This document shows, piece by piece, positions 1-64,000 of a stretch of 64,000 nt of DNA. Numbering within the stretch: the stretch's first letter is position 1; every line of letters begins with the position of its first letter. Position numbers and translations under genes: made by a program. The DNA comes from Aurantiacibacter atlanticus (lineage in GTDB: Bacteria; Pseudomonadota; Alphaproteobacteria; Sphingomonadales; Sphingomonadaceae): the NCBI RefSeq assembly GCF_001077815.2, contig NZ_CP011310.1, positions 930,001 through 994,000 of the forward strand, given 5' to 3'. The notes beneath the pieces were generated by a model. It did not search any database. It was not told the origin of the DNA and worked only from the letters and a program-made list of their open reading frames with translations.

Positions 1-189
1 CACGGCGTCGGCTTGCTCCTGCGCGATGTCGACCGGCGGTGGAGCCGCAGTCGTGGCGAAACGCGGATCGGGCTGGAAACCGCCGCTTTCGCAAAGCGCG
101 GTAAACCAGGGTTTCGCGGGAGCCGGCGTATCGCCCAAGGTTGATGCGGCAGGGGCGAAACTCGTCAGCGGTTCAAACGAATTCGCCAT
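1..189 (-). CDS. fliH: FliH-like flagellar export protein, N-terminal part (runs off the window)
   Basis: An open frame directly downstream of fliG, overlapping its end by 17 bases, gives 63 residues beginning MANSFEPLTSF and is cut by the left edge. An adjacent ATG at 192 is possible, but the G-rich ribosome site is better spaced for 189. The visible part is Ala/Pro-rich with no diagnostic motif. The name rests on gene order: fliE-fliF-fliG is usually followed by fliH, the negative regulator of the export ATPase FliI. Function is inferred from context. Confidence 0.55.
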   Translation of the reverse strand, partial: MANSFEPLTSFAPAASTLGDTPAPAKPWFTALCESGGFQPDPRFATTAAPPPVDIAQEQADAV

Positions 190-1177
190 CATCGGCCCCC
201 AGACTGATTTCGCCGTCGTCGGCCAGTTTACGGGCGATCTTGATCACTGCATCCTGGGCCGCGAACATTTCTGATTTCTTCAGGCGTCCACGCTCCTCTA
301 TTTCGTCCCTCACGCCGTCGGCGGCGCGGCTGGACATGGCGGCGAAGAACGGCTCGCGCTCGCCTTCCGGCAGACCCTTGAGTGCATCGACCAGCACTTC
401 GTTTTCTACTTCGCGCAGCAGTTTGCCCATAGCCATCGGCTCCAGTTCGAAGAGCATCTCGAAGGTGAACATCTCGGCCTCGATCGCGCGGGCAAGCTCG
501 GCATCCTTCTGGGTGATGGCAGGCATCACTGTTCCGCTGACAGAGCGAGCGGCCATATTGATCAGTTCCGCCGCCTCTCGCGCGCCGCCCATTGCCAGCG
601 CGCTCTTGCCAAAGCGTTGCGAGATGCGCTGTGACAGCAATTCGTCGAGCATGTCCATCGCATGACCTGATGCCTGTCGCATGCGTGCGATCCGCTCCAC
701 CAGGTCCGGCTGGATCGCTTGCGGCAATAGCGACAACAACTCTGCCGCAGGTTCTGCATCCAGCAGCAACAGCAGTACGGCAATGGCCTGGGGATGCTCA
801 TCTTCCACCAGCGGCAACAGCACTGCAGGCGCCAACCAGCGGGCCAATTCCAGCGAGCGGGTAGGGCCAGCGGGCGTGATCCGCTGCATGATGGAATCCG
901 CTTTCACCTCGCCCAGCGCCCGCGTCATGCGCTGTCTGACCTGTGCGGGCCGGTCATGCGCGGTCATGGTGTTGTCGTCGGCAAGCTTGACGAAGCCTTC
1001 GATGGCCCCAGTGATTCGACCAGGGTCGACATCGCCCAGCGCGATCATCTGCTCACCCAATTGCTGCAATTCGTTGGGTTCGAGGGAGCCGAGCAGCCTT
1101 GCGGCCTCGGCATCCTCCATCAGCATCAGGATAACGGCGGCACGTTCCGCATTGCTGACAGTGTCCAGATCGGTCAT
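173..1177 (-). CDS. fliG: Flagellar motor switch protein FliG
   Basis: A 334-residue protein of normal FliG length. It has the N-terminal FliF-binding domain, a middle domain with the conserved EHPQ motif (near residue 127), and a C-terminal charged-helix domain where MotA torque is applied. FliG is the rotor component of the C ring and couples ion flow through MotA/MotB to rotation. The start ATG overlaps the fliF stop by four bases, so the two are translationally coupled in the flbD-fliE-fliF-fliG-fliH operon. Confidence 0.95.
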   Translation of the reverse strand: MTDLDTVSNAERAAVILMLMEDAEAARLLGSLEPNELQQLGEQMIALGDVDPGRITGAIEGFVKLADDNTMTAHDRPAQVRQRMTRALGEVKADSIMQRITPAGPTRSLELARWLAPAVLLPLVEDEHPQAIAVLLLLLDAEPAAELLSLLPQAIQPDLVERIARMRQASGHAMDMLDELLSQRISQRFGKSALAMGGAREAAELINMAARSVSGTVMPAITQKDAELARAIEAEMFTFEMLFELEPMAMGKLLREVENEVLVDALKGLPEGEREPFFAAMSSRAADGVRDEIEERGRLKKSEMFAAQDAVIKIARKLADDGEISLGADDGEFV

Positions 1178-2796
1178 TGGCCAGTTCCTGTGGCGGGCGC
1201 TGCCAGCATTCGGCGCAGCGCCACGACTGCCCGTTCGGGCTGTTCACTAGCAAGTCGGCGGGCAAGCTCGACCTGCTCGCGCAGATCGTCCTGGCCAGTG
1301 GGCAGTGCAACCGAGGGCTGCGCGGGGATAGCTGTGACCTCCAGCGTCTCGACATCGCCTTCGATGGTATCATCCGTATCGGACTGCGGATCGCGCAGCG
1401 CCTTCAGAATCGGGCGTACCCCGAACAACAGGCCGAGTATCACGGCCAGCAAAGCCGTGCCGTAGCGCAGCGCCATTGCGAACCATCCCGCTTCGTAAAA
1501 CGGCGGTTCAAAATCCGCAATGGGTTCGAAGGCGCCTGCGATTACCGTGACCTGATCTCCGCGCTGCGGATTTGCGCCCACGGCTGCGGAAACCAGCTGT
1601 TGCACCTGCTCGGCGGTCGCGGGCTGGATTGCCTGCAAGGCCTCGTCGCTCAGCGCGACAGCCACTGAAATGCGCCGCACTGTACCGGGCTGGGTGGAGG
1701 TGACAGCAACTTCACGGCCCACCTCGAAGATACGCTCTGCACTGCTCTGGCCGGTTTGCGGGGTGGTAGCGAAATTGGTGGCTTCGCCGCCCTGCGGTGC
1801 GCCCTCTTCCAGCTGTGCCGGATCGGGCGGAGTGTTCGCGGTGACGCCGGGAACACCGCCCGCCATTGCGTTGCCGCCACGTGTGGAAGTGGTCTCGCTC
1901 ATCGAACGAACCACCCCGTCATCGTCATAGCTTTCTCGCGCGCGGGTCTCTTCGGAAAGATCCAGTTCCACCTGCACCTGGCTGGAGAAATTGCCTTCGC
2001 CAATCAGCGGTGTCAGCAATTGGGCAATTTGCAATTGCAGTTTCCCCTCGAACTCGCGTTGCAAATCGAGTGTGTCGGTGGGGCTGGCGCCGGTGGAAGA
2101 TAGCAAGCGACCCTGCTGATCCACCACGCGCACAGCATCTGGCGTGAGGGCAGGTACGGAGCCTGCCACCAGGTTGACGATGGCCTGCACCTGGTCATCG
2201 CTCAGGCTGCGTCCACGCGCCAGCCGCAACATGACAGAAGCGCTGGGCGCGACATTGTCGCGCACAAAAACACTGCGTTCCGGGGAGGCCAGGTGCACAC
2301 GGGCGGTTTCAACGCCGTTGATCTCCTCGATCGTGCGCACCAATTCTCGTTCGCGCACGTTTCGTAACCGTTCGCCTTCCAGCGTTCGGCTGGAGCCCAG
2401 CGGAATGGAGTCCAGCAGTTCGATCGTGTTGTCTGGGCTGGCCAGCGATCCGTCGGAAGCAACCAGCATCCTTGCCCGATAGACATCGTCCTCCGCTACG
2501 GAAAGCATGCCCGTTGCCGGGTCGATATCATAGGACAGGCCAGCGGCATCCAGCGTTTCGACCACGCTCGCGCGTTCGCCATCCGAAAGGCTGGAATACA
2601 GCACGCGCTGCGGCCCCTCGGACAGGGCAAGATACAGGGCGCCAACCGTAGCCAATGCGGCAAGCCCGCCCAGCGCGGGCAGCACGCGGCGTACGGCGGG
2701 CTGGGCAAGATAGTCCTTTGCGCGCGCGCCAAGATCGCCGCCAAGCAGCATCGCCGAACCGGGACTGGAATCGACCGAAAGAGCGGTGTCAGCCAT
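1174..2796 (-). CDS. fliF: Flagellar MS-ring protein FliF
   Basis: A 540-residue protein. A membrane segment at about residues 39-59 is followed by the YscJ/FliF ring-building domain (from about 65), a second ring-building repeat, a Gly/Ala/Thr-rich linker, a second membrane segment near 438-460 and a cytoplasmic tail that would bind FliG. FliF forms the inner-membrane MS ring on which the basal body is assembled. The gene lies three bases after fliE and overlaps fliG by four bases, as expected for co-translated ring and rotor proteins. Confidence 0.95.
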   Translation of the reverse strand: MADTALSVDSSPGSAMLLGGDLGARAKDYLAQPAVRRVLPALGGLAALATVGALYLALSEGPQRVLYSSLSDGERASVVETLDAAGLSYDIDPATGMLSVAEDDVYRARMLVASDGSLASPDNTIELLDSIPLGSSRTLEGERLRNVRERELVRTIEEINGVETARVHLASPERSVFVRDNVAPSASVMLRLARGRSLSDDQVQAIVNLVAGSVPALTPDAVRVVDQQGRLLSSTGASPTDTLDLQREFEGKLQLQIAQLLTPLIGEGNFSSQVQVELDLSEETRARESYDDDGVVRSMSETTSTRGGNAMAGGVPGVTANTPPDPAQLEEGAPQGGEATNFATTPQTGQSSAERIFEVGREVAVTSTQPGTVRRISVAVALSDEALQAIQPATAEQVQQLVSAAVGANPQRGDQVTVIAGAFEPIADFEPPFYEAGWFAMALRYGTALLAVILGLLFGVRPILKALRDPQSDTDDTIEGDVETLEVTAIPAQPSVALPTGQDDLREQVELARRLASEQPERAVVALRRMLAAPATGTGQ

Positions 2797-2799
2797 TCG

Positions 2800-3195
2800 T
2801 TACACCCCCATCCGCATGATTTCCTGATAGGCGGACAACAATTTGTTGCGCACTTGCAGGGTCGCCTCGAAAGCGACCGAGGATTCTTGCCGCGCCAGCA
2901 TAACCTGCGCCACATCCGTGACTTCGCCACGTTCATAGGCGGCTGTGATCTCACCGGAACGGGTTTGCGCCGCGTTCACCTGATCGAGGGTGGAGCGCAG
3001 CGTATCTGCAAAGCCCCCGTCTTGCGCAGCGGGTGTTCCGGTGGCTGCATCAGCGCCGGAAATGGAACCGGGGTCGCCTGCGGCTCCTGCTTCACGCAGG
3101 GTGCGAAGCGCTTCTGACTGCTGCATGACCTGGCTGCGGATCGCCATCACCTGCTGAAGAGCGCCGGCAGGATTGTTGGGGCCAATCGTGCTCAT
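2800..3195 (-). CDS. fliE: Flagellar hook-basal body complex protein FliE
   Basis: A 131-residue protein. The C-terminal half matches FliE, with a central FADTLRSTLDQVNAAQ helix and the conserved ending built around VAQVMLARQESSVAFEATLQVRNKLLSAYQ-type residues. FliE joins the MS ring to the proximal rod. Its start ATG overlaps the stop of the upstream sigma-54 activator gene by four bases, so basal-body assembly and its regulator are co-expressed. Confidence 0.93.
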   Translation of the reverse strand: MSTIGPNNPAGALQQVMAIRSQVMQQSEALRTLREAGAAGDPGSISGADAATGTPAAQDGGFADTLRSTLDQVNAAQTRSGEITAAYERGEVTDVAQVMLARQESSVAFEATLQVRNKLLSAYQEIMRMGV

Positions 3196-4463
3196 CGTGC
3201 GCCACCGGCGACCATCAGCCCGGCTTCACGCATCGAAGCGAGACGATAGCGAAGGGTGCGTTCGGATATGCCCAATGCCTTTGCGGTGGCCAGCCGGTTG
3301 CCGTTATTACCATCCAGCGTATCGAGGATAATTTGGGCTTCGGACTGGCGCACGATAGCCGAAAGATTGCGGCCACTTGCATTCTCTAGCGGCGGATTGG
3401 TTGGCGAGACGCAGACACCAAGGACCGGCATTACGGCGCTGTCGAACACGATATGCGCGGTGGTTATCGTGCCATCACTGCCTGCCAGCAACAGGGCGCG
3501 GCGAATGACATTTTCCAGCTCGCGTACGTTGCCGGGCCATTTGTGTGCCTCAAGTTTCGCCAGCGCCTCATCACAAATCCAGCGACCTGTTTCGGGGTCA
3601 GGCGCATGACGCAGCAGCATGGCAACGGCCAGCGGGGCGATATCCTCGACACGCTCACGCAAGGCAGTCAGGCGCAGGGGAAACACATTGAGCCGGTAAT
3701 AAAGGTCTTCGCGGAAGCGACCTTCGGCAATCTCACGCGGCAGATCGCGGTTGGTGCAAGCTATGATGCGGACATCCATCTTTACCGGCTGGGTCGCGCC
3801 AAGCGGAACGACCTCGCCTTCCTGCAAGGCACGCAACAATTTGGCCTGGAGACCCAGAGGCATTTCACCCAGTTCGTCCAGCAACAGTGTACCGCCGTCT
3901 GCCGCGCGGAAGAAACCCTCGCTCGCTTCGGTCGCGCCGGTGAAGGCGCCTTTGCGGTGGCCAAACAGCATGGCCTCCAGCATCGTCTCGGGCATGGCTG
4001 CGCAATTCACGGCGATGAAAGGGCCATCGGCGCGGGGGCTGCTCTTATGGATGAAGCGCGACAATACTTCCTTGCCTGTGCCGGTCGGTCCTTCGATCAG
4101 AACGGGGATGGTGCTGGCGGCAACTCGCTCTGCCAAAGTCAGCAGGGCAAGTGATCCGGCATCGGCCAAGATCGGATCGCCCGGCGCGGCAGCAGCCGCA
4201 ACCAGCGAAGCGCGGACCATGCGGGAATCTGCATCATGATAATCAAGGCGCAGCATGTTAGCGCCCATGCGGGTGAGAGCGGGGGTGCCGCTCTTTCCCA
4301 AAACAAGGACCCGGTCTGTGCGGCGGCGGGACAATACATCAGCGGCAGATTCACACAGCTGCAATTCGCCCGAGCCCGGCTGGCCGCAAAGCGATGCGGC
4401 GGCATGTATCGCCAGTTCGGGATGATTTTTTTCAAGCCCTTTAGCGCAGATTGCCCGTGCCAT
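3192..4463 (-). CDS. flbD: Sigma-54-dependent flagellar transcription activator (FlbD-like)
   Basis: A 423-residue bacterial enhancer-binding protein. The AAA+ domain carries a Walker A (GPTGTGKE, residues 125-132), the sigma-54-contact loop GAFTGA (172-177), a Walker B (LLLDELGE) and arginine-finger region, then a C-terminal Fis-type helix-turn-helix (ATAKALGISERTLRYRL). The N-terminal 110 residues resemble a degenerate receiver with no obvious phospho-acceptor pocket, as in Caulobacter FlbD. The start at 4463 is preferred over upstream in-frame codons because AGGGG lies seven bases before it. It heads the fliEFGH operon and is the likely activator of the sigma-54 promoters at 18,584 and 21,098. 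Confidence 0.88.
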   Translation of the reverse strand: MARAICAKGLEKNHPELAIHAAASLCGQPGSGELQLCESAADVLSRRRTDRVLVLGKSGTPALTRMGANMLRLDYHDADSRMVRASLVAAAAAPGDPILADAGSLALLTLAERVAASTIPVLIEGPTGTGKEVLSRFIHKSSPRADGPFIAVNCAAMPETMLEAMLFGHRKGAFTGATEASEGFFRAADGGTLLLDELGEMPLGLQAKLLRALQEGEVVPLGATQPVKMDVRIIACTNRDLPREIAEGRFREDLYYRLNVFPLRLTALRERVEDIAPLAVAMLLRHAPDPETGRWICDEALAKLEAHKWPGNVRELENVIRRALLLAGSDGTITTAHIVFDSAVMPVLGVCVSPTNPPLENASGRNLSAIVRQSEAQIILDTLDGNNGNRLATAKALGISERTLRYRLASMREAGLMVAGGAR

Positions 4464-4551
4464 GTGATTACCCCTGTTAATAATGTTTGCAGGGGAGGGA
4501 ATGGCCCGCCAACGACCAAACAAGCCTGAACTTAACCCCACGAGCGACTAC

Positions 4552-4560
4552 CTATACCGC
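4552..4560 (+). repeat. CTATACCGC motif upstream of flagellin
   Basis: The 10-mer CCTATACCGC (4551-4560) recurs at 21,084-21,093, a few bases upstream of the sigma-54 promoter of the flagellar transglycosylase gene. A shared regulatory role is only a suggestion. Confidence 0.25.
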
Positions 4561-4586
4561 ACAGTCCTGGCCGCGCGACGTGGGCT

Positions 4587-4612
4587 TAAACTTCTGTCCG
4601 CATGGCCGCTCT
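4587..4612 (+). promoter_or_regulatory. Sigma-28 (FliA)-type promoter of flagellin
   Basis: CTTAAAC at 4585-4591 is followed by GCCGCTCT at 4605-4612; TAAA and GCCG starts are 18 bases apart. The flgM upstream region has the same arrangement (CTTAAAC, then GCCGTTCT, same offset). The enterobacterial FliA consensus is TAAA with GCCGATAA 19 bases downstream. Transcription would start near 4620, leaving a leader of about 75 bases. Confidence 0.55.
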
Positions 4613-4694
4613 TGGTGCTGGCAGCCGCACCTTTCTAAACACATGCTGGATGAGGCTGAACAACTTACGAGACACGAAGACCAGGAGAATTAAA

Positions 4695-5513
4695 ATGGGT
4701 GTTATCAATACCAATATCAGCGCATTGCGCGCTTCGAACGCTTCTTCGCAGGCCGACCGTATGCAGGGTGAGGCGATGGAACGCCTTTCCACCGGTAAGC
4801 GCATCAACGGCGCCAAGGATGATGCAGCAGGCCTCGCCATTGCCACCACCATGACGGCCGATATTCGTGCCATGAAGCAGGGTGTGCGCAACGCAAATGA
4901 TGGCATGGCTCTGGCGCAGACCGCCGAAGGCGCGCTGGACGAAGTTTCCAACATGCTGCAGCGTGTTCGCGAACTGGCTATTCAGTCCAAGACGGATACC
5001 TACTCCACTGACGATCGCGCCTATATGGATGCCGAAGTCGACGAATTGCAGGCGCAGATCAGCGGCATTCTGTCGAATACCGAATTCAATGGCGTTTCGG
5101 TGTTCTCCACCACTTCGGGTTCGGATGTGTCCTTCACCATCGCCACGGACGCCACCAACACGGTAACGCTGAACAGCAAGGCCGTGGACGGCACCAATCT
5201 GTCGGCGACGGCGCTTGACGTTTCCTCCACTACGGCAGCGGCGACGACGATCACCAATGTTGATTCCGCGTTGAAGGATATCAGTTCTACCCGCGCCACG
5301 CTGGGTGCCGGGCAGAGCCGTCTGGAATCGGCGATCAACAATCTGAACACCAATTCCACCAACCTGTCAGATGCGCGTTCGCGGATCGTGGACACCGATT
5401 ACTCGGAAGAGACGACCGCTCTCGCCAAGGCGCAGATCCTGAGCCAGGCTTCCACCGCGATGCTGGCGCAGGCCAACCAGAGCCAGCAGAACGTTCTCTC
5501 CCTGCTGCGTTAA
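4695..5513 (+). CDS. fliC: Flagellin
   Basis: A 272-residue flagellin made almost only of the conserved ends. The N-terminal D0/D1 region begins MGVINTNISALRA and contains the ERLSTGKRINGAKDDAAGLAIA signature; the C-terminal D1/D0 region ends QANQSQQNVLSLLR. The short Thr/Ser-rich middle (about residues 130-190) replaces the variable outer domains, giving a Caulobacter-sized flagellin. The start at 4695 follows a GGAG site. An in-frame extension upstream to 4602 crosses the promoter and is rejected. The gene is monocistronic, between a sigma-28-type promoter and a strong terminator. Confidence 0.96.
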   Translation: MGVINTNISALRASNASSQADRMQGEAMERLSTGKRINGAKDDAAGLAIATTMTADIRAMKQGVRNANDGMALAQTAEGALDEVSNMLQRVRELAIQSKTDTYSTDDRAYMDAEVDELQAQISGILSNTEFNGVSVFSTTSGSDVSFTIATDATNTVTLNSKAVDGTNLSATALDVSSTTAAATTITNVDSALKDISSTRATLGAGQSRLESAINNLNTNSTNLSDARSRIVDTDYSEETTALAKAQILSQASTAMLAQANQSQQNVLSLLR

Positions 5514-5550
5514 GACCCCCAGACCCTCCGTCAGGAGGATCGCATGAATA

Positions 5551-5585
5551 ACGGCCCGGAGCATGCACGCTCCGGGCCGTTTTTT
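5551..5585 (+). terminator. Rho-independent terminator of flagellin
   Basis: A perfect 12-bp stem (ACGGCCCGGAGC / GCTCCGGGCCGT) with a six-base loop, followed by a run of T, 37 bases after the flagellin stop. Confidence 0.93.
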
Positions 5586-5606
5586 CATCTGCTGGTGAAA
5601 GACGGT

Positions 5607-6434
5607 TCAGCCCGTGCGTTCCGCTTCGCGGTCCTGCCAGTCGATTACGGCAAGGTAGTTGCGCAGCCGGTTAAGCTCCAGCGAGGCCAGCAATTCATTA
5701 TCGTGCCAGGGCAGCAACAGGCCCGCCACATCCTCTGCCCAGTCTGCCCCGGCATCAAGAATCACACCCAGCCCGAACACGGCAGGCACATGCGCGAAGA
5801 CAAGCGGGCGATCATCCGTATCTGCCCCCGCCAGAAAATCTTCCACAGCAGTCAAGACGCCGTTCTGCGGACCGCCTTCGTGCAGCGCCCAGGCAAATTG
5901 TCCCATGCCGCGCCAGCCGCGATTAGGCGTCGTGCCGGAACTGTCCGGATGTACGCCGACATCGTAGCTATAGTGGTGCCGATGCTGTTCTGGGATACGT
6001 TCAGGCGCGTAATAGCAATCACGCCGCGCGCACGGCCAGGAAATATCATGGAGGAAAGCCAGCATGGGTTTGCCATCCCGCTGGCAGATGGCGTCGATCG
6101 CCGTCAGCTCGTTATAGACGGTGTAATAATTGTGATCGCCATCGACAAACCAGGCATCGGGGCAATCCAGATGCTCCAGCGCATCAAGGCTGGGCTGCGG
6201 CACGTGCCGCACCTCGTCATGCTGCGCGACCCAATCCAGAAATTGCTGCTTCGGACTAGGGTCCACGCTGGTCAGCGTGCCTTTGGCGCTGGCGCAATAA
6301 TTGGCCAGGTGGGTGGACATGCCGCCAAACTCTGCACCGATTTCGGTGATGTCGCACACGCTGGCGCGTTCCAGACACGGCAGGATTATAGTCGGCGCGA
6401 ATTCGGCCATGGAATGAAGCAGCAATTGGGTCAT
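5607..6434 (-). CDS. Class I SAM-dependent methyltransferase, possibly for flagellar glycan
   Basis: A 275-residue protein with a Rossmann-type SAM site: glycine-rich ITEIGAEFGGMS near residues 28-39, an acidic strand end at TSVDP, and the motif WFVDGDHNYYTVYNE, typical of Methyltransf_24-like enzymes acting on sugars or secondary metabolites. The ATG at 6434 overlaps the stop of the upstream HAD gene by four bases; the longer frame to 6569 lies inside that gene and is rejected. Its position between the flagellin terminator and the HAD protein suggests modification of flagellin or its glycan, but the substrate is not shown by sequence. Confidence 0.7.
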   Translation of the reverse strand: MTQLLLHSMAEFAPTIILPCLERASVCDITEIGAEFGGMSTHLANYCASAKGTLTSVDPSPKQQFLDWVAQHDEVRHVPQPSLDALEHLDCPDAWFVDGDHNYYTVYNELTAIDAICQRDGKPMLAFLHDISWPCARRDCYYAPERIPEQHRHHYSYDVGVHPDSSGTTPNRGWRGMGQFAWALHEGGPQNGVLTAVEDFLAGADTDDRPLVFAHVPAVFGLGVILDAGADWAEDVAGLLLPWHDNELLASLELNRLRNYLAVIDWQDREAERTG

Positions 6435-8875
6435 GCGGAAAGCCTTTCTGTATTGGGCAAGGCAGCCAGGCGCGTCGTGATGGGGCGAAAGGTGCAGGCA
6501 AGAAGCAGCAGTTCGTCGGTTTTCACGATGGGAGGCGGGACGATCATCTGCCCTGCGGGATTGCGGCAATCGAGCAGCCGGGCACTGGCCATTTGCATCC
6601 CGTCAAATTCTGGTTGCGCCTCCCATTCCTGGCGAAGTTCCTCGTGCGTGCCAGCTATGAACTGTTTGACTGGCACGTAAGCCAGGCGCTCCAGTTCCAC
6701 CCATTCAAAGCCCTGGGCAAATTGCGGGGCCACTGTGAAGCGCGCCTTGCCCACGGGTATGGCGGCGGTGAAGAAACCGTCATGCGTCGGGATGGCCTCC
6801 ACCGTGCGACTACTGACGTTTTTCCCATCGCTGAACAGGACCGGCAGTTGCATCGCTGTGCCGGCAAAATCGGCGAAGGTGAAAGGCAGGTTAAAGCGGC
6901 GGTGCGCCAGCAGGCTGAGGCGGGTGTCCATGGCCTCGCCCTCTATCTCGGCGGGCAGATACATGCGCTGCGATCCGTTCATGTAGAACAGGCCGCGCTG
7001 CCGCAGGCCCGCACGGGCCACATTCCGGTCGAACAGGCGAACGACCTTGTCAGTCCCAAGATTCACATCGTGCTGGAACTGTTGCACCACTTGCAATTCA
7101 TTTACAGTGGGCAGGTACATGGAGCGCATCAGGACACTGGTCGCAGCTTCCCGCCACATCTGCGGAGCATCGCCATGTTTGCTTCGGATCAGCGTTTCAC
7201 CAGCCCAGCGTTGGAATGCCAACGCACCTTTTTGCGCTGCCTCGCGCACATCGCTCTGGTCTTCCTTGATATCGTTGGCGCCCCGGATCGGCGTGCCGTC
7301 GGGTTCGTAATCTCTCACCGATCCGCAATCTTTCGAACAAAGCTGTTCCAACAATGCAACATTGGCGCACATCGCTTCGAGCAGTTCGGGCGAATAATGA
7401 CGGCCATCGATCAGCCCGGCCTTGTCAAGACCGGGGCAATCGCGTTCGCGCAGCAAGAGATATCGACCCGCCACATGCACGCCCATCCGTTCTTCCAGCA
7501 GAGTGGCAATGCGGTTCTGGACGGTGCCATTATAGCCAAGGTCCACCAGCATCAGCACATCGCCCTTGGCGGGATTGCAGACCTTGCGCACATGCGCCTC
7601 CAGCCGGTCGGCAAAACCGCGCGCCTTGCGACGGGTGGCCTTCCGGAAAGCGCCGTTGTGCATTTCCTTCAGCAGCACCCTGCTGGCTTCCTCCATGTCA
7701 GGATCGCCCAGCAGAGTTTCGATCCGTGCCTCGTCCATCAGCAATTGCCGGGCAAGTGTCTGAGGGCGTTGGCCTAGTTCTTCCTCCACAAAAACTCCCA
7801 GCGCATCGGGCTTTGAAAGGTGTGCCGCGGTGGCGGTGAAGCGGCTGATCTCTGCGGCATGGGCATGGGCGTTTGTATCGCCACTGGATGCATTGATACG
7901 CTGCGGCAGGTGCCCGTCGCGCATCAGGAATAGCCAGTGGACGGTGGCGCCATGCTTCTGTCCCAAGGCCTCGGCTTCCTTGCGCAGCCATTGGTCATAT
8001 GCGTGCAGCACCGGGCCCAGCACGCTGGCGCCTAGCCTTTGCGCCGGGCAAGCGAGTTGCGGCAGGCCATACGCCAGCGCGGCACGATGTGGCTGAAACG
8101 GGCGCGCGATGGCGTGCGGAGCGGTATGCACCAAGGCGTCCACGCCCGCTTCAAGCCGTTGTAATGTGCGGGCATCATCATCGAACTGCTTCAGATGCAC
8201 AGCTTGCACCCCCAGAGGCGCGACGCCGCCGACATCGGCATTAAAATTATCGCCTAGATGGACAATTTTCTCGGGTGCGTGATCAAGCTTCTTCAGCACA
8301 TGTGCGTAAAGCCCGCCCGCCTTTGACGCTCCGTAGGAGCTGGAGCAGAAGAAAGCATCGATCAAATCCGCCACCTCCTTGCCCGCCGCCAGCGCAATCA
8401 GGTCGCGTAATTGCGCTTCATCAAAGTAGGTGTCTGACACGATGATAATTTGCATGCCGCGCGATTTGGCGGCGTGAATCAGGCGCACAGTAGGCGCAAA
8501 AGCATAGCAATGGCGCGCTTCTGCACTCAGCTCAGCTGCAATGGATGTAGCGCGCTGTGCGTCAGAGGCATTGGGCATCATCCGGGCGTAGATGTGGTCA
8601 ATGCAAACTTCAGAGCCCTTGCCGGACAGCGCCTGCACCTTGCGTGCGCGGCGTTCGGCATCACCGCGCTGGCCCCTGGTGACACCGGGCAGCGCGGCAA
8701 ACAGGTCTGCCGGGGCATGGCAATCGCGCCATAGCAGCGTATCGAAGCAGTCGAGCGAGAGGCATGTTGCTTCCCCAAGACGATCCAGAAGATGCTCGAT
8801 CTCGTGCGGAAAAATAGCGATGGTCACGTGTCTTGTTCCCGGTCCTGTGAGTGGTCGGGAGCAGGGGTTACGCAT
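6431..8875 (-). CDS. Large HAD-superfamily protein with an uncharacterised C-terminal region
   Basis: An 814-residue protein. The N-terminal ~240 residues form a HAD hydrolase domain: LDCFDTL motif I (residues 41-47), IIVSDTYF motif II and HLGDNFNADV motif IV. This D-x-F-D-T form is common in HAD proteins of surface-glycan clusters. Residues ~250-814 match no family I recognise. They contain a segment reading VLMLVDLGYNGTVQNRI and an acidic Cys-bearing stretch (NVALLEQLCSKDCGS). A GTG at 8827 after GGGAA is an alternative start. It is translationally coupled to the methyltransferase and sits in the flagellar cluster, suggesting a flagellin or glycan modification role. Confidence 0.6.
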   Translation of the reverse strand: MRNPCSRPLTGPGTRHVTIAIFPHEIEHLLDRLGEATCLSLDCFDTLLWRDCHAPADLFAALPGVTRGQRGDAERRARKVQALSGKGSEVCIDHIYARMMPNASDAQRATSIAAELSAEARHCYAFAPTVRLIHAAKSRGMQIIIVSDTYFDEAQLRDLIALAAGKEVADLIDAFFCSSSYGASKAGGLYAHVLKKLDHAPEKIVHLGDNFNADVGGVAPLGVQAVHLKQFDDDARTLQRLEAGVDALVHTAPHAIARPFQPHRAALAYGLPQLACPAQRLGASVLGPVLHAYDQWLRKEAEALGQKHGATVHWLFLMRDGHLPQRINASSGDTNAHAHAAEISRFTATAAHLSKPDALGVFVEEELGQRPQTLARQLLMDEARIETLLGDPDMEEASRVLLKEMHNGAFRKATRRKARGFADRLEAHVRKVCNPAKGDVLMLVDLGYNGTVQNRIATLLEERMGVHVAGRYLLLRERDCPGLDKAGLIDGRHYSPELLEAMCANVALLEQLCSKDCGSVRDYEPDGTPIRGANDIKEDQSDVREAAQKGALAFQRWAGETLIRSKHGDAPQMWREAATSVLMRSMYLPTVNELQVVQQFQHDVNLGTDKVVRLFDRNVARAGLRQRGLFYMNGSQRMYLPAEIEGEAMDTRLSLLAHRRFNLPFTFADFAGTAMQLPVLFSDGKNVSSRTVEAIPTHDGFFTAAIPVGKARFTVAPQFAQGFEWVELERLAYVPVKQFIAGTHEELRQEWEAQPEFDGMQMASARLLDCRNPAGQMIVPPPIVKTDELLLLACTFRPITTRLAALPNTERLSA

Positions 8876-8928
8876 TCGTGGTTAAGCGCGCTGTCGCCCC
8901 AGCCTAGGGTTTAGCACCTAGGCAAATG

Positions 8929-9801
8929 TCAGCTATCCAGCAGCAGGATCGAAATTCTCCGGTTGCGCGGATCTGCCGGGTCATCGCGGATCAGCAGTTC
9001 ACGGTCTGCCACGCCTTCAATCCTGTCAAACCGCGCTTCCGGCATTGCGGCACGCATAAGCTCCTGCCGCGTGGCCTCCGCCCGGCCGGTCGAAAGCGAC
9101 CAGTTGTTTGCCCCCACGCCCGAGCGCCATGGCAGGGCATCGGTATGGCCGCGCACAATCACCTGTCCGCGCTGCTCGATCACCGCATCGGCGATGATAG
9201 CCAGCAATTGCCGCGCCTCGGGTGTGAGCACGGTTGAAGACAGGTGGAACATGGAGAAATTGGCATCGTCGACCAGATCGATACGGATGCCCTCGGGCGT
9301 GCGCAGTACACGCACTTGCCGGACAAGACGCCGCAAACGCACGTGGTCTTCCATGGCCTGCTCGATCTGTTTGGCAATTTCCGCGCGGCGCCTTTCTGCA
9401 TCGGGCGCACCTCCTTCCGTGGGGCCGCCCTCTGCATCCCTGGGGATCGTGATCATTTGCGTTCCTGTCTGGCCTGCCGCGTGGGGGTAATTATCCGCAT
9501 CCACCAAAGAGGAGCCTCCCAGCATACCGTCGGAGCCAGCTGATTGTTCGCGCATCTTTACCAGCGTGGGGGTAAAGTAATCCGCCAGCCCCTTGCGCTG
9601 ATCGTCGGTGGTGGACCCAAGCAGCCACAGCAACAGGAAGAACGCCATCATCGCAGTGACAAAATCGGCATAGGCCACCTTCCAGGCCCCGCCGTGATGG
9701 CCACCGCCGCCTGATACGATCACCTTCCTGACGATGATCGGCGCGAGCGGGGCATCCGGCTCGGGCACATGTTCGACCGGGTTGAGCGCAGCACTGGCCA
9801 C
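8929..9801 (-). CDS. motB: Flagellar stator protein MotB
   Basis: A 290-residue MotB. One N-terminal membrane segment contains the proton-binding aspartate (KVAYADFVTAMMAFFLLLWL, Asp46) and the C-terminal OmpA-like peptidoglycan-binding domain covers about residues 160-290 (VIVRGHTDALPW, then a conserved Arg/Asn set). It anchors the stator to the cell wall and conducts protons with MotA. It starts with GTG one base after the motA stop, so the two are coupled. It is the last gene of the flgB-motB minus-strand block. Confidence 0.93.
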   Translation of the reverse strand: MASAALNPVEHVPEPDAPLAPIIVRKVIVSGGGGHHGGAWKVAYADFVTAMMAFFLLLWLLGSTTDDQRKGLADYFTPTLVKMREQSAGSDGMLGGSSLVDADNYPHAAGQTGTQMITIPRDAEGGPTEGGAPDAERRRAEIAKQIEQAMEDHVRLRRLVRQVRVLRTPEGIRIDLVDDANFSMFHLSSTVLTPEARQLLAIIADAVIEQRGQVIVRGHTDALPWRSGVGANNWSLSTGRAEATRQELMRAAMPEARFDRIEGVADRELLIRDDPADPRNRRISILLLDS

Positions 9802-9802
9802 T

Positions 9803-10666
9803 CTACTTGCCCCGCAGCGTATCGAGCAATTCGGTCAAGGCAGGACGGTGTGCGGGCGGCAAGCCAGAACGGGCGCTTTCCACCACCAAAGGTTGCGGAT
9901 AGCCATGCAAGCTGGCGATCATCACCTGCTTGATTGACTGAAAAATCTGTCCGTCGTGCGCATTTACCTGTTTCAGCCGCCCGGCCATCGGTCCCACAAA
10001 GCCATAGGCCAGCAGCACGCCCAAAAAGGTGCCCACCAGCGCCGATCCGATCATGCCGCCCAGCACCGATGGCGGTTCGTCGATACTGCCCATGGTCTTG
10101 ATAACGCCCAGCACGGCGGCCACGATGCCCAGCGCCGGCAGCGCATCGGCCAGCGATTGCAGGGCGTGCTGGGGTTCTTCCATTTCGTGCAGCTGGCTCT
10201 TGATGGAATTGTCCATCACATCCTCCACCGCATAGGTATCGAGCGAGCCGGATGATACAACGATCAGCGTCAGCGTATCGCATATGAGATTGGTGAGTGC
10301 ATTGTCTGCCAGCAGCGCCGGATATTCGACGAAAATTGTCGATTCCTTCGGGTTGGTAACATGGCTTTCCAACGCCACCGGCCCTTCAGTCTTCATCATT
10401 TTCATCAGCCTGCTGGTCAGTGCGATGGCGTCAACATGGTCCTGATCCGAATAGCGCGGTCCCTTGAAAACCTTCTTCAACCCACCGCCCAGAAGCTTGA
10501 GCTCGTGCATGGAATTGCCGATCACTGTGGCACCAAGGGCTGCGCCGCCGATGATCATCATTTCCAGCGGCAGTGCCGCAAGCACCGGTCCCAGCGAGCC
10601 GCCAGCAATCACGAATCCGCCGAACACCATCAGGAGCAGAATGATAATCCCGATTGCTGGAAACAT
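9803..10666 (-). CDS. motA: Flagellar stator protein MotA
   Basis: A 287-residue, four-helix MotA: hydrophobic N-terminus, a second segment with the typical GGAALGATVIG pattern, a long cytoplasmic loop rich in charged residues for FliG contact, and two C-terminal helices with GIVAAVLGVIKTMG and GTFLGVLLAYGFVGP. It forms the torque-generating stator with MotB. It follows flgL by 12 bases with no promoter visible, so it is probably read from the flgB operon. Confidence 0.93.
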   Translation of the reverse strand: MFPAIGIIILLLMVFGGFVIAGGSLGPVLAALPLEMMIIGGAALGATVIGNSMHELKLLGGGLKKVFKGPRYSDQDHVDAIALTSRLMKMMKTEGPVALESHVTNPKESTIFVEYPALLADNALTNLICDTLTLIVVSSGSLDTYAVEDVMDNSIKSQLHEMEEPQHALQSLADALPALGIVAAVLGVIKTMGSIDEPPSVLGGMIGSALVGTFLGVLLAYGFVGPMAGRLKQVNAHDGQIFQSIKQVMIASLHGYPQPLVVESARSGLPPAHRPALTELLDTLRGK

Positions 10667-10678
10667 GATTCGGCCCCG

Positions 10679-11596
10679 TTAGATCTGGTTGAACAGGCTG
10701 AGATTGGACAGGCGCGAGAAGCTGGCCTGGCTGGCCTCCAGCACGGTAAGAAGCTGCTGCAATTCGGCGATGGTTGAGGCAAATTCGACGCCGCCAGTAT
10801 CGGCGATTTCGCTGGTACGCGCGAAGGACTGGTCCACCTGCCGATCCTGCACGATATCAAGCCAGTCGGCGCGCGCACCGGTTACGCTTTGAGCGCGGGT
10901 GACGGTGTCCAGTGCAGTGTCCAGTGTGGCCAACGCATCTCGCGCAGCGGCAGCCGGATCAGCTGCTCCCCCGCGCAGGGCCACGGACAAGGCAGCCAGT
11001 TCAATAAAGATATCGGTAGGGCCACCTCCGCCATTGATGTTGAATACTTCGGGCCCGGTCAGCCCGCGTACAACGCTCTGGCCCTGGCCAAGGTCGATAG
11101 TGCCGCTGCTGGCGGTTCCGGCGTAGATAGCCGTGCCACTGGCATTGAGCGTATAGGCAGCCCCGCTGCCCTCGCCGCCGAACAGGGCGTTGCCGCTGCT
11201 GTCCGTGGCATTGGCGCTGGAAAGGATGCGCAGGCGCAATTCCTCAATTTCGATAGCAATCGCTTCGCGCTGGCTGGCTCCCAGCGTATCGCTGCCTGCA
11301 TAAACAGCCAGTTCGCGCACGCGGATCAGATCGTCGGCGATGCTTTCCAGTGCGCCACCGGTGGCCTGCAAATCCTGGCTGGCGCGGGCGGCATTGGCGG
11401 CGTCTATTTCCCCCAGTTGCTCGGCACGCTGGAGGTTCCGCACGCGGGATGCGGCCACCGGATCGTCGGAGGAGCGAGAGAGCCGCTCGCCCGAGGCAAG
11501 CTGGCCCTGAAGGTTTTCCGCTTCGCCGCGAAGGCTGCTCATTTGCGCCTGTGATTGGCGATAAAATGCCAGCGTGGGGGTGGAAACGACGCTCAT
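10679..11596 (-). CDS. flgL: Flagellar hook-filament junction protein FlgL
   Basis: A 305-residue flagellin-like protein. The N-terminal coil contains GERLSRSSDDPVAASRVRNLQ, typical of FlgL/HAP3, and the C-terminal coil ends in the flagellin-type SRLSNLSLFNQI. It is the second hook-associated ring between hook and filament. The start overlaps the flgK stop by one base (TGATG), coupling the two junction proteins. Confidence 0.92.
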   Translation of the reverse strand: MSVVSTPTLAFYRQSQAQMSSLRGEAENLQGQLASGERLSRSSDDPVAASRVRNLQRAEQLGEIDAANAARASQDLQATGGALESIADDLIRVRELAVYAGSDTLGASQREAIAIEIEELRLRILSSANATDSSGNALFGGEGSGAAYTLNASGTAIYAGTASSGTIDLGQGQSVVRGLTGPEVFNINGGGGPTDIFIELAALSVALRGGAADPAAAARDALATLDTALDTVTRAQSVTGARADWLDIVQDRQVDQSFARTSEIADTGGVEFASTIAELQQLLTVLEASQASFSRLSNLSLFNQI

Positions 11597-12924
11597 CAGC
11601 GTAGGCCCAGAATGGTGTCGAAAATATCGGCGGCTGCCTGGATCACCTTGCCATTGGCCTGGAATGCCTGCTGGTAGCGCAGCAGGTCGGTTGCCTCCTG
11701 ATCGAGGTCGACGCCTGTTTCGGCCTGCAACGCGGCCTGCGCACTGTCGGCGATGGTGGACAGCGCGCCTCGCGTGACAGATCGCGCGTCGATTGCGCTT
11801 GAAAGGCGAAACAGCAGGGCGTCCGCGCCTTGTGCAGGGCCACCATTGGACAGTGCATCGCGCAGGGCCTGAAGGTTGGCTATATCGCGGCTATCCGCAG
11901 GTGCGCCAGCGGGGGCGGTGGCGATCTGCGCCCCGCTGCTGAGGGGAAGTGCGATATCGTCGGCCCCGCTGCCGGAGAAAAATATTTGTCCGGCGGTGCC
12001 ATCCTGCGCCGCTCCATTGGCCTGCGCAGTGTTGGCAATAGCAATGACTTGCGTTGCCAGATCGTCCAGCTCAGCACGCACCGTGCGGATGGCCTGCAAC
12101 GACTGCGAATTGCCTAGCAGGCTTCCCGATGCAAGGACTGCTGCATTGCCGCCCACGCTGAAGGAAAGGCTGCCATCGGCATTGGCGCTGCTGGCAAGAG
12201 AATTAGCCTGTGCCCCGGTGACAAGTGTTTCGCCGCCCAGTGCAACGGTCACGCCGCCCGCCGCATCGAAGCTGGCCGTTCCACCTGTCAGTTGTGTCAA
12301 ATCGCGCAGCAGCGCATCGCGCCTGTCATACAATGCGGCCTGGTCGCTCGATCCGTTGCTGGCGCGGGCAATGCCGGTGTTGGTGCGCGCCAGTTCGGCG
12401 GAGAGCAGATTTACCCGCTCAATGCCAGCGCCGGCGCTGAATTGGGCAGACTGTTCGGCCGCGTCGAGACCACTTGTGGCCACCTGAAAGCTCTGCGCCA
12501 ATTGCCGCCCGTCTTCCAACACGGCGGTGCGCAGGGCGCCGCCAAGCGGATCAGCGGCCAGCCGCGCGAGGCTGGCTTCGAAATCGACGATGGAACCGTA
12601 GATTCCCGCTTGCTCGATTGCGGTCTCGGCATTGGAAAGGCCCGATAACTCCGCCTCTGCGCGTGAAAGATCGCTGCCGGTGCGCCGCGCCTCGTTTTGC
12701 AGAAAGATGGAATCGGATCGCATGACGTGATCGGGCCGCACACCTGACAGCATATTCCCCGGCTCCAGCCCGATCCCGCTTGTCGATGCGACTTCGGCCA
12801 TGCTCAGCGTGCGTCGGGCGTAATCGGGGTTGCCCGCATTGGCGATGTTCTGCGCGGTCAGGTCCAGCGCGCGGCGGGCGGCCATTGCCCCGCTCTTGCC
12901 GATATCGAGGAGATTTGATGACAT
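11596..12924 (-). CDS. flgK: Flagellar hook-associated protein FlgK
   Basis: A 442-residue HAP1. The N-terminal rod/hook motif (ALDLTAQNIANAGNPDYARRT) and the C-terminal motif (DLLRYQQAFQANGKVIQAAADIFDTILGLR-type residues) are conserved. The middle is Ala/Gly/Ser-rich and reduced compared with the 547-residue enterobacterial protein. It joins hook to filament with FlgL. It lies three bases after flgJ. Confidence 0.93.
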   Translation of the reverse strand: MSSNLLDIGKSGAMAARRALDLTAQNIANAGNPDYARRTLSMAEVASTSGIGLEPGNMLSGVRPDHVMRSDSIFLQNEARRTGSDLSRAEAELSGLSNAETAIEQAGIYGSIVDFEASLARLAADPLGGALRTAVLEDGRQLAQSFQVATSGLDAAEQSAQFSAGAGIERVNLLSAELARTNTGIARASNGSSDQAALYDRRDALLRDLTQLTGGTASFDAAGGVTVALGGETLVTGAQANSLASSANADGSLSFSVGGNAAVLASGSLLGNSQSLQAIRTVRAELDDLATQVIAIANTAQANGAAQDGTAGQIFFSGSGADDIALPLSSGAQIATAPAGAPADSRDIANLQALRDALSNGGPAQGADALLFRLSSAIDARSVTRGALSTIADSAQAALQAETGVDLDQEATDLLRYQQAFQANGKVIQAAADIFDTILGLR

Positions 12925-12927
12925 GGC

Positions 12928-13230
12928 CTAGTCGCCTCCTTGGTCGACGAAAGCGTTCAACTGCCGCTCTATCGCCGCGGCCAGGCCAAATGTGCCCTGC
13001 TGTGAGGCGATGTCGGCAAATTGCTCGTCGCGCATGGCTTCGAACTGTTCGAGACCGGGGCCACCGAAAAGGTCACCCCCCCCGAAATCGCTGGCGCGCG
13101 CAGACGATAGCAATTGCCGGATAAAGATCGCCTCGAACGCCTGCGCCGCTTCGCGCAGATCTTCACGCGGGGCTGCTGGGGTGGAAAGCGCGCCGCCCTG
13201 CATGGGAGAGGAGGGGAGGATGCTCGTCAC
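12928..13230 (-). CDS. flgJ: Rod-binding protein, FlgJ N-terminal type
   Basis: A 100-residue protein equal to the rod-binding N-terminal domain of FlgJ: REAAQAFEAIFIRQLL, GGPGLEQFEAMRDEQFADIAS and GLAAAIERQL. The muramidase half of enterobacterial FlgJ is absent; a separate transglycosylase gene at 21,155 probably supplies it. The protein would cap or guide the growing rod in the periplasm. It starts with GTG overlapping the flgI stop by four bases. Confidence 0.88.
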   Translation of the reverse strand: MTSILPSSPMQGGALSTPAAPREDLREAAQAFEAIFIRQLLSSARASDFGGGDLFGGPGLEQFEAMRDEQFADIASQQGTFGLAAAIERQLNAFVDQGGD

Positions 13231-14321
13231 AATATCACCATTTCAGCTTGCAGTGCGCCCGCTTGCTTGAGAGCTTCCAGGATAACGACAAGATCCGCTG
13301 CGCCGACGCCCAGCATGTTCAGTGCATCGACGACTTCGGAAAGGTTCGCCCCGCCTCGCAGCATGGCGAGCCGTGTTTCCTCGATGTCGAGAGCGATGTC
13401 CGAAGCTTGCTCGACAGCAGTTACACCGTCGCTGAATGGCGCAGGCTGCACCACGAGCGGGTCTTCCTCTATCCGCACGACAAGCCTTCCGTGGCTGATT
13501 GCGGCAGGGGCAAGGCGCACGGCAGAATTGATGACCACCGTTCCAGTGCGCGAATTCACGATCACGCGCGCGGGTGTTTCCGCCGGGGTCACGTTGATCA
13601 TCTCGATGGCGGCGATCATTTCGCTGCGGGCATCTGCGCCCAGCGGCATGACGATGGAGAGGGTAACCCCGTCAACCACGCGCGCCGAACCGGGGAAACG
13701 ATTATTGATCGCCTCGCGCATGCGGCGGGCAGTCTGGAAATCGGCATTATGCAGGTTGAAGCGCAGCTCCCCCTGGCTGTCGAAGCCGGTGGCGACGCTG
13801 CGTTCCACGGTTGCGCCATCGGCAATGCGGCCCACGGTGGGCACATTGACGGTGACTTGCGACCCATCGCGACCCGATACGCCAAGCCCGCCCACCGCAA
13901 GATTGCCCTGCGACATGGCATAAACCTGCCCATCCGCGCCATATAGCGGGGATAGCACCAGCGATCCGCCGCGCAGGGAATCCGCACGGCCGATGGTGGA
14001 AACGGTCACATCGATGGTCTGTCCAGGCTTGGCAAAGGCGGGCAATTCGGCGGTGATGATGACGGCGGCCGCATTCTTGAGGCCCGGAGAGACGCCCGGT
14101 GGCAGGGAAAGACCAAGCCTTCCGGAAACACCGCGCATAGCCTCTGTCACATATTCGAAATTATCATCGCCCGTGCCATCAAGGCCGACAACGATTCCGT
14201 AGCCTGTCAGCTGGTTGGGGCGCACGCCATCAAACGTGCCGAGATCGCGAATGCGTTCAGCATGTATGGGGGCGGCGATCAACATGGTAAGCGCTGCAAG
14301 CAGAAAGGAGAGAATACGCAT
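13227..14321 (-). CDS. flgI: Flagellar P-ring protein FlgI
   Basis: A 364-residue periplasmic protein with a Sec signal peptide (first ~21 residues, ending PIHA) followed by the P-ring signature ERIRDLGTFDGVRPNQLTGYGIVVGL. FlgI forms the bushing in the peptidoglycan layer. The start at 14,321 is chosen because the signal peptide begins there; the frame upstream to 14,507 lies inside flgH and is rejected. The gene sits between flgH and flgJ, as usual. Confidence 0.95.
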   Translation of the reverse strand: MRILSFLLAALTMLIAAPIHAERIRDLGTFDGVRPNQLTGYGIVVGLDGTGDDNFEYVTEAMRGVSGRLGLSLPPGVSPGLKNAAAVIITAELPAFAKPGQTIDVTVSTIGRADSLRGGSLVLSPLYGADGQVYAMSQGNLAVGGLGVSGRDGSQVTVNVPTVGRIADGATVERSVATGFDSQGELRFNLHNADFQTARRMREAINNRFPGSARVVDGVTLSIVMPLGADARSEMIAAIEMINVTPAETPARVIVNSRTGTVVINSAVRLAPAAISHGRLVVRIEEDPLVVQPAPFSDGVTAVEQASDIALDIEETRLAMLRGGANLSEVVDALNMLGVGAADLVVILEALKQAGALQAEMVIL

Positions 14322-14335
14322 GTGCTGTCTCCTTC

Positions 14336-14995
14336 TCAAAAGGGGCTGACCATGTTGAAGAAACGGCCTAGCCATCCGGGACGGCTGGCCTGCTGGATTG
14401 CGCCTTGCCCGCCATAGATGATCTGGGCATCTGCGATGCGGGTGGAGAGGATGCGATTGTCGACGTCGATATCGATCAGCCGCAGGATCCCTGCGAACTG
14501 CACCCATTCATCGCCCTGGCTCAATCGCATGTTCCGTTCTCCAACCACCAGCGCCGTGCCATTGGGGCGCACTTCGGAAATCGTGACCGAGATGGCGCCG
14601 TTGAGCTGGCTGCGCTGGGATGCAGTGCCTGATCCATTGAACGACGAACTGGACGAAGCATTAAGGGCATCGGGATTGAGAAATCCCAGCGGGCCGGCGC
14701 TGGGGGGCAGGATGGATGCCTGTCCGTCGCGACCGGTAGTGGCGCTGGTGGTCTTGTTGGTACTGAGGCTTTCAACAAGCACGACGGTGACAAGATCGCC
14801 GACATGGCGCGCACGCGTGCCTTCGTGCAGCGCGGCATAACCATTGGCAGCCTGGTAGATCGCGCCATTGTGCGGCGATGCGACAACAGGGGGGCGCGGC
14901 AGCGATGCGGCAAAGCCGGGCTGCGGATTGCCGCCCTCCATTGCACAGGCTGATAACGCTAGAGCCAGAAAGCCTGTTGCGACGATGCGGTTCAT
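14336..14995 (-). CDS. flgH: Flagellar L-ring lipoprotein FlgH
   Basis: A 219-residue outer-membrane lipoprotein. The signal peptide ends with the lipobox LSAC, followed by conserved FlgH segments such as RARHVGDLVTVVLVES and LRLIDIDVDNRILSTRIADAQ. It builds the L ring. The start at 14,995 places the signal peptide at the N-terminus; the longer frame overlaps flgG and is rejected. Confidence 0.94.
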   Translation of the reverse strand: MNRIVATGFLALALSACAMEGGNPQPGFAASLPRPPVVASPHNGAIYQAANGYAALHEGTRARHVGDLVTVVLVESLSTNKTTSATTGRDGQASILPPSAGPLGFLNPDALNASSSSSFNGSGTASQRSQLNGAISVTISEVRPNGTALVVGERNMRLSQGDEWVQFAGILRLIDIDVDNRILSTRIADAQIIYGGQGAIQQASRPGWLGRFFNMVSPF

Positions 14996-15017
14996 GATGG
15001 TTCTCACAGTATCAAGA

Positions 15018-15806
15018 TCACAACGTCTGGTTGGCGTTGCGCAGCATTTCATCCACCGCGCTGATCATCTTGGAATTGATCTCATAGGCACGCTGCGCCT
15101 CAATCATCTCGACCAGCTCTTCCACCACATTGACGTTGGACGATTCCAGCATGCCCTGACGGATCTGGCCGCGGCCGTTCTGGCCGGGCACACCGGTATC
15201 GGCAGCGCCGCTGGCCGCGGTTTCCAGCAGCAGATTGTCACCCGTCGCCTGCAGTCCTGCCGCATTAACGAAGCTGGCAATGGTAATCTGGCCCAGTTCG
15301 GCCGGTGCGCTGTCGCCCGGCACCATGGCGGTGACGGTGCCATCCGGACCGACCGAGATCGATTGTGCGCCCTCGGGCACCTGGATCGCGGGTTGCAGGG
15401 CATATCCTTGCGCGGTGACAAGCTGTCCGTCAGCGGACAAGGTGAAATTGCCCGCGCGGGTGTAGGCCGTCTGCCCGCCGGGTAGCTCCACCTCGAAAAA
15501 TCCGTCGCCATCCAGCGCCATATCTAGTGAGTTACCGGTCGTCGCCATGGTGCCTTGCGTGTCGATGCGGGTGGTGCCCTGCACGCCCACGCCGGTCCCA
15601 AGATTCAAGCCGATTGCGTAAGCCGTCTCGCCGCTGGAACGCTGCCCGGCGATGCGCGCGTCATCATATGACAGCGTCTCGAAATTGGCGCGGTCGCGCT
15701 TGAAACCGGTGGTGCCGATATTGGCCAGATTGTTGGCAATCACCCGCATGCGGGTGTCCTGTGCCTCAAGGCCGGTGCGGGCGACGTGAAGTGCGGAAGT
15801 GGGCAT
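15018..15806 (-). CDS. flgG: Distal rod protein FlgG
   Basis: A 262-residue protein, the normal FlgG length. The N-terminal motif is MRVIANNLANIGTTGFKRDRANFE and the C-terminal motif contains MLESSNVNVVEELVEMIEAQRAYE. FlgG forms the distal rod that crosses the P and L rings. The start follows flgF after 29 bases. Confidence 0.95.
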   Translation of the reverse strand: MPTSALHVARTGLEAQDTRMRVIANNLANIGTTGFKRDRANFETLSYDDARIAGQRSSGETAYAIGLNLGTGVGVQGTTRIDTQGTMATTGNSLDMALDGDGFFEVELPGGQTAYTRAGNFTLSADGQLVTAQGYALQPAIQVPEGAQSISVGPDGTVTAMVPGDSAPAELGQITIASFVNAAGLQATGDNLLLETAASGAADTGVPGQNGRGQIRQGMLESSNVNVVEELVEMIEAQRAYEINSKMISAVDEMLRNANQTL

Positions 15807-15835
15807 AATCTATGTCCTTTTCATTCGGATCGGGC

Positions 15836-16576
15836 TTAGCGCAGCGACATCAGGCTGGCGCTGGACTGATCAAGCTGTTCTGCGGTGGAAATGATCTGCG
15901 CGCGGCGTTCAAAACTGCGCTGCGCCTCGATCATTTGCACTAGCGTTCCGGCGCTATCGACATTGCTCTGTTCTAGCGCGGCAGTGATGACTTCCGCCGT
16001 AGGATCGCTGGGCAGGACACCGCCGCCGTCCACCCGCAGCTGGTTCTCAAGGTCTTTCACCACAGCGCTGCCCGCCGGGCTGGCAAGCTTTATGCGCGCC
16101 ACTTCCTCTGCCCGGGCATCGGGGTCGGCGGGATCGGCAGCGAAAACAGTGCCATCGCTGCCAAAGGTGACCCGCCAGCCGGGCGGCACGGTAATGGGGC
16201 CGTTCTGCCCCATCGCCTGCAACCCCTCGCCATTGATCAGGCGCCCTGTGGTATCCACGCTCATGTCACCGCGACGGGAATAAACTTCCTCGCCCGCTGG
16301 AGACTGGAACGCGATGAGGGCCTCGCCGCTGACTGCGATATCGAGGTCGCGCCCCGTGCGGTTGACGGTGCCTTGTGACAAATCCGCCCCGCGCACCGCG
16401 CCCTGTGCATAGCCGCGCACGTCGAATGCTTCGGCCTGCAGATGCCAGGGCATGGTGGCGAAAGTTTCCGCCCGGAAGCCCGGCGTATTGGCATTGGCAA
16501 GATTGCTGGCGACGGCACGCTGGCGCGTCATCGCTGCATCCATGCCGGTAAGGGCGGTGTAGATCATGCGGTCCAT
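15836..16576 (-). CDS. flgF: Proximal rod protein FlgF
   Basis: A 246-residue rod protein. It starts MDRMIYTALTGMDAAM, followed by the rod motif VASNLANANTPGFRAE, and ends with an LEQSNVDSAGTLVQMIEAQR-type helix. This length and placement between flgE and flgG identify FlgF rather than FlgG. Confidence 0.93.
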   Translation of the reverse strand: MDRMIYTALTGMDAAMTRQRAVASNLANANTPGFRAETFATMPWHLQAEAFDVRGYAQGAVRGADLSQGTVNRTGRDLDIAVSGEALIAFQSPAGEEVYSRRGDMSVDTTGRLINGEGLQAMGQNGPITVPPGWRVTFGSDGTVFAADPADPDARAEEVARIKLASPAGSAVVKDLENQLRVDGGGVLPSDPTAEVITAALEQSNVDSAGTLVQMIEAQRSFERRAQIISTAEQLDQSSASLMSLR

Positions 16577-16601
16577 GGCGAGGGTTCCTCAGCGATATCA
16601 A

Positions 16602-17420
16602 TCAGCTGCGCAGATTGATGATGGTCTGCGAGAATTGCGTGGCGGTATCGATGGCCTTGGCGTTCGCCTGGAAATTGCGTTGGGCGGTAATCAGCCCCAC
16701 CATCTCCTCTGCCAAATCGACGTTGGATTTCTCCAGCGAACCGGCACGCAGCCCTCCGGTGCGCCCGCTATTGGGTGCTCCGAACACTGCATTCCCGGAA
16801 AAGCCAGTGGATTCCCAATTGGTAGAGCCGACGGCACGCAGACCAGTGGGGGCAGGAAAGGATGCCAGCGCCACACGGCCTACGGCCTCGGTCGCGCCAT
16901 CGGTATAGGTGGCGCTGATCGTTCCGTTGCTCTCGATAACCAGGCTGGAAAGGTCCGCTCCGGCACCATTGACGACAGGAACGATCGTATCGACGGTAGT
17001 TCCGGGGTTCACCACCGCGCCGGTAGCATCCACCTGGAACATCTGCAGGTTTTTGCCTGAAAAATCGGTGAGCGCACCAGTGGCGTCGATCTGGAAATTG
17101 CCGTTGCGCGTGAACAGCACCTGCCCGTTTTCGGGGTTGCGTGTGGCAAAGAAGCCATCGCCATCTATCGCAACATCCAGGCTGCGTCCGGTCTGCTCGA
17201 TCGCGCCGAGCCCAAAGTTCTGGTTGATGCCTGCAACGGTGGCACCAAGTCCTTGCGTCATGCGGGGATTGGAGGCGGAGCCATTGGCAACGAGATCGGC
17301 AAACTCAACGCTGCTTTTCTTGAAGCCGGTGGTCTCGGCATTGGCGATATTGTGGGCGATCGTGCTGAGATCGGTCTGCGAGTTCTTCAGGCCGTTCAGC
17401 GAAGTGTAGAAAGATGTCAT
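16602..17420 (-). CDS. flgE: Flagellar hook protein FlgE (short form)
   Basis: A 272-residue hook protein. The N-terminal motif TIAHNIANAETTGFKKSSVEF and the C-terminal motif LEKSNVDLAEEMVGLITAQRNFQANAKAI are clear. It is much shorter than typical FlgE (about 400 residues in enterobacteria), so the outer variable domains are largely absent. It polymerises into the hook. It is preceded by flgD. Confidence 0.92.
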   Translation of the reverse strand: MTSFYTSLNGLKNSQTDLSTIAHNIANAETTGFKKSSVEFADLVANGSASNPRMTQGLGATVAGINQNFGLGAIEQTGRSLDVAIDGDGFFATRNPENGQVLFTRNGNFQIDATGALTDFSGKNLQMFQVDATGAVVNPGTTVDTIVPVVNGAGADLSSLVIESNGTISATYTDGATEAVGRVALASFPAPTGLRAVGSTNWESTGFSGNAVFGAPNSGRTGGLRAGSLEKSNVDLAEEMVGLITAQRNFQANAKAIDTATQFSQTIINLRS

Positions 17421-17433
17421 CGTCTGGGAATCC

Positions 17434-17778
17434 TCAGATCTTTGCCGGAATTGGCGCGGGCTTCTGGTTTGTAGAAGCGGTGCTGCTCTGTGCTTCGATC
17501 AACGCGTCGAGCTTGGCGGAAATGTCGGCCAGCGTAGCGTTGCCTTCGGTAGAGCCAGCAAGCGCTGAAAACTGCGCCATCTGTGCCAGCATGTCCTTGT
17601 TATCCACTGGCTCGAGCGGATCCTGCTGCTGCAATTGAGTGGTCAGCAGGCGTAGAAAATCGCCCTGGTCGAGTGTGGACATGCCGGACGTCTTGGCTGT
17701 CACGGCAGCGGAAATGGTGCTGGGGGCGTTGATATCTTTAAGATTGCCCGAAAGCGTATTCGCATTGATTGTGGTCAT
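17434..17778 (-). CDS. flgD: Hook-capping protein FlgD (short form)
   Basis: A 114-residue protein with the FlgD core MSTLDQGDFLRLLTTQLQQQ-DPLEPVDNKDMLAQMAQFSAL. It stops soon after that region and lacks the Ig-like and tudor-like domains of ~220-residue FlgD proteins. FlgD caps the growing hook. The ATG at 17,778 overlaps the flgC stop by one base; a GTG one codon earlier is possible. Confidence 0.9.
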   Translation of the reverse strand: MTTINANTLSGNLKDINAPSTISAAVTAKTSGMSTLDQGDFLRLLTTQLQQQDPLEPVDNKDMLAQMAQFSALAGSTEGNATLADISAKLDALIEAQSSTASTNQKPAPIPAKI

Positions 17779-18182
17779 CACTTGCTCCTGATGGTGTCGA
17801 GCATCAGCTGCTTGGCAGTCTGCATTGCCTCGACGAGGTTTTGATATTGGCGGGCGCTTTCCATGATCTCGACCATCTCGGCGCTTTCATCGACACCCGC
17901 TTCCCAGACATCGCCATTTTCGTCGGCAAGCGGGTGATCGGGATCTTGACGACGGATCGCGGCGGTTTCGGCCTGCCTCACTTCGGAAACGCGCACGCTG
18001 GAAAGGCCGCTGGCGGCGTCCAGCTCCTGCTGAAAGACGGCGCGCACGGGGCGATAAGCCTCAGCTTCGCTGCCTGCGACCGTGCCGGAGTTGGCGATGT
18101 TGGAGGCCGCCGCATTCATCCGGACCATCTGCGCGGACATGCCGCGCTGAACGACGTCGAACAGGCTTGTGGGTCCGCTCAT
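17778..18182 (-). CDS. flgC: Proximal rod protein FlgC
   Basis: A 134-residue protein of usual FlgC size. It has QMVRMNAAASNIANSGTVAG near the N-terminus and ESAEMVEIMESARQYQNLVEAMQ near the C-terminus. With FlgB and FlgF it forms the proximal rod. It starts two bases after flgB. Confidence 0.94.
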   Translation of the reverse strand: MSGPTSLFDVVQRGMSAQMVRMNAAASNIANSGTVAGSEAEAYRPVRAVFQQELDAASGLSSVRVSEVRQAETAAIRRQDPDHPLADENGDVWEAGVDESAEMVEIMESARQYQNLVEAMQTAKQLMLDTIRSK

Positions 18183-18184
18183 TT

Positions 18185-18535
18185 CTATTCTCCCTTCAGC
18201 GCGCGCTTCACCGTTTCCACCCGTCCGGTCAGGAAGGTGAGAGTGGCGGAGTAGGCGACGGCGTTTTCAGCGAATTCCATCTGTTCATTGGCCAGCTCGA
18301 CGGTGTTGCCATCCATCGAAGCCATCGTGGGAACACGGAAGCGGGCAGCACCCTCTATCGTGTCCTCGCGCGAGGTTCCGCCAAGGCGTGCCTCTAGCGC
18401 GGATGCAAAGTCGATATCGCGTGCCTGATATCCGGGCGTCGCCGCATTGGCGATGTTCGAGGTCAGCAGCCCCATGCGGTGCGAGCGCAATTCCAGCGCC
18501 GCGCCGTGAATGCCGAAAAGCCTATCGCTCATCAT
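18185..18535 (-). CDS. flgB: Proximal rod protein FlgB
   Basis: A 116-residue protein with SHRMGLLTSNIANAATPGYQARDIDF, the FlgB form of the rod motif. It is the first gene of the long minus-strand block flgB-C-D-E-F-G-H-I-J-K-L-motA-motB. A near-perfect sigma-54 promoter lies 49 bases upstream. Confidence 0.94.
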   Translation of the reverse strand: MMSDRLFGIHGAALELRSHRMGLLTSNIANAATPGYQARDIDFASALEARLGGTSREDTIEGAARFRVPTMASMDGNTVELANEQMEFAENAVAYSATLTFLTGRVETVKRALKGE

Positions 18536-18583
18536 TACTATCCTTTCTGGCGAACGGCCGGGCCGTCCTCACGCGCTATGTTA

Positions 18584-18599
18584 AGCAAAGGGTGTGCCA
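18584..18599 (-). promoter_or_regulatory. Sigma-54 promoter of the flgB operon
   Basis: On the minus strand the sequence reads TGGCACACCCTTTGCT, matching TGGCACG-N4-TTGCW at every position but one, with exact GG-N10-GC spacing. It points at flgB. Confidence 0.85.
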
Positions 18600-18653
18600 A
18601 CTCTACAATTGGGATGCGTTTCTGCGGGATCTTACGAGGAGGAACGGGGTCGG

Positions 18654-18680
18654 CGGCAAGGGCTTGCCGGATGCGGCAAA
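18654..18680. promoter_or_regulatory. Palindromic CGGCAA/TTGCCG cluster, candidate enhancer for flgB
   Basis: A perfect 7-bp inverted repeat CGGCAAG-GG-CTTGCCG (18,654-18,669) is followed four bases later by CGGCAAA, forming a second palindrome TTGCCG-N4-CGGCAA. It lies about 55-80 bases upstream of the sigma-54 -24 element, an expected place for activator binding. Caulobacter ftr sites bound by FlbD contain a similar CGGC..AA core. Binding is inferred. Confidence 0.5.
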
Positions 18681-18742
18681 CAGGTGCCGCCCTAAATCCC
18701 GCCGGTTGCCGGTCGTCCTGATGGCTGCAGGAAGGAGCGCTT

Positions 18743-19396
18743 ATGGATTTTTCTCAGTTTTGGGATGCGGGCGGCGCGGCCATCGTGCTGGGCGGCACGC
18801 TCTTGGCCACCGTTCTGGCCAGCGGCAGGCGAGAGATGGTCGCTGCACTGGGCAGCATCGGCCAGCTTGGGCAAAAGCGCTTCGATTACGAAAAGACCCG
18901 TGCGGAAATCGCCTATGATGTGGAAATCATGCGCCACGATGGCGTGCTGCGCGGCCGCACGGTGCATACCTCCGACAGCGAAATTGCGCTTGTCACCGAT
19001 GCGCTGATTCACGATCGCTCCATCCGTTCGCTGATCACGGCGCACGAAGGGTTTCAGCAGCGACGCGTCCGCAGCCGGGAAGCCGCGCTAACCCCCATTC
19101 GTCATGCGGCGGAAATGGCGCCCGTATTTGGCATGGCAGGTACGCTGTTCTCGCTTTCACAGATGCGGTTGGGGGAAGCGGCGGACATGCAATTGCTTGC
19201 TAGTATCGCCATGGCCATCCTCACCACACTTTACGGATTGCTGCTGGCCCATCTCGTCTTCAACCCGCTGGCGCAGCTCCTTGAAAGGCGCATGCTGGCC
19301 GAAGAGTCAGACCGGCAAAGACTGATTAACTGGCTGGCGATACAATTGCGGGAAAGTTGTCCGCCCTCGCCGGTGCAGATGGAGAAGGCTGGATGA
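18743..19396 (+). CDS. MotA-like proton-channel protein, truncated at the N-terminus
   Basis: A 217-residue protein related to MotA/PomA but lacking the first helix. It begins at a segment equivalent to MotA helix 2 (GGAAIVLGGTLLATVLASG, residues 10-28), then a cytoplasmic loop and two helices with APVFGMAGTLFSL (126-138) and ILTTLYGLLLAHLVFNPLA (159-177), the MotA helix 3/4 signature. It overlaps the next gene, a small Asp-bearing membrane protein, by four bases. A complete motAB pair exists elsewhere in the cluster, so this is a second, reduced stator-like pair with unknown role. Confidence 0.72.
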   Translation: MDFSQFWDAGGAAIVLGGTLLATVLASGRREMVAALGSIGQLGQKRFDYEKTRAEIAYDVEIMRHDGVLRGRTVHTSDSEIALVTDALIHDRSIRSLITAHEGFQQRRVRSREAALTPIRHAAEMAPVFGMAGTLFSLSQMRLGEAADMQLLASIAMAILTTLYGLLLAHLVFNPLAQLLERRMLAEESDRQRLINWLAIQLRESCPPSPVQMEKAG

Positions 19397-19812
19397 TGCG
19401 GGCGGCAGGCGGCAACTGGCTGGTTCCGCTCGCGGATCTGTCGCTGATCCTGTTCATCGTGACGGGCGGCGCATTGAATGCAAGCCTTGGTCGGCCCGAA
19501 GGTGCCGCGCCTGCCGAGGGTGTAGCAGCCGCGATCCATGTAGATGTTCCGGGCGCACCGCCGCTGGAGGAAATGCTGGCGGATCACGCCATATCAGAAG
19601 GCGAACGATTGACGGTGCTGGGTTATTACGCGCAGGGTGACCGTACCGATGTGGCCCAGCGGGCAGAGCGGCTGGCGGACGAGGCGATTGCGGCCGGCAT
19701 AGAGCCGCGCGTGATCGTGCAGCCCGCTGCCGAAACATTGGTGATCGCGCGCTTCGCCCATGATGCCGATCCCGGATTGGCACGCGGCTTGCAGGTTATC
19801 GAGGAAGAATAG
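19393..19812 (+). CDS. Small MotB/ExbD-like membrane protein, partner of the MotA-like protein
   Basis: A 139-residue protein with one membrane segment holding an aspartate (NWLVPLADLSLILFIVTGGA, Asp15), the position of the proton-carrying Asp in MotB and ExbD. A ~90-residue periplasmic part follows; RLTVLGYYAQGDRTDVAQR and a following Gly/Arg stretch resemble the end of an OmpA-like fold, but a full peptidoglycan-binding domain is absent. The ATG overlaps the MotA-like stop, and the gene precedes flgA. I do not recognise a named family; the MotB-like role is inferred from the pairing. Confidence 0.6.
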   Translation: MMRAAGGNWLVPLADLSLILFIVTGGALNASLGRPEGAAPAEGVAAAIHVDVPGAPPLEEMLADHAISEGERLTVLGYYAQGDRTDVAQRAERLADEAIAAGIEPRVIVQPAAETLVIARFAHDADPGLARGLQVIEEE

Positions 19813-19835
19813 TCTTCAACGAAGCCGAGGCCCCT

Positions 19836-20384
19836 ATGTCCTGTTGTAGAACACACCGTCTGATGCCAATCGCTCTTGCTGCCAATTTGCTGGCTATGCC
19901 CGTAGCGGCGCAACAGGGGCAGTTTGCCGATCCGTCCGCCATCGATGCCGAAGTCGCTGCCTTTACCGGCGCAGGTCTGGGCACGCCGGGCGGGGCGCGC
20001 CATCCGGTCGATCGCCGTTTGCGGCTGGCCCACTGCCAGCAGCCATTGGAGTTGGCCTGGCATGGACGCGGTGCAGACATGGTGCGGGTAGAATGCCCAT
20101 CGGGTGCTGGTTGGCGCGTGTTTGTGCCCGTCAACGCTGGCAGCACCACCGCGCCTTCTGCTGCAATGGCCGCTGCGGCGCGTGCGGAACCGCAAGTAGT
20201 GGTGGAGCGCGGACAGGTGATGACGATCACCGTGGAAGGTCGTGGCTTTGCTGTTAGCCAGCAGGGGGAGGCCTTGGAAAATGGTGCTATCGGCAGCTGG
20301 ATCCGCATCCGGCCAGAGGGAAATCGCGAAGTCATTCGCGCGCAGGTGCGAACGCCGCAGCGCGCCGTGATACCGCTGGGCTGA
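19836..20384 (+). CDS. flgA: Flagellar P-ring assembly chaperone FlgA
   Basis: A 182-residue periplasmic protein with an N-terminal signal segment ending in MPVAAQ. The C-terminal SAF-type domain includes VVVERGQVMTITVEGRGFAV and a final RTPQRAVIPLG, matching FlgA. It assists FlgI polymerisation into the P ring. GAGG lies about seven bases before the start; an internal ATG at 19,863 is possible. It follows the reduced stator pair by 23 bases. Confidence 0.85.
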   Translation: MSCCRTHRLMPIALAANLLAMPVAAQQGQFADPSAIDAEVAAFTGAGLGTPGGARHPVDRRLRLAHCQQPLELAWHGRGADMVRVECPSGAGWRVFVPVNAGSTTAPSAAMAAAARAEPQVVVERGQVMTITVEGRGFAVSQQGEALENGAIGSWIRIRPEGNREVIRAQVRTPQRAVIPLG

Positions 20385-20428
20385 GAATAAACCTCAAGAA
20401 ACCCTTAAACCTTCTCTCCGCCCGCCGT

Positions 20429-20454
20429 TCTGCAACTCAGACAACTTAAAAGGA
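20429..20454 (+). promoter_or_regulatory. Sigma-28 (FliA)-type promoter of flgM
   Basis: In the flgA-flgM gap, CTTAAAC is followed by GCCGTTCT with 18 bases between the starts of TAAA and GCCG, the same layout as at flagellin. This would put the anti-sigma factor under its own target, as known for FlgM in other bacteria. Coordinates are approximate by a few bases. Confidence 0.5.
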
Positions 20455-20461
20455 GCGACGA

Positions 20462-20752
20462 ATGTCCCTCTATGACGTATCGAAACTGAGCAGTATTGGG
20501 CCGCTTCGCAGCGCCACTCGCGAATTGCCGGGCGAAAAACCGGCGGTGGATGCAGAACGCGCAAATGGGGCAGTCGACGGGGGCGTAACGGTCCAGACCG
20601 GCGCGAAAGTCAGTGCAGGGGCAGCTCCGGTGGATGCCGAACGCGTGCAGGAAATTCGTCAGGCACTGCGCGAAGGCAATTACCCGCTTGTTCCTTCCCG
20701 GATTTCCGATGCGATTATTGCCGCGCGCCATATGTTGAGCGACTCACAATGA
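20462..20752 (+). CDS. flgM: Anti-sigma-28 factor FlgM
   Basis: A 96-residue protein, largely low-complexity in the first half, with the C-terminal sigma-28-binding region VDAERVQEIRQALREGNYPL-(V)-PSRISDAII. FlgM holds FliA inactive until the hook is complete and is then secreted. An AAGGAG site precedes the ATG. Its stop overlaps flgN by four bases. Confidence 0.9.
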   Translation: MSLYDVSKLSSIGPLRSATRELPGEKPAVDAERANGAVDGGVTVQTGAKVSAGAAPVDAERVQEIRQALREGNYPLVPSRISDAIIAARHMLSDSQ

Positions 20753-21069
20753 GCGGTGACAACACCCTGGCAGACAGCTTGCGGCAGATGCTTGCCGTTC
20801 TGGAAACAGAGCGGCAAGCGCTTGCCGCGCTTGATGTCGATGCGCTGACTCTCTCGACGCGCGACAAGGACGCGCTGTGCGTAGTGCTTGGATCGCAAGG
20901 CGGAGACGGCCTTGATCCCGAATGCCGCACGCTGGTGGCAGCCGCACGTCAGAAAAACGAGGTGAACCGCAAAGTGCGCAACTTGCTGGCTGCGAATGTC
21001 ACAGCTCGGCTGGACGCGCTGACCGCGTCGCCCGGCACCTATGCTGACCCGCAGGCCCAGCGCATTTGA
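20749..21069 (+). CDS. flgN: Flagellar export chaperone FlgN
   Basis: A 106-residue, all-helical small protein with LRQMLAVLETERQALAALD near the start and a central heptad pattern, typical of FlgN, the export chaperone for FlgK and FlgL. Sequence conservation in this family is low, so the name rests also on direct coupling with flgM, the usual neighbour. Confidence 0.8.
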   Translation: MSGDNTLADSLRQMLAVLETERQALAALDVDALTLSTRDKDALCVVLGSQGGDGLDPECRTLVAAARQKNEVNRKVRNLLAANVTARLDALTASPGTYADPQAQRI

Positions 21070-21097
21070 CTAGGTAAGAATACCCTATACCGCGAAG

Positions 21098-21113
21098 TGG
21101 CACGCCCCTTGCT
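21098..21113 (+). promoter_or_regulatory. Sigma-54 promoter of the transglycosylase-flhA-fliA operon
   Basis: TGGCACGCCCCTTGCT is a complete match to TGGCACG-N4-TTGCW, with the ATG 41 bases after it. A CGGCAAGG element (21,135-21,142), similar to the repeats upstream of flgB, lies just downstream. Confidence 0.9.
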
Positions 21114-21154
21114 AAACTCTCTACAAAGAGAAACCGGCAAGGATACCGCAGCGG

Positions 21155-22042
21155 ATGACAGACCGCATTTTCACTTCAGCAGCCGCGAGGCCGCCGCACG
21201 TCCCGTCCCAACCGCAAACTGCCATCGAGCAGGCCGCGCGGCGTACCGGTGTCGATTTCAGTTATCTGATGGCGCAGGCCCAGATCGAAAGCGGGATGAA
21301 CCCGCAGGCAGAGGCGCGCACGTCCAGCGCCAGCGGGCTTTACCAGTTTATCGATCAGACTTGGCTTGCCACGATGGATCGGCATGGCGAGGCGCTGGGC
21401 TATGGCGACATGGCTCGAGCCATCGAAACGCGTGGCGGGCGGGCCAGCGTTACCGACCCGGCGATGCGCGATGCAATCATGAACCTGCGCTTCGATCCTT
21501 TGGCATCATCGCTGATGGCGGGCGCGCTGGCGACCGATAACCGCGCGGCGTTGCAAGATGTGCTTGACCGCGATCCCGATGCGAGCGAACTGTACCTCGC
21601 ACATTTTCTAGGCGCTGGCGATGCGGCACGCTTTCTTTCCGTATTGACGACCGATCCGGATAGTTCGGCCACGACATTATTGCCACGTGCCGCCGCAGCC
21701 AATCGCGCGATCTTTCGTGAACCCACGGGCGGGGCGCGTTCTGTGGGTGATGTGATGGGCGTGATTCGCGGCCGTGTCGAACGCGCGATGCCCGCCGCCT
21801 TCGCCCCGCCACCGGCAACACCTGCAGCGCCGCCACCCGCTCGACCAGATCTTGGTGCGCCAATATATCCACTCGCGCCCGCCCATTCGCCACAGCCGCT
21901 GCGCTATGCCGCCATGTCCGACACCTTGCGCGACACATTCAGCCTGGTGGGCACGCAAGCGGGCGGCCCGGGGAGCGGCATCGCTGAGCCACATGCCCAT
22001 ATCCGCAAGGCCTATGCCCGGCTGGAGGCCTTTGGACTGTGA
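21155..22042 (+). CDS. Flagellum-associated lytic transglycosylase
   Basis: A 295-residue protein with an SLT-type lysozyme fold at about residues 20-150: the catalytic Glu in MAQAQIESGMNPQAEA, then SSASGLYQFIDQTWL, and later the LYLAHFLGAGDAARFL segment. The C-terminal ~100 residues are Pro/Ala-rich with no known domain. No clear signal peptide is visible, so it may be exported by the flagellar apparatus. It probably opens the peptidoglycan for the rod, doing the job of the missing FlgJ C-terminal domain. It has its own sigma-54 promoter and overlaps flhA by four bases. Confidence 0.85.
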   Translation: MTDRIFTSAAARPPHVPSQPQTAIEQAARRTGVDFSYLMAQAQIESGMNPQAEARTSSASGLYQFIDQTWLATMDRHGEALGYGDMARAIETRGGRASVTDPAMRDAIMNLRFDPLASSLMAGALATDNRAALQDVLDRDPDASELYLAHFLGAGDAARFLSVLTTDPDSSATTLLPRAAAANRAIFREPTGGARSVGDVMGVIRGRVERAMPAAFAPPPATPAAPPPARPDLGAPIYPLAPAHSPQPLRYAAMSDTLRDTFSLVGTQAGGPGSGIAEPHAHIRKAYARLEAFGL

Positions 22043-24147
22043 ACCTGAAATTGCCTTCCAACTTGTCCGCCCTAGCATTGCCAGCTGGAATTCTGGCGTT
22101 GATCGCCATGATGGTGCTGCCGATCCCCACGGTGATGCTGGATATCTTTTTCGTTTTCAATATCGCGCTATCCATCGGCGTTCTAATGGCGGCGCTCTAC
22201 GCCGCGAAACCGCTCGATTTCTCTGCTTTCCCCACCGTATTATTGTTTGCAACATTGTTGCGGCTTGCACTTAACGTCGCCTCTACCCGCATCGTGTTGG
22301 TGAACGGGCATGAGGGTGAAGGGGCCGCCGGGCAGGTAATCGAAAGCTTCGGTGCCTTCCTTGTAGGCGGCAATTTTGCCGTCGGGCTGTTCGTTTTCAT
22401 CATCCTGCTGATTATCAATCTTGTCGTTATTACCAAGGGCGCGGGGCGCGTGTCCGAAGTCTCTGCGCGGTTCACGCTGGATGCCTTGCCGGGCAAGCAG
22501 ATGGCGATCGACGCCGATATTGCTGCAGGTCTGATGACGGCGCAGGAAGCCAAGGCGCGCCGTGTCGAAGTTTCTACCGAGGCGGATTTCTACGGCGCGA
22601 TGGATGGCGCCAGCAAGTTCGTGAAAGGCGATGCTATTGCCGCCATGTTGATCCTGGCGGTCAACATTTTCGCAGGCATCGGGCTTGGCATGATTGGCTA
22701 TGGCATGAGCGCAAGCCAGGCTGCGGAAACCTTCATCACCCTGGCGGTTGGTGATGCACTGGTGGCGCAGGTGCCCGCGCTGCTGCTGTCTATTGCGGCT
22801 GCCGCCATCGTAACCCGTGTAGCCGATGCCAGCGACCTTGTTGGCCAGATCGGGCGGCAATTTTCCAATCCGGCCAGTTGGCTGCCTGTGGCGCTGGTGC
22901 TGTTTGCGATGGGCATGATCCCCGCCATGCCACAGATGGTGTTCCTTCCCGCCGCCGCACTGGCCTTCTGGCTTTACCGGACGCTGAAGAAGAAGCTGAA
23001 TGCACCCATTGTCGATCCAGTGGAAGACGTGCTGGACGAGCCGCAGAAAATCGCCATCGCCGATGTCAGTGATCACACGCTGGTAACGCTGGAAATGGGT
23101 TATGGTCTGGTGCATCTGGTGGATGACGCCAAAGGTGCGCCGCTGGTCACCCGTGTTACTGGCGTGCGCAAGCAATTGAGCCAGACCTTCGGCTTTGTTG
23201 TGCCCCAGTTCCGTATTCGCGATTCACTCGAACTGCCCGCCAATGAATATCGCATAATGCTGGGCGGAGTGGAACTGGCGCGCGCAGAGGCGCGTCCTGA
23301 TGCCGTACTGGCGATCGATACCGGAGAGGTCAGTCGCGACCATGGCCTGCACGGCCAGCCCACGACTGATCCCAGCTTCGGCTGTCCTGCCATCTGGATT
23401 GCACCCGCTGAAAAAGATCATGCCGTGGCGGAAGGTTTCCTTACCGTGTCAGCGGACACCGTCATCGCCACTCATCTGAACCACTTGTTGCAGGAACGCG
23501 CGCAGCAATTGCTGGGGCCGGAGGAAGTGCGCAGTATACTGGACGCAGTCAAGGAACGTGCACCGGGACTGGTGGAGGCGACCCACCCCGATCCGCTGTC
23601 GCTGGCCGCAATCACTCGAATGCTGCGTGCACTGCTGGCAGACGGGATCAGCCTGGCCCATCCGGTGCCCATCCTTTCCAGCCTGGCGCTGGGATTGCAG
23701 ATCACCAAGGATTTCGATGCGCTGGTGGATTACGTCCGTGCCGACCTTGGCGGATGGCTGGTGGGGCAGGTGTGCCCACCCACGCAGGCGCTGGGCGTTC
23801 TGACGCTGGACGCGGAACTGGAAGGTGCGATCCTTGGCGGTATGAAAGATCCTGTTACGGGCCAGCCGGTGATCGAACCCGATTGCGCACGCATGATCGG
23901 TGATGCAGTTGCGGACCATCAGGCCCGCCATTCCGATCGCGGTTTGGCGCTGATCGTGCAGCCGCCTGCGCGCCGTGCGCTGGCTGCCCTGTTACGCCAA
24001 CGCGCGCCTACCTGCCTGGTGCTTTCCATCACCGAACTGCCGCCCAGCCAATCTGTAGAGGTAATCGGTGTGATCGGTGGACGGCAGGAAACACCCGCCC
24101 CGCCACAATTGCCTGATGCATCGCATGAAGAGGTGCTTGCCGCATGA
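22039..24147 (+). CDS. flhA: Flagellar export gate protein FlhA
   Basis: A 702-residue protein of normal FlhA length. Eight N-terminal membrane helices contain the family signature FPTVLLFATLLRLALNVAST and the export-linked loop with SEVSARFTLDALPGKQMAID. The soluble C-terminal half (from about 330) docks chaperone-substrate complexes. FlhA is the main subunit of the type III export gate. It starts with GTG in a four-base overlap with the transglycosylase and overlaps fliA by four bases. Confidence 0.96.
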   Translation: MNLKLPSNLSALALPAGILALIAMMVLPIPTVMLDIFFVFNIALSIGVLMAALYAAKPLDFSAFPTVLLFATLLRLALNVASTRIVLVNGHEGEGAAGQVIESFGAFLVGGNFAVGLFVFIILLIINLVVITKGAGRVSEVSARFTLDALPGKQMAIDADIAAGLMTAQEAKARRVEVSTEADFYGAMDGASKFVKGDAIAAMLILAVNIFAGIGLGMIGYGMSASQAAETFITLAVGDALVAQVPALLLSIAAAAIVTRVADASDLVGQIGRQFSNPASWLPVALVLFAMGMIPAMPQMVFLPAAALAFWLYRTLKKKLNAPIVDPVEDVLDEPQKIAIADVSDHTLVTLEMGYGLVHLVDDAKGAPLVTRVTGVRKQLSQTFGFVVPQFRIRDSLELPANEYRIMLGGVELARAEARPDAVLAIDTGEVSRDHGLHGQPTTDPSFGCPAIWIAPAEKDHAVAEGFLTVSADTVIATHLNHLLQERAQQLLGPEEVRSILDAVKERAPGLVEATHPDPLSLAAITRMLRALLADGISLAHPVPILSSLALGLQITKDFDALVDYVRADLGGWLVGQVCPPTQALGVLTLDAELEGAILGGMKDPVTGQPVIEPDCARMIGDAVADHQARHSDRGLALIVQPPARRALAALLRQRAPTCLVLSITELPPSQSVEVIGVIGGRQETPAPPQLPDASHEEVLAA

Positions 24148-24857
24148 AACATGAGTCTTCCGCTTCTGCCGCTGCTGCCTACCAAAGCTTCGACATTGTC
24201 AGCGACCGCGTAAAGCGGTTCGTGCCGATGGTGCGCAAGGCCGCCTGGCATATCAACGGTGCGGGCCGCGAAGGCATTGAGATCGAGGATTTGATGCAAG
24301 CGGGCTTCATTGCGCTCACAGAAGCGGCGCGAAATCATGAAGGACCGGGCGAGGACGGCTTTGCCGCCTATGCCAAGCTACGCGTTCGCGGGGCGATGTT
24401 CGATCTCATCCGGAAGCAGATGCCCGTCAGTCGGGGCGCAGTGAAGCGCCGCCGCGAAATCGAAAATGCACGGCGGGAATTTTCGCAGCTGAACGGACGA
24501 AGGCCAACGCATGACGAATTGGCCGCGCTGTTGAACATCACGCCATCTGAACTGGCGCAGCATCTGGGCGACGACGTGCGGATCGAGTCGATGGACGCCG
24601 CCTATGACGATGCCAGCGATGTTTTTGCCTCCGACCTGCCTGATGCCTTTGCGCTGGTGTGCGAGATGCAGGACAATGCGCGGCTGAGGGAGGCGATGGC
24701 GGTCCTGCCTGACCGGTTGAAACTGGTGCTGCAATTGTATTTCGTGGAAGAGTTGAATCTTACCGAAATTGCGCAGGTGCTGGAGATCAGCGTACCGCGC
24801 GTGCACCAGATAAAGGCCCAGGCGCTGGTGAAACTCCGGCAGCTGATGGAGGAATAA
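24144..24857 (+). CDS. fliA: RNA polymerase sigma-28 factor FliA
   Basis: A 237-residue sigma-70-family factor with regions 2, 3 and 4: GIEIEDLMQAGFIALTEAA and FAAYAKLRVRGAMFDLIR in region 2, a region 3 from about 105, and DRLKLVLQLYFVEELNLTEIA with the helix VLEISVPRVHQIKAQAL in region 4. This FliA/WhiG-type layout fits with flgM nearby. It would read the flagellin and flgM promoters described here. Confidence 0.93.
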   Translation: MKHESSASAAAAYQSFDIVSDRVKRFVPMVRKAAWHINGAGREGIEIEDLMQAGFIALTEAARNHEGPGEDGFAAYAKLRVRGAMFDLIRKQMPVSRGAVKRRREIENARREFSQLNGRRPTHDELAALLNITPSELAQHLGDDVRIESMDAAYDDASDVFASDLPDAFALVCEMQDNARLREAMAVLPDRLKLVLQLYFVEELNLTEIAQVLEISVPRVHQIKAQALVKLRQLMEE

Positions 24858-24869
24858 CGATTTAATCCC

Positions 24870-24891
24870 TTGCAGCGAAAACACGCTGCAA
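24870..24891 (+). terminator. Possible terminator after fliA
   Basis: A perfect 8-bp stem TTGCAGCG / CGCTGCAA with a six-base loop lies 13 bases after the fliA stop, but no continuous T run follows. Confidence 0.4.
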
Positions 24892-25071
24892 TGGCTACCT
24901 TCTTTCCCACTCTTATCAGCCTACTCTTATTAGCGTTTCCGCCGCCATGCTGTGCGGACGCGATGCTATCCGCGGAGCGCAGCTGCGTGTCAGGTTTGGC
25001 TGGATCTGATTCCAGGAGTGAATGGTGCTGCTTGCTGGACGCGGCATTGTGCCCGCACTACGCATGCCGAT

Positions 25072-25863
25072 ATGGGGCTATCGTCTTTTCTGATGCGCGG
25101 GGCAAAGCGATTTCTGGCCGGGCTCTTGGCCATGCTGGTGCTTGCGTCATGCGGTCCGCGTGAGGCGGCTGGTCCTGTAGTGCTCGCCCCGTCGAGCATG
25201 CAGGAAACACTCGGCCTTGTGGCAATGGAGTGGGAGCAGCAGGGTCATGCATCCCCGGTATTGTCCTTCGCTGCGACCAATGCGCTGGCACGCCAGATAG
25301 AGCAGGGCGCGCCAGCCGATATCGTGATTTGCGCCGATCAGGAATGGATGGATTGGCTGGCGCAGCGCGACTTGATCCTTGCCGAAACCCGCCGCGTGCT
25401 TGCAGGAAATGCACTGGCGCTTGTGTCGGCCACGCCTGCCAAAGATGATCGCTCCATTGCGGCGCGGGTCCGCTCTTCAGGGAATGGCAGGATTGCGCTG
25501 GCCGATCCTGCCAGCGTGCCTGCTGGCCGATATGCGCAGGCCGCGCTCGAGAATATGGGATTGTGGGCTGACGTGAAGGATCGGATCGTTCCGGCTGAAA
25601 ATGTGCGCGCGGCGCTCACGCTGGTGGAAGCAGGAGAAGCCAGCCTTGGCATCGTTTATGCTACCGATGCCAGCGCATCGCGCAGGGTTTACAATGCCCA
25701 GATATTTGACTTTCAGTATGTCCCCGAAATTGTCTATCCGGCTGCACAAACCGGAAATTCTCGCCATGTCGAGACGCTAGCCTTTCTCGCATTCCTGTCT
25801 GGGCCGGAGGCGCATGCTATTTACGCGAAGCAGGGCTTTTCTCTTTACGAGCCTGCGCCATGA
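25072..25863 (+). CDS. modA: Molybdate-binding lipoprotein ModA
   Basis: A 263-residue periplasmic binding protein anchored as a lipoprotein (lipobox LASC). The type 2 binding-protein pattern is visible: VLAPSSMQETL at the start, FAATNALARQIEQGAPADIVICADQEWMD and later ALTLVEAGEASLGIVYATDA. These match ModA, which captures molybdate or tungstate. The start is uncertain: ATG 25,093, seven codons later, would also leave a full signal peptide, and neither has a clear ribosome site. It overlaps modB by four bases. Confidence 0.85.
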   Translation: MGLSSFLMRGAKRFLAGLLAMLVLASCGPREAAGPVVLAPSSMQETLGLVAMEWEQQGHASPVLSFAATNALARQIEQGAPADIVICADQEWMDWLAQRDLILAETRRVLAGNALALVSATPAKDDRSIAARVRSSGNGRIALADPASVPAGRYAQAALENMGLWADVKDRIVPAENVRAALTLVEAGEASLGIVYATDASASRRVYNAQIFDFQYVPEIVYPAAQTGNSRHVETLAFLAFLSGPEAHAIYAKQGFSLYEPAP

Positions 25864-26555
25864 TCCTGTCGCCAGCCGAATGGGCAATCATCGGCCTGTC
25901 GCTCAAGGTCAGCTTTCTGGCGGTGCTTGTTACCCTGCCTATCGCATATGGCTTCGCATGGCTGATCGCCCGGCGGCGGTTCCCTGGACGAATGCTGCTT
26001 GATGCCGCGATCCATCTGCCGCTGGTTCTCCCGCCCGTTGTTACCGGTTGGCTGCTGCTGGTTCTGCTGGGGCGCAACGGCCCGATAGGTGGCTGGCTGG
26101 AGCAGACTTTTGGCGTGGTGCTGGTGTTCCGCTGGACTGGCGCTGCGGTTGCTGCAGCTGTCATGGCATTGCCGCTGATGGTGCGGGCGATGCGTCTGTC
26201 GATAGAGGCCGTGGACAGGCGGCTGGTTGGCGCAGCGCGCACGCTTGGTGCATCTCCGCTCCACGCCTTCCTCACGATCACCCTGCCGCTCAGCGTGCCG
26301 GGAATTGCTGCTGGCGCGATGCTTGGCTTTGCACGTTCTCTGGGTGAATTTGGTGCCACCATCACCTTTGCTGCGAATATCGAGGGTGAGACACGCACGC
26401 TGCCACTGGCAATTTACAGTGGGTTGCAGACACCCGGCAGCCAAGGCGCGGTGACACGGCTGGCGATCATCTCCATCATTCTGTCGCTGGGCGCACTGAT
26501 GATGTCGGAATGGCTGGTGCGGCGTTCGCAAGGTTCACGCGCGCATGTTCTTTGA
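25860..26555 (+). CDS. modB: Molybdate ABC transporter permease ModB
   Basis: A 231-residue permease with about five membrane helices. The cytoplasmic coupling loop is visible as EAVDRRLVGAARTLGASPLHAFLTITLP, and GFARSLGEFGATITFAANIEGETRTLPLAIY is strongly characteristic of ModB. It is coupled to modA by a four-base overlap and to modC by an 11-base overlap. Confidence 0.93.
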   Translation: MILSPAEWAIIGLSLKVSFLAVLVTLPIAYGFAWLIARRRFPGRMLLDAAIHLPLVLPPVVTGWLLLVLLGRNGPIGGWLEQTFGVVLVFRWTGAAVAAAVMALPLMVRAMRLSIEAVDRRLVGAARTLGASPLHAFLTITLPLSVPGIAAGAMLGFARSLGEFGATITFAANIEGETRTLPLAIYSGLQTPGSQGAVTRLAIISIILSLGALMMSEWLVRRSQGSRAHVL

Positions 26556-27183
26556 CATCGACATCACCATGCGGGTCGGAGAGCGCCTGATCGAAACAGC
26601 CATTGCGTCAGACGCGAAACTGACAGCAATTGTCGGCCCTTCCGGTGTTGGCAAAACCAGCGTTCTCAACGCCGTTTCAGGTCTGCTTCAGCCGCGATCA
26701 GGGCATATTCGAATAGAATGCCGGACATTGTTCGATAGCTTTGCCGGTGTGAATGTGTCGCCAGAGCATCGCTGCGCAGGATATGTCTTCCAGGATGCGC
26801 GCCTGTTTCCGCACAGGCGGGTAAGCGCCAATCTTGCCTATGGGGAGAAGCTGGCGCGCACGAATGATCGCTGGATCGATCGCAACGAGATCATCGGCCT
26901 GTTGGAAATCGGCGACCTGCTCGGCCGCTGGCCGGCCACCTTGTCGGGCGGCGAGGTCCGCCGCGTTGCCATTGCCCGCGCGCTGTTGGCCGCTCCGCGG
27001 TTCCTGCTGCTGGACGAACCGCTGGTATCGCTAGACCCAGGGCGGGCGGAGCGATTGATTGCGCTTATCGAGAATATCCGTGACACGCTGGAGGTGCCGA
27101 TATTGCTGGTGAGCCATTCAGCACAAGAGGTGGAGCGGCTTGCCGGGCATGTCATAGAACTGGCTCGCGCTTCCGGCAGCTAA
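26545..27183 (+). CDS. modC: Molybdate ABC transporter ATPase ModC (lacking TOBE domain)
   Basis: A 212-residue ATPase. Walker A is GPSGVGKT, the Q-loop lies in GYVFQDARLFPH, the ABC signature is LSGGEVRRVAIARALL, Walker B is FLLLDEPLVSLD and the switch His is in LLVSHSAQEV. It ends directly after the ATPase domain, without the ~130-residue C-terminal TOBE/Mop molybdate-sensing domain of full-length ModC. Transport ATPase activity should remain, but feedback inhibition through that domain would be absent. Confidence 0.9.
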   Translation: MFFDIDITMRVGERLIETAIASDAKLTAIVGPSGVGKTSVLNAVSGLLQPRSGHIRIECRTLFDSFAGVNVSPEHRCAGYVFQDARLFPHRRVSANLAYGEKLARTNDRWIDRNEIIGLLEIGDLLGRWPATLSGGEVRRVAIARALLAAPRFLLLDEPLVSLDPGRAERLIALIENIRDTLEVPILLVSHSAQEVERLAGHVIELARASGS

Positions 27184-27199
27184 AGCATGGCAAAGCGGA

Positions 27200-27829
27200 T
27201 CAGCTATCCGCTTTCTTGCCAATGCCTTCGCGCAGCAGTGCATTGGCGAGGCGGGCAATGCGGTCAGGATCGGTCTTGTCGCTCCAGACAGAATAGCGCA
27301 GGCCCAGAAACACGTTCATTCCCATGATCGCCCAGGCATGCGCTTCTTCCAGCCCCTCGCGCATTTCGCCCGATTGCTCGCCGCGCTTCAACCGTTCGAG
27401 CATGCGGGCAGCGGTGGTTTCGTAATGGGCGCGGAAGCTGGCTGGATCGACGAATTCCGCCTCATCGACGATACGATAGATTTCCTTGTTATCATGGGCG
27501 AATTCAAGGAAAGCGTGGAGAGCGGCGCGCTCTATTTCAAACGCTGCGGTTTCGGGTTCCACCGCTGCGCGGGCATGGCTGGCAACCTGCTCGCTCATGT
27601 CTTTTACCAGCGCCCTGAAGATGGCATCCTTGCTGTCATAATAGGTGTAGAAACTGCCCAACGCCGTGCCTGCGCGCCGGGTGATCCCGCTGATCGACGC
27701 TTCGTGAAATCCCTTTTCACCAAACTCTTTTGCCGCTGCATCGAGCAGCTTGCGCAAGGTTTGCCGCCCGCGCGCGGTGCGCGGCGACTTGGCTGATTCT
27801 TTGGGCGAGGTGGTTTTGACTGTTGCCAT
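27200..27829 (-). CDS. TetR-family transcriptional repressor
   Basis: A 209-residue regulator. After a short basic N-terminus, the DNA-binding helix-turn-helix covers about residues 22-68 (LLDAAAKEFGEKGFHEASISGITRRAGTALGSFYTYY), and a helical ligand domain follows. The start at 27,829 is preferred because the frame upstream covers the divergent promoter. It faces the TonB receptor gene across a 103-base gap containing an inverted repeat, so it probably represses that receptor-hydrolase-transporter operon and itself. The ligand is unknown. Confidence 0.85.
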   Translation of the reverse strand: MATVKTTSPKESAKSPRTARGRQTLRKLLDAAAKEFGEKGFHEASISGITRRAGTALGSFYTYYDSKDAIFRALVKDMSEQVASHARAAVEPETAAFEIERAALHAFLEFAHDNKEIYRIVDEAEFVDPASFRAHYETTAARMLERLKRGEQSGEMREGLEEAHAWAIMGMNVFLGLRYSVWSDKTDPDRIARLANALLREGIGKKADS

Positions 27830-27875
27830 TAAGCGCTGGGCTACCGTGAAACCGGAACGCTGGCAAAGAAAAAAG

Positions 27876-27898
27876 TTGAAAGTTGGTTCATGTTTCAA
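27876..27898. promoter_or_regulatory. Inverted repeat, candidate TetR operator
   Basis: TTGAAA and TTTCAA form perfect half-sites separated by 11 bases in the divergent TetR/TonB-receptor gap, 35 bases before the receptor ATG. Operator function is inferred from position and symmetry. Confidence 0.45.
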
Positions 27899-27932
27899 TA
27901 TCGGGATCATCATAAGATTTGATGGGAGAATA

Positions 27933-30278
27933 ATGATGACCAAGGCCCTTATTTGGCAAACCACTGCATCTGCGCTCGTGCTGGGCGCGCTTGCAGCACC
28001 CGCCTATGCGCAGGATGCCACACCGGCAGAAGCGCAGGCAGAAACCAACCAGGGCGGCGAAATCATCGTTACCGCCCGTCGCCGTGAAGAACGCCTTGTC
28101 GATGTCCCAGTCGCTGTCAGCTCGTTCGGAGAAGCTGAATTGAAGCGTCGCGGCTCTGTGGACATCACCGATATTGCCCAGATCACGCCTAACACCACGC
28201 TGGAAGAATCGCGCGGCACAAACTCGACACTGTCCGCTTTCATCCGTGGTATTGGCCAGCAGGATCCGGTGTCTGGTTTTGAACAGGGCGTCGGAATTTA
28301 TCTCGATGATGTTTATCTCAACCGTCCGCAGGGCGCGGTCCTCGATATCTACGATGTCGAACGGATCGAAGTGCTGCGTGGGCCGCAGGGCACGCTTTAT
28401 GGCCGCAATACAATCGGCGGCGCGGTAAAATATGTCACGCGCGAACTGCCCGATGAAACCAGCCTGCGTTTGCGCGGCACGCTGGGCACCTATGGCCGCG
28501 CCGAAGCCGTGGTTACGGCCTCAACCCCGATAAATGATGTGGTGCGCGTGGGTGCATCGGTTGCCCGCTTGTCGCGCGACGGCTTTGGTGAAAACCTGAC
28601 AACGGGGGAAGAGAATTACAATAAGGATGTCTGGGCTGGCCGCGGCACCATCGAAGTGGGCGGCAATGGCAAGTCCTATTTGCTTCGTATTTCGGGCGAT
28701 TACACACATGATCGCAGTGGTGCCCGTGGTGGCCATCGACTGATCGAGGGGATGATATCGGGCGCGCCGGTGCTGGACGATGTGTTCGATACGCGTGGCG
28801 GGCTTGTTGATCCTGAACAGGATGTCGAAACCTATGGCATTGCGATGAACGGCTTCATCGACCTGACTGATGCGCTGACCTTGCGCTCCATCACCGCCTT
28901 CCGTGCAGACGATAGCGCATCGCCAATCGATTTCGACGCATTGGCTGCTGTCGATATTGATGTGCCCGCCTTTTACGAAAACGAACAATTCAGCCAGGAA
29001 TTCCAGCTGCTGTGGGACGATGGTGGGCGCTTTACCGGGCTTCTGGGTGGCTATTTCCTTGATGCTTCTGCGGACTCGCTCTTCGACGTGCGTCTGTTCA
29101 CGACATTCGCCGGCTTCACTGCTTTTACCAGCGCCAAGGTTGATACCAAGACTTATGCCGTCTTCGGCGACTTTACCTATGACGTCACCGATAAACTCAG
29201 CCTGTCCGTGGGTGGGCGATACACCTGGGACGAACGTACGGCCAACATTCTGAGGCAGAGCTACCTCGGCGGCGGATCGCCGGTGTTCGACGGTGCAGGT
29301 ATCCCGTTCGGAGACCCGGGGACAGACTTCAGCGGCTCAGAAGATTTCAACAAGTTTACGCCGCGCGCATCGCTCAGCTTCCAGCCTACGCCTGATCACA
29401 ATATTTATGCCAGCTTCTCGCAGGGCTTCAAGGGCGGCGGTTTCGATCCGCGTGGCGTGGGCGTGAACGCGCCTGCTGCCACGCCGGGGACGCCGACGGA
29501 TGATGAAGTTGCTGCCTACCTCAGCTTTGAACCCGAAACGGTCGACAGCTATGAAGTGGGTTACAAGGGCAGCCTATTCGATGATGCGGTATATATCGCA
29601 GTGGCGGGCTTTTACGCCGAATATACCGACGTGCAGATACCAGGCTCTGTAGGTTGCGTCGTGAATGGTCTGCCGACATTCTGCGGTATCGTTTCCAATG
29701 CTGGTGCAGCAGAAATCATGGGTCTCGAATTTGAAACCAACGCCCGGCTTGCGCGCGATATTGCAGCGTCGGGTGATGAGCTGCGCTTCATCGGCTCACT
29801 CGGCTGGATCGATGCGGACTATACCGAATTCGTGACCGACATTAACGGAACGCCCACCGATGTTGCTGAATTCCGCAATGTGCAGAACACGCCGGAATGG
29901 AGCGGCAGTGCCACCCTTGGATACACGACGCCGGCAGGATCAGGGGATCTGTATCTTGGCAGCACCCTTTCTTATCGCAGTTCGACCTCCCAGTTCGAAA
30001 TCCCCAACCCGTATCTCGACGAGGGGAGCTACGCGCTGCTTGATGCCAGCATCGTCTATACCAGCGATGCAGGCTTTTCTATCGGCCTTTACGGGCGCAA
30101 TCTGACCGATAAGGAATACCGCACCTCGGGCTATACCTTCATTGCGATTGATCCTGTGTCCGGTGCGCCGGTCCTGACAGGGGGTGAGATTACGCCGAGC
30201 CTGGGGACCGAAGGCACATTGACGGCCTATTACGGAAATCCTCGACAGGTGTATCTGACCGCAACTATCGAATTCTGA
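27933..30278 (+). CDS. TonB-dependent outer-membrane receptor
   Basis: A 781-residue receptor. A signal peptide ends PAYAQ; the TonB-box/plug region follows (GGEIIVTARRREERLVDVPVAV), with plug signatures VERIEVLRGPQGTLYGRNTIGGAVKYVTR and a 22-strand-type barrel ending in aromatic residues (TATIEF). This is the sphingomonad family of receptors often named for organic substrates rather than iron. The ATG at 27,933 follows GGGAG; the longer upstream frame enters the TetR gene. It is followed by an alpha/beta hydrolase and an MFS transporter, suggesting uptake of a hydrolysable ester or lactone. Confidence 0.9.
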   Translation: MMTKALIWQTTASALVLGALAAPAYAQDATPAEAQAETNQGGEIIVTARRREERLVDVPVAVSSFGEAELKRRGSVDITDIAQITPNTTLEESRGTNSTLSAFIRGIGQQDPVSGFEQGVGIYLDDVYLNRPQGAVLDIYDVERIEVLRGPQGTLYGRNTIGGAVKYVTRELPDETSLRLRGTLGTYGRAEAVVTASTPINDVVRVGASVARLSRDGFGENLTTGEENYNKDVWAGRGTIEVGGNGKSYLLRISGDYTHDRSGARGGHRLIEGMISGAPVLDDVFDTRGGLVDPEQDVETYGIAMNGFIDLTDALTLRSITAFRADDSASPIDFDALAAVDIDVPAFYENEQFSQEFQLLWDDGGRFTGLLGGYFLDASADSLFDVRLFTTFAGFTAFTSAKVDTKTYAVFGDFTYDVTDKLSLSVGGRYTWDERTANILRQSYLGGGSPVFDGAGIPFGDPGTDFSGSEDFNKFTPRASLSFQPTPDHNIYASFSQGFKGGGFDPRGVGVNAPAATPGTPTDDEVAAYLSFEPETVDSYEVGYKGSLFDDAVYIAVAGFYAEYTDVQIPGSVGCVVNGLPTFCGIVSNAGAAEIMGLEFETNARLARDIAASGDELRFIGSLGWIDADYTEFVTDINGTPTDVAEFRNVQNTPEWSGSATLGYTTPAGSGDLYLGSTLSYRSSTSQFEIPNPYLDEGSYALLDASIVYTSDAGFSIGLYGRNLTDKEYRTSGYTFIAIDPVSGAPVLTGGEITPSLGTEGTLTAYYGNPRQVYLTATIEF

Positions 30279-30325
30279 TCCGCACCCATGCGGCCCGGAA
30301 TGATCATTCGATAATGGAGACAGCG

Positions 30326-31213
30326 ATGGACTATCGCGAACATCGCTATACCAGCGCGTGCGGACAGCTCGAACTGTTCGCCCGCATATATGGCGAAGGC
30401 GAGGGCAGTGAAGAGGGCGGCGGACAAAAGAAGCCGCCCTTGCTCCTCATGCACGGATTGACCCGCAACAGCGCCGATTTCGAAGGGTTGGCGGCGCATT
30501 TGGCAGGCAATTACATGTTGATCGTGCCCGATCAGCGCGGACGCGGCCTTTCACCTGACGATCCCGATCCGACCAACTATCGTCCTCCTGTCTACGCCGA
30601 AGACATGTTCGCGCTGCTGGCAGATCTGAATGTCGAGCAGCCCGGTCTGATCGGAACCTCGATGGGCGGGCTGATGGCCATCGTCATGAATGCCATGAAG
30701 CCCGAAACATTTCCCGCTGTCATATTCAACGATGTCGGCCCCGTGCTGATGGATGAAGGATTGGCGCGCATCGGGGGCTATGTCGGCGGGGGTGCCCCGA
30801 TGGAAGATTGGGACGCAGCTGCAAAGGCCTGCGCCGATATCAATGGCTATGCCTATCCCAATTATGGCCGGGAAGACTGGCAATCATGGGCGCGGCGCAC
30901 GTGTCGCCAATTGCCGGATGGACGCGTCAGCTTTGCCTATGATCCGGCGATTGCAGAAGGTTTCGCCGATGTTACGGACAGTCCTCAACCGGATCTCTGG
31001 CCAATGTGGGAATTGCTTGGAAATACGCCGGTCCTGGTATTGCGCGGCGCATTATCCGATCTTTTATCGCCCGATACTGTCGCGACAATGCAGCAGCGCC
31101 ATCGAGGGCCTTTTGTCAGTCAGGTCATACCGGATATCGGCCATGCGCCGTTTATGGATGAACCCGAGGCGCTGGCCGCGATTATACCGTTTCTGAAGGA
31201 GCATGTCGGTTGA
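30326..31213 (+). CDS. Alpha/beta-fold hydrolase
   Basis: A 295-residue hydrolase. The oxyanion HG motif is in LLMHGLTRNSADFEGL, the nucleophile elbow is GTSMGG (Ser112), the acid is probably the Asp in RGALSDLLSPD, and the catalytic His is in IGHAPFMDEPEA. The GGAG site six bases before 30,326 favours that ATG over one at 30,314. It lies 47 bases after the TonB receptor and overlaps the MFS gene, so it likely hydrolyses the imported compound. The exact substrate cannot be read from sequence. Confidence 0.85.
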   Translation: MDYREHRYTSACGQLELFARIYGEGEGSEEGGGQKKPPLLLMHGLTRNSADFEGLAAHLAGNYMLIVPDQRGRGLSPDDPDPTNYRPPVYAEDMFALLADLNVEQPGLIGTSMGGLMAIVMNAMKPETFPAVIFNDVGPVLMDEGLARIGGYVGGGAPMEDWDAAAKACADINGYAYPNYGREDWQSWARRTCRQLPDGRVSFAYDPAIAEGFADVTDSPQPDLWPMWELLGNTPVLVLRGALSDLLSPDTVATMQQRHRGPFVSQVIPDIGHAPFMDEPEALAAIIPFLKEHVG

Positions 31214-32502
31214 CAAGCAATGCAGCCGCAATTCGGCGTGATCCGCACCGCAATACAGTGCTGGGCATGTTGCTGGTGGTCTACATCTTCAATTTTGTTG
31301 ATCGGCAGATCCTTTCCATCCTTGCCGCCCCGATCCAGGCTGATCTTCATCTGGACGATGCGCAAATGGGTATGCTGGGCGGGCTTGCATTTGCGCTTCT
31401 CTATTCGACTATGGCTGTGCCGCTGGCCGCTTTGGCAGACCGCACCAACCGCAGCTGGGTGATCGCCGTGTCGCTGTTCGCATGGAGCGGATTTACAGCG
31501 CTGTGCGGGCTGACGCAGAACTTCTGGCAGATTTTTCTGGCCCGGCTCGGCGTGGGCGTTGGCGAAGCTGGCGGGGTCGCGCCATCCTATGCAATGATTG
31601 GGGATTATTTTCCCAGCAAGCAGCGCGCTACCGCGCTTTCCATCTATTCACTCGGAATACCGATCGGCTCTGGCCTTGGCGTATTGGCGGGCGGATATAT
31701 TGCCGCGACTATCGACTGGCGCACCGCCTTTTTCGCCGTGGGCCTTTCAGGCCTTGTCCTCGCCCCGATTTTCAAGCTGCTGGTGCGCGACAAGAACAAG
31801 CCTGTCGCCGTTGCTGACAGTCCGCACACTGATCCAGAACGGCCGACATTGCGTGAAACGGCAGCTGTGCTGGCGCGTAAGCGGTCTTTTTGGCTACTGT
31901 CATTTGGCGCGGCATCATCATCCATGCTGGGGTACGGCATCGCCTTCTGGCTCCCCAGCCTGCTGATGCGCAGCTTCGGCTTTGATCTTGTACAGGCGTC
32001 TCAATTCTTCGGGGCGCTGCTGCTGTTCGGGGGCATTGTGGGCGTGATGGGCGGGGGGCTGCTGGCCGATCGGCTGGGTAGCCAGGACCGTGCCTATTAT
32101 TCCTGGGTGCCGGGGCTTGCATATTTCCTTGGCGCACCGCTGTTTGCCGCCGGAATTTCAAGCGACAATGCGCAGTTTGCCTTTTTGCTTTTCCTCTTGC
32201 CCCAGGCACTCGCCTATGTGTGGCTCGGACCGGTTCTTACGGCAATCCAGCACCTTGTTGTGCCATCCGCTCGCGCCACGGCATCGGCGCTTTTCCTTCT
32301 GATCAACAATCTGATCGGCCTTGGCGGCGGCATTTATGCGCTTGGTGCCCTCTCCACCGCGCTCACCCCCGTTTATGGCGAGGAGGCCCTGCGGTATTCG
32401 ATGCTTTATGCACTTGGCCTTTATGGTGTTTCTGCAGTCTTAATGGGACTGGCAGGCCCAGCATTGCGCAAGGATTGGGTGCGCGAAGAGGGCGATGACT
32501 GA
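31210..32502 (+). CDS. MFS transporter, spinster-like
   Basis: A 430-residue protein with 12 predicted membrane helices. The first helix carries YIFNFVDRQILSILAAPIQADL, a hallmark of the spinster-type MFS group common beside TonB receptors in sphingomonads; the loop 2-3 motif ALADRTNRSWVI is also present. It starts with TTG overlapping the hydrolase stop by four bases. It probably moves the substrate or the hydrolysis product across the inner membrane. Confidence 0.88.
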   Translation: MTSNAAAIRRDPHRNTVLGMLLVVYIFNFVDRQILSILAAPIQADLHLDDAQMGMLGGLAFALLYSTMAVPLAALADRTNRSWVIAVSLFAWSGFTALCGLTQNFWQIFLARLGVGVGEAGGVAPSYAMIGDYFPSKQRATALSIYSLGIPIGSGLGVLAGGYIAATIDWRTAFFAVGLSGLVLAPIFKLLVRDKNKPVAVADSPHTDPERPTLRETAAVLARKRSFWLLSFGAASSSMLGYGIAFWLPSLLMRSFGFDLVQASQFFGALLLFGGIVGVMGGGLLADRLGSQDRAYYSWVPGLAYFLGAPLFAAGISSDNAQFAFLLFLLPQALAYVWLGPVLTAIQHLVVPSARATASALFLLINNLIGLGGGIYALGALSTALTPVYGEEALRYSMLYALGLYGVSAVLMGLAGPALRKDWVREEGDD

Positions 32503-32544
32503 ACTCAAGCAACGGCGTTATTGCCTGTCGCCGCTGCACTTCAT

Positions 32545-32562
32545 CTTGCCAAAAGAGGCAAG
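32545..32562. terminator. Weak hairpin between convergent genes
   Basis: A 6-bp stem CTTGCC / GGCAAG with loop AAAAGA lies in the 101-base gap between the convergent MFS and barrel genes. No T run follows on either strand, so termination is only possible. Confidence 0.25.
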
Positions 32563-32603
32563 GCGGTCGTTCCGGGGACAGGGAGACATTCCAAACAGGC
32601 CGG

Positions 32604-33554
32604 TCAAAAGCCGATAGTGAGCCCTGCGCGGCCCATCACATAATCATAATCGGTCCCGCCGGAGATGGAATCATTGGTGTAGATCAGCTCTGCAAAGATA
32701 TTGATGTCGCGCCGCATTTGCGGGCTTTCAAGCCGTAATTGTCCGGATTTCGCAGCTGACCATCCAGCACCGCTGCTATGTTGTGCTCCGAACCCGCCGG
32801 CTGCGAGGAACATCCAGCCATCTTGGTTGAATCTTCGCAATTGGAGCAGCGGCACCACGCGGACAAAATCCCGTGGCGAAAAATAGTCGAATTCGCGCGG
32901 GGCGGTGGAATGATAATAGCGCACATCGAGATGTCCGCTCAGCCCTGCCTCCGCCTTCAATGTATGGACGAGCCGGCCACGCAGATGCAGCCTCTCGTTC
33001 TTGCCGGTAAATTCCTGCACTCCCGCCGTAAGGCTGAAGCTATTGGCATCATCAATCTGGAAATCGCTGCTTGCCCCGACAAAGGTGTAATAGATCCGAT
33101 TGGCCAGCCCCTGCTCCGTTTCGACGATCTCGCGCTCGACAAACAGGCTCTGTGCCCAATCGGCACGGCGAATTTCGGCGCTGCCCAGAACGGTATGGCC
33201 ATCGGTGCCGATGCGTGCACGCCATCGCCAGTCGGGGCCGAGGTGGTCGGCAAGGTCGAAATAGACGCGCTCATCTACTTCATCTTCACCCGATGCAGGC
33301 GAGAAGTGGGCATATTCAACCGCGATCCCCGCATAAGTTTGGCGATCCTCGAGTGACCACAGGGCGCGGCCCATTATCTTCAGCACTTCGGTGCCGTCGG
33401 AATCGCTGGATGCCCAGACCTGCGTTCCGGCTGCCGGACGCGATTGTGCTTCTTCGTCGATAGCGCTGGTCTGCGCTGCAGCCGGACTACATAGGCCGAG
33501 CATGAAGGAGAGCGCGGTCAGGTGCCGGCTTCCCTTGTTGATTAACAATGTCAT
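32604..33554 (-). CDS. Outer-membrane beta-barrel protein paired with a glycosyltransferase
   Basis: A 316-residue protein with a signal peptide (cleavage after PAAAQ) and alternating aromatic/polar strands throughout, ending in YDYVMGRAGLTIGF, a typical barrel C-terminus. It resembles the YaiO-type or PgaA C-terminal barrels that pass polysaccharide through the outer membrane, but I cannot name it firmly. The ATG at 33,554 overlaps the stop of the GT2 gene by four bases; an upstream frame to 34,079 is antisense-like sequence inside that gene and is rejected. Confidence 0.65.
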   Translation of the reverse strand: MTLLINKGSRHLTALSFMLGLCSPAAAQTSAIDEEAQSRPAAGTQVWASSDSDGTEVLKIMGRALWSLEDRQTYAGIAVEYAHFSPASGEDEVDERVYFDLADHLGPDWRWRARIGTDGHTVLGSAEIRRADWAQSLFVEREIVETEQGLANRIYYTFVGASSDFQIDDANSFSLTAGVQEFTGKNERLHLRGRLVHTLKAEAGLSGHLDVRYYHSTAPREFDYFSPRDFVRVVPLLQLRRFNQDGWMFLAAGGFGAQHSSGAGWSAAKSGQLRLESPQMRRDINIFAELIYTNDSISGGTDYDYVMGRAGLTIGF

Positions 33555-34984
33555 TTGGTGTCCCAGCCTTTGCGCAGGCCAAAAAGTTCCGCAATGTAAC
33601 CCCATACGCACACGGGTTGCATCAGCAGGCTGTAGGCCAGCGCGTAAAAGAAGAAGCCGCGAAAGTTCCTCCGCACAATCAGGCCTTCGCGTCGATAGAC
33701 GCCCGACTGGATGCGAAAGATAATGCCGTTCCACAGCACCGTCAGCGGCAGAACCGCAACGGTAAGCGGTCCGGCGATGTAGAAATGGCCAAAGAAAGCT
33801 AGGACGATGCCCGGCATGAAGATGAGCGTGTAGACGAGGTCCAGCGGTAAGAAGCAAACGTTCCACCAGATAAACAGCGTAGACATCCGCCATTTGAACA
33901 TCAGCGGCCAGTGCGCTTTGAACGCCTCCATCAGGCCCCGCGACCAGCGCTTGCGCTGCAAGGCGAACTGGCGCAGCGTATCGGGGACATTGGTGAAGAC
34001 CAGCGCATCGTCGGCATATCCGATGCGGTAGTTGCAGCGCAGCAACGCCCAGGAAAGAACGATGTCCTCTCCCACGCATTCAGGCCACCCCCCGACTTCT
34101 TCCAATGCCTCGCGCCGGTAGATGGAGAATGCACCCTGCGCCACGAGTGTGCCGTGATACATGCCCTGCATACGCTTGATCGAAGCGATGCCGTGGAAGT
34201 AATCCCACTCCTGCGCCCGGCAGATCAGATTGTCCCGCGAATTGCGGACCATCACTGCGCCTGCAATTGCCATCGTGTCCGATGGATCGGAATGCAGCCG
34301 CTCGACTAACTTGCGCAGGCCATCATGCTTGACCCATGAATCGCCGTCTATGGTGACGATGAGGTCATGGTGCGCTTCTTTCAACCCGTCGTTCAGCGCG
34401 GCTGATTTGCCGCGATTAACACTGAAATCGAGTATTCGGACCGATATGTTTGCGTCAAAGCAGAGCGACGCAATCGCTTCTTCCGCAAGCTCCACGGTAT
34501 CATCGCTCGAACCATCATTGAGCACCAGCACTTCTACCGGGCCGGGATAGTTCTGCCTTGCAAGACTGGTGAGCGTATCGCTGATAGCAGCTGCTTCATT
34601 ATAGGCGGCCACCAATATCGTCACACCGGGATAGCTGGATGGAATACTGCGGGGCGGGCGGCGATCGAAAAGCAGCGTCGAGAGCAGGAACGCATTCATG
34701 AAACCGGGAACATAGGCGATGAAGGCAATCGCGATCACGGCGAATGCAAGGCTGGTGACGAGAGCGAGGTCTGCTACCCATCTGAGCGAAAGCCAGACAC
34801 TGAAGGCGGTCCACGCTATCGCTATCAGGCAAGCGAGCAGAAATTTGATCCGCAGGGGGAGGTAGAACCCCTCGCGATCTGTATTTACCTTAGCGTCTGG
34901 ATTGTCGGTATCATCATGCTGATCGCCGACGACACTTTTCTCTTGAGCGTTCGTATGCTGATAGGGAGGCGGCTTTATTTCCAT
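33551..34984 (-). CDS. Family 2 processive glycosyltransferase (PgaC/IcaA-like)
   Basis: A 477-residue inner-membrane enzyme. Two N-terminal helices are followed by a GT-A domain with VAAYNEAAAISDTL, LNDGSSDDT, the metal-binding TIDGDSW, acceptor-site GED and the processivity motif QRKRW; three or four C-terminal helices form the export channel. These motifs match poly-N-acetylglucosamine or related beta-glycan synthases. With the coupled barrel protein it forms a minimal two-gene exopolysaccharide synthesis/export unit; no PgaB-like deacetylase is adjacent. Confidence 0.85.
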   Translation of the reverse strand: MEIKPPPYQHTNAQEKSVVGDQHDDTDNPDAKVNTDREGFYLPLRIKFLLACLIAIAWTAFSVWLSLRWVADLALVTSLAFAVIAIAFIAYVPGFMNAFLLSTLLFDRRPPRSIPSSYPGVTILVAAYNEAAAISDTLTSLARQNYPGPVEVLVLNDGSSDDTVELAEEAIASLCFDANISVRILDFSVNRGKSAALNDGLKEAHHDLIVTIDGDSWVKHDGLRKLVERLHSDPSDTMAIAGAVMVRNSRDNLICRAQEWDYFHGIASIKRMQGMYHGTLVAQGAFSIYRREALEEVGGWPECVGEDIVLSWALLRCNYRIGYADDALVFTNVPDTLRQFALQRKRWSRGLMEAFKAHWPLMFKWRMSTLFIWWNVCFLPLDLVYTLIFMPGIVLAFFGHFYIAGPLTVAVLPLTVLWNGIIFRIQSGVYRREGLIVRRNFRGFFFYALAYSLLMQPVCVWGYIAELFGLRKGWDTK

Positions 34985-35152
34985 ACAGCTACGCCTGCAT
35001 GAATATGGTTAGCAAGATGCAAACGCCCGAGTAGGTAGTTCAAACTATCCGCGCATGGATCGTGAGGGGCCAAGACCGACGCTAATATGAATCGAGCGGA
35101 CCCATCAGCTATAAAGTGCTGCCTCTTCGCGCGCTTCCCAAACGACCAGAAA

Positions 35153-35228
35153 TGGTGCCGCCTACAGGACTCGAACCTGTGACCCCCGCATTACGAATGC
35201 GATGCTCTACCAACTGAGCTAAGGCGGC
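35153..35228 (-). tRNA. tRNA-Thr (anticodon CGT)
   Basis: A 76-base gene including encoded CCA. The acceptor stem GCCGCC pairs with GGCGGC, the anticodon loop is TTCGTAA and the T arm contains GGTTCGAGTCC. It reads ACG codons. Confidence 0.97.
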
Positions 35229-35472
35229 GCACATCGGCCCCATAGGCAAGCGCGCTAGCACTCGCAATACGCTTTATCATGGGAAGCGGAGGTGCAAGCA
35301 GTGCAGGAACCACCTGCCTCTGCTGGGAATCAATGACTGAAAGTATGCGGCGGCTTTCGTAAGTTGTTTCACTGGAACACACTTTAGGTTGGAATTTCAC
35401 AAAGCCGTCATTGATCCGCCCGTAACCAGTAACAAAGCCTGAGTAGTGACGCCCCAACAAAGGGGGGTCGTC
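35229..35472. other. Gap between tRNA-Thr and a TonB receptor gene
   Basis: This 244-base gap must contain promoters for the tRNA (minus) and the receptor (plus). AAGGGGGG just before 35,473 is a strong ribosome site. I saw no convincing operator or repeat; a partial Pho-box-like stretch was rejected. Confidence 0.4.
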
Positions 35473-37830
35473 ATGTCCTACAGCAGATCATTTATCAGTT
35501 CGCTTATCACTTCCACCGCTCTGGCGGCTGGGCCAGCAATGGCCCAGGGCCAAACTATTTCCGAACCCGAAGCCAGCAGCAGTGGCCAGTCGGGCAACGA
35601 GATCGTGGTGACCGCGCAGAAGTTTGAGCAGCGCGCGCAGGACGTGCCGATTACAATTACTGCCACCAGCGGCGAACGGATTCGCGAACTGGGTGTTACC
35701 GATCTTGATGAACTCTCCAACTACATACCCGGCCTGAATATTCAGGAACAGAGCGCCAACAATCCGGGCATCGTTATTCGCGGCGTCACTTCGGATTCGG
35801 GTTCGGCGCAGCAGGGGCCGCGGGTTACCTTATATTACAACGGCGTAGACATCTCGCGTTCGCGCGGATCGTATCAGGCAATTTACGATCTTGAACGGAT
35901 CGAAGTGATCAAGGGCCCGCAGGCAACCTTGTTCGGTACGGCATCGGCGGTTGGCGCGATCAGCCTTGTGTCAGCCAAGCCGAAACCCGGTTTCTCAGCC
36001 GAGGTGACTGGGGGTTACGGAAATTACGATGCCACCTTGCTCGGCGGCTTCGTCAACGCGGGGAATGATACGATCGCGGCCCGCCTTGCTTTCGAGTGGC
36101 GCACGCGGGACGGATATGTCGAGAATCTCGCCACATCGCAGGATGAGGAGCTTTATGCACAAGATAATCTGGGCCTGCGCGCATCGCTTCACTTTACCCC
36201 AACCGACGATTTCACTGTAGATGTGATCGGCACCTTCGACCGCCAGAAGAATGGCGGCACGCCGTTTATCTCTGGCACTTACCCGACCGAGGCTGGCCCT
36301 GCCAATCCGTTCGGTCCTGCCAATCTGGGCGGCTCCCCTCTGTCAGAGAGCGCTCTTGGTGCCGCGCAACTGGGTCTTGATCGGGAGGTCTACGATCTGA
36401 ATGTCACTGCCGAATACGAGTTTGGCGACAATTGGTTCTTCACCACGGTTAACGGTTATCGCGAGTTTGACAGTGTCGAGATATTCGATGCCGATGGTTC
36501 AGCCGCATGGTATCTGGAGTTTGGCGAAATCGCACGCGGCTGGCAGCTAAGCCATGAAGGCCGTTTCGCTTATGCAGGCGAACGGCTGCGGGGGTCTGCC
36601 GGATGGAACTACTTCAAGGAAGACGGCGTCCAGAACGTACCGTTCTCTACTGAAGAGGGCACCTTTTTACAATGCCTTGGCCTGCTTGGTATTCCGCAAA
36701 GCATGCTTCCTTGCGTTGCATCTGATGGAAGTGTTCCTTCAGCTCAGGCTACCGGTTTGGCAACCGGCGGTCTGTTGACGCAGGTGCCCTACCAGTCGGA
36801 GTTCGAGAATCAGGGCAAGAATGAAACCTATTCCGTATTCGCCGATGTCACTTGGCCCGCGACTGGCGCATTGGAGCTGACAGCGGGCCTGCGCTATCTG
36901 TGGGAAGATCGCGCATCGGGCTATTTCGCCGATGTCCCGACGCCGTTTCTGCCAAATGCCGCACCCGGCGCGCCTTTTACCCCTTCGCTGATCCCGGGCC
37001 AGGTCGATACTGGTGGCCAGACCTTTATCGCTAAGGACAGCTTCGATGCGTGGTTGCCGCGTTTCAACGTGCTTTACCGCATGTCGCCAGACGTGAATCT
37101 GTATGCCACCGTATCTAAGGGCCGCCGTTCGCCGGTGGTGCAATTAACCGCGTCACCTTCAGCAACAGGCTCGGTGCCCAATCTGCAACTTGTGCCGGAA
37201 GAAATTGTGTGGAACTACGAAGGCGGTATCAAGCTCGCCTCTGGCCCAGTGCAGGCTTCGCTCGGTGTGTATTATCAGGATTACACTGGCTTCCAGGTCA
37301 GTGTGATACAGGGTGATGGCACGACCCGAACTGAAAGCGCGGGCAATGCCGCCAATCTGGGTGTCGAAGCGGAACTCTCGGTTCAGGCGGCCGACTGGCT
37401 TTCCCTATTTGCCAATGGCGCATGGGTTGATGCGAAGATCGACGAGGATACCGCATTGACTACGGCATTCTCCGGGGCGCGGTTCCGCTTGCAGCCAGAA
37501 TTTCAGGCTGCCGCCGGTTTCACCGTTGATACCGATCTGGGCAATGGCATGCGCTTGTTCGCCACACCGACGGTAACCCATCGCAGCAGCATTTTCTTCG
37601 AAGTGCCTAACAATCCAGTAACAGCGCAGGAAGCGGTTACGCTAATCAACGCGCGGGCAGGTATCAGCCTCGCGGATGAGCAGTTCGAAATTGCCGCATT
37701 CATCCGTAATGCTAGCAATAAGAATTATCTGCTCGATGCGGGTAATACGGGCGGCAGCTTCGGTGTACCCACCTTCATTCCCGCCGAACCGCGCTTTTAC
37801 GGCATTCAGCTGACTGCACGATTGTTTTGA
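35473..37830 (+). CDS. TonB-dependent receptor linked to a PhoD-type phosphatase
   Basis: A 785-residue receptor with a signal peptide ending AMAQ, a plug start NEIVVTAQKFEQRAQDVPITIT, plug motif LERIEVIKGPQATLFGTASAVGAI and a C-terminal barrel ending YGIQLTARLF. The start is fixed by a strong AGGGGGG site. It lies 22 bases before a PhoD-family phosphatase gene, suggesting uptake of a phosphoester or phosphorylated organic compound, an inference from context only. Confidence 0.88.
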   Translation: MSYSRSFISSLITSTALAAGPAMAQGQTISEPEASSSGQSGNEIVVTAQKFEQRAQDVPITITATSGERIRELGVTDLDELSNYIPGLNIQEQSANNPGIVIRGVTSDSGSAQQGPRVTLYYNGVDISRSRGSYQAIYDLERIEVIKGPQATLFGTASAVGAISLVSAKPKPGFSAEVTGGYGNYDATLLGGFVNAGNDTIAARLAFEWRTRDGYVENLATSQDEELYAQDNLGLRASLHFTPTDDFTVDVIGTFDRQKNGGTPFISGTYPTEAGPANPFGPANLGGSPLSESALGAAQLGLDREVYDLNVTAEYEFGDNWFFTTVNGYREFDSVEIFDADGSAAWYLEFGEIARGWQLSHEGRFAYAGERLRGSAGWNYFKEDGVQNVPFSTEEGTFLQCLGLLGIPQSMLPCVASDGSVPSAQATGLATGGLLTQVPYQSEFENQGKNETYSVFADVTWPATGALELTAGLRYLWEDRASGYFADVPTPFLPNAAPGAPFTPSLIPGQVDTGGQTFIAKDSFDAWLPRFNVLYRMSPDVNLYATVSKGRRSPVVQLTASPSATGSVPNLQLVPEEIVWNYEGGIKLASGPVQASLGVYYQDYTGFQVSVIQGDGTTRTESAGNAANLGVEAELSVQAADWLSLFANGAWVDAKIDEDTALTTAFSGARFRLQPEFQAAAGFTVDTDLGNGMRLFATPTVTHRSSIFFEVPNNPVTAQEAVTLINARAGISLADEQFEIAAFIRNASNKNYLLDAGNTGGSFGVPTFIPAEPRFYGIQLTARLF

Positions 37831-37852
37831 ACGGGTTATGCACGGAGAAACG

Positions 37853-39517
37853 ATGATGACTATCAACCGCCGTGGAATTTTGGCTTTGCTCGGATCGGGC
37901 AGCGCGCTGGCCTTTCCATCAGTAGCGCTGGCCCAGCCAGCGCCTGCCAAGATAAGCTTTGCCCACGGCGTTGCCAGTGGCGATCCCGCCGCTGATGGAG
38001 CGGTTATCTGGACCCGCGCTACGCCAGAAGGCGATTTTGTCGGTGACATTGCTTTGCAATGGTATGTCGCCACTGCCCTTGACGCCCAGCCATTGGCAAA
38101 CGGTGAGATCACAGCACGGGCATCGGCTGACCATACAGCCAAGGTTGAAGTCTCAGGCCTCGCCCCGGGGCGAACTTACCATTATTGGTTTGAGGGTCCG
38201 GGGGACATAAGCTCACCCCGCGGCCAGTTCCGCACTTTGCCGGTTGGCGCAGTGCGGGATGTGGTGCTTGCAGTCGTCTCCTGCCAATTATACGCTGGCG
38301 GCCTTTTCAACGCCTATGCCGATCTTGCACAGCAGGACCGGATCGATGCCGTGGTGCACCTTGGCGATTATATTTATGAATATGGGGCAACCGGCTATGG
38401 TGCGGAAATCGGCCAGCAGCTTGGCCGGCTGCCTGATCCGCCACACGAAATTATCTCGCTTGCCGATTACCGGCGGCGCCACGCTCAGGTTAAGTCAGAT
38501 CCGGACATGCAGGCAGCGCACGCCCGCGCCGCGTTCATTTGCGTGTGGGATGATCATGAAACTGCAAATGACAGCTGGATTGGTGGAGCGGAAAACCACC
38601 AACCGGCTGAAGATGGGGATTGGGCCGCACGCAAGGCCGTGGCGATGCAGGCCTACTTTGAATGGATGCCAATCCGTGATCCCGCACAGTTCCGCGCACA
38701 GGAAGCTATCTTCCGCAGCTTCGAATTCGGCGATCTTGCCACTTTGGCTATGGTCGAAACGCGGTTGCTGGCCCGCAGCAAACAGGTCGCGCCCAAGGGC
38801 GAGGTGCCTCCGCAGGAGGCTATCGCAGCGCTGCTGGCGGAACGTAATCAACCAGAACGTGAATTGCTTGGCGAACCGCAACGGGCTTGGCTTGAGGGAG
38901 TGCTTGCCGCTTCTGTTGCAGCTGGCAAACCGTGGCAAATCCTCGGCAATCAAGTGGTGATGGCAAAGGTCGCCGGACCGGATCTTGAGGTGATGCTTGG
39001 AGCCGATCAGTTCGCCGCGATGCGCAGCGCAATCCCGCCTCAATACCGCACCGAGATCGATCAGGCGCTGGCGGGATACCGTGCTGGCGTGCCGTTCAAT
39101 CTCGACAGTTGGGACGGTTATCCCCATGCACGAGAACGGCTATTCAATACTTTCATCCGTGCCGGTTCGCGGCCGATCGTGCTGTCGGGTGACAGCCATG
39201 CAGCATGGACCAATAATCTGCGTGACACCGCCGGTCATACTGTAGGCGTGGAGGTCGGATGCACTGCCATCTCAAGCCCATCTTTCGGTTCGATCTTGCC
39301 AGGTCTCGGCCAATTGCTCGCCGGGGCGAATGAAGAAGTCGCTTTCTGTGATCAGGACAATAAGGGTTACGCGATCGTCACTCTTACGCCGGAGGGTGCG
39401 CGGGCGGACCATATCGCGGTTTCAACGGTCTACGCCAAACCGTTTGAGCGACGCATAACCGCTAGCCACCGGATCCAACCAGGCCTTTCCACCGGTCCGG
39501 CGACGCCAATCGCGTGA
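37853..39517 (+). CDS. phoD: PhoD-type alkaline phosphatase / phosphodiesterase
   Basis: A 554-residue secreted enzyme with a twin-arginine signal (INRRGILALLGSG) for Tat export. An N-terminal Fn3-like PhoD domain (FAHGVASGDPAADGAVIWTR) precedes the metallophosphatase domain: VSCQ, VVHLGDYIYEYG, WDDHETANDSW and a late GDSHAAW. These residues bind Fe/Ca in PhoD enzymes. The likely start is 37,853 or the adjacent ATG at 37,856, after a GGAG site. Coupling to a TonB receptor suggests phosphate or phosphodiester scavenging. Confidence 0.9.
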   Translation: MMTINRRGILALLGSGSALAFPSVALAQPAPAKISFAHGVASGDPAADGAVIWTRATPEGDFVGDIALQWYVATALDAQPLANGEITARASADHTAKVEVSGLAPGRTYHYWFEGPGDISSPRGQFRTLPVGAVRDVVLAVVSCQLYAGGLFNAYADLAQQDRIDAVVHLGDYIYEYGATGYGAEIGQQLGRLPDPPHEIISLADYRRRHAQVKSDPDMQAAHARAAFICVWDDHETANDSWIGGAENHQPAEDGDWAARKAVAMQAYFEWMPIRDPAQFRAQEAIFRSFEFGDLATLAMVETRLLARSKQVAPKGEVPPQEAIAALLAERNQPERELLGEPQRAWLEGVLAASVAAGKPWQILGNQVVMAKVAGPDLEVMLGADQFAAMRSAIPPQYRTEIDQALAGYRAGVPFNLDSWDGYPHARERLFNTFIRAGSRPIVLSGDSHAAWTNNLRDTAGHTVGVEVGCTAISSPSFGSILPGLGQLLAGANEEVAFCDQDNKGYAIVTLTPEGARADHIAVSTVYAKPFERRITASHRIQPGLSTGPATPIA

Positions 39518-39665
39518 AAAACAGTGTGTGAAGTTTGAACTGGTGGGCGGGCGGCATTGGCGAAGCGACTGGAACAAGCGGTTGAGACTGTGCGAAAAGG
39601 TCTCTCCACGACGCTGGCACTAGCTTTCCCGATTATATCTGATTGATATATAGAGGAAAATTATG

Positions 39666-39739
39666 TGGAGGCCCGAGCCGGAATCGAACCGGCGTGCAAG
39701 GATTTGCAGTCCTCTGCGTAACCACTCCGCCATCGGGCC
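39666..39739 (-). tRNA. tRNA-Cys (anticodon GCA)
   Basis: A 74-base gene with encoded CCA. The acceptor GGCCCGA pairs with TCGGGCC, the anticodon loop is CTGCAAA and the T arm has GGTTCGATTCC. Confidence 0.97.
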
Positions 39740-39981
39740 GAGCCCGCGGAAAACCGTGGGAGGCGGCGCACTAGCAGATTTTGTAGCTTGTGCAATCCTG
39801 CTTTTCAGGTCGATTGGGCATTTGGCGTGCTACTTGCGCTCTCTCACATGGTTTCCAAAGCCAAAGGTTGATTTTGATTCACCCTAAAAGGCCGACATAA
39901 TTTAACCTTGTCTGAGAGCGCCAAGTAAACTAACTGCGGGCTAGGCTTGCGCCATACTTCCCACGAAAAAAGGTCTGCCAG
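39740..39981. other. Gap between tRNA-Cys and the PilZ gene
   Basis: About 240 bases. It must hold the tRNA-Cys promoter on the minus strand and the PilZ-gene promoter on the plus strand; AAAGG before 39,982 is a likely ribosome site. No repeat or hairpin stood out. Confidence 0.4.
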
Positions 39982-40269
39982 ATGGTGTCATCCGCACTTC
40001 GACAAGAATCCAAGCTGCGGATGAAATGTCGCTCGCGCAGGGGCATGAGCGCGGAGCTTGAGGTTCTGGATCTTTCGATCGGCGGGGCAATGGTCGAGGC
40101 GCGCGGTTGGTCGACACAGATTGGTGAACGGGTATTGCTAACCTTGCCGGGACTTTCCGCACAGCCGGGTGAGCTGGTGTGGTTGGAAGATGGCCGCGCA
40201 GGCATAGTGTTTGAGCAGCCACTGCATGAAACTGTATTCGACAAGTTTAACGCGATGATTGCACGCTAG
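39982..40269 (+). CDS. Single-domain PilZ protein (c-di-GMP binding)
   Basis: A 95-residue protein consisting only of a PilZ domain: the RMKCR loop (R13-x3-R17) and the DLSIGG motif (30-35) that bind cyclic di-GMP are both present. Stand-alone PilZ proteins act as adaptors for motility, polysaccharide synthesis or cell cycle. The target here is unknown; the flagellar cluster and the GT2 synthase in this window are possible clients. Confidence 0.88.
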   Translation: MVSSALRQESKLRMKCRSRRGMSAELEVLDLSIGGAMVEARGWSTQIGERVLLTLPGLSAQPGELVWLEDGRAGIVFEQPLHETVFDKFNAMIAR

Positions 40270-40330
40270 GCGATCGGGGCTTTTGGGAGACTTGGCGCAA
40301 GGGCACGATTTGCCCCTGCCGCCTGACCCT

Positions 40331-41530
40331 TTACGCTCCGGACGTATTAATGCCCTTGCTTTGCAGATACCGCTTCACATTGCGGGCAGCCTGGCGAAGG
40401 CGCTGTTCGTTTTCCACCATGGCGATGCGCACATATCCCTCCCCATCTTCGCCATAGCCGACACCCGGTGCCACGGCGACTTCCGCCTGCGTCAGCAATT
40501 GCTTTGAAAATTCAAGGCTGCCCATGTCCTTGAGAGCCGGGGGCAAGGGTGCCCATGCGAACATGCTGGCAGCAGGTGGAGGAATATCCCAACCGGCACG
40601 GCCAAACGCTTCCACCATGACATCGCGGCGCTTGTGATACATCTTGCGGTTCTGCTCGACATAATCCTGCGGCCCGTTGAGCGCTGCACATCCCGCTGCC
40701 TGAATCGGCGTGAAGGCGCCATAATCGATATAGCTCTTCACGCGGGTCAAGGCGGATATCAGCGTGCGGTTCCCCACAGCAAATCCCATGCGCCAGCCAG
40801 CCATGCCAAAGGTCTTGGAAAGGCTGGTAAATTCGATTGCGACATCCTTCGCACCCTTCGCTTGAAGGATCGATGGGGTCGGCTTGCCGTCATAATAGAG
40901 TTCCGAATAGGCAAGGTCGGAAAGGATCCACACTTCGTGGAATTTGGCCCAGTCCACCAGCTGCTCGTAAAAGTCGAGATCGACGGTTTCGGCGGTCGGA
41001 TTAGACGGGAAATTCACCACCAGCACAGTAGGGCGCGGTACGGTGAACGTTACTGCCTGCTCCAGCGCCTTCCAATAATTTTCGTCCGGCGTGGTCGGAA
41101 CCGAGCGGATTGAGGCGCCGGCAATAATGAAACCGAAGGTGTGGATTGGATAGGAGGGGTTGGGCGCAAGTATCGTATCGCCGGGCGCGGTGATTGCCGT
41201 GGCAAGGCTTGCCAGCCCTTCCTTCGATCCAAGGGTAACGATCACTTCGTTTTCAGGATCAAGATCAACGCCGAAGCGCCGTTCGTAATAATCGGCCTGG
41301 GCCTTGCGCAGGCCGGGTATGCCTTTGGATTGCGAATAGCCGTGCGCATCGGGCTTCCTGGCCACTTCGCACAATTTGTCGATCACATGCTGCGGAGGGG
41401 GCTGGTCCGGATTGCCCATGCCAAGATCGATGATGTCCCGCCCTTCCGCTCGCGCGGCCGCTCGCATCGCGTTGACTTCAGCGATGACGTAGGGCGGCAG
41501 GCGCTTGATGCGGTAGAATTCGTTATCCAT
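40331..41530 (-). CDS. alaC: Pyridoxal-phosphate aminotransferase, AlaC type
   Basis: A 399-residue class I aminotransferase. Conserved features include IDLGMGNPDQPPP, YSQSKGIPGLRKA, PNPSYPIHTFGF, NFPSNPTAETV, DLAYSELYYDG and the PLP lysine in SLSKTFGMAGWR. The overall pattern matches AlaC, which makes alanine from pyruvate and glutamate, rather than the related diaminopimelate aminotransferase. It is transcribed away from phaC. Confidence 0.85.
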   Translation of the reverse strand: MDNEFYRIKRLPPYVIAEVNAMRAAARAEGRDIIDLGMGNPDQPPPQHVIDKLCEVARKPDAHGYSQSKGIPGLRKAQADYYERRFGVDLDPENEVIVTLGSKEGLASLATAITAPGDTILAPNPSYPIHTFGFIIAGASIRSVPTTPDENYWKALEQAVTFTVPRPTVLVVNFPSNPTAETVDLDFYEQLVDWAKFHEVWILSDLAYSELYYDGKPTPSILQAKGAKDVAIEFTSLSKTFGMAGWRMGFAVGNRTLISALTRVKSYIDYGAFTPIQAAGCAALNGPQDYVEQNRKMYHKRRDVMVEAFGRAGWDIPPPAASMFAWAPLPPALKDMGSLEFSKQLLTQAEVAVAPGVGYGEDGEGYVRIAMVENEQRLRQAARNVKRYLQSKGINTSGA

Positions 41531-41709
41531 GAGATCCTTCTTGCAGGGGCGGTCTGGTTATGCGCTGCATAGATGGCGCAAAGTGGGAAACAGCGCAACG
41601 CGAAGCAGAGCTTTCAAACCTATCGCAGCAAATAGACGCACTATCTCCCAATCGCGCCAGACTGCGCTATAGCAAAAGCAATGATGCGTGAGAATTTGAG
41701 AGAGAAGCC

Positions 41710-43590
41710 ATGACCAAAGGCACTGATAGGGGGGATGATGCGGCAGACATCTTTACCGAAATGCTGCGTATCCAGGGAGAAGCTGCTCGTCAGATGATGC
41801 AGACGATCGCACCCGACGCGCACGATGCCGTGCCCGATCATAGCGCGATTGACGAGATGGGCGCTGCCATGATGGAGTTTCACAAGAGCTGGCTCCAATT
41901 CTGCCTCCCGCAACAAGAACGTCCTGCCCCGTTGCTGACAGATCCATCAAGCTGGATGGAATCAATGCGACAGTGGTCAGCGACCATGCCTATGCTCGAT
42001 CCCCAGCAGCAACAGAAATTATGGGCCGATGGCTGCGAACTCTGGCAAGAAGTGCTGTCGCAATACGGCTCCGCTGCGGGCACGGATGAGGGCGGCAATG
42101 AAGCCGATCCGCAATTGCCACGCCGCGATCGCCGTTTTGCCGACAAGGCGTGGCGTGAACAGCCCGTATTCGCCCTGATCCACCAGACCTATTTGTTGTT
42201 TGCAGAAAGACTGCGTGACAGTGTGGATACAGCAGACGGCCTTTCTGACGAGGATCGCAGAAATATGCGGTTTGCAACCAATAATATCCTCGACGCGATG
42301 AGCCCGGCCAATTTCCCCCTGATGAATCCTGTCGTGCTGGAACGGACGTTGGAAACCGGCGGAGAGAATATCGTTTGTGGGCTCGACCGCCTGACGACGG
42401 ATTTGAAAAACGGGCAATTAACCCACACCGATACCAGCAAGTTCAAGGTGGGAGAGAATATCGCTACCACGCCGGGCAAGGTCATCTACGAAGCCGAATT
42501 GTTCCAGCTCATCCAGTATTCGCCTACTACCGATGAGGTGCTTGCCACGCCGCTGATCATTTTCCCGCCGTGGATCAATCGCTTCTATATTCTCGATCTG
42601 AACGAGAGGAAGAGCTTCGTCCGCTGGGCTGTGGCGCAAGGTCTTACGGTCATCATGGTGAGCTGGCGCAGCGCGGACGAAAGCCTGGCCCATATCGATT
42701 GGGATGATTACTTTGCTGCACAGATGGAGATAATCGAGGTGGTGCGCGACCGGCTGAAGGTGCCGCGTGTGCACACTGTCGGCTATTGTGTTGCCGGCAC
42801 GACCTTGGCGGGCACGCTGGCCGTACTTGCCCGGCGCGACGAGTCGGACAAGGTCGCGAGCGCAACCTTCTTTACAGCGCAGGTCGATTTCCAGCACGCG
42901 GGTGATCTGCAGCTGATGGTCGATGACGGAAAGCTGGAGATGATCCGGCAGGCGTCCAAAGGCGGGTATCTCGATGGAAGATATCTTGCGGCGACATTCA
43001 ATATGCTTCGCGGATCGGACCTGATCTGGAACTATGTGGTGAACCACTATCTGCTGGGTGAAGACTATCCGGCCTTCGATCTGTTGTTCTGGAATGGCGA
43101 CGTCACCAATCTGCCGGCCAAATGGCATGCGGCCTATTTGCGCGATCTCTATCGTGATAATCTGATGGTGCAGCCAGATGCGCTTTCGGTTGACGGTACG
43201 CCGATTGATCTGACGCAGGTCAAAACCCCCTGCTACATCCAGGCAGGAAAGGAAGACCATATCGCCCCGCCAGAAAGCGTGTGGCGGATAATGGATCACT
43301 TTTCCGGCCCAAACCGGTTTGTTCTTGCCGGGAGCGGGCATATCGCCGGAGTGATCAACCCTCCCGAGGCGAATAAATATCAATATTGGATCAACGATGG
43401 CAAATCAGCATCGCTTGATGCTTTCATCGAAGGCGCAACTGAACTCCCCGGAAGCTGGTGGCCGGACTGGATCGACTGGATCAAGGGGCATGACTCATCG
43501 CGGGTAAAGGCCACAGGCCGACGCAAGCCCGGGAGCAAGGTCAACCCGGCAATCGAAGATGCTCCTGGCCGTTACGTCAAGATGCGCTGA
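41710..43590 (+). CDS. phaC: Class I poly(3-hydroxyalkanoate) synthase PhaC
   Basis: A 626-residue polymerase of class I size. The lipase-like box GYCVAG holds the catalytic Cys360; the Asp and His partners lie in KEDHIAPPES and GSGHIAGVINPP. The N-terminal PhaC domain contains NFPLMNPVVLERTLETGGEN. It polymerises hydroxyacyl-CoA into storage granules in the cytoplasm. The gene lies 136 bases before the phasin gene. Confidence 0.95.
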   Translation: MTKGTDRGDDAADIFTEMLRIQGEAARQMMQTIAPDAHDAVPDHSAIDEMGAAMMEFHKSWLQFCLPQQERPAPLLTDPSSWMESMRQWSATMPMLDPQQQQKLWADGCELWQEVLSQYGSAAGTDEGGNEADPQLPRRDRRFADKAWREQPVFALIHQTYLLFAERLRDSVDTADGLSDEDRRNMRFATNNILDAMSPANFPLMNPVVLERTLETGGENIVCGLDRLTTDLKNGQLTHTDTSKFKVGENIATTPGKVIYEAELFQLIQYSPTTDEVLATPLIIFPPWINRFYILDLNERKSFVRWAVAQGLTVIMVSWRSADESLAHIDWDDYFAAQMEIIEVVRDRLKVPRVHTVGYCVAGTTLAGTLAVLARRDESDKVASATFFTAQVDFQHAGDLQLMVDDGKLEMIRQASKGGYLDGRYLAATFNMLRGSDLIWNYVVNHYLLGEDYPAFDLLFWNGDVTNLPAKWHAAYLRDLYRDNLMVQPDALSVDGTPIDLTQVKTPCYIQAGKEDHIAPPESVWRIMDHFSGPNRFVLAGSGHIAGVINPPEANKYQYWINDGKSASLDAFIEGATELPGSWWPDWIDWIKGHDSSRVKATGRRKPGSKVNPAIEDAPGRYVKMR

Positions 43591-43628
43591 CTCAAGCGAC
43601 CCATTGGATTTCAAGACATTGCGCTTTA

Positions 43629-43688
43629 TTGTGCGGTGCACCATTTTTCCTTGACACGCAGTTGGGCAAACATATATTGTGCACTGCA
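43629..43688 (+). promoter_or_regulatory. Phasin promoter with duplicated TTGTGC..TGCA sites (candidate PhaR operators)
   Basis: A sigma-70-type promoter, TTGACA (43,651-43,656), 16 bases, TATATT (43,673-43,678), is flanked by two copies of TTGTGC-NN-TGCA (43,629-43,640 and 43,677-43,688), the second overlapping the -10. TGC/GCA palindromic sites are bound by PhaR repressors in PHA-producing bacteria. PhaR binding here is inferred; no phaR gene is in the window. Confidence 0.55.
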
Positions 43689-43726
43689 ACAAGAGTCGCA
43701 TGGTGCGGCTGCGAAAGCGAGGAAAC

Positions 43727-44641
43727 ATGGCCGAGTCGAAAAACGCGTCTCCTGACAAGAGTGCTGACACCGCTGAGAAGGCTTACGCCGATGCATCTGC
43801 GGAAACTCCTGCCAAGGACAAAAATCTCGACGCGTCGCTGAAGGCTGACGCTGCTGAGATTTCGTCTGCAAAAACCCAAGCTGCTCCTGCCACCAAGTCT
43901 GCGCCGATAAAAATGCCCGTTGCTAAGACCGCGCCTGAGGTGGTTCCAGCTGCCGAGGTCGCTCCAGCTACTGCCAAGACGCCGGTAAAAAAGTCTGCGC
44001 CCAAGAAAACAACTGCCAAGAAGCTTCCGGCCAAGAAGGCAGTGACCAAGAAGGCAGTGACCAAGAAGGCTCCGGTCAAGAAGGTATCCGCTCCCAAAAA
44101 CGCGGTTGCCGAGAAATCCGCTACCAAGCCAGTCGCGAAGGCCGCGGCGGCAAAACCCGTACCCTCAGTTACCCAGCTTAAGGAAATGATCATGGCTACC
44201 AAGAACACTGATTACACCGCTGCCGTCACCGACACGATGAACGGCGCCGTCAAGGAACTTCAGGAGCGCGCTCAGTCCGCTTATGAAAAGAGCACTTCGG
44301 CAATGACCGAAGCCAACGAATTCGCCAAAGGCAATGTTGAAGCTGTCGTCGAAAGCGGCAAGCTTTTCGCTGAAGGCGTGCAGACCCTCGGTCAGTCCTA
44401 TGCTGACGAGGCAAAGTCGGCTTATGAAACTGTTACTACTGATCTCAAGGAGATGGCTTCGGTCACGAGCCCGACCGACCTGTTCCAGCTTCAAGGCAAG
44501 ATCCTGCGTCGCAATTTCGATGCGATGATAGCGGTTACTTCGAAGAACACCGATGCTGCAATGAAGATGACCAACGACGTCATGGCTCCGATTTCGGGCC
44601 GTATGAACGTTGCCGCAGAAAAGCTTTCCAAGGTCGCTTAA
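43727..44641 (+). CDS. Phasin with a lysine-rich, histone H1-like N-terminal domain
   Basis: A 304-residue granule-associated protein. Residues ~85-150 are rich in Ala, Lys and Pro with AKK/TKK repeats, including a tandem repeat of KKAVT. Residues ~156-304 form a helical phasin domain (ending RMNVAAEKLSKVA). This two-part layout recalls PhaF of Pseudomonas, where the basic part binds DNA and links granules to the nucleoid. The ATG at 43,727 follows GAGGAA. An internal ATG at 44,192, after AAGGAA, could produce the phasin domain alone. Confidence 0.85.
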   Translation: MAESKNASPDKSADTAEKAYADASAETPAKDKNLDASLKADAAEISSAKTQAAPATKSAPIKMPVAKTAPEVVPAAEVAPATAKTPVKKSAPKKTTAKKLPAKKAVTKKAVTKKAPVKKVSAPKNAVAEKSATKPVAKAAAAKPVPSVTQLKEMIMATKNTDYTAAVTDTMNGAVKELQERAQSAYEKSTSAMTEANEFAKGNVEAVVESGKLFAEGVQTLGQSYADEAKSAYETVTTDLKEMASVTSPTDLFQLQGKILRRNFDAMIAVTSKNTDAAMKMTNDVMAPISGRMNVAAEKLSKVA

Positions 44642-44695
44642 TTCACTTCGCGATCCGGACTGCCTCTCTCTCCTCTCGGCAGTCAGGAACGATCG

Positions 44696-44721
44696 GGCCG
44701 GGCAGCGCAAGCTGTCCGGCC
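44696..44721 (+). terminator. Hairpin after the phasin gene
   Basis: An 11-bp stem GGCCGGGCAGC / GCTGTCCGGCC (one G-T pair) with loop GCAA, 54 bases after the phasin stop. No long T run follows. Confidence 0.5.
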
Positions 44722-44914
44722 TGTTGCGTTTGTGGGGGTTATTGACGTCATTCGGATCAAGCGCCTGTGTCGAGGTTCGGCATTGACCGATCCCTTATTC
44801 TGCGCAGATTATAGCTTTTGCTTCATCCACCCCTTGCAGCTTTCCCGCCCGATACGATATTTGCCCCCTGCCATGATAATTTTTGACACTCCCGATTCTC
44901 TTGCCCCTTGGGCC

Positions 44915-45283
44915 ATGACCACACCGGCCTGGCGCTGTGCTGGCGATGGCGGTGACGATAAGGGCGGCAGAGGTGACGGGGAAGGCGATGGCCAGGTGGG
45001 ACTTGCCACCAAGACCCGGGCAAAGCCGAAAAAGCCCAGCCAGTACAAGGTGCTGATGATGAATGACGATTACACGCCGATGGAATTTGTCGTGCTCGTC
45101 CTCAAGCGGTTTTTCCGAATGGATCTGGAGCAGGCGACGCAGGTCATGCTGCATGTCCATCAGCGCGGTGTCGGCGTTTGCGGGATCTTTCCCTATGAAG
45201 TGGCCGAAACCAAGGTGAACCAGGTGATGGATTTCGCCCGAGAAAACCAGCATCCGCTGCAATGCACGCTGGAAAAGGTCTGA
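44915..45283 (+). CDS. clpS: ATP-dependent protease adaptor ClpS
   Basis: A 122-residue protein. A Gly/Asp-rich flexible N-terminal segment precedes the folded ClpS core with [21 protein letters not shown] and [20 protein letters not shown]. ClpS delivers N-degron substrates to ClpAP. The start is uncertain: 44,873 is also in frame and neither has a good ribosome site. No clpA follows; lptF starts 100 bases later. Confidence 0.9.
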
Positions 45284-45383
45284 GACCGGCCATAAGAGAT
45301 CACAGGCGGGGCTGACCGGGGCTGGATTTGCGGCTAGGCCCTGTTACGGCAGCATTTCGTCCTAGCAGCAAAGAACCGCTTTC

Positions 45384-46661
45384 TTGTCACGCTTCATCAC
45401 CGCCACGGATCGCTATATCTTCCGGCTCGTCATTGTGCCGATGATTGGCGTGTTTGTGCTTGCGGCAAGTTTGCTGATCCTTGAAAAAATGCTGCGCCTG
45501 TTCGAATTTGTCAGCACAGAAGGCGGACCGATTGGCGTCGTCTTTGAAATGCTGGTCAATCTCATCCCCGAATATGCCGGTCTGGCCATCCCGCTGGGTC
45601 TGATGCTGGGGGTGCTTTTCGCCTTTCGCAAGCTCGCCATTTCGAGTGAGCTGGACGTGATGCGCGCAGTCGGCTGGTCTTATACCCGCCTGCTTCGCGT
45701 TCCCTATCTCATCACATTTGCCCTTATGGCGCTGAATTTTGCAATTGTCGGTTATATCCAGCCGCAATCGCGCTTCGCCTATGAGGAAATGGAGTTTGAA
45801 CTTCGTTCAGGCGCACTTGGCGCTTCCATAAAGGTAGGCGAATTCAATACGATCGAAGACCGCATGGCTCTGCGGATTGAGGGCAGCCGGGATGACGGGC
45901 GCCAGCTCATGGGCATCTTTGCACGGCTTGCAGATGACAAGGGCCAGGTGCTGTCCATCACTGCGCGGGAAGGCCGCTTCCTTGCCAATCGTGAAAACCG
46001 CAACACGATTGTCCTGCGATTGAATGATGGGACGATTGTCCACGAAGTCCCCAATGGTTCGCCGCGCGTCCTCAGCTTCAGCCAGCACGACCTGCCGATC
46101 GATCTGCCCGCGCTGGAACAGTTCCGCGACCGCGGAGAGGACGAGCGCGAATATGTGCTGCCCGAATTGCTCGAAATCGGGTGGAGCCAAGAGAGCACTG
46201 CGCAGGAGCGGGCAGGCAGCCTCGCCAATTTCAATTACCGCATGGTCGAAGTGATGATGATGATCATGCTGCCGTTACTGGCGGTGGCATTGGCCATTCC
46301 GCCCAAGAGATCGACCAGCGCGCTGGGCGTGTTTCTCTCCATCGTCATTGTCGTCGCCTATCATAAGGTCAATCAATATGGTGCGGAAGTCGCCGCGATT
46401 GGCCAGCTTGACCCCTTTCTGGCGCTTTGGGGACCGTTTGCGGTGTTATTCGCGATGATCGGGTGGATGTATTATCAGGTTGCATTCGTTCCCGGCGGGC
46501 AGGCAATTGGCTTCCTTGAAAGCTTCTATGCAAAGGTTGGCCGCCAACTCAGAAAGATTTTTGGGCGGCGAAGACTGAAAGGAGTCGTGCCCGAACGCGA
46601 ATTTGGCGATCTGGACGATTCATCCGACGCGCCCCTTCAGGAGGCACCGGGTGTCGTTTGA
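45384..46661 (+). CDS. lptF: LPS export permease LptF
   Basis: A 425-residue YjgP/YjgQ-family protein. Three N-terminal helices lie around residues 12-120, a periplasmic beta-jellyroll domain spans about 130-270, and three C-terminal helices follow (VEVMMMIMLPLLAVALAIPPKRS). With LptG and the ATPase LptB it extracts LPS from the inner membrane. It appears to start with TTG. It overlaps lptG by 11 bases. Confidence 0.92.
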   Translation: MSRFITATDRYIFRLVIVPMIGVFVLAASLLILEKMLRLFEFVSTEGGPIGVVFEMLVNLIPEYAGLAIPLGLMLGVLFAFRKLAISSELDVMRAVGWSYTRLLRVPYLITFALMALNFAIVGYIQPQSRFAYEEMEFELRSGALGASIKVGEFNTIEDRMALRIEGSRDDGRQLMGIFARLADDKGQVLSITAREGRFLANRENRNTIVLRLNDGTIVHEVPNGSPRVLSFSQHDLPIDLPALEQFRDRGEDEREYVLPELLEIGWSQESTAQERAGSLANFNYRMVEVMMMIMLPLLAVALAIPPKRSTSALGVFLSIVIVVAYHKVNQYGAEVAAIGQLDPFLALWGPFAVLFAMIGWMYYQVAFVPGGQAIGFLESFYAKVGRQLRKIFGRRRLKGVVPEREFGDLDDSSDAPLQEAPGVV

Positions 46662-47748
46662 TTTCTTCCCCTCGCGGCGGCTTACAATCTACCTCGCGAA
46701 AATGTTCATCCTTCGCATTGTCGCCGTGATGGCCATGCTGGTGCTGGTGCTGATGATGCTCGACCTGCTGGGCGAGACGGGCAATATCCTCGCAGTGGAA
46801 GGCAATGGAGAACCGGAGCTGCTGAAATATGTGGCATTGCGCGTTCCCCAGCTCATTGCGCGTTTCCTCCCTTATTCCGTGCTGCTTGCAACAATTATCA
46901 CGCTGGCTGGCCTGAACCAGAATTCCGAAGTGATCGCGATGAAGGCCGCGGGGCTTTCGGCTCACCAGATCCTTGCGCCGCTATTGCTCATGGGGTTCCT
47001 GGTTTCCGGCATTTCCTTCGCATTTAATGAACGCGTGGTGACGCGGGCGACCACTTCGTTAAAGGCGTGGCAGGCGGTCGATTACGCCACCATTCCCGAT
47101 GATCCCGCCGGGCGCGGCAATGTCTTTTACGCCGATGGCAATAATGTGCTGATGGCAGCCAGCGCAGGCGGCACCGGCACGAACACCGTATTTCGCAAGG
47201 TCACCTTCTACGAACGGGACGATAATGGCATGATCGTGCGCCAGATGAGCGCGGATTTGGCAAGATATGCGGCACCGGGGTGGAAAATCGAGGATGCCAC
47301 TGTTTTTTCCGTCGCCACCACGCAAACATCGCAGGTGGATGAGTTGGTGATCGCCCCCGGCATAGAACGGGACCAGGTGGAATTGGGCCGCGTCGATCCC
47401 GATGCAGAAACACTGCCGCAGCTATCGCGCAGTATTGACGCGCTGAAAACGGCAGGCCGCCGGACCAGCGAACTTGAAGCCAAATGGTGGCACAAGATTT
47501 CCGGTCCGCTGTCCGCGATGCTTATGCCGCTGCTTGGCGCGGTGGCGGGCTTTGGCCTCGCGCGTTCAGGCAATCTGTTCATCCGTGCAGTCATTGGCAT
47601 GGCACTGGGATTTGCCTATTTCGTGGTCGATAATGCCGCACTCGCATTGGGCAGTTTTGGCGGCTATCCGCCGCTACTGGCGGCATGGGCGCCGTTTTTC
47701 CTGTTCCTGCTGCTGGGCGAAACCGTTCTTGTCAGGACAGAGGAATAG
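46651..47748 (+). CDS. lptG: LPS export permease LptG
   Basis: A 365-residue permease. N-terminal helices contain MLVLVLMMLDLLGETGNIL and the conserved LARF/ALLATII-type segment; a periplasmic domain spans about 130-250 and C-terminal helices hold MLMPLLGAVAGFGLARSG. The GTG at 46,651, six bases after AGGAGG, is chosen over the longer frame that lies inside lptF. It is the partner of LptF. Confidence 0.92.
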   Translation: MSFDFFPSRRLTIYLAKMFILRIVAVMAMLVLVLMMLDLLGETGNILAVEGNGEPELLKYVALRVPQLIARFLPYSVLLATIITLAGLNQNSEVIAMKAAGLSAHQILAPLLLMGFLVSGISFAFNERVVTRATTSLKAWQAVDYATIPDDPAGRGNVFYADGNNVLMAASAGGTGTNTVFRKVTFYERDDNGMIVRQMSADLARYAAPGWKIEDATVFSVATTQTSQVDELVIAPGIERDQVELGRVDPDAETLPQLSRSIDALKTAGRRTSELEAKWWHKISGPLSAMLMPLLGAVAGFGLARSGNLFIRAVIGMALGFAYFVVDNAALALGSFGGYPPLLAAWAPFFLFLLLGETVLVRTEE

Positions 47749-47786
47749 GCGTTTTCGCCGTGATTGCCATATTCTGCCTTTTTTCG

Positions 47787-47811
47787 GGAACGCCACTGTC
47801 GGCTCCCCGTT
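47787..47811 (+). promoter_or_regulatory. EcfG (general stress sigma) promoter
   Basis: GGAAC (47,787-47,791), 16 bases, CGTT (47,808-47,811) is an exact match to the alphaproteobacterial EcfG consensus GGAAC-N16/17-CGTT. It lies 30 bases before the ATG of a small lipoprotein gene. Confidence 0.75.
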
Positions 47812-47841
47812 CTGGTCCGAGTCCACTAAGGAGTTTTGACC

Positions 47842-48120
47842 ATGAAACAGGTTATTGCCACTTTGGCCGCAACAGCCGCGCTTTCCCTTGCTGCTTGCAG
47901 TGATGCCGCAGTTGACGAAACTGATGGTGAGGTGATGACTGCAGAGGAAAACACCACGCTTCCCTCGGCAAGCGAGCCAGTTGTTGTCGATGAAAACGAA
48001 AATGATCGAGACAGCGTGTCCATCAGTGAAGATGGCGTTTCCGCAGATATCAATGACGGCAATACTTCGATCAATGCCGATATTTCCGACAATCCTTCGC
48101 TGGAAGTCAAGACAGACTAG
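47842..48120 (+). CDS. Small acidic lipoprotein, probable general-stress gene
   Basis: A 92-residue lipoprotein. The signal peptide ends with the lipobox LAAC; the mature part is highly acidic, rich in Asp, Glu, Asn and Ser (VVVDENENDRDSVSISEDG), and has no family I recognise. The ATG at 47,842 follows GGAG. An exact EcfG-type promoter lies immediately upstream and a strong terminator follows, so it forms a one-gene stress-response unit. Confidence 0.75.
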   Translation: MKQVIATLAATAALSLAACSDAAVDETDGEVMTAEENTTLPSASEPVVVDENENDRDSVSISEDGVSADINDGNTSINADISDNPSLEVKTD

Positions 48121-48149
48121 ATCGTGCGTTCCGTAGACGTCTGGTAAGG

Positions 48150-48185
48150 AAAGGGGCCTTTCGCATCGTTGCGGGGCCCCTTTTT
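48150..48185 (+). terminator. Rho-independent terminator of the lipoprotein gene
   Basis: A 9-bp stem AAAGGGGCC / GGCCCCTTT with an internal GC-rich loop, followed by TTTTTC, 29 bases after the stop codon. Confidence 0.85.
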
Positions 48186-48233
48186 CTTGTGCGCTGTATT
48201 TGCATGAGGCGCGGTAAGCGCGCCTCATGGCAT

Positions 48234-49325
48234 TCAGTCTGCCGGTCGCCGCCCCATCGTGCTTTTGGCGATCCGTGCGACCAGTGGCCACATGCCCGGA
48301 TGGCTGGCCTGGTGGAAAGTCGATCCCACAGCAAGGTGCGTTGCTATGCGCTTATGCGCTTCATGTAGCGAATGGTAAGGCATCGAAGGGATAAGATGGT
48401 GCAGGGCGTGGTAGCGCAGGCCCACCGGAGCCCAGATCCCCGCAGCAAAGCGCGGCACATTGACACTGTCGAGATATTGCGCGGTGACCGTCATCGCCTC
48501 TCCGTCATTTTCCCACAGATGTGCAACAAGCGTGCGCAATTGATTGAACACGGCGACAGCGGCAGTGATGATCATGGCGACGAGCAATGGCTTCCAGCCC
48601 AGCCAGAATGGCGTGGACATGGCGAACAACGCCCAGACACTCGCCCCGACCTGCTGGAACAGGAACCAGCGCCGTTCTTTTTTGCCAACTGGCTTGCGGC
48701 GGAATTCCGGATTGATCGAGAGTGATGAAAGTCGCTCCCACGCAAAGCGCCGCAATGGCGGGATGATCAGGCCCAGCGGCGCAAGCACACCCCAGCGGAT
48801 CAGCAGAGCAGGCGGTGCGAGCGCTGCGACCAGCACGAACACAGGCAGGCTCCACGGCTTCATCAGTGCCAGGGGCATATATTCAGGATCTTCCACCGTG
48901 CCATATTTGGTGCGGGCATGATGCAGCGTGTGCACCTGTTCATACATCAGGCTGGGGGTTAGCAGCGGAATTCCAACAAGCAGGTTCCACGCTGTGCGGA
49001 AGCCGGGCAGGGCATCACGGTGCAAATGGCTTATTTCGTGAATGAACAGCAAGGCGCGATACAGGGCGAAAACGGAAACCACACCGCTAAGAACGGACAA
49101 CCACACAGGTTGCAGAAGGATCGCACCCGCCAGCGCGGCATATCCGATCAGCGCGCTGGCAATCATGTCCGGCCAGTAAATTGCGGCACGTGCCTCTGTA
49201 ATGTCGCGGGTCAATTCCACGGCAGCGCGCAACATTGCTTTGTCATCAGGGATTTGCGCATGCACGCGTCTACCGCCGGCGGCGGGGCCGGTACTGGCAT
49301 TCTCGGGAAGTGTTGTCGCATTCAT
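48234..49325 (-). CDS. Membrane fatty acid desaturase
   Basis: A 363-residue membrane enzyme with the three histidine boxes of the desaturase/hydroxylase family: HEISHLH, HTLHHART and a late HALHHL. These bind the di-iron centre. Four hydrophobic segments are visible. It could desaturate or hydroxylate membrane lipids or carotenoids; regiochemistry is not readable. The ATG at 49,325 is preferred over 49,346 and 49,376. Confidence 0.85.
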   Translation of the reverse strand: MNATTLPENASTGPAAGGRRVHAQIPDDKAMLRAAVELTRDITEARAAIYWPDMIASALIGYAALAGAILLQPVWLSVLSGVVSVFALYRALLFIHEISHLHRDALPGFRTAWNLLVGIPLLTPSLMYEQVHTLHHARTKYGTVEDPEYMPLALMKPWSLPVFVLVAALAPPALLIRWGVLAPLGLIIPPLRRFAWERLSSLSINPEFRRKPVGKKERRWFLFQQVGASVWALFAMSTPFWLGWKPLLVAMIITAAVAVFNQLRTLVAHLWENDGEAMTVTAQYLDSVNVPRFAAGIWAPVGLRYHALHHLIPSMPYHSLHEAHKRIATHLAVGSTFHQASHPGMWPLVARIAKSTMGRRPAD

Positions 49326-49457
49326 TGCGATATATCTCTCGAACATCTGGGCATGGCGAAGCGCCGTGCATGGCAATCAAAGCCATGCGATTTTGGCCCT
49401 ATAGCATTTCGGGGCCGCTTGACATCCCGTCTAAAGCACAAGCAGTGCGTCTCATAC

Positions 49458-50636
49458 ATGAACAAGAAGGCAGGGTCTGTGGCAGGAGAAATAGATATCG
49501 CCCCCGTTTCGGGCAAGGGCGACCTTAATGCATTTATCGATTGCGCTTATCGATTGAACGCAAATGATCCCAACTGGGTGCCTCCTTTGCGCGCCGACAT
49601 GGTGGAACTGCTCACCCCGGGAAAAAACCCGTTCCACCAACATGCCAGGGTGCAATTGTTCCTCGCCCGTCGTGGTGGAAAGGTCGTGGGGCGAATATCG
49701 GCCCATTATGATGAACTGGCGCTGGCGCAGCCGCCTGAGCAGGGCATGGGGCCCGGAACGGGCAATTGGGGATTGTTCGAGGCCGAGGATGAAGCCATTG
49801 CTGCTTCGCTGATCGCCCGCGCCGAAGACTGGCTGCGCGAACAGGGCATGACCCATGTGCTCGCGCCAATCAGCCTGTCGATGTGGGAAGAGCCGGGCCT
49901 GTTGGTGAAAGGCCACGATCACCAACCCATGCTGCTGATGGGACATGATAACGCGGCCTATGAAGGTTGGGTCGAAGCGCAGGGCTATGTCACGGCCAAG
50001 AAATTGTACACTTATGATCTGCATCACGTGAAGGAGGGATTCCCCCCGATCGTTGATCGCATCGTCGCATCGGGAGAACGTAGCAAGCGGATCAAGGTGC
50101 GAAAAGTCGACAAGTCCCGCTTTGATGAAGAGGCCGCAATTTGTATCGATATCCTCAACGATGCCTGGTCCAGGAACTGGGGTTTCGTGCCCTTTACCGA
50201 AACGGAAAAAGCCTATGGGGCCAAGAAGCTGAAGCCGCTGACGTTGGAAGGCACCAATATGATCGCAGAAGTCGATGGTGAACCCGCCGCCTTTATGCTC
50301 GCCTGGCCCGATATCAACCTCAAGCTGCGCAATTATGGCGGTAAGCTGTTTCCATTCAACTGGGCCAAGCTATTGTGGTGGCTGCGTAACCCGCGGTCGG
50401 AGAATTTTCGCGTTCCCTTGATGGGTGTCGTTTCGAAATACCAGAACACGCGCCTGGCCAGCCAGCTGGCTTTCATGATGATCGAATATATCCGCCGCGA
50501 AGCTGCAACACAGCATGCCGGTGTTCGCGCTGAAATCGGCTGGGTGCTGGAAGATAATCAGGGCATGGTGGCCATTGCCGATGCCATCAATTCCAGGATC
50601 AACCGCGAATATCGCATTTATCGCAAGGAATTGTGA
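49458..50636 (+). CDS. GNAT-like N-acyltransferase family protein, function unknown
   Basis: A 392-residue cytoplasmic protein with a GNAT-type arrangement: FLARRGGKVVGRISAHYDEL near residues 65-85 and, in the C-terminal half, EVDGEPAAFMLAWPDINL and MMIEYIRREAATQHAGVRAEIGWVLEDN. Proteins like this (YghO-like) are widespread in sphingomonads and poorly characterised. A GTG seven codons later (49,479) has a better ribosome site. It is divergent from the desaturase. Confidence 0.6.
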   Translation: MNKKAGSVAGEIDIAPVSGKGDLNAFIDCAYRLNANDPNWVPPLRADMVELLTPGKNPFHQHARVQLFLARRGGKVVGRISAHYDELALAQPPEQGMGPGTGNWGLFEAEDEAIAASLIARAEDWLREQGMTHVLAPISLSMWEEPGLLVKGHDHQPMLLMGHDNAAYEGWVEAQGYVTAKKLYTYDLHHVKEGFPPIVDRIVASGERSKRIKVRKVDKSRFDEEAAICIDILNDAWSRNWGFVPFTETEKAYGAKKLKPLTLEGTNMIAEVDGEPAAFMLAWPDINLKLRNYGGKLFPFNWAKLLWWLRNPRSENFRVPLMGVVSKYQNTRLASQLAFMMIEYIRREAATQHAGVRAEIGWVLEDNQGMVAIADAINSRINREYRIYRKEL

Positions 50637-50720
50637 CTGTGCTTTTCCTGTCTCTGGAACCCATGCATAAGACATGGCTTTAATGCGGGAGGCGCAACTG
50701 ATGTGTCCGGAAGGGTTTTC

Positions 50721-51152
50721 GTGAAATCGGCCAAAGCCAAGCAGGCCCCGAATGTGACGGGCAAGAAGCTCGGCCGGGTTTTGCTGGTTGAGGATGATCC
50801 TGTACTGGCCATGATGCTGGAGGACGCCTTCCTGCAAGCCGGTGCCAGTGAAGTCGTGATCTGCGCGACGATGCAGGCAACGGTAAAGGCACTGGACGAT
50901 GCCCGACCCGATGCCATTGTTCTCGATGTTCATCTGGCGGATCGCAATGATGGCTGGGCCATTGCGGAGGTCGTCACCATGCTTGGGCCAACCCCGCCGC
51001 GTATCGCATTTTCTACCGGCTCACCGCAGGACATCCCGCCTGCCATAGCGGAAATGGGGCCGATTTTCGAAAAGCCCTATGATCCCCAGGCCCTCGTCGC
51101 TGAATTGTCAGCGGGCCGCAAGCGCGGCCTCTTCTCCCGCTTTCTGGGCTGA
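50721..51152 (+). CDS. Single-domain response regulator (FATGUY-like)
   Basis: A 143-residue receiver domain with no output domain. Acidic pocket residues lie in LLVEDDP, phospho-acceptor Asp69 in IVLDVHLAD, and Lys118 in FEKPY. The switch region reads RIAFSTGSPQDIPP, similar to the FATGUY motif of single-domain regulators such as SdrG that act in the sphingomonad general stress response. GGAAGGG lies five bases before the GTG at 50,721. Its place next to phyR supports such a role, which is still inferred. Confidence 0.72.
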   Translation: MKSAKAKQAPNVTGKKLGRVLLVEDDPVLAMMLEDAFLQAGASEVVICATMQATVKALDDARPDAIVLDVHLADRNDGWAIAEVVTMLGPTPPRIAFSTGSPQDIPPAIAEMGPIFEKPYDPQALVAELSAGRKRGLFSRFLG

Positions 51153-51234
51153 TTCCGCCCTGCAGGATTGATCGGATTGGAGATCCAGCACGCCGGGCTG
51201 TCTGCAATTGCCTGTCATCACCTGACGCTGGCCG

Positions 51235-51270
51235 AAAAAAAGGCCTCCACTCTTGTGAGTGAAGGCCTTT
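51235..51270 (-). terminator. Strong terminator of the candidate small RNA
   Basis: The stem AAAGGCCTTCACTC pairs with GAGTGGAGGCCTTT around a four-base loop, then seven T on the minus strand. On the plus strand only three T follow, so it could also stop the response regulator transcript, less strongly. Confidence 0.85.
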
Positions 51271-51319
51271 GGGATCGTATCACCTGCCATTTGGACGGGA
51301 GGGGGGTTGGCGGCGATAT
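51235..51319 (-). ncRNA. Candidate GsrN-like small RNA of the general stress response
   Basis: On the minus strand an EcfG-like promoter would start an RNA near 51,319. A first hairpin has an 8-bp stem CGCCGCCA / TGGC-A-GGTG (51,308-51,315 with 51,281-51,289, one bulge, one G-U) whose 18-base loop contains CCCCCCTCCC. It ends in a 14-bp terminator hairpin (one mismatch) with seven U (51,235-51,270). A C-rich 5' loop plus terminator stem, EcfG control and location beside phyR match the GsrN class, known from Caulobacter to bind stress mRNA leaders. No open frame fits here. Ends are estimates. Confidence 0.6.
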
Positions 51320-51325
51320 AGGCTA

Positions 51326-51350
51326 AATGCTTGTGCAAAATGCCGGTTCC
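51326..51350 (-). promoter_or_regulatory. EcfG-like promoter of the candidate small RNA
   Basis: On the minus strand, GGAAC (51,350-51,346), 16 bases, CATT (51,329-51,326). The -35 and spacing are exact; the -10 differs from CGTT at one base. Confidence 0.5.
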
Positions 51351-51449
51351 CGAATGATTGCAAATCAGTGCATTTTTTTCATTTTACGGGGCAAATGCAG
51401 TGGCGAAGAAGAAAATTGCGGCGAAGTTGCGGAACTGTACGGGTTGACT

Positions 51450-51474
51450 GGAACCGACAGGCGGGCAAGGCGTT
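51450..51474 (+). promoter_or_regulatory. EcfG promoter of phyR
   Basis: GGAAC (51,450-51,454), 16 bases, CGTT (51,471-51,474): exact EcfG consensus, ending 33 bases before the phyR start. This gives positive feedback on the anti-anti-sigma regulator, as known for this pathway. Confidence 0.85.
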
Positions 51475-51506
51475 CAGGTGCAACGATCAATCCGGGAAGG
51501 GCAATC

Positions 51507-52301
51507 ATGACCATAGGGGCTGAAGTAGCCGCACATCTTCCGTTTCTGCGTCGCTATGCGCGCGCGTTGACGGGTTCACAATCAACCGGTGACACCTTTG
51601 TCCAGGCTACCCTGGAAGCAGCGCTCGCCGATGACGAATTGGCAAATTCTCTGCGCGAAGGCCGTGTGCCGCTCTATCGCGCATTCAACAAGGTCTGGTC
51701 CAGCGCCTATATGGAAGTTGCCGAGGGCGATTCCGAAGGGGCGCCGCACGAAGTTGCAGCGCAGGACCAGCTAAAGCGTATTACGCCCCTCAACCGTCAG
51801 GCTCTATTGCTGACCACGGTTGAGGATTTCACGCCCGAACAATCGGCTGAGATCATGGGTGTGGACGAAGACGCAGTAGAATCTCTGGTGCGCGAAGCCG
51901 TCGCCGAGATCGAGCGTGAGACCACCACCAGCGTTCTCATCATCGAGGATGAGCCGCTGATTTCGATGCAACTGGAAGACCTTGTACGGTCGCTTGGCCA
52001 TGATATCTGCGGAACAGCGGCAACACGCACGCAGGCACAGGAAGTGGTGGCGGACAATCGTCCCGGCCTCGTTCTGGCCGATATTCAGCTTGCAGATGGT
52101 TCTTCAGGGCTGGATGCGGTGGAAGATATCCTCGCGATAGATTCGGTGCCGGTAATCTTCATCACCGCTTACCCAGAGCGTCTGCTGACGGGCGATCGCC
52201 CGGAACCGACCTATCTGATTACCAAGCCGTTCCATGAAAATACCGTGCGTGCGGCAATCAGCCAGGCATTGTTTTTCGGATCGAGTCGTCCGCTCGACTA
52301 A
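51507..52301 (+). CDS. phyR: General stress response regulator PhyR
   Basis: A 264-residue regulator with the PhyR layout: an N-terminal sigma-factor-like domain (residues 1-135; FLRRYARALTGSQSTGD, LNRQALLLTTVEDFTPEQSAEIMG) and a C-terminal receiver (142-260) with Glu147/Asp148, phospho-acceptor Asp192 in LADIQLADGSS, Thr220 and Lys240. When phosphorylated, the sigma-like domain sequesters NepR and frees EcfG. The ATG follows GGGAAGGG. NepR and EcfG genes are not adjacent here, unlike many alphaproteobacteria. Confidence 0.95.
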   Translation: MTIGAEVAAHLPFLRRYARALTGSQSTGDTFVQATLEAALADDELANSLREGRVPLYRAFNKVWSSAYMEVAEGDSEGAPHEVAAQDQLKRITPLNRQALLLTTVEDFTPEQSAEIMGVDEDAVESLVREAVAEIERETTTSVLIIEDEPLISMQLEDLVRSLGHDICGTAATRTQAQEVVADNRPGLVLADIQLADGSSGLDAVEDILAIDSVPVIFITAYPERLLTGDRPEPTYLITKPFHENTVRAAISQALFFGSSRPLD

Positions 52302-52310
52302 GCTTTTGGA

Positions 52311-53726
52311 TCAGCTGTGGGCGGTGGCATCGGGCCGCCGCCACAGCACCCACCAGGCAATCGCAGCGGCAGACACTCCACCCAGTAGATTAGCACTCAC
52401 TTCAGCAATATAGATCGCCTGCGTGCCCAGCGCATCGCGCGCCAGCCAGGCCACAGGCACCATCACCAGCAGAACGCGGCATATTGACAGGGCCAGCGCA
52501 TTTGCTGCGCGGTCAATCGCGTTGAGTGCGCCATTGACCACCACAAGCATGCCATATCCGGCATAGCCCCAGACCGATATGGCGAGATATTGCGTGGTCG
52601 CCGACAGCACTTGCGGATCATCGCTGAACAGTTCTGCAAACCATCCGCGCGCCAAATAGAGAACCAGCGCTGCCGCCGCCCCATAGCCGATGCTGAATAA
52701 GGCGGCCTGCATCAGTGCAGCGCGGGCTCGGTCATATTGCATTGCGCCCCAATTTTGTCCGACGATGGAGCCGATTGACCCTGACAGGGCGAGCAATGGC
52801 ACTACGGCAAAACTTTGCAGCCGGCCCCCTGCGCCAAAACCTGCAACCGCAGCCTGACCTTCTACTGCAAGCAGTGATGTGAGGATGGCGAGGCCCGCCG
52901 GATTGATCGAATTCGTAAAGGCAGCAGGCCCGGCCACACGCGATATGGCGGCAAGTTGGCGCCGCCAGTTGCACCCCTTCATCGCCGCTGGCGAAAAGGG
53001 CAGCGTGTGCCGACCAAGCAACCAGAATGCCAAGACGATCGCGATCGCCCAGCCGCCGATCGTGGCATAGGCTGCGCCAGCAACGCCAAATCCCTCCATG
53101 CCGAATGCGCCGGTGATCAAGAGCGGATCGAGCATCCAATTTGCCGCTGAATAGGTGACCAGCACGGCCGTATGGCTTTTTGCCGCCCCTTGCCCGCGCA
53201 GCACGCCATTCATGGCCATCATGGCCATCATCAGCGGAAAGCCGAGAGCATAGGGTGCCATATATTCGTCGATCAGCGGGAGAACCTGCGCATCGGCCTG
53301 CATCAGGCGGAACAATGGCTGGCGCACCGCGAAAAGAAGCAGGCCAAGCAAAATGCCCGTCACCATACCCAGTATCATGCCGAGATTGGCGCGCGCCAGC
53401 GCACGATCATGATCACCTTCGCCCAATGCACGGCTGACTACCGAATTGATCCCCACCATGACCCCGACGCCAAGGCTTTGCAGCGCGGTGATTACCGGGA
53501 AAATGAAAGCGACTGCCGCCAGTTCGGCCTTGCCCAGCTGACCGATGAAATACGCATCGATAATGCCGACAGACATGATCGCTGCCACGCCCACGATCGC
53601 AGGGGCGGTTTGCCGCAGGAGATGTCCGGTTATGGATCCATGGGCCAGCTTGGCCTGCCGCTTATTGGCAGAACCGCCCTGACCGGGCTCTGCTTCGGCA
53701 GGCGGTAGTGGGGTAGATGCGGCCAT
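52311..53726 (-). CDS. MATE-family efflux transporter
   Basis: A 471-residue protein with 12 predicted helices in two MatE repeats; the first begins near AIVGVAAIMSVGIIDAYFIGQLGKAELAAVAFIFPV, and the Asn/Ser-rich GVMVGINSVVSRALGEGD follows. It probably exports cationic compounds by Na+ or H+ exchange. The ATG at 53,726 is preferred over the frame start at 53,855. Its 3' end faces phyR with nine bases between stops. Confidence 0.85.
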   Translation of the reverse strand: MAASTPLPPAEAEPGQGGSANKRQAKLAHGSITGHLLRQTAPAIVGVAAIMSVGIIDAYFIGQLGKAELAAVAFIFPVITALQSLGVGVMVGINSVVSRALGEGDHDRALARANLGMILGMVTGILLGLLLFAVRQPLFRLMQADAQVLPLIDEYMAPYALGFPLMMAMMAMNGVLRGQGAAKSHTAVLVTYSAANWMLDPLLITGAFGMEGFGVAGAAYATIGGWAIAIVLAFWLLGRHTLPFSPAAMKGCNWRRQLAAISRVAGPAAFTNSINPAGLAILTSLLAVEGQAAVAGFGAGGRLQSFAVVPLLALSGSIGSIVGQNWGAMQYDRARAALMQAALFSIGYGAAAALVLYLARGWFAELFSDDPQVLSATTQYLAISVWGYAGYGMLVVVNGALNAIDRAANALALSICRVLLVMVPVAWLARDALGTQAIYIAEVSANLLGGVSAAAIAWWVLWRRPDATAHS

Positions 53727-53918
53727 GGGCTTCCCTTGCGGGCGACCTGGATGGCCGCAGGCAGCGCAGTAGGACGAGCGCCGCGAACGATCAACTCCTT
53801 GTGTGGCTGCGCTTTGTCGCACATGGCAACGGCCCGGGCCGACAAGGCTCGACATTGCCTAACCATTGCGCAAGACAGGCAGGCCAAATGCACGCTGGCG
53901 CAAATAACGGATGACAAG

Positions 53919-54506
53919 ATGCCCGCAATGACTGTGAACGGACGGCCGGTGCAGTTCGACATGGATCCCGAAACCCCGCTGCTCCATGCGTTGCGCGATG
54001 CGTCGAATTTGACCGGCACCAAATATGGCTGCGGAGTTGGCGATTGTGGCGCATGCATGGTGCTGGTGGACGGGGAGGCGCTGCGTTCGTGCCTTGTCAC
54101 CATTGCAGAGGCGGAAGGTCGCTTCGTCACCACGATCGAAGGATTGAGCCCGGATCGTTCACACCCGGTCCAACAGGCGTTGGTGGCGGAGCAGGCGATC
54201 CAATGCGGTTTCTGCACGCCGGGTATCGCGATTGCCGCCGCTGCGCTGATCCGGCGCAACCCCGATCCCAGCGAACAGGATATCCGTGAGGCGGTGCCAA
54301 ACCTGTGCCGTTGCGGCGTCTATCCGCGGCTGGTGGAGGCAATCCAGCGTGCCGGACGCGTTACGCGACGGCGAGAAACTATTAGCGCCGCGCCTGTACC
54401 GGGTATTGACCCGGCAGACGCGGCGCAATCCGTTCCCGCGATGCGGGGGCCGGAGGGGATGGGAGGAGATGACCCCTCCAGCGCTACGGAGACTTCAGAA
54501 CCTTAA
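53919..54506 (+). CDS. [2Fe-2S] subunit of a xanthine-oxidase-family dehydrogenase, orphan
   Basis: A 195-residue iron-sulfur subunit. The plant-ferredoxin cluster has YGCGVGDCGACMVLVDG plus a later Cys in LRSCLV, and the helical second cluster has QCGFCTPGIAIAA and NLCRCGVYPRLVEAI. These match IorA/CoxS-type subunits that pass electrons from a molybdopterin subunit. The ~45-residue tail is unusual. No large molybdenum-binding subunit follows; instead a convergent receptor gene overlaps its 3' end by 12 bases. The large subunit may be encoded elsewhere or lost. An in-frame ATG at 53,928 is a possible start. Confidence 0.85.
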   Translation: MPAMTVNGRPVQFDMDPETPLLHALRDASNLTGTKYGCGVGDCGACMVLVDGEALRSCLVTIAEAEGRFVTTIEGLSPDRSHPVQQALVAEQAIQCGFCTPGIAIAAAALIRRNPDPSEQDIREAVPNLCRCGVYPRLVEAIQRAGRVTRRRETISAAPVPGIDPADAAQSVPAMRGPEGMGGDDPSSATETSEP

Positions 54507-56591
54507 CCGCGCGCCCAGTGAAGCACTGAGCGGGGAGCCGGGCTGAATGTTATTATCCCCATGGGCAGAGGCGTAGTAATCCTCGTCTAGCAAGTTCTCG
54601 ACGTTCAGTTGCAGCGAAAGCTGGTCTGTCGCTTCAAAGAAGATTGCAGCATCCACGCGTGTATGCGCGGGCAGGACAACGGCGTTGCTATTGCTGGCAA
54701 ATTGATCGGAAAGATGGACAAGCCCGCCGCCAAAACCAAGGCGTTCCGTCACATCATAACGCGCCCAGGCAGTGATCTGGTGTTCCGGCACCTGCTGGAG
54801 CACGGTGCCGATATCGCTGACATCGGCACTTTCGGAAATCTCACCGTCGAGATAGCTGTATCCAAGGCTGACAGAAAGACCTTCCACCGGTTCACCCACA
54901 AGACCCAGTTCGAACCCTTCGACTGTGCTTTCACCTGCCAGCGTTGTCAGCAAGGTGACAGGATCAACCGATGGCGTGTTGGATCGGGTCAGGCGGAAGA
55001 TCGCGCCGGTCAGCAGCAGATCGCGATGCGGAGCCCATTTGACGCCCAGTTCAATATTTTCAAACAATTCAGGTTCCAGCGCCTCATCCTGCTGACTGAG
55101 CACGGTGAATTGATTGCCGGCAGAAGGCAGGAAAGTTTCGGCATAGCTGGCATAGACTGACAGGTTTTCCTGCGGCTTCACGATAAGGCCAAAGCGCGGA
55201 GACACGCGATCATCCACCCGCGCGCCATCGAAGTTGGCGACTAGATCGGTGGTTTCAAGATCGAAGCGATCATAGCGAAGTCCGCCAACCAATTGCACGA
55301 TGCCAAGGTCCAGCTGTTCCTGCGCATAGGCAGAGAAGGTCGACAATTCTGATGTGCTGGCACGCTGCGGCTCAAGAGTGAAGGCGGGCACGGTGATGGT
55401 ATCCTCCAGCGCCACGGTGACGCTGGTGTCCACTCCACTGTTGAATAGAGCCCGATCGCGAACCGAATCGGTGTCGGAGGAGGTGAACTCGGCGCCAAGC
55501 AGCACGGTGTGGCCGATGGCTCCGGTGTCGAACTGGCCGACGAGATTGACCTGGCCGATTAGGTTCTGCCTGTCAGTGCCGCTTTGATATCCCGCAAGAT
55601 TGACCATGGTGGCCACGCCGCCAGTGGGGACGATATTGCTGTAAAACTTTCCATAATCGGCAAATTGCAGGCTGGCGTTCAGATTCCAGCTATCGCTGAA
55701 AGAATGGTCTAGCCGCGTCCGCGCGATATGTACTTCGACGTCGCTGAAATTGTAATCGGGATCGCCAAATAAGGTCTGGTCATATCCGGTCAGCGGCAGG
55801 CCATTCAGGCTTGGCACGCCGCGGTCGACGACCCTTTCGTCATCATCATAGGTATAGCTGGCGGTAAGCTGCGTATCGGGGCCAAGCTTGGCAGTCATCG
55901 TGGGGGTGATGCCAAAGAAGCGACCATCGTAGAAATCGCGATCATTGGCAAATTCTTCGTAAGTGCCATTGATGCGGAATGCGACCGTGTCATTGGCAGG
56001 AAGGTTTGCGTCCGCGTTCAACGCGAAGGCGCCAAAGCTGTCTACCTGCGCGGCAAGGCCATATTCGGCCATATCGAAATCGGCGGTTTTGCTGACCCGA
56101 TTAATCGCACCGCCACCTGCGCCTCGACCGAAAATCAGCGCATTGGCGCCCTTTAGGATTTCCACCCGCTCGACATTATAGAGCGAGCGATAATATTGCG
56201 CGTCATCGCGCAAGCCATCGAGATAAAAGTCGGCAGTGGTTTCCTGACCGCGAATGAAGACTTCGTCGCGGTGGCCTTCACCGGTTTCCAGCGTCACTCC
56301 GGGAACGTATCGCAACGCTTCGCCAAGCTGGGTTACGCCCTGATCTTCCATCTGGTCTGCAGTGATCACTGTCATGGCCTGGGGAACGTCGATTATGGGC
56401 GTCGGCGTCCGGGTTGCAGAGCTGCCGTCATCGATGACATAGCCGTCTCTTTCGCCCGTCACTACGATATCGCCTGGCAAATATTTGCGCTGCGGATCAT
56501 CTTCTGCATGCACGGCGACAGCAGGCATAGCGACAAAGCTGAGAACGGTGGCGCTGCCCAGAAGGGCGATACGGATGGCGGTGGTGCGAAT
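54495..56591 (-). CDS. Catecholate-type siderophore TonB receptor (unusual ATT start proposed)
   Basis: A TonB receptor of ~698 residues: signal peptide ending VAVHA, plug motifs VPQAMTVITADQMEDQGVTQLGEALRYVPGVT and VERVEILKGANALIFGRGAGGGAINRVSK, and a barrel ending SLGARLRF, typical of Fiu/FhuE-like siderophore receptors. No ATG, GTG or suitable TTG exists near the N-terminus. The TTG at 56,645 would encode the duplicated operator region. An ATT at 56,591, eight bases after GAAGGA, gives a normal signal peptide and is proposed. A Fur-like box precedes it. Confidence 0.82.
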   Translation of the reverse strand: MRTTAIRIALLGSATVLSFVAMPAVAVHAEDDPQRKYLPGDIVVTGERDGYVIDDGSSATRTPTPIIDVPQAMTVITADQMEDQGVTQLGEALRYVPGVTLETGEGHRDEVFIRGQETTADFYLDGLRDDAQYYRSLYNVERVEILKGANALIFGRGAGGGAINRVSKTADFDMAEYGLAAQVDSFGAFALNADANLPANDTVAFRINGTYEEFANDRDFYDGRFFGITPTMTAKLGPDTQLTASYTYDDDERVVDRGVPSLNGLPLTGYDQTLFGDPDYNFSDVEVHIARTRLDHSFSDSWNLNASLQFADYGKFYSNIVPTGGVATMVNLAGYQSGTDRQNLIGQVNLVGQFDTGAIGHTVLLGAEFTSSDTDSVRDRALFNSGVDTSVTVALEDTITVPAFTLEPQRASTSELSTFSAYAQEQLDLGIVQLVGGLRYDRFDLETTDLVANFDGARVDDRVSPRFGLIVKPQENLSVYASYAETFLPSAGNQFTVLSQQDEALEPELFENIELGVKWAPHRDLLLTGAIFRLTRSNTPSVDPVTLLTTLAGESTVEGFELGLVGEPVEGLSVSLGYSYLDGEISESADVSDIGTVLQQVPEHQITAWARYDVTERLGFGGGLVHLSDQFASNSNAVVLPAHTRVDAAIFFEATDQLSLQLNVENLLDEDYYASAHGDNNIQPGSPLSASLGARLRF

Positions 56592-56625
56592 GGGAATTTC
56601 CTTCGTAAGCCTGATTGTCGAATCG

Positions 56626-56668
56626 CTATTGCGAGTGATTTGCAACGCGCTCTCTATTGCGAGTGATT
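56626..56668 (-). repeat. 15-bp direct repeat in the siderophore receptor leader
   Basis: CTATTGCGAGTGATT occurs at 56,626-56,640 and 56,654-56,668 (as read on the plus strand), 28 bases apart. The second copy overlaps the Fur-like box. Confidence 0.8.
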
Positions 56669-56678
56669 ATCATTGACA
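56662..56678 (-). promoter_or_regulatory. Fur-type iron box
   Basis: On the minus strand TGTCAATGATAATCACT contains AATGATAATCA, close to the Fur box core (GATAATGATAATCATTATC). It lies about 70-90 bases before the proposed receptor start, as expected for iron repression. Confidence 0.65.
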
Positions 56679-56783
56679 ACAGTCAATCTTGGCTTGGCGT
56701 GGAAATAGTTGCGCGCTAGGCCGCGCGTGTATCCAATCAGGCACAGTAGCCTGGTCGGACGGGATTGAATTGAAGGAGTGCAT

Positions 56784-57128
56784 ATGAAGGCGACTATCTG
56801 GCACAATCCGAAATGCGGCACATCGCGCAATACGCTTGCCATTCTGAACGAGCGCGATGGGGTAGAAGTCGAGGTGATCGAATATCTCAAGAGCCCGCCA
56901 TCGCGCGAAAAGCTCGCGCAGCTTTTTAAAGATGCAGGAATGGGTCCCGCCGAAGGGCTTCGTATGCGCGGCACCGATGCAGCGGAGCGCGGTCTGGATA
57001 CTGCGGATGGCGACACGGTGCTTGACGCGATGATCGCCGAACCGATCCTGATTGAGCGACCACTCGTTGAAACGCAAAAGGGTGTCCGGCTGTGCCGTCC
57101 AAAGGAAAAAGTTGAGGACATTCTCTGA
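56784..57128 (+). CDS. arsC: ArsC-family arsenate reductase (glutaredoxin type)
   Basis: A 114-residue thioredoxin-fold protein with the ArsC signature WHNPKCGTSRNTLAIL (catalytic Cys near residue 11) and the C-terminal ILIERPLVETQKGVRLCRP. These enzymes reduce arsenate with glutathione/glutaredoxin; some close relatives (YfgD-like) have other roles. The ATG follows GGAG. No other ars genes are adjacent, so arsenic resistance is not certain. Confidence 0.85.
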   Translation: MKATIWHNPKCGTSRNTLAILNERDGVEVEVIEYLKSPPSREKLAQLFKDAGMGPAEGLRMRGTDAAERGLDTADGDTVLDAMIAEPILIERPLVETQKGVRLCRPKEKVEDIL

Positions 57129-57238
57129 TGATTTGGGGTGTTGCTGCACCCGATTGAGACCCAGTTGGGCCTTGCAATGGCCATTATGGGATGCGACCCC
57201 GAAAGGGATCATCGAATAAAACAAGGCAAGATCACACG

Positions 57239-57892
57239 ATGAATGGTAATGAACTGGCCCGCGAGCGCCGCACCGGCCTGCGCCGGAAGATCATGCAGGC
57301 ATTCGGACCGGCAGGGGTTTTCTTTCGCGGTTTCCTCGAACAGCCGCGCATGGTGGGTTCGATCATCCCGTCGTCGCGCGTAACGATTGATGCGATGCTG
57401 GCACCTGTCGACTGGAACCGCTGCAAATTGTTCGTCGAATATGGACCGGGGGTGGGCACTTTCTGCCAGCCCGTGCTTGATCGCCTTCCGCGCGACGGTG
57501 AACTACTGGTGATCGATACTAACCCGCTTTTCATCGATTATCTCAAGCGCACCATCCGTGACAGTCGCTTTCACGCCGTGCTCGGATCGGCGCAGGACGT
57601 TGAAGAAATCGTGCGGTCAATTGGTCACGAACAGGCCGATTTCGTGCTTTCCGGCTTGCCATTCTCTACTCTGCCCGAAGGGGTCGGGACGGATATCGCC
57701 GCTTCGACTTTCCGCGTCATCCGCGAGGGCGGTGCATTCCTGACCTATCAGTTCATGGCAGCTGCCCGTGATTTGACGGCGCAATATTTCCCCCGTGTGG
57801 AAACAGGATATGTCTGGCGCAATATACCGCCTTGTGTGCTGGCATGGGGCTGGAAGGACAAGGTCTCAGAGGCGGCCATACCAGCTGAATAG
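57239..57892 (+). CDS. Phospholipid N-methyltransferase-like protein (PmtA family)
   Basis: A 217-residue SAM-dependent methyltransferase. The cofactor site is LFVEYGPGVGTFCQPVL (about residues 62-78), followed by LLVIDTNPLFIDYLKR and VLSGLPFSTLPEGVG. This matches PmtA-type enzymes that convert phosphatidylethanolamine toward phosphatidylcholine, and related rRNA-dimethylase-like proteins. The conserved N-terminal FFRGFLEQPRMVGSIIPSS segment supports the family. Confidence 0.8.
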   Translation: MNGNELARERRTGLRRKIMQAFGPAGVFFRGFLEQPRMVGSIIPSSRVTIDAMLAPVDWNRCKLFVEYGPGVGTFCQPVLDRLPRDGELLVIDTNPLFIDYLKRTIRDSRFHAVLGSAQDVEEIVRSIGHEQADFVLSGLPFSTLPEGVGTDIAASTFRVIREGGAFLTYQFMAAARDLTAQYFPRVETGYVWRNIPPCVLAWGWKDKVSEAAIPAE

Positions 57893-57913
57893 CGCGATGT
57901 TCAGCGCGTCTTC

Positions 57914-58747
57914 TTACTCGAACGTTGCCCTTGCAGTCACACCCGACCCGCCCGAAAGCTGTTGGTGCACAGAAGCTAGCACGGCAAGCATGATGGAGGT
58001 GACCACCATGGTAATCAGTGCGCCGCCAATTGCACTTGCAAACAACCCCAATTCTTCGCCCATGATCGAAAATAGCGCGAGGAACATACTGGCAACGATA
58101 GAGAGCACCATAAAGACCACGATCAGCATCAGATAAAAGGCGAAAAGCCGCAGCGAATTACCTTTGGTAAGCTGCCACGATCTTTGCAAGGCGCTAATCG
58201 GACTGAACCGGCCCTCAATCCCGATCACGGGCGAAAGTAGCGAAAACTTCACATAGATATAGACTGCGAAAACCATCCCGGCCAGGCCCAGGAGCGCAGC
58301 AACTGCGGGCGCTATAAGTGCGCCGATACCAACCAGCACGCCCACCACGATTACCATGAGTAAAGTCGCCAGCAACTGGCACGCAATATAGGGCAGCAGC
58401 GCCTTGACACCAAAACTCAACGCCTGACCCACGGTTGGGCGAGAACTGTCTCTGAGCAGCGCCAAGAGGCCAAGCATGCCAATGGCCTGAACAACGGCCA
58501 GCAAGGCAAAAACCCACCAGACGCTGGACCAATAGACTGTCAACACTTCTACCAGCGCGTCCATGTCGGGCTGGCCGCCCGCAGCCGTCATCGCCTCCAG
58601 CTCGGTCGGCTGCGGTATGGTGAGCGAGGCAATGGCATTGGGCAGGAAGAAAAATACCGCCGCAACGATCAGGACAACGTCCTTATTGGCCGAAAGCAAT
58701 GCTACTGCATCGTTCCAGGCCTTGCCCATATCCAGCTTGATCGCCAT
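57914..58747 (-). CDS. Multi-pass membrane protein, GPDPase-membrane-domain-like
   Basis: A 277-residue integral membrane protein with about six hydrophobic segments; LIVAAVFFFLPNAIASL is the first. The region AVYIYVKFSLLSPVIGIEGRFSPISALQRSWQLTKGN resembles the amphipathic helix of GPDPase-membrane/DUF975-type proteins. The ATG at 58,747 follows AGAGGTAGG. Biochemical function is unknown. It is divergent from lipB. Confidence 0.65.
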   Translation of the reverse strand: MAIKLDMGKAWNDAVALLSANKDVVLIVAAVFFFLPNAIASLTIPQPTELEAMTAAGGQPDMDALVEVLTVYWSSVWWVFALLAVVQAIGMLGLLALLRDSSRPTVGQALSFGVKALLPYIACQLLATLLMVIVVGVLVGIGALIAPAVAALLGLAGMVFAVYIYVKFSLLSPVIGIEGRFSPISALQRSWQLTKGNSLRLFAFYLMLIVVFMVLSIVASMFLALFSIMGEELGLFASAIGGALITMVVTSIMLAVLASVHQQLSGGSGVTARATFE

Positions 58748-58820
58748 GCCTACCTCTGATGAAATTCGTGAAATGCCCTGATAAGCCGGGGATACCCTGA
58801 TAAGCAACCGCCGTAGTTCC

Positions 58821-59519
58821 ATGACCGACATGATTTCCCGCGCCTCCAAAGGGCATGATCTGCCCGCCAGCATCGAATGGCGCCGTTCCGACGGCCAAAT
58901 TCTCTATCGCGCTGCGATGGAGGAACAGGAATCGCGCAATGCCGCCATCGCTGCAGAGGAGGCAGGGGAACTCGTCTGGATGCTGGAGCATCCGCCGGTA
59001 TATACAGCCGGCACCAGCGCCGATGTTGCAGAATTGGTCGATCCGCGTTTTGACGTGGTCCAGACGGGGCGCGGCGGTCGCTACACCTATCATGGTCCCG
59101 GCCAGCGCGTGACATATGTGTTGCTGGATCTGTCGCGCCGGCAAAAGGATTTGCGCAATTTCGTCCATGCGCTGGAAAATTGGGTCATCGCTACTCTGGC
59201 CGATTTTGGCGTCACCGCCTTCGCCATTTCTGACCGCATCGGCATCTGGACCCACGATGTGACAGGAGCAGAAGCCAAGATTGGCGCCATCGGCGTGCGG
59301 GTCAGGCGCTGGGTCACGATGCACGGATTCGCGGTGAACCTATCGCCTGACCTCTCACATTTTGGCGGCATCGTGCCCTGCGGCATTGCCGATTACGGCG
59401 TCACCAGTCTTGAAGCCCTGGGAATTGCAGTTTCGGCAGATGAATGGGATAGGGCATTGCTTGCGCGTGCGGAGCAATTTCTCGCCGCTCTGGAACGCCC
59501 AGGAAGGACGACAATATGA
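58821..59519 (+). CDS. lipB: Octanoyl-[acyl-carrier-protein] transferase LipB
   Basis: A 232-residue enzyme of usual LipB length. It has [25 protein letters not shown], Lys153 in [13 protein letters not shown] and Cys187 in GGIVPCGI, the catalytic pair. It moves octanoyl from ACP to lipoyl domains in lipoic acid synthesis. Its stop overlaps a lipoprotein gene by four bases. Confidence 0.94.
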
Positions 59520-59794
59520 GCATTCGTTTCGTAGCGCTGTGCGCCGTTCCGCTGATCGGTCTTCTGGCTGCATGCTCTGATGATGCCCCCGATCCCGCCG
59601 ACGGCACCGGGGGCGAGGCACCTGGCGAAGTCCTTGAAGGTTCAATCAGTGATGCGATGCTGCCGCTTGATGAACTGCGTTCGCAGGCCCCTCTTGAAGT
59701 GTCCGAAGAAGCCGATGGGGAGCCATCTGGCAGTTCAGAAATGCCCGACAATTCCGACGGGGATGACAGCCAAGGCGATCCCGCCGACAGCTAG
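59516..59794 (+). CDS. Small acidic lipoprotein, lipB-coupled
   Basis: A 92-residue protein. Its signal peptide ends in the lipobox LAAC; the mature part is Asp/Glu/Pro/Gly/Ser-rich and probably unstructured. The ATG overlaps the lipB stop by four bases, so it is co-translated. No known family; its role is unknown. Its composition resembles the lipoprotein at 47,842, but the sequences do not align over any length. Confidence 0.7.
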
Positions 59795-59852
59795 CGCGCC
59801 TCTTCTCCCGCCTCATCAAGCAATTTTGGCGCCTGCGCGCTAATGCTGGCGG

Positions 59853-60740
59853 ATGGATCAGATAGGCTCAGCGATTCGTAGCCGCGCGCTGCCTATGTTG
59901 GCCCTGCTGGGCGGCAATATCGCGTTGGCGCTGGGGCCGTGGTTGGTGCGGCTGGCCGATACAGGGCCAGTTTCGGTCGGTTTCTGGAGGCTTGCCCTGG
60001 CTTTGCCTTTCCTTGCGCTCATCGCGCGGGCGAATTCCCAGCGCCTTGTTGGTATCAGCCGTCGCACTGCGGCGTTGGTCCTGTTGGGCGGCGTGTTCTT
60101 CGGACTGGACATTGCAAGTTGGCACATCGGCATTGGTGAAACGCGACTGGCGAATGCGACCTTGTTTGGCAATTCAGGCAGCATCATCCTGATGATCTGG
60201 ACATTCATTGTCCTGCGCCGCCTGCCGCAAGGGCGCGAGTGGCCTGCCATCGTGGCGGCGCTGGCAGGGGCTGCGATACTGCTGGCGCGGTCCATGGAAA
60301 TTTCGCAGACCAATTTCGTGGGCGATTTTTTCTGCCTGATCGCCGGGTTGCTTTATGCCGGATATCTGCTGCTGTTGCAGGATGCCCGCAAGGAATTGGG
60401 CGGCTGGGCCCTGCTGACCCTGGCTGGTCTGGCAAGCACGCCAATCCTGCTGATGACCGCGCTGACGCTGGGAGAACCTTTCTGGCCGACTGACTGGACC
60501 CCGGTGGTGATCCTGGCGCTATCAAGCCAGATCATGGGACAGGGGCTTCTGGTTTATGCGCTGCGCCATTTTACGCCTCTGATCATTGGCATTGCCCTGC
60601 TGACCCAGCCAGCGGTTGCAGCATTGGTGGGCTGGCTGGCCTTCGATGAAGTGCTGGTGCCGATGGATTACGCGGGCATCGTTCTTGTGGGTAGCGCGCT
60701 GGTGCTTGCCAAGGCGGCATCACCGCGTGTGCGGGCATAG
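59853..60740 (+). CDS. EamA/DMT-family transporter
   Basis: A 295-residue membrane protein with ten hydrophobic segments in two EamA repeats: the first starts LPMLALLGGNIALALGPWLVR and the second near VGDFFCLIAGLLYAGYLLLL. It ends with LVGSALVLAKAA, typical of these metabolite exporters. The substrate is unknown. Confidence 0.85.
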   Translation: MDQIGSAIRSRALPMLALLGGNIALALGPWLVRLADTGPVSVGFWRLALALPFLALIARANSQRLVGISRRTAALVLLGGVFFGLDIASWHIGIGETRLANATLFGNSGSIILMIWTFIVLRRLPQGREWPAIVAALAGAAILLARSMEISQTNFVGDFFCLIAGLLYAGYLLLLQDARKELGGWALLTLAGLASTPILLMTALTLGEPFWPTDWTPVVILALSSQIMGQGLLVYALRHFTPLIIGIALLTQPAVAALVGWLAFDEVLVPMDYAGIVLVGSALVLAKAASPRVRA

Positions 60741-60747
60741 CAGGCCC

Positions 60748-62085
60748 TTATCCCATCGCCGTAAAATGCTTCAGAAACTTGCTATAACGGTACTCTACCA
60801 TATCGAGATCAGGGCCTGACAAGGCAAGGCGCGCTTGCGAGATGAGCTGGACGCCGTGTTTATGTACCAATGCCCGGCGCTGGGGATGCTGAATAGGCAC
60901 TGCGGCATTTTCCAGCACCTCCAGCATTATTTGAGTCGCGCTGACGCTGGTGGCCACGCCGCTGCGGATCGAACCAAAGCCGCGATTGGTGAAATGTTCA
61001 AAATCATCGGGACGCGGGATCACGGGGCAATCATCGGAATCGTCTCCGCAGATATCCTTATGCAGATCGCGCCGGCCGATTTCGGCTGTCGCGGCGCCCA
61101 GCCAGTGAAGTGCGGTAATTGCAGTGAAGGGATCGTTGATGCCGGGGGATAGCGCGCGCAGGCCTATTTCGACCAGTTCATCCATCAGGAATTGCGGATC
61201 CTGCTCGGGCGTGCGCGTCGGGCCGAGGGTGAAGCATTTCAGGAGATCTGCTTTCACCCCCTCCACGCCATCATCTCCATCAAATCCTGTCACTTTTACC
61301 AATGGCAGGTCGCGATGGACGAAATCCCCTGTTCGCACTATCAGCGAAATGGTTATCTCATGTGTGCGGGCACATTCGACAAGCTCCGTGAAATCGATCA
61401 ACTGAACATAGCCAGTGCCCTGAGCTGTCACTTCTTCGCCGGCTTCCGACTCCCTTGCATCGCGCAGGTCATTTTCGATCGGATATGTCGTCCTGATAGA
61501 TTCAAGCAGCCGCGATCCGATCCCTTCCAACACCTTGTTGATGCGGATGGAGGACGGGATGTGGTTGAGGAAGAATACCAGCACCACAACGCAAAGGCCC
61601 AACATCGCATAGGCAACCAATAGTGATAATTGCGGCACAAAGCCAGGTAGGGCGGTTGCAGCAGCATCGGCTGCGGAAGAGGCGGATTCGTCCTCTGCCC
61701 TTACGCTGCGCAACACGATCAGCGCATAAACGAAACTGGCGATAAAGGTCGCCAGCGAAAGCTGATTCCCGCGATCTTCCATGAAATTGGTCAGCAGGCG
61801 TGGGCCGTAATTGCCGCTGGCATAGGCAACGGCGGCAATGGTGATCGAAAACACCGTAGCCGCCACCCCGATCATGGAGCCCGCCATTACGGTGAGCATA
61901 TCCGACGCGCCCTTGGGACGCGCGGGGATGATCCAGCTTATTTCATTCAGGAATTCGGCAAATCCTGCGCGGTCAAGATAGATCATCGTGAGCGCGAGAG
62001 CCGCAGCGAAAATGGAAAACAGCGCCGGATAGAACCAGTAATTGGCGTTAAGGCGTGCCCAAAGAAATTTGATTTCGGCTTTCAT
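60748..62085 (-). CDS. DUF2254 membrane protein
   Basis: A 445-residue protein with four N-terminal membrane segments (around residues 17-37, 60-85, 108-128 and 152-175) and a long cytoplasmic C-terminal domain rich in DPFTAITALHWLGAA-type residues. The LTVMAGSMIGVAATVFSITIAAVAYASGNYGPRLL segment is characteristic of DUF2254. Biochemical role unknown. Its 3' end faces the EamA gene with seven bases between. Confidence 0.88.
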   Translation of the reverse strand: MKAEIKFLWARLNANYWFYPALFSIFAAALALTMIYLDRAGFAEFLNEISWIIPARPKGASDMLTVMAGSMIGVAATVFSITIAAVAYASGNYGPRLLTNFMEDRGNQLSLATFIASFVYALIVLRSVRAEDESASSAADAAATALPGFVPQLSLLVAYAMLGLCVVVLVFFLNHIPSSIRINKVLEGIGSRLLESIRTTYPIENDLRDARESEAGEEVTAQGTGYVQLIDFTELVECARTHEITISLIVRTGDFVHRDLPLVKVTGFDGDDGVEGVKADLLKCFTLGPTRTPEQDPQFLMDELVEIGLRALSPGINDPFTAITALHWLGAATAEIGRRDLHKDICGDDSDDCPVIPRPDDFEHFTNRGFGSIRSGVATSVSATQIMLEVLENAAVPIQHPQRRALVHKHGVQLISQARLALSGPDLDMVEYRYSKFLKHFTAMG

Positions 62086-62118
62086 GCAGCCCCAACATCA
62101 TAGGCAATCAAATGCGGC

Positions 62119-63114
62119 TCAATCGCCATCAGGATCGCCAAGATCACCCTTGCCAATAGTGCCGCTGGCCATTTCCAGCATCTTGTCGAGGCTGGCCTTG
62201 GCTTTCAGCCGCAATCCTTCCTCTATCTCGATACGCGGTTCGAGGTCACGCAGGCACAGGTAAAGCTTTTCAAGATTGTTGAGCGCCATATACGGGCAGA
62301 TATTGCAATTGCAGTTGCCGTCCGCCCCCGGTGCGCCGAGGAAGGTTTTTTCGGGCAGCGCCTTTTCCATCTGATGGATGATATGCGGCTCTGTCGCTAC
62401 GATCAGCGTGTCGCCGGGGAAGGTCTTGGCATATTGCAGGATGGAGCTGGTCGAACCTACGTGATCGGCATGGTCAATGATATGCGGCGGACATTCAGGA
62501 TGCGCTGCGATGGGCGCATCGGGATGCTGCGCCTTCAGTTTCAGTAATTCCTTTTCGCTGAAAGCTTCGTGTACAATGCACACGCCCGGCCATAACAGCA
62601 TGTCGCGATCAAACTTGCGGTTGAGAAAGCCGCCCAGATGGCGGTCCGGACCGAAGATGATCGGCTGGTCCTCAGGGATTTGTGAGAGGATTGTTTCGGC
62701 ACTGGAACTGGTGACGATCACGTCCGACAGTGCCTTCACTTCTGTCGAACAATTGATGTACGTCAGCGCGATATGATCGGGATGTTTTTCGCGAAAGGCG
62801 CGGAATTTGTCGGGCGGGCAACTGTCTTCAAGACTGCACCCTGCATCCATATCTGGCAGAACCACGATTTTTTCGGGGCTGAGAATCTTGGCGGTATCGG
62901 CCATGAATTTCACCCCGCAAAAGGCGATCACATCGGCATCGGTTTCCGCTGCCTTGCGCGATAATTCCAGCGAATCCCCGACAAAATCGGCAAGATCCTG
63001 CAATTCGGGTTTCTGGTAGTAATGAGCCAGGATCACGGCGTTGCGTTCCTTGCGCAGACGGTCAATTTCTGCACGCAGATCTAGTCCTGCAAGGCTGGTG
63101 GGCTGGTCGGTCAT
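62119..63114 (-). CDS. nadA: Quinolinate synthase NadA
   Basis: A 331-residue iron-sulfur enzyme. The three cluster cysteines fall in DMDAGCSLEDSCP, AHPECPPHI and NCNICPYMALN. It condenses iminoaspartate with dihydroxyacetone phosphate to quinolinate, the first dedicated step of NAD synthesis. nadB and nadC are not adjacent. The gene has normal length. Confidence 0.96.
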   Translation of the reverse strand: MTDQPTSLAGLDLRAEIDRLRKERNAVILAHYYQKPELQDLADFVGDSLELSRKAAETDADVIAFCGVKFMADTAKILSPEKIVVLPDMDAGCSLEDSCPPDKFRAFREKHPDHIALTYINCSTEVKALSDVIVTSSSAETILSQIPEDQPIIFGPDRHLGGFLNRKFDRDMLLWPGVCIVHEAFSEKELLKLKAQHPDAPIAAHPECPPHIIDHADHVGSTSSILQYAKTFPGDTLIVATEPHIIHQMEKALPEKTFLGAPGADGNCNCNICPYMALNNLEKLYLCLRDLEPRIEIEEGLRLKAKASLDKMLEMASGTIGKGDLGDPDGD

Positions 63115-63175
63115 GCTGATTTTCCTGTCGAATACATTATCTGCTTATAGCCGCAGTTGCGCGGCTGGCGAGGGC

Positions 63176-63871
63176 TTAGCCGCTTGTTTCCGGGCTATCG
63201 TCAGCGAAGCGCACGGTCACCTGCACATCGCCGTAACCTGCAACCTGCAAGGGTATCGCGAGGTTTTGCCGCACAGCATCGCGCGCGGCAGTGCGGGCAA
63301 GCGCCATCACTTCGGGATTTTTTGCAAAGTCACGCGCACGGCGGGCGGCGACATCGGAATTGCTGCGACTGAGCGATACAGATGCGTCCCGGCTGACATA
63401 CAGACCATCAGTGAAATAGCGTGCCTGTCCTTCATGGATATTGGGCGTGGAAACGGTAAGGCCGGGTAATTCAACATTCAGCGTCTGACTGGCGGCATCC
63501 CATGCGAAATCGGCGCGGTCCATGCCTGACAGATCTAGGCGGTACTCCACCGTTGCGGGCACAATCATGGCCTGACGCGATTGCAGCGCATCAATTTCCA
63601 GCGGCCCTATGCTTGGGGTAGACGTGCTTTCGGCAACCACATCGAAGCGCGACGAAAACACTGTTAGCGAATTCTGCTTTTCGAAGGTCAGCATTGCGCT
63701 GCCGACAATGTCACCGTGATCCTGCGGGCCCCATTTCTCCCATGCCAGCCAGACCAGCGCGGCAGCCATCAGGCCGATGACAATCCAGACGCCGACACCT
63801 GTGGAGCGCGCGAACCCTTCATCAGCCACGGCAACGCGCGACATTTCATCCTGTTTTAGTTGATTGCCCAT
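63176..63871 (-). CDS. DUF4230-family membrane-anchored protein
   Basis: A 231-residue protein with one N-terminal membrane segment (VGVWIVIGLMAAALVWLAW, about residues 25-43) and a periplasmic domain with the DUF4230 pattern (LTVFSSRFDVVAESTS, VEYRLDLSGMDRADFAWD, and a C-terminal ARRARDFAKNPEVM helix). The ATG at 63,871 overlaps the stop of the gene upstream by 16 bases, which argues against longer frames. Function unknown. Confidence 0.82.
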   Translation of the reverse strand: MGNQLKQDEMSRVAVADEGFARSTGVGVWIVIGLMAAALVWLAWEKWGPQDHGDIVGSAMLTFEKQNSLTVFSSRFDVVAESTSTPSIGPLEIDALQSRQAMIVPATVEYRLDLSGMDRADFAWDAASQTLNVELPGLTVSTPNIHEGQARYFTDGLYVSRDASVSLSRSNSDVAARRARDFAKNPEVMALARTAARDAVRQNLAIPLQVAGYGDVQVTVRFADDSPETSG

Positions 63872-64000
63872 ATATCTTCTGAACAAACAACCGTGCCGCT
63901 GCGTTCCAATTGCTGCAGATGCGCCAGCACGCTTTGTCCGGCTGCTGGCCAAAGGCCCTCATCCACGCCCTTATACATGATAGGCACCATTGCGGCGATG
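63856..64000 (-). CDS. Metallo-beta-lactamase-fold hydrolase, C-terminal end (runs off the window)
   Basis: The last 48 codons of a frame entering from the right edge. They read MVPIMYKGVDEGLWPAAGQS and then VLAHLQQLERSGTVV, the C-terminal winged-helix-like segment of LACTB2-type MBL-fold hydrolases. The metal-binding part lies outside the window. The end overlaps the DUF4230 start by 16 bases. Confidence 0.65.
   Translation of the reverse strand, partial: IAAMVPIMYKGVDEGLWPAAGQSVLAHLQQLERSGTVVCSEDIWAIN

Follow-up and report, generated by a model that had tools for sequence, protein, structure and literature searches.

Genes, promoters and predicted fold at the phyR locus

The window is a 64-kb stretch of the Aurantiacibacter atlanticus genome (contig positions 930,001–994,000), within which we analyzed a gap on the minus strand at positions 51235–51350. 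By Pfam, its four neighbors encode PhyR, a response regulator, a GNAT-like protein and a MatE protein. The general stress response regulator gene phyR (264 aa; NCBIfam NF006623, 362 bits; Pfam PF22029 and PF22233) lies at 51507–52301 on the plus strand. A single-domain response regulator gene (Pfam PF00072) at 50703–51152 (plus) is convergent to the gap and was recovered by tblastn from 29 of 30 genus loci; its product may be a partner of PhyR. The GNAT-like acetyltransferase gene at 49476–50636 (plus), whose start codon is unsettled, gave a weak match to PF00583 (23.5 bits, cut-off 20.7) and none to NCBIfam, with tblastn matches in 30/30 genus loci. Outside the window, nepR and an ECF sigma gene are located at about 916.5–917.4 kb of the contig, with a GGAAC-N16-CGTT motif ~120 nt upstream of nepR. 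The NepR product scores above its Pfam cut-off, and below that of the NCBIfam NepR model; the sigma gene is called ecfG here from its neighbor. A second ECF-type sigma gene (L032, G000:C1:1013799) is followed by an ORF that appears anti-sigma-like by eye.

An EcfG-type promoter motif, GGAAC-N16-CATT, is present on the minus strand at 51326–51350, as the original prediction had it, with the -35 element GGAAC at 51346–51350 and the -10 element CATT at 51326–51329. The motif GGAAC-N16-C[AG]TT recurs with exact spacing in all 30 fetched genus loci (28 CATT, 2 CGTT), while the sequence of the 16-nt spacer varies. The proposal that it stands back-to-back with an EcfG-type promoter of phyR was likewise borne out: GGAAC-N16-CGTT occurs at 51450–51474 on the plus strand, 32 nt 5' of the phyR ATG at 51507, and upstream of phyR in 29/30 genus loci. 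The two -35 elements are 99 bases apart. The EcfG-type motif alone is not beyond chance: it occurs three times in the window where 1.73 occurrences are expected, and at least three times in 28 of 100 shuffles. It is conservation that lifts the small RNA (sRNA) gene above chance.

The predicted sRNA is 85 nt long, running from 51319 down to 51235 on the minus strand, its putative 5' end lying 7 nt past CATT; a unit of about this length had been predicted, and it is conserved. The covariance model R1 matches it at 89.5 bits (G000:C1:981235-981319), the window sequence itself being among the 30 used to build R1. The fold predicted for the 85 nt in isolation (z = -7.5) comprises a hairpin of 11 bp capped by the 18-nt loop ACCCCCCUCCCGUCCAAA and, after a linker of 7 nt, a terminator hairpin of 14 bp. 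A 92-nt version gave z = -6.5, with none of 200 shuffles equally stable. The 5' hairpin (51278–51318, minus) consists of 7+4 bp with one bulged base, in place of the 8 bp originally described, and 94.6% of its alignment cells are paired over 29 distinct genus sequences. Its exposed, C-rich loop ACCCCCCTCCCGTCCAAA (51290–51307, minus) has the 18 nt foreseen and is the proposed pairing site; CCCCCTCCCGTCCA is invariant in 30/30 aligned genus loci, and across 142 copies the loop has a median unpaired probability of 0.75 (5th percentile 0.60). The single-stranded linker CGATCCC follows (51271–51277, minus), of which GATCCC is invariant in the aligned genus loci.

The terminator hairpin and U tail occupy 51235–51270 (minus), with 98.4% of cells paired over 13 pairs and double changes in six. 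The 14 bp claimed for this terminator are found in the predicted fold, but three of the seven terminal U are paired there, and a simple terminator scan called no terminator at the sRNA, probably because the stem extends into the U-run. The only overlapping frame is a 76-aa ORF with a TTG start (51108–51338, minus), whose overlap is mechanical. The C-run of the loop varies from 5 to 9 bases across relatives, which a conserved frame would not tolerate, and the stretch is therefore non-coding, in agreement with the earlier view that no coding frame fits.

Conservation and phylogenetic range

BLAST detected the sRNA in 32 of 37 same-genus genomes, its own included, with no match in the other five, and in none of 24 genomes that represent other families in the order. 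The structure was written down by hand and tested on alignment A1, where 96.7% of cells pair, compared with 29–49% when the partner is slid, and where 36 double-change cells were counted against 6.6 in shuffles. The stems thus covary, the loop is the most conserved part of the sRNA, with a core invariant in 30 genus loci, and the expected conservation of hairpin, loop and terminator in relatives is upheld. The sRNA is divergent to phyR within 450 nt in all 30 genus loci. At the level of sequence, these comparisons establish a gene with a conserved promoter motif, predicted fold and linkage to phyR.

R1 matched 125 of 298 family genomes, representing 43 of 96 genera, and had no match in the remaining 173. 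Scores were at least 66 bits in 118 of these genomes and 32–37 bits only in the other seven, which provide the sole matches for three of the 43 genera. At class level, six of 289 genomes matched, three strongly, all from the same family, and three weakly. Reading covered 12 of the 21 family matches that scored under 40 bits, along with the three weak class matches. Twelve of these 15 looked like chance terminators, and one (L066, a class match) has a C-rich hairpin loop but no EcfG-type promoter within 70 nt. The remaining two have both a promoter and a C-rich loop. One, in G343 (L291:3568-3700), is a divergent relative of the sRNA with phyR on one side and an ECF sigma gene on the other; this relative and the sigma gene each have an EcfG-type promoter, and the loop of the relative contains CCCCCCG and is intermediate-looking. 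The other is a second copy in G139 (L292:2465-2576, G139:C35), which keeps the loop but not the stem, has a GGAAC-N16-CGTA promoter and is surrounded by ORFs that by eye resemble transposase and glycosyltransferase genes.

A 15-mer from the loop gave 102 sites, spread over 100 of the 249 family genomes searched, compared with six for the reversed control. Of the 102, at least three represent something other than the phyR-linked gene: the G139 copy and sites in G284 and G248:C1. The last (L322, minus strand, G248:C1:231720) lies ~60 nt downstream of GGAAC-N16-CATT and upstream of an ATG, possibly in the leader of an EcfG-driven mRNA.

A pattern scan of named genomes returned at least 119 stretches, with titles mostly of Erythrobacteraceae genera and Novosphingobium; one Blastomonas and several unclassified MAGs were also among the named stretches listed. 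A phyR start was present in 105 of the 119 named loci listed, and none was seen in 14. In 69 of those 105, the sRNA and phyR diverge within 450 nt of each other, and the phyR promoter was found in 81. In the four longer-gap loci that were read, a gene intervenes between the sRNA and phyR, encoding a Crp-type regulator in the two tested. Across 143 distinct copies (149 loci), GGAAC-N16/17-C[AG]T[TA] precedes 139.

Erythrobacter litoralis HTCC2594 (G265:C1) carries the sRNA at 85 bits with R1, divergent to phyR and with both promoters. In the portion of PMC5869019 used, E. litoralis is an outgroup without an apparent gsrN-like gene, with the strain behind this statement not given in that portion. 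No family of Rfam 15 covers the sRNA, and the 64-kb window yields only two tRNAs at gathering score. In the titles and abstract openings listed by searches of the open-access literature, neither the sRNA nor an EcfG-dependent sRNA of Erythrobacter, Novosphingobium or other sphingomonads is described. The terms sRNA, small RNA, non-coding, intergenic and antisense are absent from the main text of PMC6599016, on the Sphingomonas melonis EcfG regulon.

Comparison with GsrN-type and CcsR/cuckoo RNAs

C-rich anti-Shine-Dalgarno loops are a feature of the CcsR/cuckoo RNAs. In the portion of PMC10253847 used, those of Rhodobacter are, like the sRNA, stress-linked alphaproteobacterial sRNAs; their promoter is of the RpoHI/RpoHII type and their transcription unit includes a DUF1127 gene, whereas the sRNA has an EcfG-type promoter and no DUF1127 gene among its four neighbors by Pfam.

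According to the part of PMC5869019 consulted, GsrN of Caulobacter crescentus (ccna_R0081) is about 100 nt long, has a sigma-T/EcfG promoter (GGAAC-CGTT), a C-tract exposed near its 5' end and a terminator, and in Caulobacteraceae usually lies near phyR, nepR and ecfG. The sRNA shares the promoter type, the exposed 5' C-tract, the terminator and the phyR linkage, and at 85 nt (predicted) is shorter. Further traits of GsrN are expression that depends on sigma-EcfG, stabilization by Hfq, a stable 5' isoform and pairing with the leader of katG. A survey of phyR across the class, covering 28 loci beyond the genus of the window, revealed an RNA in family f70 that is linked to phyR, follows an EcfG-type promoter and contains GCCCCCCCGACUUGA, a stretch complementary to GsrN target letters listed in the portion of PMC5869019 used. 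BLAST found this RNA in 25 of 40 f70 genomes, with phyR inside the fetched flanks in 18 of the 25. Rfam family RF01529 (CC3552) matched the f70 RNAs in both loci scanned, L367 and L381, at 101 and 66 bits, and had no match in loci L290 and L291. From the loop complementarity to the published target letters, we infer that the f70 RNAs are GsrN-type and that CC3552 is GsrN.

Homology of the sRNA to GsrN, as first proposed, was not recovered by covariance searches with GsrN models. RF01529 was not listed for window positions 51150–51520 at E up to 10. Model R2, built from 13 f70 GsrN-type RNAs (14 of 25 f70 loci passed the filter, and one near-duplicate was left out), gave nothing at the sRNA in the window or in 29 genus loci, and matched L342 and L345 at 86 and 81 bits. 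In the reverse direction, R1 run over the 25 f70 loci and L344 gave scattered matches of 8–23 bits. The best overlap with a GsrN-type RNA was a marginal one in L386 (23 bits, E 0.0008), covering the 3' part and terminator, and is read as a shared terminator shape. A separate search for GsrN used a 14-mer derived from the target letters in print and gave sites in 12 of 385 class genomes; all 12 sites lacked an EcfG-type promoter and looked coding by eye.

The two RNA types also differ in loop and architecture. The loop reads (C)n-UCCCGUCCA in the sRNA, compared with GCCCCCCCGACUUGA in most f70 GsrN-type RNAs. The sRNA has a plain apical loop, whereas the GsrN-type RNA of L345 has its C-tract flanked by an outer stem on one side and an inner hairpin on the other; the R2 consensus structure is likewise a nested hairpin, from which the minimum-energy fold of L342 differs. 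The sRNA is thus not placed in the GsrN family, with common descent neither shown nor excluded. We read it as a separate sigma-EcfG sRNA that, by analogy, would work like GsrN through pairing of its loop with G-rich mRNA.

Target searches and proposed role

In a scan of 56 gene starts in the window, the top pairing was the antisense of the sRNA gene itself. Pairing at the phyR Shine-Dalgarno region reached -16.1 kcal/mol; with several starts considered for each gene and the best one kept, the median was -13.7, so that nothing stood out as exceptional. For katG leaders at 15 loci, some with crudely chosen start codons, 17 to 83 of 100 shuffled leaders paired equally well. The 15-mer complementary to the loop (up to two mismatches, six genomes, the six sRNA genes excluded) gave 23 sites, compared with 90 for the reversed control, most of them inside or antisense to ORFs. 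Three sites (L302, L313 and L320) precede an ATG by no more than 50 nt, each in a single genome, and no start-proximal long complement recurred among the six genomes. One place that did recur, in three genomes, is antisense to an ORF of ~580 codons and was set aside. Among 86 gene pairs with shared starts in G000 and G035, drawn from about a quarter of the two genomes, the real loop reached -14 kcal/mol or better in both members of 17 pairs, compared with a mean of 31 for shuffled loops; 55 of 60 shuffled loops reached the real count, and phyR ranked ninth of 86. These tests are weak, because the GsrN pairings listed in the portion of PMC5869019 used are short and the gene-pair comparison is limited to roughly a quarter of two genomes. 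We therefore claim no target, and the negative results disfavor a generic anti-Shine-Dalgarno role.

The gap probably contains a small RNA gene that is driven by EcfG and belongs to the general stress response; its RNA would act in trans, pairing with mRNA through its loop. The PhyR-NepR-EcfG switch is established for Alphaproteobacteria. In the proposed mechanism, stress would lead to phosphorylation of PhyR and release of sigma-EcfG from NepR, and sigma-EcfG would then transcribe phyR rightwards and the sRNA leftwards from the two back-to-back promoters. The transcript would fold into the 5' hairpin with its apical loop (C)5-9-UCCCGUCCA, followed by the terminator, and the loop would most likely base-pair with G-rich stretches in mRNA leaders and alter the translation or the stability of these mRNAs, like GsrN in Caulobacter. 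Transcription and sigma-EcfG control we infer from the promoter and neighborhood; pairing with G-rich RNA, and hence the existence of mRNA targets, is suggested by a loop that is conserved and mostly unpaired.

It is unlikely that the sRNA is instead a true, diverged orthologue of GsrN that kept the promoter, C-tract and locus while the rest drifted. The features it has in common with the RF01529-type f70 RNAs (promoter type, 5' C-tract and phyR neighborhood), the intermediate-looking CCCCCCG loop of G343 and the marginal R1 overlap with one f70 RNA point in that direction, and homologues outside Caulobacteraceae were themselves proposed from locus and promoter, not from sequence, in the portion of PMC5869019 used. 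The absence of RF01529 at E up to 10, the silence of R2 at the window and 29 genus loci, and the placement of the L345 C-tract, so different from a plain apical loop, argue the other way. So do 17 phyR loci (16 genomes) without an R1 match, among which, under a loose filter, only L189 has a promoter, C-run and hairpin, unlike those of the sRNA. The L189 site, on the minus strand near 3562 (G072), consists of an EcfG-type motif followed by the C-run and hairpin, ~1.3 kb from phyR.

We consider it more doubtful still that the sRNA has a protein or some other RNA as its partner instead of mRNA leaders, serving for instance to sequester a C-binding protein as a decoy or a G-rich sRNA as a sponge. 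Such a role would fit the length of the loop core, whose 14 nt, invariant in 30 genus loci, exceed a usual seed, and would also fit the failure of the searches to turn up a conserved mRNA site; the variation of the C-run from 5 to 9 bases suits pairing with G-tracts. That the hairpins are a local cis element, a terminator or leader of neighboring genes, is highly improbable: the sRNA does point towards the response regulator gene at 50703–51152, but the minus strand is the one with the U-run, almost all copies come with a promoter of their own, conservation is highest in the loop, and the G139 genome has a second copy elsewhere, with the same loop on another stem.

A trans-acting, EcfG-driven sRNA remains our preferred reading. 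In family f77, a further candidate (L344, minus strand near 2284) combines a phyR-adjacent EcfG-type promoter, a C-rich hairpin and a terminator (z = -3.0), with no match to RF01529 or R2. We tentatively suggest, at less than even confidence, that EcfG-driven, phyR-linked C-loop sRNAs may have arisen or been rebuilt several times in Alphaproteobacteria, as GsrN/RF01529, the Erythrobacteraceae-Novosphingobium type and the f77 candidate. A conserved candidate beside phyR, in a clade said to be gsrN-less, provides a defined gene to test, and opens the question of shared versus convergent origin for C-loop sRNAs as an arm of the stress response in Alphaproteobacteria. If they did arise repeatedly, a C-rich post-transcriptional arm would recur as a convergent component of the general stress response.
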